This document shows, one piece after another, positions 1-64,000 of a DNA stretch of 64,000 nucleotides. Both the position numbers and the translations under genes were made by a program. Every line of letters begins with the position of its first letter. Position 1 is the stretch's first letter. Source of the stretch: an uncultured Caldisericota bacterium (GTDB taxonomy: Bacteria; Caldisericota; Caldisericia; Cryosericales; Cryosericaceae); contig CAIQIK010000019.1 of NCBI GenBank assembly GCA_903871855.1, forward strand, positions 62,001 to 126,000, given 5' to 3'. Under the pieces are notes generated by a model. It was not told the origin of the DNA and did no database searches. It was given only the letters and a program-made list of their open reading frames with translations.

Positions 1-26
1 GTAAGGGCGGCACGGTCACGATCGCT

Positions 27-518
27 GTGTCGGGTGATGCAGCGAACTACGTGGATGGCTTCCGGAGGCGATATGATCCCAACGTGAGCCGCATCATGCC
101 GCATGTCACGCTCGCCTTTGCACCCGAGCTCGACGTTTGTGACTGGATGCTGGCACGCCCCCATATCCAGGAGGCGCTGGCCCAGCTCCCTCCATTTATC
201 ATCCGCGTCGCCGAACTCGGCACGTTCATGGACGAGAATGTGCTCTGGCTGCGGCCGACCGCTCTCCACGGCGAACTGCTCATGCTGAGGCAGACTATTT
301 TGGGGTCATTCCCGGGCGTCGCATTCGACCGCACAGACGACTTTGTGCCGCACATCTCTATCGGGTTCTTTGCGAGCAGTGACGATTTGCTCGAGGCTCG
401 GGACGCAGTCTGTAGAGAGCTGATTCCATTCTCGTTCCGCGTTGGATTCATCTCCTATCTCCAGGCCGATGAAGGCAACATCTGGCAGTGCGTCGACACG
501 GTGGAGCTTGGGGGCTGA
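27..518 (+). CDS. 2'-5' RNA ligase / cyclic phosphodiesterase (LigT-like, 2H) family protein
   Basis: Two H-x-T/S motifs, HVTLAF and HISIGF, at the expected spacing; about 163 aa. Confidence 0.75.
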   Translation: MSGDAANYVDGFRRRYDPNVSRIMPHVTLAFAPELDVCDWMLARPHIQEALAQLPPFIIRVAELGTFMDENVLWLRPTALHGELLMLRQTILGSFPGVAFDRTDDFVPHISIGFFASSDDLLEARDAVCRELIPFSFRVGFISYLQADEGNIWQCVDTVELGG

Positions 519-589
519 GCACGGAGATCATCTGCTCCGGCGCCTGAACGCCCGGATACGATCCAGAGCACGATCATCAAGGAGGAACC

Positions 590-850
590 ATGAGTATCTT
601 CTACTGCGACGCGTGCCACACGAAGTTCGATGCGGAGGGCGTCAAGACCGACTGGATCGACCGGACATACGGTCCCTGTACAAGATGGACTGCCTCGTGT
701 CCTGACTGCGGTGAGGAATGCCGGCTGGCGAAGACCGTCCACGCTCACGGCGACGAAGGGGACGATAGCGGCGAAGAGGGGTCCTGTGGCTGCGGGGGAG
801 GTTCCTGCAGTTGTGGGGGCGCCGGATGTTCCTCCTGCGGCGGGTGCTGA
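590..850 (+). CDS. Small zinc-ribbon-like protein with Cys/Gly-rich C-terminal tail
   Basis: CxxC pairs (CDAC, CPDC) and tail CGCGGGSCSCGGAGCSSCGGC; AGGAGG upstream of the ATG. Confidence 0.65.
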   Translation: MSIFYCDACHTKFDAEGVKTDWIDRTYGPCTRWTASCPDCGEECRLAKTVHAHGDEGDDSGEEGSCGCGGGSCSCGGAGCSSCGGC

Positions 851-928
851 GAAGGCCCGGCAAGTAGCAAATCAGGTCAGGACAAACGCCACCTGCTCCC
901 TATACTCACTCTTGCGAGCAGTGAGGAG

Positions 929-1801
929 GTGAAGATGAACTACCTGACAGATGTGCAGCGAGCCGTCGACTACATCGAGAGTCACCTGGACGACGACGTT
1001 ACAACAGCGGATGTCGCGGGAACGGTCGGGCTGTCGATGTGGCACTTCCACCGTGTCTTCCATGCAGTCACCGGCGCGACGATCCAGGAGTATGCCCGAT
1101 TGCGGAGACTCGACCGTGCAGCGCATGCACTCCTGGAAACGAGACGTCCGATCGTCGACATCGCCTTCGACGGCCGGTTCGAGAGCCAGGAAGCCTTCAC
1201 GCGTGCATTCCGGAAGGCCTATGGAATGCCGCCGGGCAAGTTCCGCTCATCAGGTCGACATCTCCCGTACCTCGGTATCCGTCGCCTCACCACGGCTCGA
1301 CTCAGACACCTTCAAGGAGGCATCACCATGGAACCATCGATCGTCAGGAAAGCGGCGTTCACCGTAGTCGGCATGGAGTACCACGGGCGCAACGAGAACA
1401 ACGAGATTCCCGCGCTGTGGGAGTCATTCCTTCCGCGCATGGACGAGATCCAGCATCAGGTCAGCACGGAGGGGTCATTTGGTCTCTGTATCGGCGACCC
1501 CGACTATAAGCAGACGGGGGTGTTCCGGTATGTAGCCGGACAGGCCGTCACAGAGGGCGCTACCGTTCCCGATGGCATGGTTGCTGTTACAGTGCCTGAA
1601 GCAACCTACGCCGTGTTCACGCACAGGGGAACGCTGGAGACACTTGGACAGACCTATGACTACATCTACGGAACCTGGCTGCCCACGTCGGGCAGGGAGC
1701 TGGCTGATACCCCTGACTTCGAGTTCTACGACAACCGGTTCGACGCCACCAGCCCTTCGTCGGAGATGGACATCTACGTCCCGCTCAAGGTCACGACGTA
1801 G
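929..1801 (+). CDS. AraC-family transcriptional regulator with C-terminal GyrI-like effector-binding domain
   Basis: N-terminal AraC double HTH (YIESHLDDDVTTADVAGTVGLSMWHFHRVFH...QEAFTRAFRKAYGMPPGKFR) followed by a GyrI-like domain. Confidence 0.9.
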   Translation: MKMNYLTDVQRAVDYIESHLDDDVTTADVAGTVGLSMWHFHRVFHAVTGATIQEYARLRRLDRAAHALLETRRPIVDIAFDGRFESQEAFTRAFRKAYGMPPGKFRSSGRHLPYLGIRRLTTARLRHLQGGITMEPSIVRKAAFTVVGMEYHGRNENNEIPALWESFLPRMDEIQHQVSTEGSFGLCIGDPDYKQTGVFRYVAGQAVTEGATVPDGMVAVTVPEATYAVFTHRGTLETLGQTYDYIYGTWLPTSGRELADTPDFEFYDNRFDATSPSSEMDIYVPLKVTT

Positions 1802-1840
1802 CCATCAACCCACATCACCGGCGATGCCTGTGGACACAGA

Positions 1841-2020
1841 CCTGTGGAAAGTGGGTAGCAACACGGAAAGATGACGGCTGAGCCGCACAAAAGCGAAGTC
1901 TGAGCTTGTGGATAACCTGTCAGCATGTTGGGACAAGGCGTCAGCAGAGACCCACAGACGATTTGTTAATGCGCTGTCCTGGTTCCAATGCAACCGGTTG
2001 CAGGGTGTGGATAAGTCTCA
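1841..2020. promoter_or_regulatory. Intergenic DnaA-box-like sites (TGTGGATAA at about 1908 and 2006)
   Basis: Two exact TGTGGATAA 9-mers in a gene-free interval between the AraC gene and rlmH. Confidence 0.5.
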
Positions 2021-2059
2021 GACACAGATTGTGACGGTCGTCATCACAGTTGAGACAGA

Positions 2060-2521
2060 CTACTTGTCGTACGGCTCTCCTCTGAGAATGGAGAACGCAC
2101 GGTAGAGCTGTTCCAGGAGGATGACCCGTGCCAGCTCATGTGGCAGGGTCAGCTTCCCGAAAGACAGGATGCTCGTGCCGGGCGACAGGGGACGGATGCC
2201 GATGTTCTGTTCGATATACGTCTGTAGCGTGGGGTTGAATCCCTCGGCGCCGCCAATGAAGAATGACAGCTTGCGCGTCCCCATATTCATGAGGTCCTGC
2301 AGACGCTCGGACAGTTCGTGCGACGTGACCTCTTGACCACGGGAGTCGAGCAGAACTCGCGCGCCTTCTTCAAACCGTGCGTAGTTGGCAAGCTGCCTTG
2401 AGGCGATGTCGATGATGCTCACCTCACAGTAGTGCTCCAAGCGGCGACAGTACTCATCCTGTGCCATCTTGTTGTAGGGCTTCTTGAGACCACCGCCTTG
2501 GGCGTATATCATAATCTTCAT
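2060..2521 (-). CDS. rlmH: 23S rRNA (pseudouridine1915-N3)-methyltransferase RlmH
   Basis: Length 153 aa; KPYNKMAQDEYCRRLEHY, FFIGGAEGF, LTLPHELARVILLEQLYRAFSILRGEPY. Confidence 0.95.
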   Translation of the reverse strand: MKIMIYAQGGGLKKPYNKMAQDEYCRRLEHYCEVSIIDIASRQLANYARFEEGARVLLDSRGQEVTSHELSERLQDLMNMGTRKLSFFIGGAEGFNPTLQTYIEQNIGIRPLSPGTSILSFGKLTLPHELARVILLEQLYRAFSILRGEPYDK

Positions 2522-2587
2522 GCGGTCAGTATACCAACGGTGACAACCAGCACAAGGAGCGATTTCCCCGGTTCGTCAGTACGCAGC

Positions 2588-3313
2588 TCAGCCCTCGCGC
2601 TCCAGTCCGAAGTTGTCGACGAAGAACTCCATCTCTGCTGGGGGGATGTGGTGGACGCCGCCGAGCACCGACGCGTACACCACTGACATGCACGTCTGCT
2701 CCAGGAGCTCCATCCTGTTGTAGGCTTCTTCCAGGTCACTGCCGAGGGTGATGACTCCATGGTTCGCCATGAGCGCGGCGTTGCGGCGAAGGAGCCCTTG
2801 TGCCACTTCGCGAGCCAGTTCAATCGTCGACGGCGTCACGTACGGCAGACAGGGAACATGGCCCAGCATGATGGTCGCCTCCGGCAGTATGTCATCCGGC
2901 AATTCACGGTGCGCCAAGGCAAACGCAACAGCAAAGGGTGGATGGGCATGAATGATGGCTTGCACATCTGGACGCAGCTTGTAGATCTCATAGTGCATCT
3001 TGCCTTCGGACGATGGCTTGCCGTTTCCTCGCAGCTTAGTGCCACCCATGTCGACAACGACCACATCATCCTCTGTCATGAAACCTTTGTTGATGCCGGC
3101 CGGCGTAATGGCGATCCCGTCCTCCAGCCGTATACTCACGTTGCCGCCCAGAGCGGCGTTCATGTTTCTGTCGTACAGCCTCTTGGCTATTGCGACCAGT
3201 TTCGTTGCAGTTTCCATCCAAACCTCCCCGTATCCTCCCGACACTGCGAGCTCCTGCGTCGCTTCTGAAGCCGGGTTGCTAATCATTAAGTATACCATAT
3301 ACTTGGAAGGCAC
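2588..3313 (-). CDS. Class II aldolase/adducin family protein
   Basis: GGNVSIRLEDGIAITPAGINKG, HAHPPFAVAFA, MANHGVITLGSDLEEAYNRMELLE motifs. Confidence 0.9.
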   Translation of the reverse strand: MPSKYMVYLMISNPASEATQELAVSGGYGEVWMETATKLVAIAKRLYDRNMNAALGGNVSIRLEDGIAITPAGINKGFMTEDDVVVVDMGGTKLRGNGKPSSEGKMHYEIYKLRPDVQAIIHAHPPFAVAFALAHRELPDDILPEATIMLGHVPCLPYVTPSTIELAREVAQGLLRRNAALMANHGVITLGSDLEEAYNRMELLEQTCMSVVYASVLGGVHHIPPAEMEFFVDNFGLEREG

Positions 3314-3339
3314 GTAATCATGTTCAGTGTGGAGGACCT

Positions 3340-4257
3340 ATGTATTCGATCATCGTTCATGGCGGTGTCGGAGCAGTATCCCACGACAAGGAACAGTCCG
3401 TCGTTGCCGGGGTCCGGGAGGCTGTCCTGGCCGGGAGTGACGTTCTTGCGAGCAGTGGTTCCTCACTGGACGCCGTGGAGACTGCCATCAGGGTCCTGGA
3501 AGATAATCCGCTGTTCAACTGCGGCACCGGCTCAGTGCTGACGTTTGACGGAGAAGTTGAGATGGATGCAGCCGTTGCATATGGCTCTGCACTGGGATTT
3601 GGAGCTGTCGCCGGCATCAAGAACATCCAGCACCCCATCTCGCTGGCGCGCATGGTCATGGAGAAGACGGACCACGTTCTGCTACAAGGGGCCGGAGCTC
3701 AGCAGTTTGCCCATATGATGGGTATCGCGCCCCACAATCCCGTTACTGAGGAACGGCGCGTCCAGTGGCGAGTATACCGCGAGAAGTTCCTCCGCGGTGA
3801 CGCCGGCGATTGGCCGAAGCTCAAGGCCCTCATGAAGGAACACCCGGAGTTCATGCACGGCACCGTCGGCGCTGTCGCCGTGGACGAAAACGGCAGTGTT
3901 ACCGCGGGCACGTCCACGGGCGGCGTCTTCCTCAAACTGCTGGGACGTGTCGGTGACACGCCGCTGCCCGGTGCCGGAACGTATGCCACAACGTTCGGCG
4001 GTGCCTCGTCAACCGGCCTGGGCGAGGGCATGATGCGCACGCTCATCACCAAGACCGCGTGCGATTTCATGCGCATGGGGCTCGACGCACAGGGCGCGGC
4101 CTCGGGTGCGGTGAACATGCTCAGCAATATGCTGGGGACAGAGGCTGGGATCATCGTCGTCGACAATCAGGGTGGCGTCGGTTTCGCCCAGAACTCGCCG
4201 CAGATGGCGTACGCCTATTTCAAACAGGGCATGTCCAAACCTGTCGCAGGACTGTAG
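3340..4257 (+). CDS. Isoaspartyl peptidase / type 2 L-asparaginase (Ntn hydrolase)
   Basis: IIVHGGVG N-terminus and HGTVGAVAVDENGSVTAGTSTGG nucleophile-Thr motif. Confidence 0.92.
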   Translation: MYSIIVHGGVGAVSHDKEQSVVAGVREAVLAGSDVLASSGSSLDAVETAIRVLEDNPLFNCGTGSVLTFDGEVEMDAAVAYGSALGFGAVAGIKNIQHPISLARMVMEKTDHVLLQGAGAQQFAHMMGIAPHNPVTEERRVQWRVYREKFLRGDAGDWPKLKALMKEHPEFMHGTVGAVAVDENGSVTAGTSTGGVFLKLLGRVGDTPLPGAGTYATTFGGASSTGLGEGMMRTLITKTACDFMRMGLDAQGAASGAVNMLSNMLGTEAGIIVVDNQGGVGFAQNSPQMAYAYFKQGMSKPVAGL

Positions 4258-4272
4258 CCCTGTACCATCCGG

Positions 4273-4400
4273 ACCACAACGGGGGAGCTCACGCTCCCCC
4301 GTTTTCGTTTCAGGACTGGATTCCCGCATACGCGGGAATGACGGAGGGGAAGGTTGTTGTCTCGTCGTTCCCGCGAAGGCGGGAACCTATGCGTCGGATC
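4273..4400. repeat. Left copy of a direct repeat block (terminator hairpin plus palindromic TTCCCGC..GCGGGAA units)
   Basis: accacaacgggggagctcacgctcccccgttttcgtttcaggactggattcccgca recurs at 5233 with few mismatches; cgtcgttcccgcgaaggcgggaacctaYgcgtcg is also shared. Confidence 0.8.
4280..4310 (+). terminator. Rho-independent terminator-like hairpin after the asparaginase gene
   Basis: GGGGGAGC-TCAC-GCTCCCCC stem followed by GTTTTCGTTT. Confidence 0.7.
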
Positions 4401-4403
4401 ACT

Positions 4404-4581
4404 GGGGTCAAGCGGTAACATCGGAGAAGTGGTACCATTACAGAATGCTCCGGGAACAGGTAAGCCTATTCAAGAATTCGTCCAAGGGATGTCCAGAACG
4501 CATGTGTCCTAGGATAATGATATGAAAAGCATCTGACCATGGAAGAGAGGTTATCACAACACCAATGGTAACGCTTGACCC
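4404..4581. mobile_element. MITE-like non-autonomous element, degenerate copy
   Basis: Imperfect terminal inverted repeats GGGTCAAGCGGTAAC / GGTAACGCTTGACCC, related to the perfect TIRs at 47605-47762; no ORF. Confidence 0.55.
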
Positions 4582-4720
4582 TATAGACTGCAAAAGACTC
4601 GGCTCAAAACACCATTTGAGGTTTTATTTGAGACTGATACACTGCTGATTATTGCACTTGGGAGCTGAATCTGCAAACTGAAGATTTTGAGCTATTTTTA
4701 GAAATTGGAGGCATGTATAA

Positions 4721-5197
4721 ATGGAACCAAAAATCGTGAACTTATCTGAGAAAAAACTTGTTGGGATTGTTGGGACTGCATCAGATGTTTCAAAATTGAA
4801 TATTGGAGCCCTTTGGGAAAGGTTACTTACGTATGGGGACAACATCAATAATCTGGTTGAGGGTAGATCCTATGAAATTCATATTCAAGAGGATTTGAAA
4901 CCGACTATGCATTTTTGTCTCGTTGGTTTTGAGGTTTCAAGAATAGAGAATCTTTCCACGGAACTCTTTATTAAAACTGTTCCTGCCTGTACGTATGCTA
5001 TTTTTACTCATTCATTTAAAGATGGTGGATTTGATACGGCATTTCAATTGGTTTATGATTGGCTCAAGCAATCTGAATATGATGCAGCTTATCATTTTGA
5101 TATCCAATGTTACGATGATCGTTTCAAGAGTCCTGACGATCCAGAATCAATTATAGAAATACATGTTCCCATTAAATCCAGAAAACAATCAAAATAG
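4721..5197 (+). CDS. Stand-alone GyrI-like / AraC effector-binding domain protein (AT-rich)
   Basis: ALWERLL, PACTYAIFTH, YDDRFKSPDDPESIIEIHVPIK pattern; much more AT-rich than its flanks. Confidence 0.8.
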   Translation: MEPKIVNLSEKKLVGIVGTASDVSKLNIGALWERLLTYGDNINNLVEGRSYEIHIQEDLKPTMHFCLVGFEVSRIENLSTELFIKTVPACTYAIFTHSFKDGGFDTAFQLVYDWLKQSEYDAAYHFDIQCYDDRFKSPDDPESIIEIHVPIKSRKQSK

Positions 5198-5232
5198 AAA
5201 AGACACTGTTTAGCCAAGCCCATCACCTAACA

Positions 5233-5404
5233 ACCACAACGAGGGAGCTCACGTTCCCCCGTCTTCGTTCCAGGAATGGATTCCCGCAAATACTGCAACG
5301 ACAGACTGAAGAGTACCTTCTCTGCGCTCTTTTCGTCGTTCCCGCGAAGGCGGGAACCTACGCGTCGAACCAAGGATGGATTCCCACATACGCGGGAATG
5401 ACAG
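5233..5404. repeat. Right copy of the direct repeat block flanking the AT-rich gene
   Basis: Near-identical to 4273-4400, with an extra ggattcccacatacgcgggaatgac unit. Confidence 0.8.
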
Positions 5405-5500
5405 ACCAGAGGACGATTTCTTCATGACACACCGCGACGGCTTGGCGAGCGGTGCTATCCCGCTACACTATGGTTGTTGCCGGCTCCAGGAGGAACAACC

Positions 5501-6688
5501 ATGGAAACAGACGAGAACATGCTCGACATCGCCACGTATGCCAGTGAGGCGGCGGAGCACCGTCATTATCTGCACGCCCATCCGGAACCTTCGTTCGAGG
5601 AATGGGGGACGCAACGGTACATCACCGATCGCCTGCACAGCCTGGGTCTGAATCCCTTGCCCATCGCGGGAACCGGGGTCACGGCGACCGTTGTCGGGAC
5701 GCGCGGTTCTGCAAATGGCAAGGTCCTCCTGCTGCGCGCCGACATCGACGCTCTGCGGCTGACCGAGGAGACCGATCTGCCATTTGCCTCACAGAACGAG
5801 GGCGTGATGCACGCCTGCGGCCATGACGGCCATACCGGGACATTGCTCGCCGTTGCACACTGGCTGGTCGACCATCGGGACCAGTTCGGCGGGACGGTCA
5901 AGCTGCTCTTTCAACCAGCAGAGGAGATCACGCCCGGCGGTGCGGAGCCCTGCGTCAAGGCGGGTGTCCTCCAGAATCCGAATGTCACCTTTGTCTTCGG
6001 GGTGCATCTGTGGAATATACTCGATTTTGGCAAGGTCGGTCTGCGCGCAGGGCCTCTCTTGGCAGAAGCCGACCGCTTCGAGCTGACGGTCACCGGCAAG
6101 GGAGCGCACGCCGCAACGCCACACCTCGGCGCGGACCCAATCGTGGCAGCCGCCCAGATCATCACGGCCCTCCAGACGATCGTCTCGCGCGAGACCAATC
6201 CTCTCGACTCGCGCGTGGTGACCATCGGCACCATCGACGGCGGCTCTGCCTTCAATATCATCCCTCAGAGCGTCCATATGACCGGCACCCTGCGCGCACT
6301 GTCGCGGGAAGACGCCGAGCTCGGCGCGGCCAGTCTGCGCCGCATCGTTACCCATACAGCCGAGGCACTCGGCACGACTGCCCAGGTCGACTACGAATTC
6401 GGGTATCCCCCCGTCATCAACAGCCGCGAATCCGTCGCGTTCCTGCACCCTTTCCTCCAGCAGGCTGCCGGCGAAGGCAACATCGTCGAGCCCGAGATCA
6501 GCATGGGTGGAGAGGACTTCGCCTACTACCTCCAGCAGGTGCCCGGGGTGTTTGTCTTCGTGGGGACGAGAAACCCAGCAAAAGGTCTCACTGCCCCACA
6601 CCACAATCCGAAGTTCACCTTCGACGAGGACATCTTCCCTCTCGCGGTGTCGCTCTTCGTGGCCGTCGTGAGGGGGTACCTTTCGTGA
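5501..6688 (+). CDS. M20 family metallopeptidase / amidohydrolase (N-acyl-amino-acid or hippurate hydrolase type)
   Basis: RADIDALRLTEETDLPFAS, HACGHDGHTG, FQPAEE, GGEDFAYYLQQVPG; AGGAGG upstream of ATG 5501 (longer ORF begins 5474). Confidence 0.93.
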   Translation: METDENMLDIATYASEAAEHRHYLHAHPEPSFEEWGTQRYITDRLHSLGLNPLPIAGTGVTATVVGTRGSANGKVLLLRADIDALRLTEETDLPFASQNEGVMHACGHDGHTGTLLAVAHWLVDHRDQFGGTVKLLFQPAEEITPGGAEPCVKAGVLQNPNVTFVFGVHLWNILDFGKVGLRAGPLLAEADRFELTVTGKGAHAATPHLGADPIVAAAQIITALQTIVSRETNPLDSRVVTIGTIDGGSAFNIIPQSVHMTGTLRALSREDAELGAASLRRIVTHTAEALGTTAQVDYEFGYPPVINSRESVAFLHPFLQQAAGEGNIVEPEISMGGEDFAYYLQQVPGVFVFVGTRNPAKGLTAPHHNPKFTFDEDIFPLAVSLFVAVVRGYLS

Positions 6689-7218
6689 AACTCTCCACAC
6701 GGCGCGTCGCGCAGCTTGCCGTCATGGTGGCGCTGCTGGTCATCGGCGCTTACGTCAGCATCCCCCTCCGCCCGGTCCCGATAACATTTCAGGATGCCTT
6801 TGTTGTACTGACGCCGCTCTTGTTCGGCAGCACCGCATACATTGCCATACTGGCCTACCTGCTGCTTGGACTGGTCGGCCTGCCGATTTTCGCAGGGGGC
6901 GTCTCGGGCATGGTTGCCCTCTCGGGACCGACGGGCGGCTTCCTCGCCGGCTTCCTTCTAGCCTCCATTGTCATCGGCGCTATTGCTGAACACTGGCACT
7001 GGAGGTCCCGGTGGCGCGACTTGATCTTGGCCGAAGGGTCCCTCATTTTCATCTACGTTCCAGGAGCGCTCTGGCTCTGGCACGTTCTCCTGTTGCGAGG
7101 AGGCGCGGCCGAAGCGGCTCTCCTCGGTCTTGTCCCGATCATAGCCCTCGATGTCGCCAAAATGGCCGTGGTCGCCGTCCTTGCACGTCCACTTCGTTCG
7201 GCTCTGGCTGAGGAGTGA
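6685..7218 (+). CDS. bioY: BioY family biotin transporter (S component)
   Basis: GTG start in the frame of ORF 6010-7218; PLRPVPITFQDAFVVLTPLLFG, LLLGLVGLPIFAGG, GPTGGFLAGFLLAS. Confidence 0.9.
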   Translation: MKLSTRRVAQLAVMVALLVIGAYVSIPLRPVPITFQDAFVVLTPLLFGSTAYIAILAYLLLGLVGLPIFAGGVSGMVALSGPTGGFLAGFLLASIVIGAIAEHWHWRSRWRDLILAEGSLIFIYVPGALWLWHVLLLRGGAAEAALLGLVPIIALDVAKMAVVAVLARPLRSALAEE

Positions 7219-8381
7219 GAGTGGCCGACTACAAGGTCCTGCTTGCATACGCCAGTGTGGGCGCAGGGCATGAACAGGCGGCACGCGCGCTGGGAGAGGT
7301 CTTCGAGCAACAGGGCTGGGAGACACGATATGTCGACTTCCTCGACGAGGTCCCCACAGCCATGCGCTTCGTCATGCGCGACGCCTACCTGCAGCTCCTC
7401 AGGATCCTTCCTCAGGCCTACGACCTGGCCTTCCAGCACACCGTCACCCAGGACCTGAAGGAGGCGGAGCGTACATCGCGTCTTCTCGCCAACGTCGGCT
7501 ACGGGAGGCTGCGCGAGCTAGCGCTCGCAGAGGCTCCCGACGCGATCGTCTCTACGAACATCTGGCCGACACTGGTGCTCTCAAAAGTCAAACAGCGCCG
7601 CATGCAGGGGACGCTGATGATCAACTGCTTCACCGACTACCTCCTGCAGACACTGTACATGACCAAGGGAGTCAACTGGCACGTTGCGGCAAACGAGCAA
7701 ATCACCGCGAGCTTCCAGGCTTCGCACCGGCGTCTCCGCGAGCCCATCTACTCCTTTGGCATTCCCGTTCGTCCGATATTCGCCGTCCACCGTACGAGGC
7801 AGGAAGCCCGCGCCTTGCTGGGTATCCCACAGGACGCCCATCTTGCCATCGTCACGGGAGGCGGACTGGGCCTTGGGCACATCCTCGAGGCATGTGACAC
7901 CTTGACGTCCAGGCCCTTTGGGGAACCCGTCACCGTCATGGCTCTCTGCGGCAACAACGCTGACGTCCAGAGTCAGATAGGCAGTCTTGCTGTTGCTCGT
8001 TCATCCATACACACCATCACAGCAGTCGGCTGGACCGACCAGATTGCCACGTACATGCAGGCAGCCGACCTGCTCGTCAGCAAGGCAGGAGGCGTCACGC
8101 TTGCCGAGGCGGCGGCTGTCGGCGTCCCGCTCGTCATCTTCCAGCCCCTCCCTGGTCAGGAGGCCGCGAACGCCCGGTTCCTGACACAGCATCAGGCAGC
8201 ATATGCCGCAGAGGACGCCGATCAGCTTCTGCATGCCGCTGACGAATTGATGTTCACAGGAAGGGGCTCCGAGATGTCCGGTAACCTCAGGCGCCTGGGA
8301 AGGCCCAACGCCGCGCGCGATATCGTCGCTAGGATCTGTGAAGACGTGTGTCACCCGGCATCGCCAACAGAGTCGTCATGA
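7215..8381 (+). CDS. MGDG synthase/UgtP-like glycosyltransferase
   Basis: Glycine-rich N-terminus ASVGAGHEQAARAL and C-terminal SKAGGVTLAEAAAVGVPLVIFQPLPGQE. Confidence 0.88.
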   Translation: MRVADYKVLLAYASVGAGHEQAARALGEVFEQQGWETRYVDFLDEVPTAMRFVMRDAYLQLLRILPQAYDLAFQHTVTQDLKEAERTSRLLANVGYGRLRELALAEAPDAIVSTNIWPTLVLSKVKQRRMQGTLMINCFTDYLLQTLYMTKGVNWHVAANEQITASFQASHRRLREPIYSFGIPVRPIFAVHRTRQEARALLGIPQDAHLAIVTGGGLGLGHILEACDTLTSRPFGEPVTVMALCGNNADVQSQIGSLAVARSSIHTITAVGWTDQIATYMQAADLLVSKAGGVTLAEAAAVGVPLVIFQPLPGQEAANARFLTQHQAAYAAEDADQLLHAADELMFTGRGSEMSGNLRRLGRPNAARDIVARICEDVCHPASPTESS

Positions 8382-8878
8382 CAGAACTGCTGCCGCCCTG
8401 GGCGCGGTTACTGCCCAAACACTTCACCGCATCGGGTTTTGTCCTGCGGGATAGCCGCATCCTGCTGGTCAATCACCGCAAGCACCGTGTCTGGATTTAC
8501 CCGGGCGGTCACGTGCAGCCGAACGAAACCCCGGATGAAGCATGTCTCCGCGAGATCCTTGAGGAGACAGGAATGCATTGCCGCATCGTAAGTCCTCGAG
8601 ACGAGATGCTGGGCGAGCCCGGCGTCGTGGAGGTCCTGCACGTTCCATGGATGGTCCTGTGTGAGCGCATCCCGACCGGCACGGAACCCGAGCACTGCCA
8701 CATCGACTTCGCCTACGTCTGTGAGCCCTTGCCCGGCGAGGGAGCACATCTCACCGAAGACGCCCGGGAGACAGAAGGCATCGGATGGTTCACACTCGAG
8801 GAAATGGGCTCGCTGAGCCTGTTCCCCGACTTCCGCCGTCAGGTCACGAAACTACTAAGCCCGAAGCCTGTCGGCTAG
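8378..8878 (+). CDS. NUDIX hydrolase
   Basis: Nudix box GGHVQPNETPDEACLREILEETG. Confidence 0.93.
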   Translation: MTELLPPWARLLPKHFTASGFVLRDSRILLVNHRKHRVWIYPGGHVQPNETPDEACLREILEETGMHCRIVSPRDEMLGEPGVVEVLHVPWMVLCERIPTGTEPEHCHIDFAYVCEPLPGEGAHLTEDARETEGIGWFTLEEMGSLSLFPDFRRQVTKLLSPKPVG

Positions 8879-9486
8879 AACCAGCGCACCACCTCGGACA
8901 GGGGACGCCTCGGACGGGCAGGGGGCTGCTCGTCCGGATACCCGAGCGCCACCGCGGCGACCAGCTGGCCCGATTCTCCCAGCCATGCTGACAGTTGCTG
9001 ATACGCTGACCACACGTCACACATCCACAGCGTACCCAGGCCCATGGCCTGTGCTGCCAGCAGCATGTTCTGGATCGCTGCCCCGATGGACTGCGTGTCT
9101 ACTGTTTCCATGAGCACCTGCGCGAGCGAATGCGGCGCCCAGGGATGCGCACCTTCCGGGTTGAAGACGAAGATCATCACCGGGGCACGCTCCATGACGC
9201 GCGCCGTCATAATGGCCGTTCCCGTTTCAATCCCGTGGACCTTACTGTCTGCAATGCCCTCCCGCATGACCCGTATCATCTGCGCGCGCTTCTCATCACC
9301 CGCTACCACGACGAACCGCCACGGCTGACGGTTCTTGCCCGACGGCGCAAGACTGGCTGCTTCGAGGACCGCATAGACAGTCTCCTCAGCAACAGGGTGG
9401 TTACTATACTTGCGGATGCTCCTCCGTGTGGCTATCGCTTCCATGGTTTCCACTACTAGTGCCTCCTGCTGTGCAGATTCTGCCAT
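8875..9486 (-). CDS. Nitroreductase family protein
   Basis: METMEAIATRRSIRKYSNHPV, ASLAPSGKNRQPWRFVVV, IGAAIQNMLLAAQAMGLGTLW. Confidence 0.93.
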   Translation of the reverse strand: MAESAQQEALVVETMEAIATRRSIRKYSNHPVAEETVYAVLEAASLAPSGKNRQPWRFVVVAGDEKRAQMIRVMREGIADSKVHGIETGTAIMTARVMERAPVMIFVFNPEGAHPWAPHSLAQVLMETVDTQSIGAAIQNMLLAAQAMGLGTLWMCDVWSAYQQLSAWLGESGQLVAAVALGYPDEQPPARPRRPLSEVVRWF

Positions 9487-9555
9487 CCGTCGTCACGTTC
9501 AGACTACACCGCTCCCGCATTTTTGCGAGAGCACCAGACATTGTATACTGCCTAC

Positions 9556-10347
9556 ATGAGACTGCGAATCGCAAGCTGGAACGTACGCGGCATGCCCCGT
9601 CCGGCCGATCAACTCGGACTGCTGGCCGACCAGCACCCCAACATCCTACTCCTGCAAGACGTGGGACCATCAGCCGTGCGTGCCGTGGCAGACAGTCACC
9701 TGTGGGGTCACATCGCCAACACGGGGTCACTCCCGCGCTCTTCTCAGGTCGTGACCCGCCGGGGCGGGTGTCTCATAGCGGTGGCGAACGGTTGGTCACT
9801 GGAATCGCCCCTCGCCATCCCGAATGTGTTGTCCCCAGGTCGTGTGCTTGCTGTCACTGCCGCCCACGGCGGAGCTGCCCTGACACTTCTCTCCTGCTAC
9901 GCCCCCACCAATTCGGGTTCGGGCAGGAAGGAGCGCCCCGCCTACTTCAACGCCGTGGCAGACTGGCTGTCCGCCACGACTACGCCCGTCGTACTGGGCA
10001 TGGACGCCAACGGGCCGCGCATGGATCACCCCGACATCGAGCAGAGCAGGTGGTGGACCGAGGAAGAGGCGCTGGTCCTTGGCGCTGGTGCGACAACCGA
10101 CGACGCGCTGCGCTTGTGGTACTGCGATCACCCTACAGAACTGAAACACCGGCTACGGTACTATCCGATCGGACCCCTTGCCGACTCATACCACCGCGGG
10201 CGGAAAGGGAAGTACCTGCGCTGTCGCTACGACAGCATCCGCATCTCGCCAAGCATCAGCGTGACGGACGTTCGGTACTTGTACGAAGAGGCTATCGGTG
10301 CCGGCAGTGATCACGCGCTGGTCGTCGCAGACATTGACCTCATGTAG
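9556..10347 (+). CDS. Endonuclease/exonuclease/phosphatase (EEP) family protein
   Basis: LRIASWNVRGMP, PNILLLQDV, VLGMDANG, GSDHALVVADI. Confidence 0.75.
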   Translation: MRLRIASWNVRGMPRPADQLGLLADQHPNILLLQDVGPSAVRAVADSHLWGHIANTGSLPRSSQVVTRRGGCLIAVANGWSLESPLAIPNVLSPGRVLAVTAAHGGAALTLLSCYAPTNSGSGRKERPAYFNAVADWLSATTTPVVLGMDANGPRMDHPDIEQSRWWTEEEALVLGAGATTDDALRLWYCDHPTELKHRLRYYPIGPLADSYHRGRKGKYLRCRYDSIRISPSISVTDVRYLYEEAIGAGSDHALVVADIDLM

Positions 10348-10467
10348 TGGGGCCGACAGACAGGATCTTTCCCTCCGCGCATGAGTACCCTGCTCCGTCA
10401 TTCCCGCGAAGGCGAGAATCCAGTCCTCCATCCCCATCCATGACGGTTAAGCCTGCTTCACCTTCTG

Positions 10468-11160
10468 CTAGCGGTGCTGCCCCCTGAACAGTGCGCTGTA
10501 CGCGATGAACGCGACGGCCAGGTACGCACACGTCTTGGGAATCATCAGCATACCGAGCAGCGGGTGCGTAGGCGCAAACAGAATGACGGGGATGTAGCAG
10601 GCAAACGAGATCACGATCATCCAGGCGATAAGGTTGAACGTCCTGTCCCCCGCGCGGGCGGAATCGCGGAACAGCAGGTACACAAGTCCCAAACCCTGGA
10701 TCATGAGCGGAATATTCCGGATGATACTCCATGGCATGGGGGAAACGACGGCGGTCCATTGGTTGACCGCAGGGATCATGAGTCCCAGGCGCACGACACC
10801 CATGGCAACGAGCGTCCATGCGAACCAGTCGAAGGTCTTATGAAAGCGAATACGCCACGCGTCCAGCATGACGATGTAGAAGAACGTCACCGTAATTGCA
10901 GTCGCGACCGTGCCGATGCCGACCAACGTAGTATTCTGCGCCAGCCCGCCGTGAAGGTAGGCGTAGACACGAAAGCCGACATGCCCCATATCACCTGCGC
11001 CCAGCAATACGAATGACAGGAGGATGCGTTGCACCAGCGGTCGGTCGGCCCCAGCAACCTTGTCCCGACGAGTGATCATGAGCGCGACAACAACCCATAG
11101 GGTAATCAGGTACCCAATATCAAACCAAATTTCGATTCCTTGACGCAACGCTTCTGGCAT
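10468..11160 (-). CDS. Multi-pass membrane protein, unknown function
   Basis: ORF of 230 aa with several hydrophobic segments; no antisense competitor of comparable quality. Confidence 0.6.
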   Translation of the reverse strand: MPEALRQGIEIWFDIGYLITLWVVVALMITRRDKVAGADRPLVQRILLSFVLLGAGDMGHVGFRVYAYLHGGLAQNTTLVGIGTVATAITVTFFYIVMLDAWRIRFHKTFDWFAWTLVAMGVVRLGLMIPAVNQWTAVVSPMPWSIIRNIPLMIQGLGLVYLLFRDSARAGDRTFNLIAWMIVISFACYIPVILFAPTHPLLGMLMIPKTCAYLAVAFIAYSALFRGQHR

Positions 11161-11359
11161 TGGCGACTCCCCTGGTTGCCTGCTGACGAGACAACACTTC
11201 TATATATTATGAGGCAAATGGCCGACAGCGCCAGCGACCCACGTGGAAGCAAGTCGGGTAGCTGAATTCCTCCTCCATCATTGACGTCCCCTGGCAAGAG
11301 AGGTATGATTGGTTATACAAAACGCACTCGGCATACTTGATGGAGCTTGGAGGTGGACG

Positions 11360-11584
11360 ATGGACCGACCGAATGGGAAGTACCTCTGGACGGCGAAAGT
11401 CGGGGACAAGGGGCAGATCGTCATCCCCAAGGAAGCACGCGATGTCTTCCACATCCAGCCGGGAGACACGCTGCTCCTGTTCGGCGATGAAGCGAAGGGG
11501 ATCGCCATTGCGAAATACGAAGCGTTCACACAGTTTGCCGATACAATCCTGAAACCGCAGGACCCGAAAGAAGGAGACGAATGA
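11360..11584 (+). CDS. AbrB/MazE/SpoVT-type DNA-binding domain protein
   Basis: KVGDKGQIVIPKEARDVFHIQPGDTLLLFGDE swapped-hairpin motif; stop overlaps the ABC ATPase start. Confidence 0.85.
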   Translation: MDRPNGKYLWTAKVGDKGQIVIPKEARDVFHIQPGDTLLLFGDEAKGIAIAKYEAFTQFADTILKPQDPKEGDE

Positions 11585-12315
11585 ATGCAATAGAGATGAC
11601 TGGACTGACGAAGAAATACGGAGAACGGACTGCCGTCAAGTCGCTGAACCTCTCGATAGAGCAGGGCACCTGTTTTGCCCTGCTCGGAGTCAACGGGGCG
11701 GGCAAGACCACGACGATCAAGATGCTGTCCTGCCTGACGAAACCTACCAGCGGTGATGCAGTGATCCTCGGCAAGAGCATCCTGACTGACCCACAGGCGG
11801 TGAAGGAGATAGCCAATATCTCTCCACAGGAAATGGCTGTGGCACCGAATCTTACGGTACGGGAGAATCTGGAGCTGATCGCGGGCATCTACGGCAGTGA
11901 AGGCAGGGCCGCACGCGAAAAGGCGACCAGGATGATCGAAGAATTCGATCTTTCTGAAGTCGAACGGCAGAAGGCAAAGACCCTTTCCGGCGGCTGGCAG
12001 CGCCGTTTGAGCATTGCCATGGCACTGATATCCGAGCCTCAGGTCCTCTTCCTTGACGAGCCGACGCTCGGACTCGATGTTCTCGCGAGACGCGAACTGT
12101 GGTCCGTCATCGAACACCTGAGAGGGAAGGTCACGATCATCCTGACCACTCATTACATGGAGGAAGCGGAGTCCCTGTCGGACAGCATCGGCGTCATGGC
12201 ACGAGGCGAGCTGAAAGCGCTCGGAACGGCGGCAGAGTTGATTGCCAGGACGGGAGCCAAGACGTTCGAGGACGCCTTTGTGGCGCTTGCAACCGGATCG
12301 AAGGCAAGCGCATGA
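11581..12315 (+). CDS. ABC transporter ATP-binding protein
   Basis: Walker A GVNGAGKTTT, signature LSGGWQRRLSIAMAL, Walker B VLFLDEPTLGLD. Confidence 0.95.
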   Translation: MNAIEMTGLTKKYGERTAVKSLNLSIEQGTCFALLGVNGAGKTTTIKMLSCLTKPTSGDAVILGKSILTDPQAVKEIANISPQEMAVAPNLTVRENLELIAGIYGSEGRAAREKATRMIEEFDLSEVERQKAKTLSGGWQRRLSIAMALISEPQVLFLDEPTLGLDVLARRELWSVIEHLRGKVTIILTTHYMEEAESLSDSIGVMARGELKALGTAAELIARTGAKTFEDAFVALATGSKASA

Positions 12316-13049
12316 AACTCCTGGCGTTCGCTTCACGCAATCGCAAAGAACTCCTCAGAGACCCATGGAACCTGGCGTTCGGGATCGGTTTTCCGGTAGT
12401 CCTGCTGCTCCTCCTGTCCGCCATCCAGGCGAATATCCCGGTGAGCCTCTTCAACATCGAGAAGCTGGCTCCAGGCATAGCCGTCTTCGGTCTTTCGTTC
12501 ATCTCGCTGTTCTCCGCCACATTGATCGCCAAGGACCGAACCACCTCATTCCTGATGCGATTGTTTGCTTCGCCGCTCTCTGCATCCGATTTCATCCTCG
12601 CCTATGCGCTGCCGCTCCTGCCGATGGCTGTCTTGCAGGGCGCCGTGTGTTTCGTCACAGCCTTCTTCCTGGGGTTGTCGGTGAACGTGAACGTCCTGCT
12701 CGCACTCGTCGTCCTGATTCCTCCGGCCATTCTCTACATCGGCATCGGACTGCTGGCAGGCAGCGTCCTCACCGACAAACAGGTCGGCGGTATCTGTGGT
12801 GCACTGCTGACCAACGTCAGCGCGTGGCTGAGTGGGACATGGTTCGACTTGAACCTGGTCGGGGGCGCCTTCAAGAGGATCGCCTATGCCCTTCCATTTG
12901 CCCATGCTGTCGACGCGGCCAAAGCGGCCATTGCTGGAGACTACGCTTCGATCTTTCCACACCTGTGGTGGGTCATCGGATATGCCGCAGTCATCATGGT
13001 CATTGCAGTTGTTGCTTTCAAGAGGAAAATGAACGGTGACAACGTCTAG
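12312..13049 (+). CDS. ABC-2 type transporter permease
   Basis: MKLLAFASRNRKELLRDPWNLAFGIGFPVVLLLLLSAI; 4-bp overlap with the ATPase gene; hydrophobic. Confidence 0.9.
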   Translation: MKLLAFASRNRKELLRDPWNLAFGIGFPVVLLLLLSAIQANIPVSLFNIEKLAPGIAVFGLSFISLFSATLIAKDRTTSFLMRLFASPLSASDFILAYALPLLPMAVLQGAVCFVTAFFLGLSVNVNVLLALVVLIPPAILYIGIGLLAGSVLTDKQVGGICGALLTNVSAWLSGTWFDLNLVGGAFKRIAYALPFAHAVDAAKAAIAGDYASIFPHLWWVIGYAAVIMVIAVVAFKRKMNGDNV

Positions 13050-13084
13050 ATCGCGAAGGACGGCGTCCGGGGGGGAGGTCAGGA

Positions 13085-13372
13085 GTGGCATATTCGACGA
13101 ACGGATCCGGGTTCTGGTGGCTTCAAAGTGCATATCTGAACGTGCTCGAAGAACAGGGCATCGTCAGCCCCGAGACTGCGCTGCCCCTGGACGAGATCGA
13201 CGGTATGATCAACCCCTTCGTACGATTTGGTGCATTTGGTTCGGGCTGGCTTGTCGTGAACAAGCTGTCAAGATATGGAGTCCTCCGGGCGTGTCCTGAT
13301 GGAAAGTACTATCTGGACCAGAACGCTGCCGACCAATTCAGATACAGTTTTGCGAGATGGTTGCCCTGGTAA
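13085..13372 (+). CDS. Hypothetical protein, 95 aa
   Basis: ORF following the ABC operon on the same strand with GGGGAGGTCAGGAG upstream; no motif recognised. Confidence 0.5.
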   Translation: MAYSTNGSGFWWLQSAYLNVLEEQGIVSPETALPLDEIDGMINPFVRFGAFGSGWLVVNKLSRYGVLRACPDGKYYLDQNAADQFRYSFARWLPW

Positions 13373-13520
13373 TAGGTGCCCGGTGGCAGGGAAGCATCTG
13401 TGCCAGTTCATCCAGCGACAATCAGTCATTGACCAACCCTACCGATCTGATTGATTTCCTGAAAGCCGTCTGGTATGATTTGACGACGTGTGATAAATCC
13501 ACATAAGGAGCGGTGCAACG

Positions 13521-14090
13521 TTGAAACCAACCAGAGATGAAGCGTACAAACTGTTGTGCAAGTACAACGACTCTCCTGCCCTCATCACCCATGCGTTGGC
13601 GGTTGAAGGCGTGATGCGGCATTTCGCGCGCCTGCTGGGTGAGGACGAGGAAAAGTGGGGGGCTGTCGGTCTGATGCACGACATCGACTATCAGATGTTC
13701 CCGAATCAACACTGCATCAAGGCAAAGGAGATCCTGACTGAGCATGACGTCGACGACGAGTACATCCACGCGATCCAGAGTCACGGGTATGGCCTGTGCT
13801 GCGACGTGAAGCCGGAACATGTCATGGAGAAGGTTCTCTTCGCGGTGGATGAGCTGACGGGTCTCATCAATGCCTGCGCGATCATGAGACCGTCGAGAAG
13901 CGTGCTGGATCTCGAGCTGAAATCGGTCAAGAAGAAGTACAAGGACCACCGGTTCGCTGCGGGTGTGAACAGGGAAGTCATCGAGCAGGGCGCAGCCATG
14001 CTGAACATGGACTTGGACTATGTCATCGCAGAGACCATCCTCGGCATGCGCGAAGTGGCGGAGGCTATCGGCCTCAAGGGAGAACTCTGA
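13521..14090 (+). CDS. HD domain phosphohydrolase
   Basis: ALITHALAVEGVMRHFARLLGEDEEKWGAVGLMHDIDY. Confidence 0.9.
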   Translation: MKPTRDEAYKLLCKYNDSPALITHALAVEGVMRHFARLLGEDEEKWGAVGLMHDIDYQMFPNQHCIKAKEILTEHDVDDEYIHAIQSHGYGLCCDVKPEHVMEKVLFAVDELTGLINACAIMRPSRSVLDLELKSVKKKYKDHRFAAGVNREVIEQGAAMLNMDLDYVIAETILGMREVAEAIGLKGEL

Positions 14091-14127
14091 ACTGACCATC
14101 TCACTTGCAGGAGTCTTCTGATCCGTC

Positions 14128-14180
14128 ATTTCCCCCGAGCACTTTTTCCCAATGCGAGGGGTGTTTCTGAGGGGTGCTCT
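14128..14180. repeat. Interspersed repeat copy (CCCCCGAGCACTTTTTCCCAATGCGAGGGGTGTTTCTGAGGGG)
   Basis: Close match to the repeat units clustered at 33954-34175. Confidence 0.75.
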
Positions 14181-14334
14181 CGGCGCATGCGGGAATCCAT
14201 CCCTGTTTGGACGTGTGGGTCCCAGCCTTTGCGGGAAAGTACCGCTCGCATGGGACGAACGTGCTCGCGGGGACGAAGGAGAAATCGAGCAGTCGTATGC
14301 GTCATGATACAGCCGGACGAAATGGGAGGATTCT

Positions 14335-14871
14335 GTGTATACAGGCAAGATCACAATCAAAGAGACTGACCAATCAGACCTGCCGAATATCATGCAGCTA
14401 TGGAACAACGGCGAAGTGATGTTCTATGTCGGCTTTCCGAAGGGTCTGGGCGTCACGCTTGAGCGCCTCGAGAAATGGTTGAATTGGGTCAATCAGGATA
14501 TCTTCCGCAGGCATTACAGTATCTACGCTGAAGGCATCGGGTATTGCGGCGAGACGTTCTATGAGGTCGACCGTGAACATGATCTAGCGGTAATGGATAT
14601 CAAGCTCCTCCCGGAAGCACACGGCCACGGAATCGCTGCGTATGCTTTAAGCTACTCAGTTGATCGGGTATTCCGCAACCACTTGACCACGAAGGCATAT
14701 GTTGACCCACATCCGGACAACAAGAAGGCATGGAACCTCTATGCGAAACTCGGGTTCGTCAGCAAGCCAAGGCCGGAGTATCTTCCAGAGGGACCAACGT
14801 ACCTGGAGGTCACTCCGGATACGTTCAAGTGCGCTTGCTCGACGAGGTCGGTAGACTCCGCTGTAATCTAG
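14335..14871 (+). CDS. GNAT family N-acetyltransferase
   Basis: AVMDIKLLPEAHGHGIAAYALSYSVDRVF...YVDPHPDNKKAWNLYAKLGF. Confidence 0.88.
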   Translation: MYTGKITIKETDQSDLPNIMQLWNNGEVMFYVGFPKGLGVTLERLEKWLNWVNQDIFRRHYSIYAEGIGYCGETFYEVDREHDLAVMDIKLLPEAHGHGIAAYALSYSVDRVFRNHLTTKAYVDPHPDNKKAWNLYAKLGFVSKPRPEYLPEGPTYLEVTPDTFKCACSTRSVDSAVI

Positions 14872-15542
14872 CCCTGCTGCAGGATCGACAGGATTCTTTG
14901 CGCCAACTTGTGCGGGTTTTCCAGCATGGGAAGATGGCAGGAATCGGGTATGAAACTGATGTCCAATTTGCCCAGCTGTTGAGCATCCAGATTCAGATTG
15001 CGCAATAGAACGGAGCGATCTCGATTCCCGCGGTCGCCATAGATGCCAAAGACCTGGTTGGCAATGCGGGCCAGGAGTCCCATGTCGTCGGAATCCTCCT
15101 TCAGGCTCTTCTTCAACTCAGCCGTGTACTTGGCATCTTCTTCGCTGAGCATCTTGAACACTCTGTTGCCCATCGTCGCCACATTGGCTTCCATCATCAG
15201 GTTCTGATAGAAGGGTTCCGGGGAGTTCAGGAAGTAATCTACGAAGATCGTCTTCTTGAAGCGGGCGCCGTCAAGCGCCGACAATTGCAGGGCGATCAGC
15301 CCACCCATGCTGTGTCCCAGAACGAAATCATACGCCTGGCCGTTGGAAAGGTATCTCTCCTCGACCCATGTTGACAGTTCGCTGACGGACACACACCTTT
15401 TCGTCACGTCTTCTGGATACTCCACATATTCGATGTCGCAATCTGCCAGATCACTCTTCATGCCATCCCATATCCACGGCCGGCACTTCAATCCATACAG
15501 AAACAGGCCTTTCATTTGTATCCTCCGATGGCAGGATTCCAC
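14868..15542 (-). CDS. Alpha/beta hydrolase
   Basis: VLGHSMGGLIALQLS nucleophile elbow; DSCHLPMLENPHKLAQRI catalytic-His region. Confidence 0.88.
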   Translation of the reverse strand: MESCHRRIQMKGLFLYGLKCRPWIWDGMKSDLADCDIEYVEYPEDVTKRCVSVSELSTWVEERYLSNGQAYDFVLGHSMGGLIALQLSALDGARFKKTIFVDYFLNSPEPFYQNLMMEANVATMGNRVFKMLSEEDAKYTAELKKSLKEDSDDMGLLARIANQVFGIYGDRGNRDRSVLLRNLNLDAQQLGKLDISFIPDSCHLPMLENPHKLAQRILSILQQG

Positions 15543-15558
15543 AACTCCATTGCTCCTG

Positions 15559-15885
15559 TTAGCCCTCGTTATCTATGTGCTTCTTGAGGACGGCCGGGAC
15601 TCCGGCGACAAGGGTATCGGCCGAGACATCTCTCGTGACCACGGAGCCGGAGGCTATGACCGCCCCGTTACCAATAGTGACACCGGGATTGATGATCGCG
15701 CCGACACCGATCCATACCTGATCGCCGATTATTATCGGTAGAGCGTATTCGCACCCCACATGGTTGTCCGCCGGCAACGCCTCCAATCGTTGTGCAAACA
15801 CGTGCGCTCGGTCGCGTTCCCGCACCAATTCCTTGTCCTGAGAGTCATACATTTCACCGGAAAGCATTATCTCTTTTTCGGTCAT
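15559..15885 (-). pseudogene. Maltose/sugar O-acetyltransferase (Maa-type) with apparent internal deletion
   Basis: Typical Maa N-terminus ([34 protein letters not shown]) joined directly to the C-terminal hexapeptide half ([37 protein letters not shown]); 108 aa, where family members are about 185. Confidence 0.65.
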
Positions 15886-15988
15886 GACTACTCTCCTTTC
15901 GATTTGACGGATGTTCCATTATAGTGGATGTGATCAAGGATCGAACGCTGTGAACCGAGAAACAGTTGCATCGCTGGAGGTGAATGAC

Positions 15989-16243
15989 ATGGGCGAATTG
16001 TCCGCGCTACCCAACATCGGCAAAGTGGTCGAAGAACAGTTGAACGCAGTCGGTATAGAGACATTCGCAAGACTGAAGGAACTCGGCAGCAAGGAAGCAT
16101 GGCTGAGGATCAAGGCAATTGACGATTCTGCATGTATTCACAGATTGTACGCCCTGGAGGGCGCGATCCAGGGAATCAGAAAAGGCAATCTACCTGGTGA
16201 CAAGAAAGCGGATTTGAAAGCATTCTACAACGCGCACAAGTAA
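15989..16243 (+). CDS. TfoX C-terminal domain-like protein
   Basis: LSALPNIGKVVEEQLNAVGIETFARLKELGSKEAWLRIKA; CTGGAGGTGAATGAC upstream of ATG 15989. Confidence 0.85.
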   Translation: MGELSALPNIGKVVEEQLNAVGIETFARLKELGSKEAWLRIKAIDDSACIHRLYALEGAIQGIRKGNLPGDKKADLKAFYNAHK

Positions 16244-16331
16244 CGCTTCTCGGAGCACCCTCCATCAACCCACGGTTCTTGGTGTTGGCAGAACAGGTGC
16301 GTGTGGAGATCGCGCTCGCGATCCGCATATT

Positions 16332-17525
16332 TCACGATTCCATTCTAATGCTTCTGAAGAATCTGCCTTGTCCATCAACGTGCTGTGGCTTGTCAACAAA
16401 CCCTGTTTCGGCCAAACGCTCGTTTGTCAATCCGAAGATCTGATGCCACAATTCATTCCTGATTTCTCCGATGTCGACCATATGCCTGACTGCCGTAAGA
16501 CCGCCTGTGCGCATTGAAAAAGAATCGAATGCTCGCTTGACGGCATTGACTATTTGAGGCAAGACAATGTCACCGACTGCGGTGATCAACGGCTGCTCAT
16601 CCTGATAGAACACAGGCACCATCATGGATAGGTGGTTGCTATCCTGTCTGTGGCTGACATATCCCAATTCCGAGAGCAGCAAGGCCGTTTTTGCTTCATC
16701 GGTCAGGTCGGTCCAGTACGCATCATTCGAAGCTATTCTTCTCACCATGCTGCTGCACCTGGAAGCAATACTTTCCATATCGTATGACAGCAGCATTTCA
16801 ATGTCCTCGGCTCCATCAAGAAACTGCGCTAACTTATGGGGCTCCGAATCGAAAATGCGCGCAAAGCGATACATGTCCTTTCTGCGACCATCTGAATCGC
16901 CGAAGCTATTGAAGCGGACCCCGTCGCAGGCATAGTTGTTGCTGCTGCAAAGCAATGAGTCGCTATTCTGTGCGACTTCCTCACAAGCTTCATATCCAAT
17001 CATGAGATAATCGCGGTTACCCGGTTGTGGTTTTGAAGTGCATAACAGTTTCTCCTTCTCAAAGTAGGCAAACGCCATGTCGTCAAATACAGAGTCACAA
17101 ATCACGTGATACAGAATTCGACCCACACTAAACTGCTTGTGGCATCTGAACCGCTGTGCCATTGGCACCAATCGACTGCTCAGCCGTTCAAGTGTTCCTG
17201 CAATGGAATCGCGCGCACTAGACAGCATTCCTTTCATTTGTTGGACATCACCCTGAAGGAATACGGGAAAGCAAATCCTATATGTATCATCTTTGCTTTC
17301 GATGGCATTGATCCGGAGCAGAGAGTCAACAACGGGTCGCAGGGTTTCCTGTTCAACTCCCAGGAACCGGGCGATTTCCGCTTCTGAAAGCTCATAGGGA
17401 GCGCGGGAAGCTATCAGAAAGAGCGTTTCTGCTGCATATCTCTGCGCGCAAACGTATGAAGGATTGAATGCATCGTATTTGCCAATATCACCAAAATAGA
17501 ACAAGTCCAGCTTTCCCGTATTCAT
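16332..17525 (-). CDS. Uncharacterised protein with a possible winged-helix N-terminus, about 397 aa
   Basis: Long ORF; ELSEAEIARFLGVEQETLRPVVDSLLRINAIESKDDTYRI resembles a wHTH; remainder unrecognised. Confidence 0.6.
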   Translation of the reverse strand: MNTGKLDLFYFGDIGKYDAFNPSYVCAQRYAAETLFLIASRAPYELSEAEIARFLGVEQETLRPVVDSLLRINAIESKDDTYRICFPVFLQGDVQQMKGMLSSARDSIAGTLERLSSRLVPMAQRFRCHKQFSVGRILYHVICDSVFDDMAFAYFEKEKLLCTSKPQPGNRDYLMIGYEACEEVAQNSDSLLCSSNNYACDGVRFNSFGDSDGRRKDMYRFARIFDSEPHKLAQFLDGAEDIEMLLSYDMESIASRCSSMVRRIASNDAYWTDLTDEAKTALLLSELGYVSHRQDSNHLSMMVPVFYQDEQPLITAVGDIVLPQIVNAVKRAFDSFSMRTGGLTAVRHMVDIGEIRNELWHQIFGLTNERLAETGFVDKPQHVDGQGRFFRSIRMES

Positions 17526-17620
17526 GCCGTGTCTCCTTATGCGGAACTTACAATGATTCGCACCCACATTCTACAGCAAAGTAGCTTACAGGCTCAACGC
17601 CCATGAGCCGTTAGATCTTT

Positions 17621-17651
17621 GGTAGAGGTGGCGAGAGATAAATTCGCTTCG
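17621..17651. repeat. Degenerate duplicate of the tmRNA 3' end (possible att site remnant)
   Basis: ggtagaggtggcgagagataaattcgcttcg vs ggtggaggtggcgagagttgaactcgcgtcc at 18717; about 25/31 identical. Confidence 0.55.
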
Positions 17652-17888
17652 GGTTGAGACTCCGAACAGCCCAGAATACCCTCAACAAGCTTCTAGGCCG
17701 TACAGTGACCTCCAAGCAGAAGAGGGATTGCGAATTCCGGCAGTGTGGGGAAGATCTTCCCCTCCGATAAATGGGAAACAGCCCGGCCAATACTCTTGCC
17801 TGCTTCGTCGAGACCGCTACCACTTTTCTATCTTACGTGATATGTCCAGCCACCACTAAGCTGTAGATATTGCGCCCTGGCCTGTACC

Positions 17889-18613
17889 CTATGGTATGAA
17901 ACAGAGCGGGTTTTGGGCAGCGCCCTTTCCCCAGAGGGACATCGCCATGCGGTACATTGCCTTTGCATGAATGCGATCGTGCCAGATGAAGCGGCGCAGG
18001 ACCTTTTTCAGTGACCACCATTCCTCATAATCTCCCAGGACAGTGGCGGAATCCAGATAGCCTGGCAGCATTTCTATGCACCTTATGGCATTCAGCCGGT
18101 TCTCGCAAATATCTGCCGCATTATCCAGCTGGATGCCCAGCTGCGCCACATAGTAACTCGTTACGCTGTTTGTATGCGCCATCATTTCGTTTGCAGTCAG
18201 CGGGACTTCTCCATGAAAAGTCTTCCTGCTTGGCTTTGCCGCGAGATTCTTGTCTGGAATGGAAGCATACAGCGTCCTGAAATCCTCCGCCGATTTCAGA
18301 ACAAGACTTTTGAGGGAAGCGTATTCACTCTCTGTGAGCGGGGTCTTTTCGCTGTCAAAAATGACGTCACTGTCAGCATCGGTGACATTCAGGCTCGTTT
18401 TCCATTCCTGAACGATAGCAACCGAAACGTCAGACTGAGTTGCTGCATGGTTCCGCCATACGTTATATGAGAGAATTTCCATGGGAATCTTGCCAAGAGC
18501 TTCTTCCTTTGTTTTTCCGCGCGTGAATGCTCCGGGACAGTCTGCCACGTAGAGCAAGTATCCGCTTTCGTTAAACTCCACGACGATGTTCACTGCGTTC
18601 TCCACTGATGTCA
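17889..18613 (-). CDS. HicB-like N-terminal domain fused to a DinB-like C-terminal domain
   Basis: VEFNESGYLLYVADCPGAFTRGKTKEEALGKIPMEI (HicB-like) then a helical segment ending VLRRFIWHDRIHAKAMYRMA (DinB-like). The ORF runs to 18749 but that would overlap ssrA and its terminator; a GTG near 18613 preceded by AGGAAGG is more likely. Confidence 0.6.
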
Positions 18614-18670
18614 CCACCTTCCTGCTGGAGATGATCCTCAGCTGTCTGCAGTATTCTACCACATCAACGC

Positions 18671-18702
18671 AAAAGCCCACCGGCTGGGGTGCCGGTGGGC
18701 GG
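18671..18702 (-). terminator. Rho-independent terminator of ssrA
   Basis: Minus strand GCCCACCGGC-ACCCCA-GCCGGTGGGC followed by TTTT. Confidence 0.8.
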
Positions 18703-18715
18703 GTTGTTCTGTTCG

Positions 18716-19070
18716 TGGTGGAGGTGGCGAGAGTTGAACTCGCGTCCAAATACGTTAAACACAGCGTTACTACAGGTTTAGTCGACTGTTGTACCTTGCG
18801 CTCGGCCGGGAGTCGACGCCCCGCTCTGCACGATTTCCCGTTTGGTACTCTCTGGCAAGGAACGGGAACGACCCTCGCCTTCGAGACCCCTATAGACGCG
18901 CCCCTGACGGACCCAGGGATGGACGGCCCGGAGGAACGCTAGCCGCGCTTAGGCAGCTAGAGCGTAATTGTTATTGGCTTGTTTTTTTGTGACAGATGTT
19001 TAAAGAGGCCAACTGTCGTCCTCTACCTGCAACCCTGCACCTCACGTATCTGTCGAACCCCAGCACCCCC
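18716..19070 (-). ncRNA. ssrA: Transfer-messenger RNA (tmRNA)
   Basis: Minus strand 5' GGGGGTGCTGGGGTTCGACAG... and 3' GGACGCGAGTTCAACTCTCGCCACCTCCACCA; acceptor ends pair; tag ORF ends ...NNNYALAA-stop. Confidence 0.95.
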
Positions 19071-19288
19071 ACGTAGTAGATGTTACACGATAAGTATACC
19101 ACGGAATCCCTGCGCAAACCCACACGCCCTTCAGTTCATGGTTGGTCACAAACCCATTATGCCGAAAGCGAGCCCTTGGCTCTCTTAATGTCTTGAATTC
19201 ACACCAACTATACGGACACTATCAAAAGAGAAACATTCCGATGTTGATTCGGCACATGATAGTGTATAGTCTAGGAGGTAATAGAGTA

Positions 19289-19720
19289 ATGAACGCAAGT
19301 GAACTTATTGACGATCTAATTGCCAATCTCACTGATTGGCGCGGCACAACGTTTGGCACTATTAGGAGGATTATCCATGAAGCTGATCCCGATATAGTAG
19401 AGGAGTGGAAATGGATGGGAACTCCAGTATGGTCCCACGATGGGATAGTCTGTATTGCCAATGCCTTCAAGGACAAAGTAAAGCTAACCTTCTCTCAGGG
19501 AGCGAACCTTGCAGATCCTGACAAGCTCTTCAACAACGGACTCACAGGCAAACAATGGAGAACCATTGATATCTACAAGGACGAAAAAATCAACGAGGGA
19601 TCGCTAAAGGTTCTTATCCATGATGCCGTAGGTTACAATCATTCCAGGGTGCAATCTGCAAGTCGGCCTCACGTGACACGAGGCAACCCGAAGAAGAAAC
19701 CAGAGAATAAGACACTCTAA
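19289..19720 (+). CDS. DUF1801 domain-containing protein
   Basis: LTDWRGTTFGTIRRIIHEADPDIVEEWKWMGTPVWSHDGIVCIANAFKDKVKLTFSQGA; AGGAGG upstream. Confidence 0.85.
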   Translation: MNASELIDDLIANLTDWRGTTFGTIRRIIHEADPDIVEEWKWMGTPVWSHDGIVCIANAFKDKVKLTFSQGANLADPDKLFNNGLTGKQWRTIDIYKDEKINEGSLKVLIHDAVGYNHSRVQSASRPHVTRGNPKKKPENKTL

Positions 19721-19972
19721 CATCGCGACACCTACGCATGGCTGGACGATAAGTGACGATTATTCAGTGCGAGAGCGCTTCTTTCGTCATAACTATAGCG
19801 CGTTTCGGCGAACAACTAATGACCCTTTCAAGTGTGACGACAGGCCATATCCGCTGGGCATACTCGCCGCACGATCCAACCTTCTTGATATTTACGAAAA
19901 AATGATCACCCGTAATCCCAAGGCGATTATTGAGGAAAGAGAAGCTTGGCTCACACGGCTCGCTGGGCATGG

Positions 19973-20004
19973 AAAAGCGCCGGACAAGGAACGCCCGGCG
20001 CCGT
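19973..20004 (-). terminator. Rho-independent terminator downstream of infB
   Basis: Minus strand GCGCCGGGCGTTCCTTGTCCGGCGCTTTTCC. Confidence 0.65.
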
Positions 20005-20039
20005 GTCTGCTGTTCAGTGAAAACGGGAAAGACCTTGCC

Positions 20040-22043
20040 TTACGGCTTCTTCTCCTCCATCACCAGAGTTTCGATGATGTCGTCGACCTTGAAGTCATTG
20101 AAGTTCTGCAGGCCCATACCGCACTCGTAGCCCTTGAGGACTTCCTTTGCGTCTTCCTTGAAGCGCTTGAGCGAGGAGATGCTGGAGTTGGCATACACGA
20201 CGACGGCGTTGCGGACAACGCGGGCCTTGGCGCCACGAATGATCTTGCCGTCCTCGACCAGACAGCCGGCGATGGCACCGACACCAGTGATCTTGAACAC
20301 GTCCTTGATGCGGGCGCGGCCCTGTACGACCTCTTCAAAAACCGGCTTGGTCAGCCCGGCGATCATCTTGTCGACGGAATCGCCAAGTTCGAAGATAAGG
20401 TCATAGGTATGGATCTGAACCTTCTCGGTTGCGGCGACCTTGAGTGCTTCGGCCAAGGGGACGACGTTGAAGCCGACGATGACGGCATTGCTGGCGGAAG
20501 CCAGCAGGACGTCGGATTTTGTGATACCGCCGGTGCCCTCGTGGAGGATCTCCAAGGGAACGGTCTTGATCTTAACCTTCTTTAGCTCGAACTTGACGGC
20601 GTCCAGCGTGGAGAGAGCGTCGGCTTTCAGGATGAGGGTGAGCTTCTTCTTCTCCAGCGCCTCTTCTTCGTTGAACAGCTCGTCCAGTGACAGCGGCTTC
20701 TTCTGCTCCTGCGCCAGGAACGCAAGGCGCTTGTTCTGCCGCTTCTCGTCGATGATCATCCGGCACGAGTCGACGTCTTCCACCATATGAAAGACCTCAC
20801 CGGCCTCGGGCAGCTCCGACAGGCCCATGACCTCGATGGGCATGAGCGCCTTTGCTTCACGAAGGTTCGCCCCTGCCTCGTTGGTCATGCGCTTGATCTT
20901 GCCGACACAGTCGCCAACGCGGATATCGTCACCGACATGGAGCGTTCCGGTTTGCACCAGAAGGCGAGTGAGGACGCCGATGTTCTTGTCGACGCGTGCC
21001 TCGATGACGGAGCCAGACGCTTCGACGGAGGACCGGGTCTTGAGTCCTGCCATCTCTGCCTGCAGGAGGATCATGTCCAGCAGTTCGTCAACACCCTTGC
21101 CGGTCTTGGCCGACACGGGAAGGAAGACGGTGTCTCCACCCCAGTCATCCGGTTGCAGACCACGGTCCGCAAGCTGCTGCTTGACGCGTTCGGGGTTCGC
21201 CTCGGGTTTGTCGATCTTATTCATGGCGACGATGATCGGGACCTTCGCCGCCCTGGCATGATCCAGCGCCTCGAGAGTCTGTTCCTTGACGCCCTCTTCG
21301 GCGGCGACGACCAGGATGACCACGTCGGTGACCTGCGACCCCTTGAGGCGCATCGAGGTGAATGCTTCGTGGCCGGGAGTATCGATGAAGATAATGGTTT
21401 TGCCTTTGACCCGGACATCATAGGCGCCGATCTTCTGGGTGATGCCACCCTTCTCGCGGCTGGCGACACTGCTCTTGCGAATAAAATCCAGCAAGGTCGT
21501 CTTGCCGTGGTCGACGTGGCCCATGACTGTCACGACAGGCGGGCGCGTCTCGAAGGACTTCATGAACTTGTCCGATGGTGCGACATAATTCTCGCCGAGG
21601 ATACGGGCGAGATAATTGGCGTCGGCAGGGTCCATCAGTCCGCACTCACGCACCGGGACGCCGTTCTTGAGCATCATCGTGTTGAGCTCGTGCTGCTTGA
21701 GGTCAAACTGCTTGGCAAAGGCAGCATAGGTGACAGACTCGGTAAATGACTTGGGTTTCTCTACAGCGATGACAGGTTCGACCGGTACGGGCGCAGGTTT
21801 CTCCTTCTCCTTTTCATGTGCGGTCTTAGGGGTCGCCTTGGCTGTCTTTGGAGTCACTTTCCCCCCCTCCGACGAGGCGGCCTTCTCCTTGTCGACAATC
21901 TCCTTGACAAGGGTTGCCGTTTCTTCTTCAATCGTGCCGACCACGCCCTTCACCGGGACTCCCAGCTGAGCCAGGATCTCCAGCATGCGTGGCGACTTCA
22001 GATTCAGTTCTTTAGCGAGCTCATAGATTCGTACTTTCTTCAT
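20040..22043 (-). CDS. infB: Translation initiation factor IF-2
   Basis: [64 protein letters not shown]. Confidence 0.98.
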
Positions 22044-23115
22044 GCGTCTCACCTGCCTTACGGGTTGGGGCCGCTTGCGGCTGCCCTTCCTCCACCTGAA
22101 CGAGTTCCACCTTCGCGTCCAATAGCCGCTCTACGAGCCGGACGTTGACCCCACCTTTACCCAGGGCGACGGGGAACGCCTCGGCGGTGGCGTGCACTAC
22201 AAAGGTGCCGTCCTCCGGCCTGCGTTCTGCATCCAGCACCTTGGCGGGGCTGAAGGCGTTGATTGCGTATTTCACGGGGTTTGGATCGTATCGGATGACA
22301 TCGATGTGCTCAAACGCGATCTCGCGCGACACTGCGCGGATGCGTCCGCCCATCGGCCCAATGACTGCGCCCACGGGATCGATCTTGGGGTCGCGACTGA
22401 AGACGGCGACCTTCGCGCGCTGGCCCGGCTCGCGGACGATGCGCTTGACCTCGACGAGGCCCGAGCCGACCTCGGGGACCTCCAGCTCCACGAGACGCTG
22501 GATGAAGTCCGGATGTGACCGCGTCAAGACCACGCGCGGTCCCTGCGCCGACTTGTCGACCGACAGGATGAGCGACTTAGCGACACCCTGAAAGCGTAGC
22601 CGTTCCCCGGGAATCTGCTGATCCTTCGGCATGATGCCTTCGCACCGGGCAAGGTTGATCAACAATCCCTCTTTGTTCTGGCGCAGAACTTCGCCGTTGA
22701 CCAGCGTGCCCACCTGCGAGTGGAAGCGTTCATAGACCAGATCGTTCTCACGTTCCTTGATCTTGTCATCGATGAACTTGCGCGCCTTTACAATCACCGA
22801 CAGAGGCAGCTGCTCGATCTTGACCTGGATGAGCACGTCATCTCCGGTCTTCGCCTCCGGTTCCACCTTGCGGGCGTCCTTCAGCGTGATCTCGCTATCG
22901 CCATCCTTGACCTTGGTCACGACTGTTTTGCGCGAATAGAGCCGGACAAGGCCGGTGCCCGTATCAGCCTTCACCAGGAAGTTGTCCTTCTGGTACTGCT
23001 GCTGGTATGCCGCCTCAAAGGCTTCCTTGATCGCCGTCACGATGTATTCCCTGGAGATTCCCCGTTCCTTCTCCAGCTCGTAGATGGCACTCTGGATCTC
23101 ATCCCTCACACGCAC
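22021..23115 (-). CDS. nusA: Transcription termination/antitermination factor NusA
   Basis: KERGISREYIVTAIKEAFEAAYQ, S1 region, DPVGAVIGPMGGRIRAVSREI KH domain; in the rimP-nusA-infB order. Confidence 0.96.
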   Translation of the reverse strand: MRVRDEIQSAIYELEKERGISREYIVTAIKEAFEAAYQQQYQKDNFLVKADTGTGLVRLYSRKTVVTKVKDGDSEITLKDARKVEPEAKTGDDVLIQVKIEQLPLSVIVKARKFIDDKIKERENDLVYERFHSQVGTLVNGEVLRQNKEGLLINLARCEGIMPKDQQIPGERLRFQGVAKSLILSVDKSAQGPRVVLTRSHPDFIQRLVELEVPEVGSGLVEVKRIVREPGQRAKVAVFSRDPKIDPVGAVIGPMGGRIRAVSREIAFEHIDVIRYDPNPVKYAINAFSPAKVLDAERRPEDGTFVVHATAEAFPVALGKGGVNVRLVERLLDAKVELVQVEEGQPQAAPTRKAGETHEESTNL

Positions 23116-23554
23116 CTCCCAGTATCTCGTCCCACAACGAGATCTTCGTCACCTGTCGCAGTTCGAACACGCGGTCTACGCCGAGCACAACCACGTGCAG
23201 GCTGCTCTCGTCTGATGCTCCCAGAGTCCCGATGATCGGCTCTCTGGACTCCTTTGTCACCACGCGCACGAACCTGCCGGCGAAGAGCTCCAGCTCCCGC
23301 TGTGTCTTGAGGACGCGGTCCAGCCCTGGGCTTGTCACCTCGAACGCCGGCAGATAGTCATCGCCATACTGCTCGATGAACCCATGGCTGATCGCCCGGC
23401 TGACGCTTTCGAGTTCGTCCACCGAGATGTCTCTTCCCGGCATCATGAGCACGACGCTCACCATGCCCGGAGCATTCTCGATCGCAACGAGCGTGGTGCC
23501 GCTCTTCGCCACTTCCAGCTCCACGATGTCCGTGAACCTCTTGTCCATACCCAC
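23099..23554 (-). CDS. rimP: Ribosome maturation factor RimP
   Basis: SVDELESVSRAISHGFIEQYGDDYLPAFEVTSPGLDRVLKTQRELELFAGRFVRV. Confidence 0.93.
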   Translation of the reverse strand: MGMDKRFTDIVELEVAKSGTTLVAIENAPGMVSVVLMMPGRDISVDELESVSRAISHGFIEQYGDDYLPAFEVTSPGLDRVLKTQRELELFAGRFVRVVTKESREPIIGTLGASDESSLHVVVLGVDRVFELRQVTKISLWDEILGGACEG

Positions 23555-23803
23555 ACTCCGTGTGAAAAGAAAAAGTGGTCCGCTCGCGCGCCCACTTTTC
23601 GTATTCCACCAATATGAAACGTCCGAAAGCAGGGCCTCCGGACGTCATGTCGCTCAGTTGCTTGCCACGTTCATGACATTACAGAAAACAGTATACCTAT
23701 GAATGCCAGAATGGCAACCTCAGTTTCCTTTACAACTTGACGAGACCCTCCAACCAATCTACCACGAACCGACACGGCTCGCCTTTTCTTGCGGCTCAAA
23801 TCA

Positions 23804-26800
23804 CTATGGCTTCCTCCATTTCTTGAGCACGGGTCCCATGGCGTAGACGCCTTTCTTGCTGTATTCCGCATGGATCTCTGCTGCCTTACTGACGAATCCC
23901 TTTTGGCACAAAGTCTCAGCAATTTTCACTAGCACCTCTGTGGCATAGCTCAGTACTACATCCTTCTTCAAGGCAGTCAGCAGGACATTGCCAACGCGTT
24001 CCGCATCACTGTCGACAAATCGTGCAAGCGATTCGAGAATCTCAAGTCCACCTGTGACGTGCAGATCCCAATTGTCAAAACTCTTCTCCAACAAATCTTC
24101 AACTGAGGCTGGAAGCTTCTGAAACGCATAGAGCCATTCTGGCAATGCACTCAACAGTTTCGTTCGTGTGCTTGAGCCTGCTACTCGACTGATAGCCTTG
24201 ATCATCTTTGGCCACAATTGCATCAGTTTCTCGCGTCGCGGGTCTGTCCACTCCCTCTGCCGATTCGCGAAGTACCAGACAACCTCGCCAATTCTGATTT
24301 CTTCTCCATCATCTAACATCTGGTCCATCAGCCCATCATCAAGATCATAGACGTACGCCAAGCACACGTGACTGGCAAGAGACTTCTCTGTTTCCTCTTC
24401 CGAGAAGCGCATTGCAAGAGCGAAGGAGTATTCGCCTCGTTCCCGCAAGAGAAGGAAGAGCTCTTGGTACACCCTCGATGACATCAGATAGGCAGAAAAC
24501 GCATCGATCCACCGATCTGTCGATTCCTGTGGAAAAATTTGGTCAAGGTGATCCGAAACCCAGCTGGGATCCAGGATATTAAGTAGATAGAGTCCTACTG
24601 CAATTCCTTCCCGCGCCTCTGTGTCGGCGGCCGGATCGGTGTAGGCCAAAGCTATCTCCAGTAGCTCGTTCGCCCATCCTGGAATACGCTGAAGATGCCT
24701 TGTACCACTGTTCTTCGCCCCTGCAAGGCTCCAAGCAACAAGAATTGTGGCTTTGAGCGCTGCAGCAAGAGCAGAGTTGACCGCTCTCCACCTTGGTTTC
24801 GTCAGCGCTGGATCCGTGACGGGATATCGTGAAGCGACCTCTGTCGCTTCTTGAAGCAGTTTCGGGATGAGATCGATCTCATCTCCCGTCCACCTACCTA
24901 CTTGGTTGCTGGCGACGACCGACACGAAGTCACAGACAGCTTCACACGCTCCTCGTCGATCCTCTCTGGCTGCATCTTCTGCAGAGTATTCCCGTAATCG
25001 AGTCAGCATGGATTCTCCCAACCGGAACACTGGAAGCACTTGGAAGGGTTCCTTGTTCTGAATCGCCGATGCAAAGCCCTGGAAGATGGCTTGTAGGCAA
25101 TCCAGCGGGATTCCCGACAAATCCTGAAGCCCGTTTCTAATCAGTCTCTCCGGATCACCAGACACCAGTTCCCGTATGGCACTATAGATATCCGACATGT
25201 CCGTTGCGTTGAGAAATGCCGCCAACTCTTCGTTCGTCTCGAATGCCTGGAGACGTTCTACGGCGACAATTCCGGTAGTGTCTCTCACGGCCGGTCCAAT
25301 GTGGAAACTCCACTCCGGGCATGTTGGTCGTGGGCGACCGGACCAATTCTCTTTGACAAGGTCTTGAATACGGGCGTCTATGCTGGTCTCCACAGACAGC
25401 AACCACTTTGCCTTGAACCGTATCCCTCGGGCATCCCTTGTAGTCCTATCACCCCCATCTTGGCGGCCCCACTTGGATCCAGCTTCTTCCAGCCATCCAA
25501 GAAGGACTCCAACTTGCTCATGGTTCATCTCATGCGTATGAGTGGACAGGAGCATGTAGACTTCGTGAAAGGCATCGACATCCAATAGTGCATTCCGTCT
25601 GGAGCTCCAAAACGCCGCCGATACCCCACCGTAATGCCTATCGACGAGGTAATAACCCATACGTCTCAGAATACTGGCTCTTGACACCAGTAGTCTTTCC
25701 ACAAGATCCTTCCGATGTTCAGGTGACATTTCATCACATGCAAGACGTGTGAACCTGACAATCGCCATCGGAGCAGAGAATGCTTGATCCTTGTTCTGGT
25801 CGGATTCTTCGATTGACGGAACCCAGTAGTCGGTTCTGTCGAAACCCGACTCACGCTGCCAGTTGCGCAGTGCGCCTACTCCCATTTGCGCGACGTTTGG
25901 GCTGCATACAGACACCAATTCAGCAGCATGTGGGAGGACAACATTCTCGAATTCCCACGTTACTTCACGTTGAGCATGTTCGTCCTCTTTGTTGGATAAC
26001 GAACGGAGACACACACCGAGTATCATCCTCAGTGCGATGCTGTTACCCTGTTTGATCAGGAAGCAGATTAGTTCCTCGGAAACCGTGATCACGAGTAGAA
26101 TACTAGTACTTAGGGTGGTCATCAACGCTAGGGCTGCTTTGCGTAGCCCCGGATCTGCCAAGACCCTTTTCGAGGTAAGGAGCCCTCGAAGAATGAAGGA
26201 TGCTGTCCTCAAATCGTACTGTTTGTCTGATTTCTCGATTGAGAATCGTGCAAGCTTGGCGGCAATGCCTGCTAGCACTTCAGCCACTTCGACATCTTGG
26301 GTCTTGATCGCAAATGCAGCCATTCGATCAAGATACGCGAACGGATTCCAGAAAGCGCCTTCGGATGAACCTCTCGTCTCCTTCATTGATGGATGGTCTT
26401 CCGGGGAGAAGCATCTATTCTCATCCAGTGGGCGGAGCCATGACCAGCAGATTTCGTCGGTCGAATTCGAGAGGATGTTGAAGAAGAACGCCTCAAGATC
26501 AGACCGCAGCAGCAAGTCCCGGATGTCCTCCATTGTCGTTTGGTCATATGCCTGTGTGGCAACCTGTCGAAGTCGCTCCTGCTCATCCGGAAGATTGGCA
26601 TACCGCTGAGCAGGTGCAAGCTGCCGACTCCAGCTCCTGATAACATAGTAGAGTTCGTCGTATCCACGGATGTCAGTGTTATACGAAATCAGCCTGATCC
26701 GCATGTCGTCGTAGTAGGTCTGCAGATATGATTTGCGAAAACCATCGGCAGAATCGTCAATAAGCATGAAGTGCCTGTGCGGATGACGAGGCGTAGTCTC

Positions 26801-27502
26801 GGGCTGTCTGAAGATGAATTCCAGGATTTCGAACTCTGAGAGGCCATATCCCAGGAACAGGATGTTGCACTCACTGAAGAGGTACTCCAGAAAAGCCGGA
26901 ATATGACTCCGTGTCGACCCTTTGTACTGTTCGAAGTACTGCTCAAGCGTGAACACCACATTCTCTATGTCACTGACTGAACCATGGAGATGATACAGAA
27001 AACCAGATCTTGGCTTTGATGGGAAGTCCTCTGCTTTGGAGACGATCCTTCTCTCGTCGAAGCACCGATCGAGGTTCTTGTCTGCGTTGGTAGTAACAAT
27101 GCAGAACTGCTGCATTCTAGACAGGCGATCGAACACATCCATGAACCTCTTCTTCTTGCTGTTCGGGGTCAATGCGGACCGCAATTTGTGATAGAAGAGT
27201 TTCGCTTCGTTATGATCATTGAGCATATGATAGCAAATCGTCATAAGCTGCCGGTGATCAGTAAGAGATTTCAATTCCTTGAAGGCTCTATGAGTAATGA
27301 ACTTCTTCTCATAGCAGAGTCGCAACAGATCTGCAGCGAGATCGTCCCAGCCCTCACAACCTACCAGCCGCGAAACTCCTGCGCCAACAAATAGGACAAG
27401 CGTTCCACGATTTACCGCTTCAATAATCTCGGAGTCTGGGATTGGTACCCCTGCTTCGGGATCCTCTCTTTCGGTCATGTCATGCGCCCCCTTGGTCACC
27501 AA
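23804..27502 (-). CDS. Large SIR2-like NADase-domain protein (1232 aa) with long helical C-terminus; putative antiphage effector
   Basis: SIR2 motifs LVLFVGAGVSRLVG, IVTTNADKNLDRC, FLYHLHGSVSD, ILFLGYGLSEFEILEF in the first ~250 aa; about 950 aa of helix-rich sequence after that. Confidence 0.85.
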   Translation of the reverse strand: MVTKGAHDMTEREDPEAGVPIPDSEIIEAVNRGTLVLFVGAGVSRLVGCEGWDDLAADLLRLCYEKKFITHRAFKELKSLTDHRQLMTICYHMLNDHNEAKLFYHKLRSALTPNSKKKRFMDVFDRLSRMQQFCIVTTNADKNLDRCFDERRIVSKAEDFPSKPRSGFLYHLHGSVSDIENVVFTLEQYFEQYKGSTRSHIPAFLEYLFSECNILFLGYGLSEFEILEFIFRQPETTPRHPHRHFMLIDDSADGFRKSYLQTYYDDMRIRLISYNTDIRGYDELYYVIRSWSRQLAPAQRYANLPDEQERLRQVATQAYDQTTMEDIRDLLLRSDLEAFFFNILSNSTDEICWSWLRPLDENRCFSPEDHPSMKETRGSSEGAFWNPFAYLDRMAAFAIKTQDVEVAEVLAGIAAKLARFSIEKSDKQYDLRTASFILRGLLTSKRVLADPGLRKAALALMTTLSTSILLVITVSEELICFLIKQGNSIALRMILGVCLRSLSNKEDEHAQREVTWEFENVVLPHAAELVSVCSPNVAQMGVGALRNWQRESGFDRTDYWVPSIEESDQNKDQAFSAPMAIVRFTRLACDEMSPEHRKDLVERLLVSRASILRRMGYYLVDRHYGGVSAAFWSSRRNALLDVDAFHEVYMLLSTHTHEMNHEQVGVLLGWLEEAGSKWGRQDGGDRTTRDARGIRFKAKWLLSVETSIDARIQDLVKENWSGRPRPTCPEWSFHIGPAVRDTTGIVAVERLQAFETNEELAAFLNATDMSDIYSAIRELVSGDPERLIRNGLQDLSGIPLDCLQAIFQGFASAIQNKEPFQVLPVFRLGESMLTRLREYSAEDAAREDRRGACEAVCDFVSVVASNQVGRWTGDEIDLIPKLLQEATEVASRYPVTDPALTKPRWRAVNSALAAALKATILVAWSLAGAKNSGTRHLQRIPGWANELLEIALAYTDPAADTEAREGIAVGLYLLNILDPSWVSDHLDQIFPQESTDRWIDAFSAYLMSSRVYQELFLLLRERGEYSFALAMRFSEEETEKSLASHVCLAYVYDLDDGLMDQMLDDGEEIRIGEVVWYFANRQREWTDPRREKLMQLWPKMIKAISRVAGSSTRTKLLSALPEWLYAFQKLPASVEDLLEKSFDNWDLHVTGGLEILESLARFVDSDAERVGNVLLTALKKDVVLSYATEVLVKIAETLCQKGFVSKAAEIHAEYSKKGVYAMGPVLKKWRKP

Positions 27503-27866
27503 GACCGGAAAACGACTTCACGCTTGTTCCGGTTTAGGTCAGTCAACCTCCAACGACACAAGCATTGCGAACTACAATTCTGCTACCCGTAGATTTGGAC
27601 CTCGACGTGTGTTGCACACAATTCAAGACTCGTCAGTAGCGCAGGACCCTATCTGGACGTCTCCTGCACTATTCTCGTTTTCGGCATCTCGGTGAGGGCA
27701 CAGTAACTACCGTGCCGTCACGATACGAGCAGTTCGCCCTCGTGGCAGCAACGATGTACACCACTAGTGTCATCAACGCGACACCGCTCCCGCAGGACTT
27801 CCAATCTACTCTTCAGCATGGTAGGTGTTCGCCAAGAGCGATACCGGGTGTGAGACCAACATAATC

Positions 27867-28433
27867 TCACACAGTCGTCGGAGTCGGTAGATCAGAGTCA
27901 ACGAGTATAACCATGACAGGCACTGCGGGAAACGTCCTCTTCAGCCTCTCGATGTCATACACCAGTTGTTCGCCGTAGGAGACACCGGATGACATCCGAT
28001 GGTGGAGAGTGTGCGACGGGACAATCTCGATGCCGACGTCAGCTTTGTTCTCGTTGAAGAAGTACTGGAACTTGGCCATATCGTAGAACATGAATGCATA
28101 CTTGCCAAACTGTACTTCAACAAGCACCTTGCCCTTGACGAAATCAACTTGCTTGAACGCTCCTGGTATCTCGATGCCGCTGTTGGGTACAGAAATGGTG
28201 TACGTGTCTCTTAGTTCCTGGTACCCACGGGCATTGAACAGCGTCTTGAAACCGGCATTCAGGTCAATGGGCGACACAAGCTCTCGTCCCATCTTCGTCT
28301 TTTCCCTGCTCACCTTCGCCGTTCGCAGTTCCACCTTAGAGACTACGTCCCTAATCTCCTGGAGTATCTCAGGCTGATGTACTTGCAGAATTTCCTCTCC
28401 GCCCAAGTGTGAGTACGTATAGACAATCTTCAT
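27867..28433 (-). CDS. BglII-family type II restriction endonuclease
   Basis: FKQVDFVKGKVLVEVQFGKYAFMFYDMAKFQYF parallels R.BglII IDFGKRDTLVEVQFSNYPFLL, including the D..ExQ catalytic signature; overlaps the MTase gene by 4 bp. Confidence 0.75.
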   Translation of the reverse strand: MKIVYTYSHLGGEEILQVHQPEILQEIRDVVSKVELRTAKVSREKTKMGRELVSPIDLNAGFKTLFNARGYQELRDTYTISVPNSGIEIPGAFKQVDFVKGKVLVEVQFGKYAFMFYDMAKFQYFFNENKADVGIEIVPSHTLHHRMSSGVSYGEQLVYDIERLKRTFPAVPVMVILVDSDLPTPTTV

Positions 28434-29374
28434 GTGTGCCCCCTTCGCGCGCTCTTCTCTCGCACAAACAGACTCTCTGGATCGCTTCCCGGCAAGTATA
28501 CCATCTTGGGCGGGATTCCAGTGCCTCCATTGGGGTCATAGACCGGCCTCTCCATCGGGCGCACCCGCAGTTCTCCTCGTTGGGCGAGATCAACTCTGTC
28601 ACGCGCAATCTGGCAGTACTCCGAGGATATCTCCGCTCCCATGGCTCTTCTGTTGTGCATGACCGCCGCAATCAATGTTGAGCCAACCCCCATGAATGGG
28701 TCCAGCACCCAGTCACGTTCATTGCTCATCGACAGGACCAATCTCTCAACCAACTCTACTGGAAACTGCGCTGGATGAATTGTCTTTTCTACATGGTTTG
28801 CCTTAACGTTAGGGATATCCCACACGTCGCTGGGATTCTTTCCTAGCGGGTTTCCCGAGAGTTCCCCTTGACGGGGTCCCTTAAAGTAGCGCTTTTGTGG
28901 ATACTTCTGGGGTACACGGACAGGGTCGAGGTTGAAAACATAAGTGTCCGCTTTTGTGAACCAATTGATGGTCTCGTATCTCCCGGAGAATCGTTTGCTG
29001 GCGTGAAGTCCATGTTCAAAGTGCCAGATGATGCGGTTTCTCATGTGTAGATTGTGCTGTTGGAAAAAGGGATATACCAGAACATCCAGAGGAATGATCT
29101 CTCCGTTGTCCACATAGTTGCCAACTTGCCAGCAGATACTCCCATTGTCCGAAAGTACTCTGACACATTCGTCGATAATCCTCTGCTGCCACCTAAGATA
29201 GTCATCCAAGCTGGTCCTTCGCTCGTAGGATTTCCCAATGTTGTACGGAGGTGAGGTGACGATCAGGTTGATCGAACCTGACGGTATCCGTCCCAAAAGA
29301 TCAAGGCAGTCGCCGCAGTAGAGAACAAGATCGGCCTTGGAATCCCAGTTATCAGTGATCTTCAGTTTTCCCAT
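28430..29374 (-). CDS. Site-specific DNA methyltransferase (TSPPY type, N4-cytosine or N6-adenine)
   Basis: LIVTSPPYNIGKSYERR motif IV and DWVLDPFMGVGSTLIAAVMHNRRAMGAEIS motif I in beta-class order. Confidence 0.93.
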   Translation of the reverse strand: MGKLKITDNWDSKADLVLYCGDCLDLLGRIPSGSINLIVTSPPYNIGKSYERRTSLDDYLRWQQRIIDECVRVLSDNGSICWQVGNYVDNGEIIPLDVLVYPFFQQHNLHMRNRIIWHFEHGLHASKRFSGRYETINWFTKADTYVFNLDPVRVPQKYPQKRYFKGPRQGELSGNPLGKNPSDVWDIPNVKANHVEKTIHPAQFPVELVERLVLSMSNERDWVLDPFMGVGSTLIAAVMHNRRAMGAEISSEYCQIARDRVDLAQRGELRVRPMERPVYDPNGGTGIPPKMVYLPGSDPESLFVREKSARRGHT

Positions 29375-29392
29375 TTTCTCCCTTCCATCGTT

Positions 29393-32300
29393 CTACGAGT
29401 AGTCTACGCCGCTGGGGCCCAGGATATCGGAAAGTCCTTTCAGGAGTGCCGGCGTGATGGTGACCCAGTGCTGGTTGCCAACCTCGAGGCAGTGGTCGGC
29501 CGTGTTGCGGTACAGGATACGCCATGGTTCCTTGCCAGGGTAGCGGTGGGTGAGGAGGAGAACGTTCTTGAGCGTCTCGCCGTTCACCTGCTGCTCCGTC
29601 ATGGTGAGTTTGAGCACTGGACGGGTCACGGAAACGGGCTTCGAGCCTCTCGCCTGTTCAGGCGTCACGAAGTCGATGAACTTCCTGGCCGTCAAGGACA
29701 ACTCGTCGCCGTCCATGCGCACGTTTGCCTCCAGGACGATGGCTCCTTCACGGTCGAAGCACGGCTGGAACTGGCCAAGAACGTACTCGAACACCATCAG
29801 CTCTACCTTGCGGCTGTCGTCTTCGAGCATGCACTTGCCGTAGGCGTGACCCGCCTTCGACTTGGCGGTCTTTGCGGATGTGAGGAGGCCCATGACCGTG
29901 ACGGTATCCCCGTCGTCACAATCTGCGCACTCCGCAACACGCTTTGCCTTGTACTTGGCAAGAAGCGGCTCGTACTGCTGGAAGGGGCTGCAGAAGCAGA
30001 AGAATCCGAACGCCTCTTTCTCCATTGCCGCCGCACCGGCAGTATCGCACGAGGAAAGAGAGGCTGTTGGTTCGTTACCCAGGCCGCCGAACAGGCCCGT
30101 CCCCGCATCGCCTGCGGCAGGCGTCTTGCCGTTCTGGTTGTTGAACTCTCTGAGGACGGTGACGCGGTCCTCGCCCAGGCTCTCGAATGCCCCGGCCTTG
30201 ATGAGACATTCGACGGACTTGCGGTTGACCTTGCTGCCGCCCGAACGCCGCTGGAAGTCCTTGAACGTCGAGTAGGGGCGGTTCCCCCGCTCCTCCATGA
30301 TCTCGTCGATCGCCTTTGAGCCCAGGTTCTTGATGGCAAGCAAGCCGAATCGGATGTCCTGGGAGCCGTCGGCCTGCGTCTCCACCATGAACAACTTGTC
30401 GGACTTGTTGATATCCGGTGGAAGGATGGGGATACCCTTGCTGCGGCACTCGGCGACCAGTTCCTTGAGACGGTCTTCGCTATCGATGCCCGAGTTCATG
30501 AGGGCCGTCAGGTACTGAATGAGATAGTGGACCTTGAGCCACGCCGTACGGTAGACCATGATGGCGTAGGCAACCCCGTGGGACTTGTTGAACCCGTAGC
30601 CGGCGAAAAAATCGATAAGGGCAAATACGTCCTCGGCAGTCTTCTTCGGGACGCCTTTCTCGATCGACTTCTCGACAAAGATGGCCCGCTGCGCGGCCAG
30701 AATGTCCGCCTTTTTCTTGCCCACGCCCTTACGCAGGATGTCTGCCTCCTGAAGCGTGAACCCGGCCATGCGGTTGGCGATCTGCATAATTTGTTCCTGA
30801 TACACGATGATACCGTAGGTCGGCTTGAGCACCCCCTCAATACTGGGATGGTAGTAGTCGACCTTCTCCTTACCATTCTTGCGGTCGATGTACTTCTGGA
30901 TACCGCCGGACTTGATGGTGCCAGGGCGGTAGAGCGAGATGATGGCCGTCAGGTCCTCGATGGAGGACGGCTGGATGCCGGCCGCGACCCCTTTCATGCC
31001 GCCGGATTCCATCTGGAACACGCCGACCGTGTCCCCGCTGCTAATGAGCTTGTAGACAGCCGGCTCCTCCGTGTCGACGTGGCCAATGTCCACCGTCACG
31101 CCAAGCTGCTCCTTGACCATCTTGACGGTGTTCTGGATGACCCCCAGATAGGAGAGGCCCAGGAAATCCATCTTGAGGAGGCCAAAGGCCTCGACGAGAT
31201 TGTGGTCCCACTGCGTTATGACGTTGCCGTCTTTGTCACGCTGCAGCGGCAGGTAGTTGGTAAGCTCGGTGTCGGCGATGACAACGCCCGCGGCATGGGT
31301 GCTGAAATTGCGGTTGACGCCTTCCAGCTTCATGGCCGTATCGAACAGCTCCTTGACCGTGACGCCGCTCAGCTTTGTGCCGTCATCATACATCTTCTTC
31401 AGCTGCTCGACCGTCTTGAGAGCGTCCTCAAGGCCCGTCCAAAACGGGATGAGCTTGGAGATCAGGTCCGTCTCCTTGGGCAGCATGCCCAAGGCTCGCC
31501 CCACGTCACGGACGGCTTGCTTAGCCTCCATTCTGCCGAAGGTCGCCACCTGGGCGACCGAGGATTCGCCGTACCGCTCGCGCACATACTGAATAACCTC
31601 GCCACGACGCGCATCCTCGAAATCCATGTCGATATCGGGCATCGAGATACGGGAGGCGTTGAGGAAGCGCTCGAACAGCAGGTTGTACCGCAGTGGCTCG
31701 ACTTCCGTGATGCCGGTCGCGTAGGCAACGATGGCGCCGGCAGCAGATCCGCGGCCAGGGCCGACGGCAATTCCCTTGCGCCGAGCGAACCGTATGAAGT
31801 CCTGGACAATGAGGAAGTAGTCGACAAACCCACACTTCTCGATCGTCTCCAGCTCCATGCGCGCCCGGGCTGTCGCCTCTTCCAGCTGTTCGGGAGGGTA
31901 GAGGCACTGGATGCCGTCCATAGTCATCTTCTCCAGCAATTGGCGGTTAACCTCGGCATCCCATGGCGTCGTCTGCCCTTCTTCGACGTATCGGGGCAGG
32001 TGATAGGTGCCAAGAGGCATTTCAACGTTGCACATGTCGGCGACGAGCTGGGTGTTCTGGATGGCCTCCTCGTCTTCGGGCAGGCGCTCGCGCATTTCAT
32101 CCTCGGTCATAACATGGTAGTACGGACCGTTGAAGCTCATCCGGTCCTTGTCGGTCATCTTCTGCAGCGTCTGGACACAGAGCAGGACCTCGTGCGCGGC
32201 GTAGTCGTCCTTGTTGAGGTAGTGGCTGTCGCAGGTGGCCACGGTCTTCGCACCGATGCGCTTCGCGATGCTGCGAAGGATGGGAAGGGCACGCTGTTCC

Positions 32301-32839
32301 TCTTCGATGCCGTGATTCTGGATCTCGATGAAATAGTTCTCCTTGCCGAAGATATCCTGGTACTTCTTGGCAATAGCCAGCGCTTTCTCTTCGTCGCCCT
32401 TTGCGGCCGCCTCGGCGACCTCGCCTTTCAGGCAGGCAGACAAAGCGATGACCCCCTCGTGGTACTTCTCCAGTATCTCATAGTCGACACGCGGCTTGTA
32501 ATAGAAGCCCTCGAGGTAGCCGACGGAGACGATGTGGCTCAGGTTTTGGTAGCCCTTGAAGTCTTTCGCCAGGAGAATCAGGTGATTGGGAAACCCTGCC
32601 TCCTTGTCCTTGTTTAGGCGGCCGTTCGGGGCCATGTAGACCTCGCTGCCGATGATCGGCTTGAGCCCGGCGTCCTTCATCTTCATGTAGAAGTCCAGCA
32701 CGCCGTACATGTTGCCGTGGTCGGTGATGGCGCACGCGGTCTGTCCCATCTCCCTGAGACGGGCGACGAGCGGTTCGATCTTGCTCATGCCGTCCAGCAG
32801 TGAGTATTCGGTGTGGAGGTGCAGGTGGACGAAGCTCAT
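29393..32839 (-). CDS. dnaE: DNA polymerase III subunit alpha
   Basis: FVHLHLHTEYSLLDGMSKI PHP domain, GRGSAAGAIVAYATGITEVEP, PDIDMDFEDARR. Confidence 0.98.
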   Translation of the reverse strand: MSFVHLHLHTEYSLLDGMSKIEPLVARLREMGQTACAITDHGNMYGVLDFYMKMKDAGLKPIIGSEVYMAPNGRLNKDKEAGFPNHLILLAKDFKGYQNLSHIVSVGYLEGFYYKPRVDYEILEKYHEGVIALSACLKGEVAEAAAKGDEEKALAIAKKYQDIFGKENYFIEIQNHGIEEEQRALPILRSIAKRIGAKTVATCDSHYLNKDDYAAHEVLLCVQTLQKMTDKDRMSFNGPYYHVMTEDEMRERLPEDEEAIQNTQLVADMCNVEMPLGTYHLPRYVEEGQTTPWDAEVNRQLLEKMTMDGIQCLYPPEQLEEATARARMELETIEKCGFVDYFLIVQDFIRFARRKGIAVGPGRGSAAGAIVAYATGITEVEPLRYNLLFERFLNASRISMPDIDMDFEDARRGEVIQYVRERYGESSVAQVATFGRMEAKQAVRDVGRALGMLPKETDLISKLIPFWTGLEDALKTVEQLKKMYDDGTKLSGVTVKELFDTAMKLEGVNRNFSTHAAGVVIADTELTNYLPLQRDKDGNVITQWDHNLVEAFGLLKMDFLGLSYLGVIQNTVKMVKEQLGVTVDIGHVDTEEPAVYKLISSGDTVGVFQMESGGMKGVAAGIQPSSIEDLTAIISLYRPGTIKSGGIQKYIDRKNGKEKVDYYHPSIEGVLKPTYGIIVYQEQIMQIANRMAGFTLQEADILRKGVGKKKADILAAQRAIFVEKSIEKGVPKKTAEDVFALIDFFAGYGFNKSHGVAYAIMVYRTAWLKVHYLIQYLTALMNSGIDSEDRLKELVAECRSKGIPILPPDINKSDKLFMVETQADGSQDIRFGLLAIKNLGSKAIDEIMEERGNRPYSTFKDFQRRSGGSKVNRKSVECLIKAGAFESLGEDRVTVLREFNNQNGKTPAAGDAGTGLFGGLGNEPTASLSSCDTAGAAAMEKEAFGFFCFCSPFQQYEPLLAKYKAKRVAECADCDDGDTVTVMGLLTSAKTAKSKAGHAYGKCMLEDDSRKVELMVFEYVLGQFQPCFDREGAIVLEANVRMDGDELSLTARKFIDFVTPEQARGSKPVSVTRPVLKLTMTEQQVNGETLKNVLLLTHRYPGKEPWRILYRNTADHCLEVGNQHWVTITPALLKGLSDILGPSGVDYS

Positions 32840-32849
32840 GCCGGGTTCC

Positions 32850-34196
32850 TCACTGGGCCGCGAAGCGGGCAGCAGCCTGTGCCTGGTCGACAGAAACCAC
32901 TTCGACCACGGCATCGTAGACAAAGTCGAAGAACACCTGCGAACGCGCGTTGAGCACGATCTTCAGGGGCACGTTGACCAGCGAGCCTGTCGTACCGACG
33001 GTGACCGTCGCCGTGGCAGTGACGGCCTCTCCCTCGAAGGTGAACCGGCCGCTCATGCTCCAGACGTCACACGCCTGCCCCAGCAGCTGCACCGGAGCCT
33101 GCTTCTCGATGGTGAAGAGGCGCGGCGAGAACGTCGCCGGCAGTCCAAGAAGATCCTCGCAGCTTTCCTGCAGGATGCGCGCAGCTGCGGCGGCAGTCTC
33201 GCCCTTGGCGGCGTACGCCCCGTTCTCGAACACATAACCTGTTCCGCCGCGGACCATGAGCGATGCTGTCGGGTTCACGGGGTCACCACTCATCACAAGA
33301 ATGTCATTCCCATTCTTGACGACACGGCCGTCGAACGACTTGTTTTCCCCACCAAGCGTTCGGTAGTACGAGGCTGTGAGCTCGTACGCCGGAAGCGTAG
33401 CAAGAGACGAGAGCGGCAGGAGCTGTCCCTCCTGAAGCGTCACCTTGACCGCCTTGGTGTTCTTTCCAATAACCAGGTTGAATGTGGCGTCGGCAAATCC
33501 CTGCTTCGTGACTCTTCCAGCATAGGTCCCTTCTGCGAGACCCTCGAACGTGAATGTTCCATCTGACCCTGTCGTCGTGGTCGTATTCCACACGGTTACG
33601 GAGGCCCCGGCTATGGGCTGGCCGCCGGACGTCACCGTCCCGGCGCTAAGGAAGAGCGGCGTGAGCTGGACAATCGTCGGCAGCTGCGTGAGGTCCGTCA
33701 CCTGGATGAAGGCCTGCTGGTACCCCGTGGCGTCGACACTCATCTGCGTCCGGTCGGCCTGAACCTGTCCCGAAACCGTTCCGGTCGCATCGGACCTGAG
33801 GGACTCGGAGCCGCTGGAGTTGGTGAATACGAGCGTCGCATTGGCTACGCCTTTGCCTGAGTACGCGGAGACGATCCGGAGTGAAACAGCGTCGCGGCGG
33901 GCGCAGCCGGCGAGCGAGAAAATGACAAGCAACAGAGCGAGGCCAAGCGCCAGCCCCCGAGCACTTTTTTCCCTCGCATCCTTTTGTCCAAGATGCGAGG
34001 TGTTCTTCCATGCCCCCGAGCCCAAGGATGTTTTCTCCCGAGCACTTTTTTCCCATGCGAGGGGTGCTGTCGTATCCGAGGGTGTTCTGCATGTTAGTCC
34101 AATACGAGGGGTGCTTCTGAGGGGCGGTTCCCCCCGAGCACTTTGGTTCAAGGCAAGGGGTGCTTCTGCCCGGCGGAAGCTCATCCTTTTCATCAT
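32850..34196 (-). CDS. Putative lipoprotein with carboxypeptidase-regulatory-like (CNA-B-like) repeats
   Basis: Lipobox-like LALLLVIFSLAGC; VTSGGQPIAGASVTVWNTTTTTGSDGTFTFEGLAEGTYAGRV. The N-terminal ~80 residues are repeat-derived. Confidence 0.8.
   Translation of the reverse strand: MMKRMSFRRAEAPLALNQSARGEPPLRSTPRIGLTCRTPSDTTAPLAWEKSAREKTSLGSGAWKNTSHLGQKDAREKSARGLALGLALLLVIFSLAGCARRDAVSLRIVSAYSGKGVANATLVFTNSSGSESLRSDATGTVSGQVQADRTQMSVDATGYQQAFIQVTDLTQLPTIVQLTPLFLSAGTVTSGGQPIAGASVTVWNTTTTTGSDGTFTFEGLAEGTYAGRVTKQGFADATFNLVIGKNTKAVKVTLQEGQLLPLSSLATLPAYELTASYYRTLGGENKSFDGRVVKNGNDILVMSGDPVNPTASLMVRGGTGYVFENGAYAAKGETAAAAARILQESCEDLLGLPATFSPRLFTIEKQAPVQLLGQACDVWSMSGRFTFEGEAVTATATVTVGTTGSLVNVPLKIVLNARSQVFFDFVYDAVVEVVSVDQAQAAARFAAQ
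33954..34175. repeat. Cluster of about four CCCGAGCACTTTTTTCCCATGCGAGGGGTGCTTCTGAGGGG-type repeats inside an ORF N-terminus
   Basis: Repeated cccgagcact and gcgaggggtgct cores; a related copy lies at 14128-14180. Confidence 0.8.
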
Positions 34197-34199
34197 GGT

Positions 34200-34730
34200 T
34201 CAACCTCTCGGAATTCGAGTTACATGCCCACCCATCGTTGTTCGCGTGTCAAGCACGGACACGAAAGCATCCGGGGCCAGCTCGGTGAGCGAGGCGTTGA
34301 GGAGCGCGATGTTCTTGCGCATGGTGGTCGTCAGGATAATCATGCGGTTGCTGTCCATACCCGACCCGGAGATCGTCGTGATGCCAAACCCCCTGTCGCG
34401 CAGATGATACGCCAGTCGGTACGGGTTATCGTTGGGAATGATCAGCCACGTCTGGTTGCCGATAGCAAGCTTCTGTTCGAGCCAGATGCCAAACAGCGCC
34501 CCGGTTGAATAGCCGATGGCGTAGCCGAGCATCTTGTAAATAGTCATATTGTTCAGGACCTGAGAGAGGCCGACCAGATAGACGATCACCTCGAGAAACC
34601 CAAAGATGAACGTGTAGAAGCGGCGTCCCCTGACCAGGAAGTTCATGAAGAGCGTCTGAATAGCCATGTCTACGAACTTGATGCCGAACACGATGAGGAA
34701 TGACTCGGCTACCACCCACAACTGCGCCAC
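34200..34730 (-). CDS. DUF2179 / UPF0316-type membrane protein
   Basis: FVDMAIQTLFMNFLVRGRRFYTFIFGFLEVIVYLVGLSQVL...GYAIGYSTGALFGIWLEQKLAIG. Confidence 0.85.
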   Translation of the reverse strand: MAQLWVVAESFLIVFGIKFVDMAIQTLFMNFLVRGRRFYTFIFGFLEVIVYLVGLSQVLNNMTIYKMLGYAIGYSTGALFGIWLEQKLAIGNQTWLIIPNDNPYRLAYHLRDRGFGITTISGSGMDSNRMIILTTTMRKNIALLNASLTELAPDAFVSVLDTRTTMGGHVTRIPRG

Positions 34731-34911
34731 TCGGAACCTCCCGTTCCTGTACTGCCAGGTTCAAGTATAGTGGCTGGTGGCCGCCGCACAAGCCGAAGTA
34801 CGCGAAGATCGGAGGCGTCCGAGTCGGATATTGAAATGTTGCGCTGCTGTGGATAACATGTGAACAGTGTGAACAGATTTGCCATCCGCGCCTCTCGGCA
34901 AAGGAGGGTTC

Positions 34912-35796
34912 GTGGTTCGACCATTGCGCATCGAGTTCCCAGGCGCCGTCTACCTGGTTTCCGACACCGGTTATGCGGGTCACTCCATCATCCAGTGCGA
35001 TGGCGATTACGTGCAGTTCCTCACAGACCTCATGTCGGTGGCGGCGAACCTGGGCTGGCGCATCTACGCGTGGTGCATGCTGCCGGACCGCTACAGTTTC
35101 GTCGTGGAGACGCCCCATGGAGATCTCGGCACAGGCATGCGTCGGTTCAGCAGCAGCTACACGCGGCATGCGAACCACCAGAACAAACGATCGGGGCGAG
35201 CCTTCCGCGGACCCTATCAAACCGTCCTCCTGGAACCCGACGTATGGTTGCAGCCAGTCTGCCGGTATGTCGTCCTTCAGCCCGTGGCATCCACCGTGGT
35301 CGCCACCCCCGAGGAATGGTCATGGAGCAGTTATCAGGCAATGGTCATGAATACCCACGTGCGGAGTGCCCCGTTTGCAGCCGAGTCTCTGCTGTCACAT
35401 TTCGGGCAAACCCGGGAAGAGGCTATCGCCTCGTATGCCGACTACATACGGGCGGGCATCGGCCAGCCCTCCCCTCTCGCTCACGTGATGCCGCCGGGCA
35501 TCCTGGGGACACAGGCGTTCGTCCAGATCGTCACCGAACACCTGGTGGGCAGAACGTCCGATCCCTCGGTCGCCACAACGCTCCTGATGCTTGCGCGGCC
35601 ATCCCTGGCGCAGATCTTCGGGCCCGATGCCCGGCATGAACGCTCGCAGCTGCCCTTGCGGGTCGCGGCAGCCGTCCATCTTGGTTATTCACTCGTGCAA
35701 ATCGGTGACCAGCTGGGCGTCCACTATACGACGGTCAGCCGGTACCTCCGCGCGGCGCAGAGTGAACAGAAGGGGGCACCTCCCCCTGTTCGCTGA
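34912..35796 (+). CDS. RAYT-like (Y1/TnpA_REP) transposase-derived protein lacking the HUH histidines, with C-terminal HTH
   Basis: RPLRIEFPGAVYLVSDTG, GWRIYAWCMLPDRYSFVVETPHG (canonical DNHYHLLLETP-like), SGRAFRGPYQTVLLE, EEWSWSSYQAM; GTG start with AAGGAGG. Confidence 0.8.
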   Translation: MVRPLRIEFPGAVYLVSDTGYAGHSIIQCDGDYVQFLTDLMSVAANLGWRIYAWCMLPDRYSFVVETPHGDLGTGMRRFSSSYTRHANHQNKRSGRAFRGPYQTVLLEPDVWLQPVCRYVVLQPVASTVVATPEEWSWSSYQAMVMNTHVRSAPFAAESLLSHFGQTREEAIASYADYIRAGIGQPSPLAHVMPPGILGTQAFVQIVTEHLVGRTSDPSVATTLLMLARPSLAQIFGPDARHERSQLPLRVAAAVHLGYSLVQIGDQLGVHYTTVSRYLRAAQSEQKGAPPPVR

Positions 35797-35820
35797 ATAA
35801 CTCCCCAGACAGCATGGCAG

Positions 35821-35856
35821 CAGGCCCCGGGAGCTTATGCAGACTGCCGGGGCCTG
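35821..35856. terminator. Strong hairpin after the RAYT-like gene
   Basis: CAGGCCCCGG...CCGGGGCCTG perfect 10-bp stem. Confidence 0.55.
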
Positions 35857-35924
35857 CTGTTCGAACACAACAACCAGAACTATCTACAGATTATCCACAG
35901 ATATGTTATGTTTCCAAACCTTCT

Positions 35925-36338
35925 CTACTGGGCGGGGTTGAGAGGGATCACAAGCCAGCAGATAAGATAGACCAGGACACCTGTTCCCCATGCCATCCCG
36001 AGCAACGCCCAGGCGATGCGCACAATGGTCGGATCGATGTCGAAGTACTCTGCGACACCGGCCGCCACACCACCGATTACCTGGTTCTTGCGTGAACGGT
36101 ACAGTCTCCTGGAAGAGTCATAGCCAATCCCCGAAGAGGCCGGGCGCTCAGTCTGCGGTTTCTGCCACCTGTCCTTGATGGATCCCTGCTCGCCGGATCC
36201 AGTGCTCGGCTGAGTTGGTGTACAGGTGCCGCACATGATCTTGCCATCCACCATCACTACTTCCTCGCGGGCCAGCGCCTTTCCACACTTCGTGCAGACG
36301 CCGACTGCTTCTTCATCTGGTCTGTCAAAACTCTTCAT
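35925..36338 (-). CDS. PspC domain protein with N-terminal zinc-ribbon-like region
   Basis: RRLYRSRKNQVIGGVAAGVAEYFDIDPTIVRIAWALLGMAWGTGVLVYLICWLVIP; CTKC...CGTC. Confidence 0.93.
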   Translation of the reverse strand: MKSFDRPDEEAVGVCTKCGKALAREEVVMVDGKIMCGTCTPTQPSTGSGEQGSIKDRWQKPQTERPASSGIGYDSSRRLYRSRKNQVIGGVAAGVAEYFDIDPTIVRIAWALLGMAWGTGVLVYLICWLVIPLNPAQ

Positions 36339-36865
36339 TTCCTGGTACCTCCTTTGATAAGAACGGCCAGCCCGAGCACAAGAAACAACCCCCCGACTGC
36401 CGATTTCCGAATGATGTCGACCACTTGAGCTGAGAAAATGTCCAGCCCCGAAAGAAACGCAAGAGAGCCCACGGCAACAGCCACAACTCCCCACAGCAGC
36501 CCGTTTCTCGGTGTCTTGCCCTCAACCAAGTCAAACAGCGTGGACAACAGGATGGAGAATCCCACAGAGACCACAGCTGCTCCGGCGAAGGCTGTGAAAC
36601 TGAACCGGACGACCTCCAGGACCTGCAAGAGGACGATGACGCCGACGAAACCAAGCATGGCGCTCCAGAACACCGTTTCACGCGCATTGTGCTGGAAGCC
36701 CGTCGCGACGCCATAGATGCCCAGCAGGATCACAAACGCCGCCAGGGGAACAAGGATGCCGAAATGGTATCCCGTCTGGGGAAACGCCTGGAGCAGGAAG
36801 TGGACACCAAAAACAATAAGCAGAGCGCTCAGGGCCACCCGACGATCAATGTTGTTACTGTTCAT
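36335..36865 (-). CDS. Membrane protein (LiaI/LiaF-like TM region)
   Basis: Hydrophobic 176-aa ORF with 4-bp overlaps to its neighbours. Confidence 0.65.
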   Translation of the reverse strand: MNSNNIDRRVALSALLIVFGVHFLLQAFPQTGYHFGILVPLAAFVILLGIYGVATGFQHNARETVFWSAMLGFVGVIVLLQVLEVVRFSFTAFAGAAVVSVGFSILLSTLFDLVEGKTPRNGLLWGVVAVAVGSLAFLSGLDIFSAQVVDIIRKSAVGGLFLVLGLAVLIKGGTRK

Positions 36866-37734
36866 TGCTGTACCTCCACAAGTTGAATCTGTCCAATTGC
36901 GCTGTCAATATGCACGACGAGCTGCCGGTCAGCTCCCCCGGCTGCCGAAGCATTAAGGAACGACTTACTGCTCTCGGCCACAAATTTCGACGACAGAACC
37001 TTGCCCAGGACACTTCCGATGGAAAGCTGTGCTCCCGGTGTGCTGGGGATACGCACCGTGCCGTTCCCCACGACCGTGTGTAGTAAAACATCACAGTGCC
37101 TGCTCAGCGACCCCGAAAAGTCGAGGTCGTAACTGCCGGTGATGTTTCCAATGACAAGGTCTGCCATGTCCAGATTACCGAGGCGCGTTGTCGAGAAACC
37201 CCCAGTGACGTTCTCGATGTGGACAAGGTCGATGATCGATCCGGATTTCGAGGCATCCAGTTCGAGTGCAGAAGACACTCCAGACAGATAGAGCTCTGCC
37301 AGCCGAGCCTGGTCCAGGACCAGTCGGGCTTCACCGACGATCGTAAGCATCAGCGTGCCGTTCTCGGGAACGACGACGGTCAGACGTTTGACCCCTGCCT
37401 GGACGGCAGAAACGCTGCCCACGCGCAATCCGTACGTGCCAATCTTTGCACGGAAATCCCGACGGAACCCCTCGCTGCCAAGAACAATGCTCGCTGAGGT
37501 CACAGCGGGGGACGTGCCCACGACGACCTCGAGGTTGTCGCCTACGATCGATATCCTGCTCGCAGAGCCACCCGGGAGTTCCAGGATTGTACCATTTGCA
37601 AATGCTGGAGCAGCCCTGAGCCCACCGTTCCGCGTCACCAGAGTCACGACTGCGGAGCCAACGAGGACCAGGCTCACGACGAGGACGGCGATCAAAACAC
37701 GCTTGCGGCCGGTCATAGGGGCAGACTGTATCAT
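36862..37734 (-). CDS. Membrane-anchored DUF4097-like beta-repeat protein
   Basis: N-terminal TM segment then repetitive beta-rich sequence (LELDASKSGSIIDLVHIENVTGGFSTTRLGNLDMADLVIGNITGSYDLDFSG). Confidence 0.6.
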   Translation of the reverse strand: MIQSAPMTGRKRVLIAVLVVSLVLVGSAVVTLVTRNGGLRAAPAFANGTILELPGGSASRISIVGDNLEVVVGTSPAVTSASIVLGSEGFRRDFRAKIGTYGLRVGSVSAVQAGVKRLTVVVPENGTLMLTIVGEARLVLDQARLAELYLSGVSSALELDASKSGSIIDLVHIENVTGGFSTTRLGNLDMADLVIGNITGSYDLDFSGSLSRHCDVLLHTVVGNGTVRIPSTPGAQLSIGSVLGKVLSSKFVAESSKSFLNASAAGGADRQLVVHIDSAIGQIQLVEVQQ

Positions 37735-38186
37735 GCAGCCGATCCTCCGTCCAAGCCAAACAGACGCTCACTGAGGGCCAAACTACCAAGCAGCAAACCA
37801 CCCACCACGGTAAGTGTGCACAGGATCAGAAAAGACCTGAGGTCGTCGAGGTTTGGCCCGATGACAAACTGCACAACCCGCAGAACAACCGATGAATGTG
37901 CGGCGAGCATGTAGGCCCCAGCCAGGAAGAGCCCAACGAACAGGGCACCAAACACCAGCGCTGCGGCAAGGACGACCACCGGTTCTCCGTTTCTCATGCG
38001 TGTTCCCATGAGACGAGCGAGGATACTGCGTGATGCCCTCTTCCGCTCCTGCTCTGCCTCCCACGCATCGATACGGTTCCACACGCCACAGGCAAACCCG
38101 GGCGGCGGAACAAGGTCCGGAGGACACGAGAGTGCGTTGGCAATCAACCGTTCCAGTTCTTCGTCTGTCAGATGTCGCGTATTCAT
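37731..38186 (-). CDS. Putative anti-sigma factor / membrane protein
   Basis: MNTRHLTDEELERLIANALSCPPDLVPPPGFACGVWNRI then two TM segments; directly follows the ECF sigma gene with a 4-bp overlap. Confidence 0.65.
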   Translation of the reverse strand: MNTRHLTDEELERLIANALSCPPDLVPPPGFACGVWNRIDAWEAEQERKRASRSILARLMGTRMRNGEPVVVLAAALVFGALFVGLFLAGAYMLAAHSSVVLRVVQFVIGPNLDDLRSFLILCTLTVVGGLLLGSLALSERLFGLDGGSAA

Positions 38187-38695
38187 GCAGTACCTCGCTC
38201 ATGCAGGGCTTCCACCTGCTTCTTCAATGCAGCTCGCGCCCGGAACAGCCGAACTTTCGCCGTTCCCTCGGCTACGCCGAGTCGTTCGCCGATCGTCGCA
38301 AGAGAACACTCCTCAGCATAAAACATTGTCAAAAGCGCACTGTCTTCCGGAGAGAGCCGCGTCATTGCCTTGAGGATCTCCTGCTGTTTCCACTCATCGT
38401 CCCTGTCCTGCTCAGGAGCCGCCAGGAGCTGTTCGTCCGGCAGATCCCCACCTTCGCGCGCCGACTTGCGCCAGTAGTCGACCAGGCAGTTGTAGGCAAT
38501 CGTCATGACCCACGGGAGAAAAGGGCGGTTTCTGTCATACGAGTCAAATCGCCTGTATGCCAGAAAGAACGCCTCCTGTGCAATGTCTAAGGCCGTCGTC
38601 CGGTCCCGGATCTTGCTCGCCAGAAAGGCGTACACAGGACGCTCACTCTCCGCCATCAACTGGGCGAAGAGCTCGCGGTCAGCTACTACTTCCAT
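38183..38695 (-). CDS. ECF-type RNA polymerase sigma factor
   Basis: ALDIAQEAFFLAYRRFDSYDRNRPFLPWVMTIAYNCLVDYWRK (sigma2), LSPEDSALLTMFYAEECSLATIGERLGVAEGTAKVRLFRARAALKK (sigma4). Confidence 0.95.
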   Translation of the reverse strand: MEVVADRELFAQLMAESERPVYAFLASKIRDRTTALDIAQEAFFLAYRRFDSYDRNRPFLPWVMTIAYNCLVDYWRKSAREGGDLPDEQLLAAPEQDRDDEWKQQEILKAMTRLSPEDSALLTMFYAEECSLATIGERLGVAEGTAKVRLFRARAALKKQVEALHERGTA

Positions 38696-38777
38696 CCACC
38701 TGCTCCTCTCCGCGGTTGATTGCTCTACGTGTTCATCAAGCGTACGGTGACTGGAGAGAAAAGGTTACAGACGAGAC

Positions 38778-39043
38778 TCAGTGTTCGTCCGGACCGACCG
38801 CCTCGAGATATCCGCGCTCAAGCAGCCACTCGAAGATCTTGCCAGCCTTGGCATAGACATAGCGCGCTTCGCTTCCTCGCCCTTGTGGTTGGAGCAGTAC
38901 CATTGAAATGCTTCGCAGTTAACCGTGAGGTCTTTGCCTTCGAACAGCGAAGAGCTCATGCCCAGCCTCTGGAGCTTCTCAAGATGTTGAGAAGCCACCA
39001 GAGCCCCGGCCGGCAGCCGGAAGTCGGTCCTGTCTGTCGTCAT
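38778..39043 (-). pseudogene. Small conserved-looking protein gene with frameshift from a 5-bp tandem duplication
   Basis: ORF frame reads ...YCSNHKGEEAKRAMSMPRLARSS; removing one GCTTC unit at 38866-38875 gives ...YCSNHKGEEARYVYAKAGKIFEWLLERGYLEAVGPDEH-stop. Confidence 0.55.
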
Positions 39044-39053
39044 GCTCTTCCTC

Positions 39054-40409
39054 CTACCGCGAGAATGGCTTGCCTATATAGTAACCTCCCGGCAGAAAGG
39101 TTACAGACCCATTGATCCCTACCTGCAACGACGTTACGGATGGCAGTTCGGTGAGGGTCAACCACAACTGTTCGACCATGAGTGCCTCGGCCGCCTGGTC
39201 CTGGGGAAGAGGCGTCATGGCAAGAGACAAGTGCAGTATTCCTAAGTTGGCTTGCAGATCCATGGCGGTAATGTGGGTGCCCTGCGGGACAAGAGACGAG
39301 TCGCCTTCGGGCGGATTCCCCAGTTGAGCGATCGACTTCAAGATCGAGGCGTTGAGCCCCGTCAGTGCTTGCATCTGTGGATAGACAGTCAGTACGGGGA
39401 GTCTGTCGCCGTCGACTTCAGTTAGACTGTAGACGGCGAGGGCGGTCCCTGCTTCCAGGCGTCCATCCAGTCTGAACAACGGATCTTCCGCATCCACGTG
39501 TCCAAACAGGTCCTGCACACTGTGCCCACCTACGAGAAGCCGGACGCGGCTGACACCGGCGAGCCTCGTGAGTGTGAGGACCAGGGAATCCTTGGCCTGT
39601 TCTTCATCCTGAGCTCCCATGTTCAGCTTGAGGACACTCTCCTCGAAATCGACGGAAGCTGTTCGACCGGAGACGGTGACGCCCCGAAGCACGTCCGTGC
39701 CAGGCAGAGGGCTCACGAGGCTGCGATGCGTCGGACCCTCCATGAGAGCGCGTGTAGCTTGAAACGCCAGCTGAGAGCGTGTCAGTCCAGTTGGGACTGT
39801 CCGGCGTTCAACGACATAGCGGCCGTCGCTGGCCACAAAGTACAGATCGACCGGTTGTCCTTTATCCAATATGGTTTCGTTGGCACTCAGTTCTCGCTGA
39901 GTTTTGACGAAAGAGAGGAAGGTCCCCGTCGGACGACCGTCCACCGAGAGTTCAACCGAGCCGACACCCGGCAGACTCAGCAGGGAGTCGACAAGTTGCC
40001 AGTAGAGTGCATTCTCTTCCGCAAACCCCATGGGAGGCTGATCGCGCGCCGCACCCAGAACCACATGGAGGATCCCGCCGGGCAGGAGTGTCGCTCTGTG
40101 CGCAGTGAATCCGGCAGGGACAGCCGTCGTAAGCCCCTGGTCCGCAGGCGGTGTGCGCAAGAGATCGATGATGCCCGCCACCTGTTCCACACGCCGTGTC
40201 GGCAATTTTGCCACCGAAGAACTGCTGACCAGTTCCCCAGTCGAGGCATCGAGATAGCACAGGATCACGGGCGTACTCAACCCCCCAGCCTTGTGGAAGC
40301 TGGAACCGACAACTACAGCCAGCACCAGTGCGAGGATAAGGATGAGCAGTCCACCATCCCGGGAACGTCGCCTGCCGCTGATCCTGCCTTGTCTGGTACG
40401 GATTGTCAT
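39054..40409 (-). CDS. GerMN domain-containing protein
   Basis: GerMN-like repeats (VDLYFVASDGRYVVERRTVP...ALMEGP...VLRGVTVSGRTASVDFEESVLKLN). Confidence 0.8.
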   Translation of the reverse strand: MTIRTRQGRISGRRRSRDGGLLILILALVLAVVVGSSFHKAGGLSTPVILCYLDASTGELVSSSSVAKLPTRRVEQVAGIIDLLRTPPADQGLTTAVPAGFTAHRATLLPGGILHVVLGAARDQPPMGFAEENALYWQLVDSLLSLPGVGSVELSVDGRPTGTFLSFVKTQRELSANETILDKGQPVDLYFVASDGRYVVERRTVPTGLTRSQLAFQATRALMEGPTHRSLVSPLPGTDVLRGVTVSGRTASVDFEESVLKLNMGAQDEEQAKDSLVLTLTRLAGVSRVRLLVGGHSVQDLFGHVDAEDPLFRLDGRLEAGTALAVYSLTEVDGDRLPVLTVYPQMQALTGLNASILKSIAQLGNPPEGDSSLVPQGTHITAMDLQANLGILHLSLAMTPLPQDQAAEALMVEQLWLTLTELPSVTSLQVGINGSVTFLPGGYYIGKPFSR

Positions 40410-40616
40410 CTATGAGCCTTTTCCTGATTGCCGCTGGTCTCCATTTCGTTTATACTATATCACACAAAACGGATGCGCATTGTCTGGCAACGCTCCGGGG
40501 TTTCGCCGCAAAGGCAGGGGTTGTGCCAGTACATGTGCACATACGACCAACGCCGTGGCCTGGTTCTTCTCCGGCCGGGGCGCAGTCATTTTGCGCGAGA
40601 GCAAAGGGAGCAGAGA

Positions 40617-41957
40617 ATGGAAGAACAACGGTCGGATTCCTGGCAGCACCTGCTCGACATCTTCAGTAAGCAACTCGCGCGCCCAACGTTCGAGATGTGG
40701 TTCAAGAACGCAACGACCATCCGCGAAGACGACGTTTCGCTCACCATCGGCGTCCCCAGTGAGTTTGCGAGGGACTGGATTGTCAGCCGATACTACGACG
40801 TTATCAAGGAGACGATCGACGCCATCAAGGGCCAACCGACCACCATCGCGGTGGAAGTTGTGCAACAGCCGCCGGAAGAGATCCCGACTGAGCCCGGTAT
40901 GCTCCAGCACAACAACACGCTGATCCTCAACAGGCGCTACAACTTCGAGAACTTCGTCGTCGGCGCAGGAAACCGCCTTGCCTTCGCCGCCTGTAACGCC
41001 GTGGCGGGCAACCCAGGCAACGTATATAATCCTCTCTACATCTACGGTGGAGTCGGGCTGGGCAAGACTCACCTTCTCCAGGGGATCGCACACCATATCC
41101 TGGCGCAGGCCCCAGATAAGAAAATCGTCTATACGACCGGCGAGAAATTCACGAACGAGGTGGTCAGTTCCATCCAGAACGCGCGAAACAACAATGCCGT
41201 CATCGAGAACTTCCACAAGGAGACACGCGGGGCGGACATCCTCCTCATCGATGACATCCAGTTTCTGGCGGGCAAGGAACGTACGCAGGAGGAGTTCTTT
41301 CACATCTTCAATGCGCTGTACGATGCCCACAAGCAGATCGTCATTACCTCCGACGTCCTGCCCAAGGAGATCGCCACGCTCGAGGAACGCCTCACCTCGC
41401 GCTTTGAGTGGGGCCTCATCGCCGACATCAGCCGCCCCGACTACGAGACCAAGGTTGCCATCCTGAAGAAGAAGGCCGAGCTGGACAAGATCGACGTCCC
41501 CCAGGAAGTGCTGGAGTATATCGCCGCGAACATCGGGAGCAACATCCGCGAGCTCGAGGGGGCACTCATGCGCGTCCTTGCGACAGCTTCGCTCACCAAC
41601 GAGGAGGTCACGCTCTCCTTCACCGAGGAAACACTCAAGGATATCATTCCGGTTGTCAACAGACCGATCACCATCGACGCTATTATGCAGTCGGTGTCGT
41701 CCTACTTCCACATCTCGGTTGCCGACCTCCAAGCCAAGAGGCGCAGTCAGGACGTCGCGATGCCGAGGCAGATTGCCATGTACCTGAGCCGGGATCTGAC
41801 CGAAGCCTCTCTACCGTACATTGGTGAGAAGTTCGGGGGACGCGACCACACGACGGTCATCTACGCCTGTCAGAAGATCCAGCAGGACATGAAAAACGAT
41901 GACACCCTGAGAGCACTGCTCGACAGCTTGATAAAGCAGTTGAAGAGAAGTGTATAA
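40617..41957 (+). CDS. dnaA: Chromosomal replication initiator protein DnaA
   Basis: [83 protein letters not shown]. Confidence 0.98.
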
Positions 41958-42144
41958 CCTGTGGAGAACTACCTGGAGCATTCCGGACGTGTGCAGTGTT
42001 GATAATGTGCACAAGTTATCCACAGCTGCATCCACAGCCGGCACAAGCCACACAACTCTCTTCACAAGACATATCAACTCTACCAAGCGCCTTATCTTGA
42101 TGATTATGATTCAAAGAGTTCTTTCATACTAAAAAGGAGGAAGG
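41958..42144. promoter_or_regulatory. dnaA-dnaN intergenic region with DnaA box (candidate oriC part)
   Basis: TTATCCACA at about 42016 plus CCTGTGGAG and ATCCACAG variants. Confidence 0.55.
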
Positions 42145-43224
42145 ATGAAACTCACAACAAAAGCTGAAGGCTTGAGCAAGAAACTGGCACAGCACGCCAA
42201 GGTCATCCAGCAGAAGAGCTCGACCTTCACGTCAGACGCCGTTCTCCTTTTCGCAGACGGTACGGTACTTCAACTGACAAGTACCGATCTGACGACGTAC
42301 CTGGTAAACGCTGAACCAGCTGAAGTCACGGAAACCGGACGCGCCCTGGTCCCCTTTAAGTTTTTGAAGGACATCGTATCAGCCTTGTCTGGAGAACTCA
42401 TCATTGAGGGGGACGACAAGAAACTTCAAATATCATCTGGCAAGGCACATTATGATCTGGCATGTTATCAGATGGATACATTTCCAAGCATCCCCGAGAT
42501 TAAGGAAGGCCGAGAGTATCAGTTTAGTCTGAATGAGTATTCCAATGCTATTGACCGTGTTCTTCCCTGTGTGGAACACAATGAAAAACGTCGCCTCGAA
42601 TTTCAGGGAATTCTGCTCGAGCAGACAAAAGACTATTTCCGATTTGTCGCGACGGATTCACGGCGCCTCGGATATGTGCAGTTTGACTTCAAGCGTGAAC
42701 CGCTGAAGGCGATCGTTCCTACCAAGGTTTTTGAATCGTTTAAGCCGGCTGGTGATGTGCATGTTGTTATCACCGAAGATGAGTGTCTGTTTTCATCCGG
42801 TGATACACAGATTATCTCTCTTCTTATTGGCGCCGAGTTTCCCAACTACAACGACATTGTGCCTCGTGAGTGGGAATACACCGTAAGTGCCAAGAAGACA
42901 GAGCTGCTGGACGCTCTGCGCCGGGTTGGCGCGGTTGTTTTTGGTGGAACGGACGTCATCACGCTTTCATTCAAGGAAGGGCGGCTGACTGTTCAGGGCA
43001 CGGCCCAGGACCAGGGCGATGCCCGTGACGAGCTGAGTTATGAAGGAGAGGCCGGTGGTCTTTCTGTCTCGTTCTTCGGGACAAAACTCCTGGACGGCAT
43101 TTCCTCCGTAGGTACCGAGAATGCCGAACTGCATATGAACAGTGCTGTTCACCCGGTGGTCATCAAGGACCAGGGCAAGGAAGACTTCCTGTACCTTGTC
43201 ATGCCGCACAAGCAGATGGAATAG
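42145..43224 (+). CDS. dnaN: DNA polymerase III beta subunit (sliding clamp)
   Basis: Position after dnaA; FRFVATDSRRLGYVQFD, C-terminal YLVMPHKQ. Confidence 0.96.
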   Translation: MKLTTKAEGLSKKLAQHAKVIQQKSSTFTSDAVLLFADGTVLQLTSTDLTTYLVNAEPAEVTETGRALVPFKFLKDIVSALSGELIIEGDDKKLQISSGKAHYDLACYQMDTFPSIPEIKEGREYQFSLNEYSNAIDRVLPCVEHNEKRRLEFQGILLEQTKDYFRFVATDSRRLGYVQFDFKREPLKAIVPTKVFESFKPAGDVHVVITEDECLFSSGDTQIISLLIGAEFPNYNDIVPREWEYTVSAKKTELLDALRRVGAVVFGGTDVITLSFKEGRLTVQGTAQDQGDARDELSYEGEAGGLSVSFFGTKLLDGISSVGTENAELHMNSAVHPVVIKDQGKEDFLYLVMPHKQME

Positions 43225-43242
43225 TCGCCCCCTCGAAGGGCA

Positions 43243-44310
43243 ATGTATCTTGAGTCGCTTTGGGTACAGGGATTCAGGGCGCTGACCGAACAGCGCATTG
43301 ACATTACTGCGCCCATCACTGCTGTTGAAGGTGGCAACGGCGCCGGCAAGACGACGCTGCTCGACGCCGTCTATTTCCTGGGCTCTGGAAAATCATGTCT
43401 GGGGCTGACAAACGCGGAACTTGTCAGGGATGGAGAATCTTATTTTGTTGTCGGCGGCAGGTACCGGACACGTGACGCAGTTGCAGGAGCGTCGGTCAGT
43501 CATACAGCGCAGGCAATGTTCACGACCGAGGGACGCAAGGAACTTCGTATCGACGGTACTGTCTATCACGGGTTCATTCACCTTATCGGTGGACTTCGCG
43601 TGGCCCAGTTCAATTTCAGTTCGCTGTTTCTGATCAAAGGTATGCCTTCGGTGAGACGTCAATTTATCAACCTCCTCATCGCGTCGTGTGACCGCAGCTA
43701 CCTGGAAGCACTCTCTGCATATTCGGCTGTCATGATGCGCAAGAATGCTCTGCTGCGACAGTCAGATTCCAGCGTCGCCGATGTGTCCCTGCTGGATATC
43801 TTTGATGAGCAGATCGTTTCCCTGTCAAACATTATCTATGCGAAGAGGCGATCGGCTCTTGGCGCCGTGGGCCAGGCAATGACGCGCCTGATCGCCGACG
43901 GGTTGTTCGAACCGCTGTCAGATATGTCCATTCTCTATGATCCACGGCCTGTTTCCACCGAATCCATCCGCGCCATTCGAGACAGAGAACTGGCGCGGCA
44001 CGCGTGTCTTGCCGGATGTCACCTCGACGATTTTGTCCTGCTCCGAAAGAAAAGGCAGTTGCGAGATATGGCGTCGCTGGGTGAAGCGAAGCTGGTGGCG
44101 CTGCTGCTCACCTTTGCAGGTGCCGAGTACATACGGATGGTCACAGGGGAATACCCGGTGCTTTTGTTGGATGACCTGGAAGGCGATATCGACATGCCGA
44201 ACCTTGATCGACTGATGAATCTCCTGACGAGGTTTGAGCAGGTCTTCATCACATCCTTTGACTTTGCGCATCTTGGAGGCGGACTGAATGCCACGTCCGT
44301 GCGGCTGTGA
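43243..44310 (+). CDS. recF: DNA replication/repair protein RecF
   Basis: MYLESLWVQGFRALTEQRIDITAPITAVEGGNGAGKTTLLDAVYFLGSGKS; VLLLDDLEGDID. Confidence 0.93.
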   Translation: MYLESLWVQGFRALTEQRIDITAPITAVEGGNGAGKTTLLDAVYFLGSGKSCLGLTNAELVRDGESYFVVGGRYRTRDAVAGASVSHTAQAMFTTEGRKELRIDGTVYHGFIHLIGGLRVAQFNFSSLFLIKGMPSVRRQFINLLIASCDRSYLEALSAYSAVMMRKNALLRQSDSSVADVSLLDIFDEQIVSLSNIIYAKRRSALGAVGQAMTRLIADGLFEPLSDMSILYDPRPVSTESIRAIRDRELARHACLAGCHLDDFVLLRKKRQLRDMASLGEAKLVALLLTFAGAEYIRMVTGEYPVLLLDDLEGDIDMPNLDRLMNLLTRFEQVFITSFDFAHLGGGLNATSVRL

Positions 44311-44327
44311 GAAGACACGACAGCAGT

Positions 44328-44888
44328 ATGGAGCGCATCGGAGAGGTCCTCGATGAGATGCGGCGCACCGGTCGCCTCGACAAGGGGATCAAGGTTCAGT
44401 CATTGGGAGACGTCTGGCCCGCGGTCCAGTACCTGTGGAGTGAAGCCACCATCGGCGCCTACGTCGCCAGCAACTCTCATCCGGCCCAATTCAAGAATGG
44501 AACGCTGACAATCCTCTGTGCCAATCCATCCATCATGCAGGTCCTGTCTGAGCAGAAGGTGCTTATTGTAGAACGCTTGAATGCTCACATGGGCGGCAAG
44601 CTCGTGACCGACCTTTCCTTTGGGCTCGACAACGTCCACGAGATCCGCATCCATCGACCACAGGTCACATCTTCTGTTGTTCCGCAGGATCTGACCTCTC
44701 TGGCTGCCACGATTCAGCTGTCTCCGGAGCAGGAGGCGAGAGCTGAGAAGGCAGTGCAGAACATTCAAAACCCCGCCCTGCGGCTTTCGTTTCTGCATGC
44801 CTATGAGGCTTGGCTGCGTTGGGATATCTGGCGACACCAGGAACGGCAGAAACACCGAACGTACCGGGGGATATCGAAGAAGTACTGA
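44328..44888 (+). CDS. DUF721 (DciA-like) protein
   Basis: VWPAVQYLWSEATIGAYVASNSHPAQFKNGTLTILCANPSIMQVLSEQKVLIVERLNAHMG; conserved recF-DUF721 neighbourhood. Confidence 0.85.
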   Translation: MERIGEVLDEMRRTGRLDKGIKVQSLGDVWPAVQYLWSEATIGAYVASNSHPAQFKNGTLTILCANPSIMQVLSEQKVLIVERLNAHMGGKLVTDLSFGLDNVHEIRIHRPQVTSSVVPQDLTSLAATIQLSPEQEARAEKAVQNIQNPALRLSFLHAYEAWLRWDIWRHQERQKHRTYRGISKKY

Positions 44889-45090
44889 CACTATCCACAG
44901 GCACTGTGGATAACTTTCAGAAATGTAGACACGCCCTCCACAGCGGGCCCCACGCCATCCATGGATTCCACATAAGCCTGGGGACTGCTGTGAAACGTGC
45001 ACCATTCATCAACAGTGTGGTTGATGGTCACCTGAATTTGTGTTTCACAGATGTTCACAACATCCTGTGGATAACCTGAACAGCGAAGGA
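44889..45090. promoter_or_regulatory. Candidate oriC: intergenic cluster of DnaA boxes
   Basis: CTATCCACA (44891), TGTGGATAA (44905), TGTGGATAA (45066) plus CCACA variants in a gene-free ~200 bp. Confidence 0.6.
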
Positions 45091-45141
45091 TACCTCGCGA
45101 TGGCCTTGTTGACTCGCACCGACGTAGGGTAGAATGGAACC

Positions 45142-45543
45142 ATGAGAACAAAAGTTGCACTGATCGCGCATGACCGCAAGAAACCCGAGATGATCGCACT
45201 GTGTAGGGACTACCAGGAGATGCTGGCTCAGGAGGAGCTGGTTGCTACGAAGAGCACAGGAGGTCTCATCGAGGAATTGACCGGCCTTCACGTCACCAGG
45301 GTGAACTCCGGAGAGAAAGGCGGGGACCTTCAGATTGGCTCAATGATCGCCTCCGACGAAATCAAGGCAGTCGTCTTCCTCAGAGACCCTTTGACTGCGC
45401 ATCCTCATGAGCCGGATATCAACGCCGTGCTCAAGATCTGTGATGTGAATAACGTCCCCCTCGCCACCAACATCTCGACGGCCAGGCTGGTTCTCGGTCA
45501 TCTCAAGGACCTGCAGGACGCCCCCGAGTCACCTGCAACGTAG
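45142..45543 (+). CDS. mgsA: Methylglyoxal synthase
   Basis: ALIAHDRKKPEMIAL, KSTGGLIEELTGL, SGEKGGDLQIGSMIASDEIKAVVFLRDPLTAHPHEPDI. Confidence 0.97.
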   Translation: MRTKVALIAHDRKKPEMIALCRDYQEMLAQEELVATKSTGGLIEELTGLHVTRVNSGEKGGDLQIGSMIASDEIKAVVFLRDPLTAHPHEPDINAVLKICDVNNVPLATNISTARLVLGHLKDLQDAPESPAT

Positions 45544-45549
45544 GTTACT

Positions 45550-46005
45550 CTACAACAACAGCAGACTCGCCAGTATCGTCTCCAGCGTTTGGCTCTCCTG
45601 CCACCACTCCTTCCGCTGAAGCGTCTCGAGACGAACGGTCCAGCGGAGCCCAGTGTCTTGTGCAACCAGGACCCGATAGACAAACGAACCGTCGCGTGCG
45701 CGGAACGCCAGCGCTTTGAGAGGCGGACCGTCGAGACTTGCTCGACCGTCTGTGTCTACCCTTCCTCGTCTCAGTGTCCCTTGCTCACACAGGGCGTCTA
45801 CCGGCAGGCCATTGCGAAGGCGTTCAGACCCCTCGTCTAGCGGCGAGGCGGATTCGTCACATGCGACCTGCAGGGCGACACGCGGGTCGGTGGGGTCGGA
45901 TGCTCGCAGTCCAGCCTGCTCGTCCAGATCGATGACGGTCCAGTCTGCAGGGCAGTCGAGCGCGACGTGGAGGTCTCGTCGTACGAGATGTGTCATGTCA
46001 CTCAT
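45550..46005 (-). CDS. Hypothetical protein, 151 aa
   Basis: ORF with protein-like composition (DVALDCPADWTVIDLDEQAGLRASDPTDPRVALQVACDESASPL); no motif recognised. Confidence 0.55.
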   Translation of the reverse strand: MSDMTHLVRRDLHVALDCPADWTVIDLDEQAGLRASDPTDPRVALQVACDESASPLDEGSERLRNGLPVDALCEQGTLRRGRVDTDGRASLDGPPLKALAFRARDGSFVYRVLVAQDTGLRWTVRLETLQRKEWWQESQTLETILASLLLL

Positions 46006-46132
46006 GAGTCCACGCCCTGAGTCTTCTTGTTGTTGTCATTCGTACCTCCGTCCTGCCGAATTCGGGTGCACTTACCTGTATCCATGAACAGGATTGCCTT
46101 CTTTTCATTGTTGACAAGGCACGGCGATATGA

Positions 46133-46160
46133 AACAACCCCGGCACATCGTGCCGGGGTC
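46133..46160 (-). terminator. Hairpin downstream of the htrA-like gene
   Basis: CCCCGGCAC-GAT-GTGCCGGGG followed on the minus strand by TTGTTTC. Confidence 0.65.
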
Positions 46161-46193
46161 TGTGCTTCACGACTGAATAGGGGCTGAAGTCTA

Positions 46194-47462
46194 CTAACCG
46201 AGGGCTTTCAGCGTCACAGAGAAGGTCTTGGTCGTGCCGCTGCGGTCGACGACAACCTGGACTGTGTCACCCACGTTCATTGAACGTACGTAGCTGAGCA
46301 CTCCGTCGATTGTGGTCATTGATTTGCCATCGATCTCCGTGATGACATCCCCGGCCTTGAGCCCGGCAGCCTCTGCACCGGACCCGGACGTGATCTGAAC
46401 AATGTAGACGCCCTGGGAGACCTTGAGGCTATACTGCTCGACGATAGACGTCGTGAGCGTGGCTCCCTGGATGCCGAGAGCCGGCCATGTGACCTTGCCG
46501 TTCTTGATGATGGCATCATACACCTTGCGCACCGTGTTGACGGAAACCGAGAACCCGAGGCCTTGTGCATTCTGATAGATCATGGTGTTCATACCGACGA
46601 CGCGACCGGACAGGTCGACCAGGGGCCCCCCTGAGTTGCCGGGGTTGATGGCCGCGTCGGTCTGAACGACGCCGACGAGTGTCTCGGTCTGTGATGCCTG
46701 AACGTTTCGCTCGAGAGCCGAGATGACGCCGGTCGTGACCGTCTGACTCAGACCGTACGGGTTGCCGATGGCGATGACCTTCTGACCGACGGTCAGCGTC
46801 GAGGAATCGCCAAGTTGCACCGTCGGGAGGTCGGTGCCGCTGATCTTCACGACGGCGACGTCGCTGGTGGAGTCCGTGCCCACGACCTGGCCGCGGAACT
46901 CGCGCCCGTCTTTGAGCACGACGGTGATCTTGGTGGCATTCTCCACGACGTGGTTGTTGGTCAATACGTAACCGTCAGACGTGATGATGAAGCCTGAGCC
47001 GAGACCTTCTTGCGTTCCGGACGAGAAGCCGAACGGGTTCTGGCTTACCGAGGTGATGTTGATCTGGACAACAGCAGGCGAAGCGATCTTGACGGCGTTC
47101 TCGATGGCCTGTTCTTCGGTCGTGACGATGGTCGTGCCGGAGCTGGACGTATTTGTTGGGTACGCTGTTGATACCGTGCGCGCCCAAGGGAATGTCCCAG
47201 GGTTGGACATGACCACATAATTGCCAAGAATTCCACCCAGGACGCTGCCGAGCAACAGTCCGATGATGAGTCCCCACACCAGGAGCACGCGGCCGGGGTT
47301 TGAAGGCCGAGCAGGCTGAGGCGGGGGCAAGGGCAAGGGCGCGCCGTATGCCGGGACGACTGGGGGAGTCTCAGGAGTGGTGTGGCCCTCCACGGTTTGT
47401 GATGTATCCGGACGCTCAGTCTCCTCAGCATCTGGCTTGATGAAGCTATTCTCGTCGATCAT
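46194..47462 (-). CDS. HtrA/DegP-family S1C serine protease with TM anchor and PDZ domain
   Basis: GLGSGFIITSDGYVLTNNHVVENA, TSDVAVVKI, QTDAAINPGNSGGPLVDLSGRVVGMN, C-terminal PDZ. Confidence 0.96.
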   Translation of the reverse strand: MIDENSFIKPDAEETERPDTSQTVEGHTTPETPPVVPAYGAPLPLPPPQPARPSNPGRVLLVWGLIIGLLLGSVLGGILGNYVVMSNPGTFPWARTVSTAYPTNTSSSGTTIVTTEEQAIENAVKIASPAVVQINITSVSQNPFGFSSGTQEGLGSGFIITSDGYVLTNNHVVENATKITVVLKDGREFRGQVVGTDSTSDVAVVKISGTDLPTVQLGDSSTLTVGQKVIAIGNPYGLSQTVTTGVISALERNVQASQTETLVGVVQTDAAINPGNSGGPLVDLSGRVVGMNTMIYQNAQGLGFSVSVNTVRKVYDAIIKNGKVTWPALGIQGATLTTSIVEQYSLKVSQGVYIVQITSGSGAEAAGLKAGDVITEIDGKSMTTIDGVLSYVRSMNVGDTVQVVVDRSGTTKTFSVTLKALG

Positions 47463-47604
47463 ATCATACCTCCTCACCTGTAACAGGTGTCTATTTGTCA
47501 CATACACCTGTATATACGCAACTATGCCTGATTTCGTTACGGAGACTGTGAGGAAATCGCCACGATGCTGGGAACCCCTTAGCGTGCTAGGGTCACTGCA
47601 TCAT

Positions 47605-47762
47605 GGGGTCAAGCGTTACAATTGGCCCGTGTTACATTTCGTTTTGTGACACAAGTCAGCGACCCCAACATTGTCTTCCGAGGACAAACACATGTTACGC
47701 CAGGCGTTGCCTCCTAACGGAAAGTGTAGTGTAACACTCCTGGAAATGTAACGCTTGACCCC
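47605..47762. mobile_element. MITE-like element with perfect 16-bp TIRs
   Basis: GGGGTCAAGCGTTACA ... TGTAACGCTTGACCCC, 158 bp, no ORF; nested GTTACATTTC/GAAATGTAAC. Confidence 0.8.
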
Positions 47763-47770
47763 AAGGGAGA

Positions 47771-49327
47771 CTACAGGGAAACCACCTGGCCGTTAACGAT
47801 GGGCCTCACGACTTCCTCCCCGAATCGTTCGATATAGCGTTCGCCATGCTCAGTGTGGATAGGATACACGTGTCTTGGAGCGAGCCGCTCGACGATGTGA
47901 AAGAGGTCTTCCTGCGAAGCGTGCCCTGAGGCGTGAATGTGCACGGAGTCCATGCCGGAGAGGTCCAGCCAGCGGGCGAGGCGCTCCTGGCTCCATGACA
48001 TCTCTTCGTTGAATGCTTCCGCCGATGAGTGGACGTACAGGGACCCCCGGGAGGGACGCAGGTCGCACAGCTCCTGGATGTCCCAGTAACCCAGCGAAAG
48101 CAGGTAGTCCGATTGATGAGCCGCAACCTCGGCAGCCCTGACGACGCGCGGACATGATCCGTTCAAGACGTCCTCTACGGCGTCACGCCATTCCTTTGGA
48201 TCCACGGAGTCCGGATCGCTGCCGGCGAATCGCAAAAGGGTCGACCGGACCCAGTCCTGTTTGATGTCGCCCTTGTCATAGGTGCCGCTGCCAGCCCGCT
48301 TGAGGTACAGGACGAGCTCTGGATCCGTGAGGTCGATGGTGAGATAGCCGGCTTCCTGTGCCAGCCGGACGATGGTGGCGTCACGCGGGAGGATGGCCAG
48401 TCGGCGCCCAGTGGCATGGGCGACGCGCTGGAAGGTCATGAGGCGGTCCAGGTCTTTCATGCCGAAGTCCGCCATGACCAGTCCCGATGCGCCCTGAATT
48501 TCTTCAAGTGCTTTCTCCTCGACTCCCTGCTCGGACCAGAACGTGAAGTGGCGGTGGAATGTCATATCGTGACTTGACAAATCCTCATTCGAACGAAGAT
48601 TGGTCCCCTCGATCAGGATGGCATCGGGGTGAGCCGCGGCGAGCCCCTCAATGCTTCTCTCCGTCACATGACCCATGCGGCCGTGGAATCGGAGGTCTCC
48701 GGTGTACACCAGCGTCCCCCCGTCATGTTCGATGAGGTAGGCGCACGCGCCGGGGATACTGTGATCGACCGGGAACGGTGTCACCCGGCAGTCGGGAAAC
48801 TGCACGGGCCCGGTCAGGTCGACAAGGTCCCGCTGACCGTGTTGGTTGGCGCCCAGGTTAGGACGCAAGATGAAATCGGTCACACCGTTCTCTGGGCCGG
48901 AGCTGAGCTGTGTCTCCTCAACGGCTCGCAGAACGGCGGCTGTGACCGGCGTGGCATACAGAGGGATGGCTTCGTCCAGAAACGAGATTGAACCGGTATG
49001 ATCGACATGCGCATGCGTAATGAAGCACGCGTCGATGTGACCGGGGTCTGCCAGTTGCCCGACCAGTTCAGGCTGCATCTCCTGAAGGAGTGCTGTGAGG
49101 TCGGAACGGTAGAATCGCAGCTTTGGCAGCAGCCCTGTCGTCAGGTAGTCGATGAGACCCGCCGAGGTGCGCGGGGTAAGGAATTCCTCGAAGTACGCGC
49201 CCATGGTGGCGTAGTTGAGCCCAAAATCGAACAGCAAACGTGTCGAATCAGGAGACGCGCCCGCCTCAAACAGAAGCTTGGTGCCGCCAATAGTTGTGGC
49301 GCCGTCCAGCATTGTGAATCGAGCCAT
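47771..49327 (-). CDS. MBL-fold (RNase J/beta-CASP-like) metallohydrolase
   Basis: CFITHAHVDHTGSISFL, LVYTGDLRFHGRMG, VHIHASGHASQEDLFHIVERLAPRHVYPIHTEHGERY. Confidence 0.88.
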   Translation of the reverse strand: MARFTMLDGATTIGGTKLLFEAGASPDSTRLLFDFGLNYATMGAYFEEFLTPRTSAGLIDYLTTGLLPKLRFYRSDLTALLQEMQPELVGQLADPGHIDACFITHAHVDHTGSISFLDEAIPLYATPVTAAVLRAVEETQLSSGPENGVTDFILRPNLGANQHGQRDLVDLTGPVQFPDCRVTPFPVDHSIPGACAYLIEHDGGTLVYTGDLRFHGRMGHVTERSIEGLAAAHPDAILIEGTNLRSNEDLSSHDMTFHRHFTFWSEQGVEEKALEEIQGASGLVMADFGMKDLDRLMTFQRVAHATGRRLAILPRDATIVRLAQEAGYLTIDLTDPELVLYLKRAGSGTYDKGDIKQDWVRSTLLRFAGSDPDSVDPKEWRDAVEDVLNGSCPRVVRAAEVAAHQSDYLLSLGYWDIQELCDLRPSRGSLYVHSSAEAFNEEMSWSQERLARWLDLSGMDSVHIHASGHASQEDLFHIVERLAPRHVYPIHTEHGERYIERFGEEVVRPIVNGQVVSL

Positions 49328-49364
49328 GAGAGGGTTCTCCTTCGTCGTGCTGGTTGTAATCTGT

Positions 49365-50198
49365 CTACTGCGGGGACGGCATGAGGTCGGCGAATGTGCC
49401 GAGATGCAGCAGGCGTTCCAGAAGAACGTAGTCCGTCAGGTCGATGCCCAGCGGTGTGACACTGATGTATCCGTCTGCTACGGCGGTCACATCAGTGTCC
49501 TCCTGTGGTATCGGCGGAGCCTCTCCTCCTATCCAGTAGATGGGGGCTCCAAACTGGTCCACGCTGGCGGTGACACGATGCGCGTAGCGGCGGCGTCCCT
49601 GAGGGACAACCCGGATTCCCTTGACCTCGGAAACCGGACAGTTGGGAGCGTTGACATTAAGGAACAGACTCCCGTTGAGAACATTGCTGAAACTCTTTGT
49701 GAGGGGCTGGTTGATCCCGATGAGTTCCGGGATGAGGTGGAGCATCTTCTGCAGGAACCACGTGATGGGGCTGAAATCGAAGCCAGAGCCTCCTATTGGC
49801 GATAATGCGGTAGAGAATGCGATACTGGGGTACCCAGACGCGAAAGCCTCATAGGCACCCGAAACCGTCCCGGAGTATGGCAGGTCGTCGCCCAGGTTTT
49901 CCCCGTGGTTGATGCCAGAGAAGACAATGTCGACCTTCTGCTTCACTAGCTCGTCGAGGCCCAGCATCATGCAATCGACGGGAGTGCCCGAGACAGTCCA
50001 TGCATCGACGCCGGGGCGGACGTAACCCTCGACTCTGGTGGCTCGCAGAGGTTTGTGCATGGTGAGGGAATGCCCGACTGCGCTCTGTGGAGAAGCCGGC
50101 GCGACGACCGAAATCGTGTTTTCGGCAGGGATTGCCGCGACGAGAGCCTGGATTCCCTGCGCCCACAGCCCGTCGTCATTGGTGACAAGGATGTGCAT
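49365..50198 (-). CDS. surE: 5'/3'-nucleotidase SurE
   Basis: MHILVTNDDGLWAQGIQAL, SPQSAVGHSLTMHKPL, VSGTPVDCMMLGL, SGINHGENLGDDLPYSGTVSGA. Confidence 0.97.
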   Translation of the reverse strand: MHILVTNDDGLWAQGIQALVAAIPAENTISVVAPASPQSAVGHSLTMHKPLRATRVEGYVRPGVDAWTVSGTPVDCMMLGLDELVKQKVDIVFSGINHGENLGDDLPYSGTVSGAYEAFASGYPSIAFSTALSPIGGSGFDFSPITWFLQKMLHLIPELIGINQPLTKSFSNVLNGSLFLNVNAPNCPVSEVKGIRVVPQGRRRYAHRVTASVDQFGAPIYWIGGEAPPIPQEDTDVTAVADGYISVTPLGIDLTDYVLLERLLHLGTFADLMPSPQ

Positions 50199-50207
50199 GT
50201 GTCCCCC

Positions 50208-50891
50208 TCAGACCCCGTACTCTGTGCGGGTCCGCCCTCGCCTGCTGGTGATCCACGCAATCAGAACGCCAAACAGGAAACCTCCCACGTGCGCCCATAC
50301 AGCGACTCCCTGGGCCCCGCCGAACGTCCCCTCCAAGAGCTGCATCGCAAACCAGATGCCGAGAAAGATCCAGGCAGGGAGACGCACGGTTGTGATGAAG
50401 ATGAAGAACACCAGGGTCTGAACCTTGGCTCTGGGATACAGGAAGAAGTACGCTCCCATGACTGCGGCGATGGCGCCGCTCGCCCCGATCGTCGGGACAT
50501 TGGAGGACGGTCCGGAGAGCAGCTGGGCCATCGCTGCGACTACGCCTCCCGCCAAGTAGAAAACGAGGTACTTGCCGTGGCCGAGATGATCCTCGATGTT
50601 GTTGCCGAAGATCCACAGGAACAGCATGTTGCCGAGGATGTGGCTCCAGCTGCCGTGCATGAACATGGACGTCAGGGTTGTGAGAACGTATGGGCGGAGT
50701 GCTCCTGCCGGAACCTCGTAGACATGCGTCAGGACGCCGGGGATGAAACCAAGGCGCAAGTATGCAGAGGTCAGTGCCGCACCGCTCCCAAGTGACACTT
50801 CCCACAGCCACACGAGACCATTGGCCAGGATCAGCAGGAACGTGACCAGTGGAAACGTCCGGGATGGGTTGTCGTCGCGGATTGGAAGCAT
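50208..50891 (-). CDS. Rhomboid family intramembrane serine protease
   Basis: SMFMHGSWSHILGNMLFLWIFGNNIED, TIGASGAIAAVMGAY, WAHVGGFLFG. Confidence 0.95.
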   Translation of the reverse strand: MLPIRDDNPSRTFPLVTFLLILANGLVWLWEVSLGSGAALTSAYLRLGFIPGVLTHVYEVPAGALRPYVLTTLTSMFMHGSWSHILGNMLFLWIFGNNIEDHLGHGKYLVFYLAGGVVAAMAQLLSGPSSNVPTIGASGAIAAVMGAYFFLYPRAKVQTLVFFIFITTVRLPAWIFLGIWFAMQLLEGTFGGAQGVAVWAHVGGFLFGVLIAWITSRRGRTRTEYGV

Positions 50892-50894
50892 GGA

Positions 50895-51701
50895 TTAGCC
50901 GATGCTCGCGCCGTCCAGGGCGTGGAAGCAGGTACAGTCTTCGTCCTCTCCAGGGATCTGCGGGATCATCTTCTCGATGATGGTCACGAGATTCTTGAGG
51001 TTGGCCGTGAATGCCTTGATGACTGCTTCGTTGCTGACAGGGTCGACCACCCTCTCTGCGACCAGCCCGGCGTCATAGTCCGTGATGACCGAGATGTTGC
51101 AGTAGCACATGGCCTGCTCGCGGGCCAGGGCGACTTCGGGATATTGTGTCATGTTGACGGTGTGCCAGCCCATACGCGTGAACCAGCTGCTCTCGGCCTT
51201 GGTGGAAAACCGTGGCCCCTCGATGACGACGCAGGTGCCGCCGTCGTGCACCGGCAGGCCGAGGCTCTTGATGGTCGCGACTGCGATCCTGTTCAGGACG
51301 GGGCAGTATGGATTGGCTGTGGAGACGTGGGTGACAACAGGACCGTTGTAGAACGTCGTGTCAGTGCGACGTGTCCGGTCGATGAACTGGTCGGTGACCA
51401 GGAGATCTCCCACCTTGATGTCCGGCTGCAGTGAACCGACGGCGGTAGGAGCGATGATGTGACGGATGCCAAGAGACTTGAGAGCCCAGATGTTGGCACG
51501 ATAGTTGATCATGTGAGGTGGCAATTGGTGGTGCTTGCCATGGCGGGGCAGGAACGCGACCTTGCGGCCCGCAATTTTACCAAGCGAGATGAGGTCCGAC
51601 GGCGCACCATAGGGCGTCTGGACCTTGATGTCCTCCGCGTTGTCGAGTAGAGAGTAGAATCCGGACCCACCAATGATACCGATTCCGGCACGTTGTTCCA
51701 T
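50895..51701 (-). CDS. mtnP: S-methyl-5'-thioadenosine phosphorylase
   Basis: GIIGGSGFYSL, FLPRHGKHHQLPPHMINYRANIWALKSLGIRHIIAPTAVGSL, VNMTQYPEVALAREQAMCY. Confidence 0.95.
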   Translation of the reverse strand: MEQRAGIGIIGGSGFYSLLDNAEDIKVQTPYGAPSDLISLGKIAGRKVAFLPRHGKHHQLPPHMINYRANIWALKSLGIRHIIAPTAVGSLQPDIKVGDLLVTDQFIDRTRRTDTTFYNGPVVTHVSTANPYCPVLNRIAVATIKSLGLPVHDGGTCVVIEGPRFSTKAESSWFTRMGWHTVNMTQYPEVALAREQAMCYCNISVITDYDAGLVAERVVDPVSNEAVIKAFTANLKNLVTIIEKMIPQIPGEDEDCTCFHALDGASIG

Positions 51702-51777
51702 GTGTAGCTCCTTTGTGTTGCACTGCAACGTTGCGTGTGGTTGCTTACCTAAGGAGTATATCAGCAAAGAGCAATGG

Positions 51778-52410
51778 TCAAAGCCGGCGGATGCGCCTCC
51801 GGAATGAGAGCATCGTGAGGAGCAGGGCGACTACGACACTCGCGGCGAGTGCGATGAAGAAGTAACTCATGAAGTAGTTTTCGGGGAACAGGCGGATAAG
51901 CCCGGAGTCTTCAGGGAGGAGCCAGAAGTCGTTCGAAAAGGCCAGTTCATGGAAGGTGACGAACAGTGCATCGAAGCCGATGGTGATCGAGACGGTGCCA
52001 AGGGCGGCGACGAACGCAAGCACGGCGATGCCGGCGGCGCGAACAATCTTGCGGACATCTCGTCCCTTCTTGCGAAGGACAGCGATGAGGACGACTGTCA
52101 GCAGGCACGACACAAGCGCTGTCAGGTAGACAGCCTGGAAGATCCCCTGAACGTCGCCCATGTGGGCAAGTTCCAGGCGTGAGTAGAAGCCGTCGTTCGG
52201 CAGGGGTCTGCGGAGTGCAAGATACTCGAGCAGGTCCGTTACGCGGCGGACGGCTTCAGCCACCTCAAATCGCGGCGCGGCGCCTCCCGTTGTGCCAACC
52301 ATGAAAAGCAGGAGTCTCTGGAGCGGTACGAAGTTGACGAGGAGCGAAAATGGCGTCAGCAGGACCGCCATCGCAGTCGCGGCGGCGGCGAGGATGATAA
52401 GTGCCGGCAC
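51778..52410 (-). CDS. TIGR01906/DUF1461-type integral membrane protein
   Basis: YSRLELAHMGDVQGIFQAVYLTA...FDALFVTFHELAFSNDFWLLPEDSGLIRLFPENYF. Confidence 0.85.
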   Translation of the reverse strand: MPALIILAAAATAMAVLLTPFSLLVNFVPLQRLLLFMVGTTGGAAPRFEVAEAVRRVTDLLEYLALRRPLPNDGFYSRLELAHMGDVQGIFQAVYLTALVSCLLTVVLIAVLRKKGRDVRKIVRAAGIAVLAFVAALGTVSITIGFDALFVTFHELAFSNDFWLLPEDSGLIRLFPENYFMSYFFIALAASVVVALLLTMLSFRRRIRRL

Positions 52411-52413
52411 TGG

Positions 52414-52596
52414 CTAGTCGAACAGGCCGAGTGAACAGGAACGGACCCGTATGTGCAGCAGGTCGCAGGCCTTGCCCACGACTTTTGGATCGACGTTCAG
52501 CTTGCGGGCGATGGCTATGGCTTTGCCGCAATCGATGAATCCGTCGGTCGCTGCCTTGAGCAGTTCATCGCGGATTTCCTGTGTGACTTCTTCCAT
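52414..52596 (-). CDS. Small conserved-type hypothetical protein (60 aa)
   Basis: MEEVTQEIRDELLKAATDGFIDCGKAIAIARKLNVDPKVVGKACDLLHIRVRSCSLGLFD; GGAGG upstream. Confidence 0.7.
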   Translation of the reverse strand: MEEVTQEIRDELLKAATDGFIDCGKAIAIARKLNVDPKVVGKACDLLHIRVRSCSLGLFD

Positions 52597-52668
52597 GGGA
52601 ACCTCCTGGGTCTTGATTCTGCCGGCTGCAGGCACCAGCACTACAGTGTGTCATGTGGGGATGCATTT

Positions 52669-53409
52669 TCAAGCTGAGTGCAGCAGAGGGATAAGGTCGA
52701 AAACGGCCGCCTCGACCGTCTCGATGAATACAGCGTCCTGTACCGACCCCGAGATCTGGTTCGCGTGGGGGTTCCAGTCTCTGAGGAGCGCAAGAAGTGC
52801 CGCCTCTTCGGCCGGCGTACAGCCAGGGAACCTGTTCACGACGAGCAGATCTGCTCGGGCAGCCATGATACCCATATTGGGTTTTGCGCTCTGCAGCAAG
52901 GGGCAGCGCAGGACGTACATGTACCGCGACCTCTCCGCGACCGATGAGCAGTTGCCCTCGATGAGGATGGGTGTCTCTGGGGGCCACTGCCGAAGAGTCA
53001 GGGCCACCGCTTCATCCGTCTCCTGGTGAGGCCCGTCGAGGAGAATGATGTCACGCAATGGCTGCAACCATGGAGAGCGCTCCAATTGACTCAGATATCC
53101 AGTATCGCCTCCTTCGAGAGGCAGTGTTCCAGCTGCCAGCGAGCGCTTCACGAGGTGCAGGCTGTGGCGTGACAATTTGATATAGATGTCAAAAGGGAGG
53201 TCCTGTACGAGGGAGCGGCAGATCGTGGTCTTGCCTGATTGAGCGCAGGCCGAGTGAACGACCAGGGTTGAACGGGCATCAGAGGGCACAGATGTCCGCT
53301 CCCTGGACTCTCTGCTCTGCCGATTCGTGTCCCGCAAGTCCGTCCTGATGAAGGTGTGCGTTAATGCCTCCGAGGCCCGGCTGCCTATATTCCTGAAGCT
53401 CGCAGCCAT
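52669..53409 (-). CDS. P-loop NTPase, possibly MobB-like
   Basis: Walker A-like STLVVHSACAQSGKTTICRSLV; LLVVNRFPGCTPAE. Confidence 0.55.
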   Translation of the reverse strand: MAASFRNIGSRASEALTHTFIRTDLRDTNRQSRESRERTSVPSDARSTLVVHSACAQSGKTTICRSLVQDLPFDIYIKLSRHSLHLVKRSLAAGTLPLEGGDTGYLSQLERSPWLQPLRDIILLDGPHQETDEAVALTLRQWPPETPILIEGNCSSVAERSRYMYVLRCPLLQSAKPNMGIMAARADLLVVNRFPGCTPAEEAALLALLRDWNPHANQISGSVQDAVFIETVEAAVFDLIPLLHSA

Positions 53410-53514
53410 TGTTCCGGAAATTGCTTTTTCTCCGGATACATAGATAATACTCAGTTAGGCTATTGTTGGGAGTGCGTTGCTGATTTGTCTCCATGCGTTT
53501 GTTGAAAGTGGGCG

Positions 53515-54888
53515 ATGAGCAAGGACGGTACCGGGGGTATACTGGTGGAACGGAAGGTCCTGGTAGTCGATGACGACGTCGAAAGCCTGCGGCTGTACGG
53601 AGACATGCTGCGACGGGCGGGTTATGCAGCCGTCACCGCAAGCACTGGGTGGGAAGGCATTGACCTGGCTGTCAAGGAACGGCCCGGGCTCATCCTGCTG
53701 GATCTTCGCCTCCCGGACATCACCGGCCTGACAGTCCTCGAGACTCTTCGTACCGCTCTGTCGACCAAGAGCATCCCGATCATCGTCGTGTCTGCCATCA
53801 GCAAGGACGACGATGTCATGAAGGCGATGCAGATGGGAGCGTTCGACTATGTCGTCAAACCCATCACCTACGACGACTTGATTCGCAGGGTCGAGCTGGT
53901 TTTCTTTTCCCGCGAAGGCCAGGGAGAGGGCGACCAGACGCCCGTCCTTATTGTCGAGGACAGCGCAATGGATGGGTCAGTGCTATCGGAGCAGCTGACC
54001 AGCTGGGGATACCAGGTCACCTGGGTGCGGACGGGTCGGGAAGGCATCGAGCAGGCTGCCACCGGCAACTTCGATATCATTCTGCTGGACGGACTTCTGC
54101 CCGACATCAACGGGTTCGAGGTCGTGAAGGAGATTCGCGCGACCGAGCGGCTGGGCACGACACCCGTCATCATGTTGACGGTGCTGTCGGGACTCGTGGA
54201 CAAGCTCAAGGGGTTCGAGAGCGGTGTCGACGTGTTTCTGAACAAACCCGCATCTTGGGAAGAACTGCGCGTGCGCATGCGTTCCTTGACGCGACTGAGG
54301 GGGATGACCAAACAGCGCTTCGTGTTGTCCGAGGTCGTAGGCGTCATTACGAATGCCATCGAACTGACAGAGGCCACGGAGCCGCGCCACAACCAGAAGG
54401 TCGCAGGCATCAGCGTGATCCTTGGAAAGAGGATGGGGGTCCAGGGACACGGGCTGTGGGTCCTGGAGATGTCCGGTTCGCTGCACGATGTTGGTAAGCT
54501 GGTTGTACGGAGAGATATCCTCTCCAAGCCGGGCAAGCTGAATTCTTCAGAGTGGGCCGAGGTGCAGCGACACAGCGAGTATGGAGAGAAGATCATCAAG
54601 CCCGTCCATGGATTTGGCGAGGTAGCCGATATCGTCCGGCATCATCATGAAAAGATGGATGGTTCGGGATATCCTGACAACTTGAAGGGTGATCAGGTGT
54701 CTCTGTTTGTTCGTATCGTCGGCGCGGCTGACAGCTATGAAGCCCTGACGAGCGACCGTCCATATCGGCGCTCCTACGCGCGCGACAAGGCCCTGGAGAT
54801 CCTTTGCAAGGAGACTGACGAGGGACGCTGGGATCCAAAGGTCATCGCTGCACTGTCCGCTTCTCTCGACGATCTCGACAATCTGTAG
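53515..54888 (+). CDS. Response regulator with tandem REC domains and HD-GYP domain
   Basis: Two receiver domains (KVLVVDDDVES...LILLDLRLPD; VLIVEDSAMDG...IILLDGLLPD) then GSLHDVGKLVVRRDILSKPGKL and HHHEKMDGSGYP. Confidence 0.95.
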   Translation: MSKDGTGGILVERKVLVVDDDVESLRLYGDMLRRAGYAAVTASTGWEGIDLAVKERPGLILLDLRLPDITGLTVLETLRTALSTKSIPIIVVSAISKDDDVMKAMQMGAFDYVVKPITYDDLIRRVELVFFSREGQGEGDQTPVLIVEDSAMDGSVLSEQLTSWGYQVTWVRTGREGIEQAATGNFDIILLDGLLPDINGFEVVKEIRATERLGTTPVIMLTVLSGLVDKLKGFESGVDVFLNKPASWEELRVRMRSLTRLRGMTKQRFVLSEVVGVITNAIELTEATEPRHNQKVAGISVILGKRMGVQGHGLWVLEMSGSLHDVGKLVVRRDILSKPGKLNSSEWAEVQRHSEYGEKIIKPVHGFGEVADIVRHHHEKMDGSGYPDNLKGDQVSLFVRIVGAADSYEALTSDRPYRRSYARDKALEILCKETDEGRWDPKVIAALSASLDDLDNL

Positions 54889-54924
54889 TCCGCTCCTGTC
54901 GGGGCTGGAAAGGAAGGTCGTTTC

Positions 54925-55182
54925 GTGAACGTTGAGGTCCAGGCAATTCTGTTTCCGTACGATGGATCGAGAACGGCGGCGGTGATCAAGGAGTTCGAGA
55001 GTGCACTTGAGGCAGCCGGTGTCCGGTGTGTCGTCGGGAACATGGCCGTGAGCTGCTATGGTGAGATGGATACGGTTCTCTCCACTATCAACAGGGCTTA
55101 TCAAACCATTGCAGCCACTGACAAGCTCAGCATTTCTCTTGTCATTGCCAACGACATGCCCCAGATAGGGCGGAAGACCTGA
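54925..55182 (+). CDS. Small protein of MTH1187/YkoF-like fold, 85 aa
   Basis: VEVQAILFPYDGSRTAAVIKEFESALEAAGVRCVVGNMAVSCYGEMDTVLSTINRAYQ. Confidence 0.55.
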   Translation: MNVEVQAILFPYDGSRTAAVIKEFESALEAAGVRCVVGNMAVSCYGEMDTVLSTINRAYQTIAATDKLSISLVIANDMPQIGRKT

Positions 55183-55187
55183 GAGAC

Positions 55188-56021
55188 ATGGTTTTTAACT
55201 GCGTTCCCAGACGAACCCTTTCAGTGTCCGTCACGGGCGATGCATGTGCATTGCACTGCAACCACTGCAATGGACACTACCTCCAGCACATGGTCCCTGT
55301 TATCGCAGCCCGCCGCGTACTCGAATCGGGAGAGTACCAGAGTATCCTTCTGTCCGGCGGAAGTGACCCCAACGGGCGCCTGCCCCTGATGGAGCACTTG
55401 TCATTCATCAGATGGGCTCATGAGCAGGGAATTCGTATCAATGCTCACGTAGGCCTGCAGTCGGAAGATGATATCGATACGCTGTCCCCTTTCTTCGACA
55501 AGGTTTCCCTCGACTATGTGTGGGACGACGGAACCATCCATGAAGTCTATCACCTGCAGCGATCCGGCTCCGACTACCTGCGCACAGCACGTGGCTGGAC
55601 GGACGTGTTCTCGAGAGGGGGCGGTTCGGAGGTACTGACGTCCGCAAAGCAGCGGGTCAACCTTCACCTCACGATCGGTCTCAAGGGCGGCGTCGTTGCC
55701 GGAGAATACGCGGCGATCGATTCGTTGATCGTATTCCAGCCGGCGTCGCTGGTATTCCTGGTCCTCATCCCTACGGAGGGGACGGTCTACGGCAGCGTGC
55801 CTGTTGTTCCCATTGATGCCGTGGAGTCGGTGTTCGCCTATGCGAGGCTGAAGCTTTCGTCCACAGACCTTGTGCTGGGCTGCATGCATCCCAGAGTGGC
55901 CGGCTACGGTGAACAGCTGGCGCAGCTGGCGGGGAAGTATCAGTTCCGGGGCGCTGTCGGCGAGCAGTTGAAGGCTGAGGACGCAGAACAGCTCGAGGAG
56001 TGCTGTGTCTTCTACCGGTGA
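55188..56021 (+). CDS. Radical SAM protein, LipS1-like (split lipoyl synthase subunit)
   Basis: VTGDACALHCNHCNGHYLQHM (CxxxCxxC), SILLSGGSDPNGRLPL, HLTIGLKGG, VFLVLIPTEGT, LGCMHP. Confidence 0.65.
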   Translation: MVFNCVPRRTLSVSVTGDACALHCNHCNGHYLQHMVPVIAARRVLESGEYQSILLSGGSDPNGRLPLMEHLSFIRWAHEQGIRINAHVGLQSEDDIDTLSPFFDKVSLDYVWDDGTIHEVYHLQRSGSDYLRTARGWTDVFSRGGGSEVLTSAKQRVNLHLTIGLKGGVVAGEYAAIDSLIVFQPASLVFLVLIPTEGTVYGSVPVVPIDAVESVFAYARLKLSSTDLVLGCMHPRVAGYGEQLAQLAGKYQFRGAVGEQLKAEDAEQLEECCVFYR

Positions 56022-56054
56022 GACTTTCCGCAATCGTGACGGCGCGAGCTGACA

Positions 56055-57113
56055 ATGGTGCGCGCCAGCATCGGGACGCTGGCAGTCCTCGGACTCCGAC
56101 ATGTCCGTATGGCTGCCGTGCCGACAACGGGATATCTGATGGTCGGCGGCACGTGCACTGCAGACTGTGCCTACTGCGGACAGGGGCGGCGTGTCGTCGG
56201 TGATCACAGCCGTCTTTCGCGCATCACATGGCCCGAGGTCGGCGAGAATCAGCTGGTCGAGGCATTTGGCGCTCATCCTGGAGCATTCCAGAGAGTCTGC
56301 TTCCAAACGACGGCTTCACGCGGAGTGCTCGAGCAGCTGCTCGAGCTCGTGCCGCGTATCCGCGAGGCAAGCGGCGTGCCAATCTCTGTGTCGTACAGGG
56401 TGACGAAGCTCGAAGAGGCGGACCAATTGTTTGTCGCAGGTGTGCAGCGTATCGGCATCGCGATCGACTGCTGCTCGGAGCGCCTCTATCCTCAGCTTCG
56501 CGGTGGGTCCCTGGCCGATTCGATGTCGCTGGTGGTGGGGCTGGCTGAGCGGTATCCCGGTCGTATCTCGACACACCTGATTATCGGGCTGGGAGAGGAC
56601 GAGATGGAGGCTGCTGAGTTGATGCTGGAGCTACGCCAGGCGGGCATCCTCGTGTCGCTGTTCGCCTTTACCCCAGTCCGCGGCACACGCATGGAGCACG
56701 ATTCCCCACCGGCACTGCTGTCCTACCGGAAGCTTCAGCTACTGCTCGGACTCTTGGATTGGCAGGAAAAAGAGCGTGTCTACATCTCCTACGACGCCCA
56801 GCACAACATCCACGCCCTCGGTCTCAGCGAAGCGGAGGTGCGGTCATTCCTTCACAAGCATTTCGTGTTTGTAACGCATGGATGCCCGGGATGCAACAGG
56901 CCGTTCTATACCGAGGTCCCCGGTGGCACCATGTTCAACTTCCCGAACGTACCGACGGAAGCGGTGCAACGAGAAATTGACCAGTTTGTGGAGGATCTGA
57001 AGGTGGATGGTTTTGATTTCGCACATGTGCAAAGCAGTGGAGGAGAAGGCGGCCCCATGGAAGTCATGCGACATTGTCTCGAAGGCGAAGAGGAGGTAGA
57101 ACCCAGCAGCTGA
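56055..57113 (+). CDS. Radical SAM protein, LipS2-like / biotin-synthase-like
   Basis: GYLMVGGTCTADCAYCGQGR (CxxxCxxC), LSRITWPEV, VCFQTTASRGVLEQLLELV, GRISTHLIIGLGEDEMEAAELM, LFAFTPVRGTRME. Confidence 0.68.
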   Translation: MVRASIGTLAVLGLRHVRMAAVPTTGYLMVGGTCTADCAYCGQGRRVVGDHSRLSRITWPEVGENQLVEAFGAHPGAFQRVCFQTTASRGVLEQLLELVPRIREASGVPISVSYRVTKLEEADQLFVAGVQRIGIAIDCCSERLYPQLRGGSLADSMSLVVGLAERYPGRISTHLIIGLGEDEMEAAELMLELRQAGILVSLFAFTPVRGTRMEHDSPPALLSYRKLQLLLGLLDWQEKERVYISYDAQHNIHALGLSEAEVRSFLHKHFVFVTHGCPGCNRPFYTEVPGGTMFNFPNVPTEAVQREIDQFVEDLKVDGFDFAHVQSSGGEGGPMEVMRHCLEGEEEVEPSS

Positions 57114-57138
57114 TATTGGCCGACTGTCGTGGAAAGGG

Positions 57139-57168
57139 CAAACCCCCGACGTCATATCGGGGGTTTGC
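57139..57168. terminator. Bidirectional terminator between convergent LipS2-like and parB genes
   Basis: CAAACCCCCGA-cgtcata-TCGGGGGTTTG. Confidence 0.75.
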
Positions 57169-57189
57169 CACAGACAGTGGCCGCGGGGC

Positions 57190-58074
57190 TTAGTTGACGA
57201 GGCCGTCGTCGTCTCTGGTCTCTTCCTGGGAGTTGAGGATGCCAAGGATGCGCAAGAGGTCTTCTTGATTGAAGTAGCTGATCTCGATGACGCCCCTGTT
57301 GACCCGTCCCCGTATGTTGACGCGAGTAGCTAGCAGTTTCTGCATGGTCTCCTCGATATTGCGCAGTGCCTCATCATGCACAGCACCCGCGCGGGTCTTC
57401 TTCGTCAGCAGGCGCCGCACAAGGGCCTCGGTCTGGCGAACCGACAACTGTCTGCGGACCACATCTGTCAGCACCGCGCCAAGCTGCTTCTCATCCTTGA
57501 GCGGCAGGAGTGCACGGGCGTGCCCTGCGGTGATTGTCCTATTGTCCAGGGCGGTACGTGCGGCTTCCGGAAGGTCCAGCAGGCGGATGAGGTTGGCGAC
57601 AGTGCTTCGATCCTTGCCGAGACGCTGTGCGAGCTCGTCCTGGGTTGTCCCGAACTTGGTGAGGTAGTCGCTGAAAGAGAGGGCGACTTCGATAGGCGAC
57701 AAGTCCTCGCGTTCCAGGTTCTCTGAGAGAGCGATTTCTATTGTCGTACGATCGTCGAGCTCACGAACCGTTACTGGGAGTTCCTCCAGGCCAACCTGAA
57801 TGGCAGCCTGGAAGCGGCGTTCCCCTGCGACGATCTCGAACCGGCCGTCCCGTGGCCTCACGATGATGGGTTCGAGGATGCCATGTTTGCGGATACTCTC
57901 GCCAAGCGTCGCAAGTGTTGCCTCATCGAAGTGGCGGCGGGGCTGCAGCGGCGAAGGAACGATCTGGTCGGGGCGAAGCATACGGACCCCACTGTTGCTC
58001 GACAAAGCTGGCTGCGCTGATTCGCTGGCGAAGAGAGCGTCAAGTCCTCGCCCAAGACGCTTACTGTTGTTCAC
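57190..58074 (-). CDS. parB: Chromosome partitioning protein ParB/Spo0J
   Basis: LGRGLDALF, DQIVPSPLQPRRHFDEATLATLGESIRKHGILEPIIVRP, GERRFQAA, NLEREDLSPIE. Confidence 0.97.
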   Translation of the reverse strand: MNNSKRLGRGLDALFASESAQPALSSNSGVRMLRPDQIVPSPLQPRRHFDEATLATLGESIRKHGILEPIIVRPRDGRFEIVAGERRFQAAIQVGLEELPVTVRELDDRTTIEIALSENLEREDLSPIEVALSFSDYLTKFGTTQDELAQRLGKDRSTVANLIRLLDLPEAARTALDNRTITAGHARALLPLKDEKQLGAVLTDVVRRQLSVRQTEALVRRLLTKKTRAGAVHDEALRNIEETMQKLLATRVNIRGRVNRGVIEISYFNQEDLLRILGILNSQEETRDDDGLVN

Positions 58075-58825
58075 GGTATTCTACCTCCTTGGCGAGCTGC
58101 CGGTATGCCTCGGCACCAGCGGAAAGCGTGTCGTATTCCAGGATGGTCTTGCCATAGCTGGGCGCTTCACTCATACGTATGCTCCTAGGGATGACGGCGG
58201 TAAAGACGGTTTCTCCGAAATGCTTGAGGAGCTCATCCTTGACTTGTGTAGACAGGATGGTCCGTTTGTCGAACATGGTTACCAGGATCCCTACCAGGGC
58301 AAGATTCGGGTTCAGACGCTGCTTGACCAGACTGATCGTCCGCAGTAGGTGTGTCAGCCCTTCCAGTGCGTAGTACTCACTCTGGATGGGGACAAGGACT
58401 TCGTGTGCCGCTGTCAGCGTGTTGAGGGTTAGAAGCCCCAGCGACGGAGGACTGTCGATGATGACATAATCCCAGGACCCGTCCAGCGAAGCCAAGCAAC
58501 TTTGAAGGGCGTATTCGCGGCGGTCCATGCCGGCCAGTTCCAACTCGGCACCTGCCAGATTGATCGACGACGGGACCAGCGAGAGGTTGCGTTCGCGGGT
58601 GGGCTGGATTGCTTTCTCGATCGTGTCGCCGGACAGCAGGCACGTGTAGATGTTGGATGTGAGTTCTGCTGCATTTATCCCAAGGCCGGTGGTTGCATTG
58701 GCCTGTGGGTCGAAGTCGACAAGCAGGACGTGATGGTTGAGTTCGGCAAGCGATGCGGCGAGCGACAATGCGGTGGTCGTTTTGCCTACACCGCCTTTTT
58801 GATTGGCAATGGCAATGATTCTCAC
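58061..58825 (-). CDS. parA: Chromosome partitioning ATPase ParA/Soj
   Basis: IIAIANQKGGVGKTTTALSLAASLAE, DFDPQANATTGLG, YVIIDSPPSLGLLTLN. Confidence 0.98.
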   Translation of the reverse strand: MRIIAIANQKGGVGKTTTALSLAASLAELNHHVLLVDFDPQANATTGLGINAAELTSNIYTCLLSGDTIEKAIQPTRERNLSLVPSSINLAGAELELAGMDRREYALQSCLASLDGSWDYVIIDSPPSLGLLTLNTLTAAHEVLVPIQSEYYALEGLTHLLRTISLVKQRLNPNLALVGILVTMFDKRTILSTQVKDELLKHFGETVFTAVIPRSIRMSEAPSYGKTILEYDTLSAGAEAYRQLAKEVEYREQQ

Positions 58826-59571
58826 GAACCGTTCCTCCTGGACGACCGGCCGCTGAGGGTCGGGGTCACCTGCAGTATGACAAGCTTGGAATTGCGTTCA
58901 ACACCTGGCAGGGCATAATCGAGAACTGTGGCCGTACAATGGACGCGATGCAGTGTAGTCACGAACGGTGGGTCCTGCAGTTCGGCGAGATCGCGTTCTC
59001 CTTTCCATAGTACCAGCTTGCCGTTGCTCGCAAAGAGAGGGAGAGCATACTGAAGAGCTGTCGCGATATGCGCGACGCCACGGGCGGTAATCATATTGAA
59101 GGCTCGTTCGGGAAGAGCACTAGCATGGTCTTCGACCCGCCCGTGGACGACGCGTCCCCTGGGAATGGGCACACCGCCTATAAGACTCTCCAAGAAGCGG
59201 GCCTTCTTGCCAATCGATTCCGACATCGTTACCATTGTAGCTGGCCAGGCGAGCGCGAGGGGAACAGCCGGGAAGCCTCCCCCCGTCCCGATGTCGAGGA
59301 GCGAGTCTGGAGCATCGAGGCCAACAAGCAAAGGCGCAAGAGAGTCACGGATGTGCGTCGTCAGCAGGTGCCGGGGATCAGCATCAGACGTCAGGTTTAT
59401 GACCTCATTGGTCTCGGACAGCAGGATCAGAAATGATACCAGTCCTGCGCAGAACGTGTCGGTGCATATCGCAGGTCGCTTTCTGAGAGGCAGTGCGGTG
59501 GCGAATTCCTCCATTGACTCTCGTACAACAGAAAGAAGTTGTACCGAATCGAGCTTTCCGGTGCTATCCAT
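58822..59571 (-). CDS. rsmG: 16S rRNA (guanine527-N7)-methyltransferase RsmG
   Basis: LLDIGTGGGFPAVPLALAWP, SIGKKARFLESL, ITARGVAHI; adjacent to parA. Confidence 0.92.
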   Translation of the reverse strand: MDSTGKLDSVQLLSVVRESMEEFATALPLRKRPAICTDTFCAGLVSFLILLSETNEVINLTSDADPRHLLTTHIRDSLAPLLVGLDAPDSLLDIGTGGGFPAVPLALAWPATMVTMSESIGKKARFLESLIGGVPIPRGRVVHGRVEDHASALPERAFNMITARGVAHIATALQYALPLFASNGKLVLWKGERDLAELQDPPFVTTLHRVHCTATVLDYALPGVERNSKLVILQVTPTLSGRSSRRNGS

Positions 59572-59587
59572 GCGACCCTCCGGTCAC

Positions 59588-59603
59588 TGTTCCACGTGAA
59601 ACA
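59588..59603. promoter_or_regulatory. parS site
   Basis: TGTTCCACGTGAAACA, near-perfect palindromic parS sequence upstream of the rsmG-parA-parB genes. Confidence 0.9.
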
Positions 59604-59612
59604 ACTCGATGT

Positions 59613-60086
59613 TCAGAACCACTTCGCCAGGACGCCCTTGATGACTCCGACGGATACGAGAAAGATGATCGCGCACGCCCCAAGGACACCCGCTGAGATG
59701 CATGCGATGGCAAGGGGTTTCTTCATGCGTACGATCTCGGCGATGAGGCATCCGGTGTAGGCGCCGGTCCCCGGCAGCGGGATAGCCACGAACAGGGCGA
59801 GACCAACGTAAAGCCCGTATTTTGCCAGTGTAGGCTTGCTGCGTACGACGAGACGGGCGCGGTAGCGTTGAAACCATTTCGAGCGCGAGGCGAGTGCGAG
59901 GACTGGTTTTTCCAGCAGGTAGAACATCGGAGCGATGCACAGATTGGCAAGCGTTGCAACCAGCAGCGCCTCCCATACGGACATCTTGAGCACGCCGATG
60001 GCATACGGCAGTGCACCACGGACCTCGACGCCCGGGATGATGGTAATGAGGAAGATATGCAGGCTGTTTCGTACGAGTGTGAACAC
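59613..60086 (-). CDS. Small multi-drug export-like membrane protein (COG2426 type)
   Basis: FLITIIPGVEVRGALPYAIGVLKMSVWEALLVATLANLCIAPMFYLL, VAIPLPGTGAYTGCLIAEI. Confidence 0.85.
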   Translation of the reverse strand: MFTLVRNSLHIFLITIIPGVEVRGALPYAIGVLKMSVWEALLVATLANLCIAPMFYLLEKPVLALASRSKWFQRYRARLVVRSKPTLAKYGLYVGLALFVAIPLPGTGAYTGCLIAEIVRMKKPLAIACISAGVLGACAIIFLVSVGVIKGVLAKWF

Positions 60087-60194
60087 CTTCCCAGTATACC
60101 GGAGGCCCCCGAGGATGCAACGCGGACATTGTAAATTGCCGCGCACGACACTACAATGATCATGCGTCATACGCCGTGGAACTGGAGGTCAAGC

Positions 60195-60815
60195 ATGCTT
60201 GAGGGGAAGTTCGGCAACTGCCAGGTGGACGAAGTCCTCCAGACGATTGCGCAGGGGAAGGGGACCGGCCGCCTCAATCTCGAAGGGACGTCGATCTTCG
60301 GCGGTCGCGTTCAGGCGACGTTCTATATCGAAGATTCACGAATGGTCCATGTCGAGATTGGTGCTGGTACGACATACAGCTCGCTTGTCGACTTGTTCAG
60401 CCTCCGGGAGGGGACTTTTTCCTTCGCGGGCGGTGAGAAGGCGAAAACCAGGGACCAGTCCGTGCCGGTTGCGGATATCGTCCTTCAGGTAACGGCCGCT
60501 CTCGACGAGTGGAATTCGATGCGCCAGCGACTCGGCTCCCTGGATACGATCTATGCCCTGCGGGCCGATGGTGCCACAAAGGACTTGACTCTTACCAGGG
60601 AACAGTGGCAAGTAATGGCAAGATTGGATGGCAAGACGTCGATGCGCGAGATTGCCAGGAAGACCGGCACGGGAGGTGTCACCGTGTCGAAGGCACTCTA
60701 CGGATTCATGGAAGCTGGGCTCGCCACTGAAGTGGAGGCTCCAGCCGTCCCTCAGGATGCGGAAGAGGAACAGTCACAACACCGTGGGTTCTTCAGTCTC
60801 TGGAGCCGGAAGTAG
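60195..60815 (+). CDS. DUF4388 domain-containing protein
   Basis: LEGKFGNCQVDEVLQTIAQGKGTGRLNLEG...FYIEDSRMVHVEIG...LREGTFSFAGG. Confidence 0.8.
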   Translation: MLEGKFGNCQVDEVLQTIAQGKGTGRLNLEGTSIFGGRVQATFYIEDSRMVHVEIGAGTTYSSLVDLFSLREGTFSFAGGEKAKTRDQSVPVADIVLQVTAALDEWNSMRQRLGSLDTIYALRADGATKDLTLTREQWQVMARLDGKTSMREIARKTGTGGVTVSKALYGFMEAGLATEVEAPAVPQDAEEEQSQHRGFFSLWSRK

Positions 60816-60824
60816 GAGTCTGAG

Positions 60825-61712
60825 ATGCCAGGACTTCGGGAAGGCCTGTTCTTTGACGACGTCATGCTTCTTCCCCGCCGAAGCGAGGTCGCTGCATCCG
60901 ATGTCAGCCTTGCGTCGAGGCTCTCAACCAACATCGTGCTGCGTTTGCCCTTCGTCACCTCGGCGCGCCAGCCTGCGGCCGACTATCGTCTGGCTTCAAC
61001 CGTCGCGCGCGCGGGCGGCATCGGTATTATCCCCCAGTTTGGGAGTGCTGCAGATCAGGAACACGAGGTGCGCAAGGTCAAGGAACTCATGTGCAAGGAT
61101 GACGAAGCGGCCTGCGACCTTAAGGGTCGCCTCGTGGTCGGCGCTCTTGTCGACCTCGAAAGAGAGGGCGCAGTGGAATGGATCGGTTCGCTTGCGGAAG
61201 TTTGGACGGATATCATCGTCGTAGATGTGCCGCATGCTGATCATCTTACGATCCTTCACCAGATCCAGGCGGTGAAAGCAGAGTATGACTGGCTGCCGCT
61301 CATGGTTGGCAACGTTCAGACGCGCGCCGGAGCCAAAGACGTTATCGATGCCGGCGCGGACATCATCGTCGTCGGCAGCGGGTCCAGTTCCTTTACAGAG
61401 GCAACAGAGCTGTCCGGCGTCGGCGTTCCCGAACTGTCCGCTCTCATTGAGGTCGAGGACGTCGCATCTCTCTACGGGAGACCGATTATCTGTAACATGG
61501 GCGTGCGCTCTCCTGCAAGCGTTGTAAAGGCTCTTGCTGCCGGGGCCGCAGCCGTCGTCCTCAACACCCTGACGGCAGACACTGCTTCCCAGATTCTGAC
61601 GCATGTTGCGACCCAGGTGCGCGAAAGTCTCAGCTATGTCGGGGCGCGCTCAATTGCGGAGTTGCGCGAGAAGGCTGAGTTCATTCGGATCCGTGCGCCG
61701 TACCCCGTCTGA
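60825..61712 (+). CDS. IMP dehydrogenase/GMP reductase-like protein lacking the catalytic Cys loop
   Basis: GLFFDDVMLLPRRSEVAASDVSLASRLS, PLMVGNVQTRAGAKDVIDAGADIIVVGSGSSSFTEATELSGVGVPEL; no GPGSxC motif, no CBS insert. Confidence 0.8.
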   Translation: MPGLREGLFFDDVMLLPRRSEVAASDVSLASRLSTNIVLRLPFVTSARQPAADYRLASTVARAGGIGIIPQFGSAADQEHEVRKVKELMCKDDEAACDLKGRLVVGALVDLEREGAVEWIGSLAEVWTDIIVVDVPHADHLTILHQIQAVKAEYDWLPLMVGNVQTRAGAKDVIDAGADIIVVGSGSSSFTEATELSGVGVPELSALIEVEDVASLYGRPIICNMGVRSPASVVKALAAGAAAVVLNTLTADTASQILTHVATQVRESLSYVGARSIAELREKAEFIRIRAPYPV

Positions 61713-61735
61713 CCCTGTCTGTCCTCGGAAACGCC

Positions 61736-61763
61736 AAACACCCTGGCTCATGAGCCAGGGTGT
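61736..61763. terminator. Bidirectional terminator between convergent genes
   Basis: AACACCCTGGCTCATGAGCCAGGGTGTT perfect palindrome with T run. Confidence 0.8.
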
Positions 61764-61798
61764 TTTCATGAGAGGTGACGGATAGGCTCAGCGGCCGA

Positions 61799-63259
61799 TC
61801 AGCGCTCCTTGACGACCTGCAAATACTTGGCTGTCTTGTCGATGATTCCCTGCAGGTCGGCGCCGTGGTCGCGCATGAACACCATGTAGTCCACGCACTC
61901 GTGCGTCATCACTTCGCCGGGGACCGTGATCGGAATACCGGGTGGATAAGGGGTCACAAGCTCGGCAATGATGCGCCCCACGGAGTCTTCCATGCGAACA
62001 CGCTCCCTCTTGGCATAGTATGCCTCGAACGGGAAGAGGACCATCTCGGGAATATCGGGAATGGGTGGCGGAGGAGTGATGGCTGCGGTCTTACCATGGC
62101 GTTTGCGGGAGATATCGGTGAGTGCCCTGATGAGAGTCTCTACTGCTTCCTTGGGTGTCCCGATCGTAATGAATGCCAGGATGTTTTCGAGATCAGACAA
62201 CTCGATTTCGACGTTGTATTCTCTGTTGAGGATCTCTTCGACCTGAAATCCAGTCAGTCCAAGTCTCGACACATGGACAGTCAGCTTGGTGAGGTCGACA
62301 TCATAAACAGCGTCGGTGCGCGCGCGTTCCCTTCCTGGAGCGAAGAGTCCCTCGATGTTGTTGATGCGCCGGCGGGCATCTTCTGCGAGGTCGATCGCCC
62401 GCTGAAGCAGCTCGTGACCAATCGTCGCCATCTGCATACGTGCGACGTCGAGAGCTGTCATGAGAATGTACGAGGGAGACGAGCTCTCCAGCATTGTGAG
62501 CGTGGTTCGTACCAACTCTTTGTCCACGCGCCGTGAGCCCAGATGTAGCATGGAGGTCTGAGTAAGGCCGGCAAGTGTCTTATGCGTGCTCTGGACAATC
62601 ATATCGGCACCTGCATCGACAGCGCTCTTGGGCAGGTCCGGATGGAAATGGAAGTGTGACCCGTGAGCCTCGTCGACCAGGATGCGCCGGCCTGTGGCGT
62701 GCGCTTTCTGAATGTAGTAGTCGATGTCCGAGCTGATCCCGAAGTAGTTGGGATTAGTCACGAAGACGGTCTTGGCTTCTGGATGATCGCGGAGCACGCG
62801 CGCGAACGTTTTCTTGGATGGGAACGTCTGGAACTGCAGCAGGCGGTCTTCTTCGGCCTCGAGGTAGATGGGACGCAATTCGTTGAGGATGAGTGCTCCA
62901 TACATGGAGCGGTGGGAATTGCGCTGCACGATGACGCGGTCGTAGGGGTCGCACGTCGACAGGATCATGGCCTGGTTTCCGACCGTCGAACCGTTGACGA
63001 GGAAGAATGACTCGATAGCGCCGTAGGCTTCAGCAGCCAGCTCCTGTGCTTCCTTGACGACGCCGATGGGGTGATGAAGGTAGTCGAGTCCTTCGACCTC
63101 GGTCAGGTCGGAGAGGAACACATTCTCGCCCCAGAACTCCTTGAGGCGAGGATGAATGCCCTGACCCGCCATATGCCCCGGCATGTGGAGGCCGGCGCGA
63201 TGCTTGGCGATATACGACTGGACAGCGTCGAAAAACGGGGTGCGACTCTGATCTCTCAT
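61799..63259 (-). CDS. Orn/Lys/Arg decarboxylase (fold type I PLP, SpeA/LdcC-like)
   Basis: LHMPGHMAGQGIHPRLKEFWGENVFLSDLTEVEGLDYLHHP, DEAHGSHFHFHPDLPKSAVDAGADMIVQSTHKTLAGLTQTSMLH. Confidence 0.95.
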   Translation of the reverse strand: MRDQSRTPFFDAVQSYIAKHRAGLHMPGHMAGQGIHPRLKEFWGENVFLSDLTEVEGLDYLHHPIGVVKEAQELAAEAYGAIESFFLVNGSTVGNQAMILSTCDPYDRVIVQRNSHRSMYGALILNELRPIYLEAEEDRLLQFQTFPSKKTFARVLRDHPEAKTVFVTNPNYFGISSDIDYYIQKAHATGRRILVDEAHGSHFHFHPDLPKSAVDAGADMIVQSTHKTLAGLTQTSMLHLGSRRVDKELVRTTLTMLESSSPSYILMTALDVARMQMATIGHELLQRAIDLAEDARRRINNIEGLFAPGRERARTDAVYDVDLTKLTVHVSRLGLTGFQVEEILNREYNVEIELSDLENILAFITIGTPKEAVETLIRALTDISRKRHGKTAAITPPPPIPDIPEMVLFPFEAYYAKRERVRMEDSVGRIIAELVTPYPPGIPITVPGEVMTHECVDYMVFMRDHGADLQGIIDKTAKYLQVVKER

Positions 63260-63475
63260 GGAGAAGAGTGTACCGGCCGGACCCCTGCTGTCAACGCGCG
63301 AGCATGAATCCTGGTGCTCGGCGCCAACCCCGGTCAAGCTTCGACAGGGTCACTCATGGTGAAGCTTGCAATTGCAGGGGGTGTGGTAAGATATGTCAAG
63401 TACTTCGTTTTGCGATAGTTCGCGCACTGCCAACACCCGCATCGAGGAATTGCAATTGCGCCGGAGGAAGAAGAC

Positions 63476-64000
63476 GTGATCAACAAAGTGACAGTCAGCG
63501 TTCCTGCAAGCACCGCCAACCTCGGACCAGGGTTCGACACGTTCGGGCTGGCCCTCGAAATGCGCAGTACATATACGGTCGAGGTACTCTCTCCAGGAAA
63601 GAAGCGGAGTGTCCACTTCGAAGGCATGGGCGCCGATGTCCTCAATGAAAAGGGTTTCAAGTTTGTCAGCGAGGTCATGGACTACTTCGAGCGTGCCGAA
63701 TCGGTGCATCTGCCACCCGTGAGCATCAACGTTCATACTGGCATTCCTCTGACGCGTGGTCTGGGATCCAGTGCCAGTGCTATTGTTGGGCTCCTGTCAT
63801 GCTTCGAGGTCATGATGAACACACAGTTCGATACCGGCAAAATCCTCAAGTACGCTATTGCCATCGAAGGGCACCCCGACAATGTCACTGCATCGCTGGT
63901 CGGTGGGTTTGTCATCGCTGCGAGTGACAAGAGCGAAGTGGCATACATGAAAGTCGTTCCCCAGAACATCAAGGTCGTCGTCACGGTCCCCTCCAGCTTC
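63476..64000 (+). CDS. thrB: Homoserine kinase (GHMP family), truncated by window end
   Basis: VTVSVPASTANLGPGFDTFGLALEM, PLTRGLGSSASAIVGLL, EGHPDNVTASLVGGFV. Confidence 0.9.
   Translation, partial: MINKVTVSVPASTANLGPGFDTFGLALEMRSTYTVEVLSPGKKRSVHFEGMGADVLNEKGFKFVSEVMDYFERAESVHLPPVSINVHTGIPLTRGLGSSASAIVGLLSCFEVMMNTQFDTGKILKYAIAIEGHPDNVTASLVGGFVIAASDKSEVAYMKVVPQNIKVVVTVPSSF

Follow-up and report, generated by a model that had tools for sequence, protein, structure and literature searches.

A putative, very divergent DSR1-family SIR2 defence protein in an inserted island of a Caldisericota bacterium, and the varied N-terminal partners of its C-terminal scaffold

The inserted island and its genes

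The window, i.e. the whole stretch of 64,000 nucleotides from an uncultured Caldisericota bacterium that was analysed here, contains a three-gene island flanked by dnaE on one side and rimP-nusA-infB on the other. The features in and around this island are:

23690..23717, minus strand: promoter-like site of the rimP operon, a consensus match only, conserved in congeners and intact after the insertion
23751..29392: inserted defence island (methylase, endonuclease and SIR2 protein), 5.64 kb; the site is empty in 10 congeners
23804..27502, minus strand (27502 to 23804): gene for the putative DSR1-family SIR2 protein, an intact uninterrupted ORF of 1232 codons from TTG 27502
26648..27448, minus strand: SIR2 NADase effector domain, approximately residues 19-285 (SIR2_2, motif alignment, and phmmer to ThsA and DSR2 chains)
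23807..26641, minus strand: putative C-terminal helical scaffold/sensor, residues 288-1232 (PADLOC model PDLC04166, in-house scaffold HMM, all-helical model and remote Dsr1 homology)
27867..28433, minus strand: BglII-like type II restriction endonuclease, 188 aa (PF09195 Endonuc-BglII, 7.4e-24; PADLOC REase_II, 3.1e-40)
28430..29374, minus strand: N6/N4 DNA methyltransferase, 314 aa (Pfam N6_N4_Mtase, 2.7e-58; PADLOC MTase_II, 4e-89)

An initial annotation of this DNA had recorded the 1232-aa ORF, which is indeed uninterrupted, but had omitted that it lies on the minus strand. An in-frame ATG is present at 27478, 8 codons past the TTG; as it is preceded by the ribosome-site-like stretch AAGGGGG and the N-termini of homologues begin close to it, the protein probably starts there and is approximately 1224 aa long. 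The methylase and endonuclease genes overlap by 4 nt and, combining a BglII-family endonuclease with a methylase gene, represent a type II restriction-modification (R-M) system of the BglII type. This pair lies directly upstream of the SIR2 gene on the same strand, in agreement with its placement directly beside the gene in the initial annotation, although the accompanying statement that the gene sits away from housekeeping operons is contradicted by its position between dnaE and rimP-nusA-infB.

In all 10 congeneric genomes with a readable site, dnaE and rimP are approximately 0.2 kb apart with nothing between them, and nucleotide alignments with the congeners stop at the dnaE stop codon (29393) and restart at 23750. 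The GC content is 51% in the island versus 59-60% in the flanking genes, and the corresponding GC3 values are 0.56-0.65 and 0.77-0.82. An integrase is absent from the three-gene island (23751-29392), and the other species of the genus that were searched contain no full-length match to the window protein. The combination of the island with the empty site strongly supports the horizontal gain of a defence unit.

Elsewhere in the window, a tmRNA gene (18716-19070, minus strand; tag VTKKQANNNYALAA) is overlapped at its end by the called ORF 17889-18749, the N-terminal part of which is probably non-coding. A 55-nt dispersed repeat occurs at 14115-14169, 34018-34072 and 34114-34168; two of these fall within the N-terminal region of the ORF 32850-34196 (448 aa, as against 377-389 aa in the congeners at L090 and L093), where they look like in-frame insertions, and a transposase-like ORF (34879-35796) is found near them.

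The SIR2 domain, the helical C-terminus and the relationship to DSR1

The sole Pfam match in the window protein is to SIR2_2 (E 2.9e-20, residues 135-263). The protein displays the motifs GAGVS (G40), TTNAD (N139, codon 27086-27088), LHGS (H173, codon 26984-26986) and FLGYGLSEFE, and thereby the GAGxS, TTNxD and HG motifs looked for in DSR1; these align with their counterparts in other DSR-type proteins, and the HG is conserved in the alignment of canonical Dsr1 proteins. The remainder appears to be entirely helical: an AlphaFold2 model of 1200 residues, computed from an 8-row alignment, contains only helices past approximately residue 254, with a moderate confidence (mean pLDDT 68, pTM 0.36) at which the overall arrangement is not trustworthy. 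When this model (pLDDT 68) was compared with the PDB using Foldseek, DSR2 chains were recovered first, matching across both SIR2 and solenoid (E 1e-8, global TM ~0.2), followed by CAND1 and karyopherins, and generic HEAT-type proteins matched as well; with TM-scores near 0.2 these hits support the layout only. The scaffold profile recovered no significant match among PDB sequences. The SIR2 hallmarks and the helical C-terminus described in the initial annotation were thus both recovered, the latter at the moderate confidence of the model.

The PADLOC model PDLC04166, which that resource names Dsr1 (the name itself being no proof of tested members), matches residues 23-1229 of the window protein over model positions 13-1224/1227 with E 2.9e-167, i.e. 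at full length from the SIR2 domain through the C-terminus. The views that the C-terminus carries nothing recognisable and that the effector is undescribed, both taken in the initial annotation, are therefore not supported. The second PADLOC Dsr1 model, PDLC04167, covers essentially the SIR2 part only, as does the NCBIfam Dsr1 equivalog NF041818, which scores 28 bits against a cut-off of 1400 over residues 18-155 only. Direct BLAST comparisons of the window protein with canonical Dsr1 are likewise convincing only in the SIR2 part, at 23-25% identity.

Further evidence comes from profile comparisons. An alignment with hhalign of the C-terminal profile of 8 window-type proteins with that of 5 annotated or near Dsr1 proteins (from E. 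coli, Pantoea, Nitrosococcus, Acuticoccus and Sphingomonas) gave 98.5% with E 2.9e-15 over 573 columns, whereas controls with reversed and block-shuffled profiles reached at most 7.8%. The in-house scaffold HMM, which spans window residues 288-1231, has the window sequence among its seed and was built without canonical Dsr1 sequences, finds Pantoea Dsr1 at 1.8e-21 and Nitrosococcus Dsr1 at 4.4e-21, both collinear. Thus, both hhalign and hmmsearch (~1e-21) point to homology with the C-terminus of annotated Dsr1, and judging from the profiles the C-termini of the window protein and of experimentally founded DSR1 are remote homologues. Taken together, the PDLC04166 match and the profile comparison place the window protein, at the level of sequence, in a deep and very divergent branch of the DSR1 family rather than in an undescribed architecture. 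The initial annotation had held that a full-length alignment of the C-terminus with a described DSR would make the protein a known one: this is the case for the PADLOC Dsr1 model, and only remotely so for tested DSR1.

Relatives of the scaffold and their N-terminal partners

Relatives were collected from whole genomes and named contigs. Matches confined to SIR2, including a 484-aa protein of the congener G005, were set aside; the latter is encoded (L050:908-4005) between two genes with TIR-like N-termini, as judged by eye, in what is perhaps a Thoeris locus. Used alone as a query, the window protein found no related loci in the genome contigs. The scaffold alignment proved too divergent for searching by pattern. 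No relatives were found in viral contigs, phage records gave SIR2-domain matches only, in Lactococcus phage BK5-T, and the Vibrio scaffold (plasmid L007) recovered no other plasmid relatives.

The relatives are homologous over the whole C-terminus of approximately 945 aa, and differ in what accompanies it at the N-terminus. The SIR2 domain is fused to the scaffold in the window protein and in proteins from L033, Deltaproteobacteria (L070), Thermoplasmatales (L071), Atribacteria (L072, partial) and Clostridia (L073); it is encoded by a separate adjacent gene on the Vibrio plasmid (L007) and in Nitrospinota (L074), L037, L135 and L121. The designation of a single-gene effector in the initial annotation is accordingly fair at the window locus, while several relatives have the protein divided between two genes. 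A TIR domain is fused to the scaffold in L041 (TIR_2, 1.5e-24), with a SIR2 gene just upstream, and a PIN domain in L044 (PIN_12, 1.7e-21). At the former locus (L041:8749-13222) the SIR2 gene and the TIR-scaffold fusion are followed by RES-domain and ATPase-like genes, and an Eco57I-type methylase lies beside them. The N-terminus of the scaffold relative in L045 matched no assignable domain.

A further partner is an uncharacterised domain of about 215 aa, which is fused to the scaffold in L136, L137, L138, L139 and perhaps L035 (E 8.5e-4 only), and encoded by separate genes in six other loci:

L038:10837-11523
L039:10254-10934
L040:8442-9194
L043:7952-8608
L133:8806-9438
L134:8067-8696

This family is marked by the motif HAVREIRNRLP and ends in LDEILEETN. 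Weak matches to pP_pnuc_1 or PADLOC Aga_Nuclease, falling short of the Pfam cut-off, are seen in some members, and the family is possibly a new effector. A natural case of exchange is seen at one locus within one genus, where the PIN domain is fused to the scaffold in G301 (L044:8647-15745) whereas G395 (L133:5895-12647) has a separate partner gene of about 210 aa, as does G394. Between G301 and G395 the flanking genes are 81-94% identical, the neighbouring methylase 69% and the scaffold 60%.

In a tree of the C-terminus, the PIN-bearing protein of L044 falls inside the clade with the uncharacterised partner (97/96) and the TIR fusion inside the SIR2 clade, and the minimum number of effector changes is 4. 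The window protein groups with the SIR2 and TIR rows (97/95), but its branch is very long and its exact place unsure. That one scaffold carries SIR2, TIR, PIN or the uncharacterised domain fits a sensor whose effectors can be exchanged. We somewhat favour the view that the C-terminus serves as a general chassis for sensing infection, found in bacteria and on an archaeal MAG contig, with which these four kinds of domain have been exchanged in fused or separate form and which is typically added to R-M loci. If so, DSR1 would represent a single effector variant within a broader family that is largely undescribed. The literature searched, which excluded most subscription journals, contained no account of a DSR1-type C-terminus being portable between SIR2, TIR, PIN and the uncharacterised domain, and this portability is probably new. 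The constancy of the DSR1-like C-terminus alongside a changing toxic part makes the idea of the C-terminus as a sensor testable, and among the relatives there are natural pairs that allow trigger and effector to be separated.

Predicted function and comparison with other SIR2 defence systems

It is quite likely that the window protein is a DSR1-family defence protein whose scaffold senses a phage component and releases the SIR2 domain, with hydrolysis of NAD+ and a fall in phage yield. The helical C-terminus of about 945 aa would act both as sensor and as assembly scaffold, keeping the N-terminal SIR2 domain inactive until the arrival of its trigger, a phage component that would probably be a structural or early protein. 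The scaffold would then change shape or assemble, such that the SIR2 pocket opens, NAD+ is hydrolysed and the infected cell stalls or dies, thereby lowering the phage yield. Travelling with the BglII-like R-M pair, the SIR2 protein would provide a second layer against phages that escape restriction. That the protein hydrolyses NAD+, is triggered by phage, inhibits itself until then and leads to this outcome is predicted by leaning on DSR2 and Avs5, whereas the domains, catalytic motifs, profile membership, island with its empty site, C-terminal portability and methylase enrichment (see below) are direct observations. The label of abortive infection, used in the initial annotation, may be wrong for this system, since DSR1 reportedly inhibits phage replication while leaving the cell alive (PMC10952713).

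The gene neighbourhoods of the relatives bear on a different reading, in which the protein guards the R-M system: it would keep watch over the adjacent restriction system, or over the DNA that this produces, and the NADase would fire on phage restriction inhibitors or restriction fragments. The three genes of the window form one inserted unit, and relatives adjoin type I, Eco57I/MmeI-like and type II systems, with HsdM/HsdS next to L038, L074 and L076, an HsdR-like gene next to L033, and Eco57I/MmeI-like methylases next to L036, L039, L041, L044 and L133 (all by Pfam). In 5 of 10 relative genomes the scaffold has an N6_Mtase gene within 10 kb, with 0.33 expected at random (P ~6e-6), a count that is approximate, with fragments merged by hand, contig ends ignored and the window left out. 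However, the neighbouring systems differ in type, no restriction system is found near L070, L071, G349, G223 and G293, and general clustering in defence islands accounts for the same pattern, so that we consider such guarding unlikely. The enrichment, along with the full-length Dsr1 match and the island shared with an R-M pair, supports the proposal in the initial annotation of a defence effector combining a SIR2 NADase with a large sensor or scaffold.

A role against plasmids or transformation, or in stabilising the island, might be entertained given that some relatives reside on plasmids and the window locus is a mobile island, but it is improbable because phages are the targets of those DSR1 and DSR2 proteins that have been tested (PMC10973363, PMC10952713). 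That the protein is a conventional sirtuin of the cell (a deacetylase) or a scaffold with a housekeeping role, as its SIR2 domain and position between dnaE and rimP could suggest, is hardly credible, as the gene is missing from the site in 10 of 10 congeners read, has a low GC content and no full-length match in any other member of the genus, and has a SIR2_2 type and a solenoid of the kind found in defence proteins.

We thus return to the DSR1-family defence protein as the preferred reading, under which the window gene widens the range of DSR1-type defence to a lineage that has received little study, and does so in a clean island for which the empty site serves as a control. With ThsA, Avs5 (a NADase-based defence; PMC12931631), SIR2-APAZ and SIR2-HerA it shares the coupling of a SIR2 NADase effector to a sensor; unlike in those systems, no domain or neighbour of the SLOG, STAND NTPase, APAZ or HerA kind was found. 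Matches to the Thoeris ThsA models are confined to the SIR2 part, and the island encodes no TIR gene. The Pfam scan detected no NTPase at E <= 1, and there was no APAZ match, the neighbours being the methylase, the BglII-like endonuclease, dnaE and rimP.

DSR2 of B. subtilis, a tail-tube sensor, comprises, as the window protein appears to, a SIR2 domain and a helical C-terminal domain; in DSR2 these form a tetramer (PMC10973363). The phage tail tube protein opens its pocket, which DSAD1 blocks, and NAD+ is depleted (PMC10973363). The catalytic N and H align with those of the window protein, sequence similarity being found in the SIR2 part only, and the PADLOC Dsr2 model PDLC02184 gave no match at E <= 1.

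The closest resemblance is to the PDLC04166 clade, comprising the proteins of L033 (G194), Thermoplasmatales (L071), Deltaproteobacteria (L070) and Clostridia (L073), which are equal to the window protein in length and domain order and homologous at full length, the protein of L033 being the nearest to the PADLOC model. Identity to them is 23-25% across approximately 1,200 residues, the window protein being the longest branch of the clade (2.17 changes per column), and it is fused whereas some members are split. Experimentally founded DSR1 (NF041818; E. coli, Pantoea and Nitrosococcus) forms a separate clade with a support of 100/100, in a tree rooted at the midpoint only, and has a GYxxxDP-type motif in place of the GYGLSEFE of the window protein; it likewise combines SIR2 with a helical C-terminus of similar size that is remotely homologous. 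By these comparisons the window gene is a very divergent member of the known DSR1 kind, and effector swapping is the newer observation.
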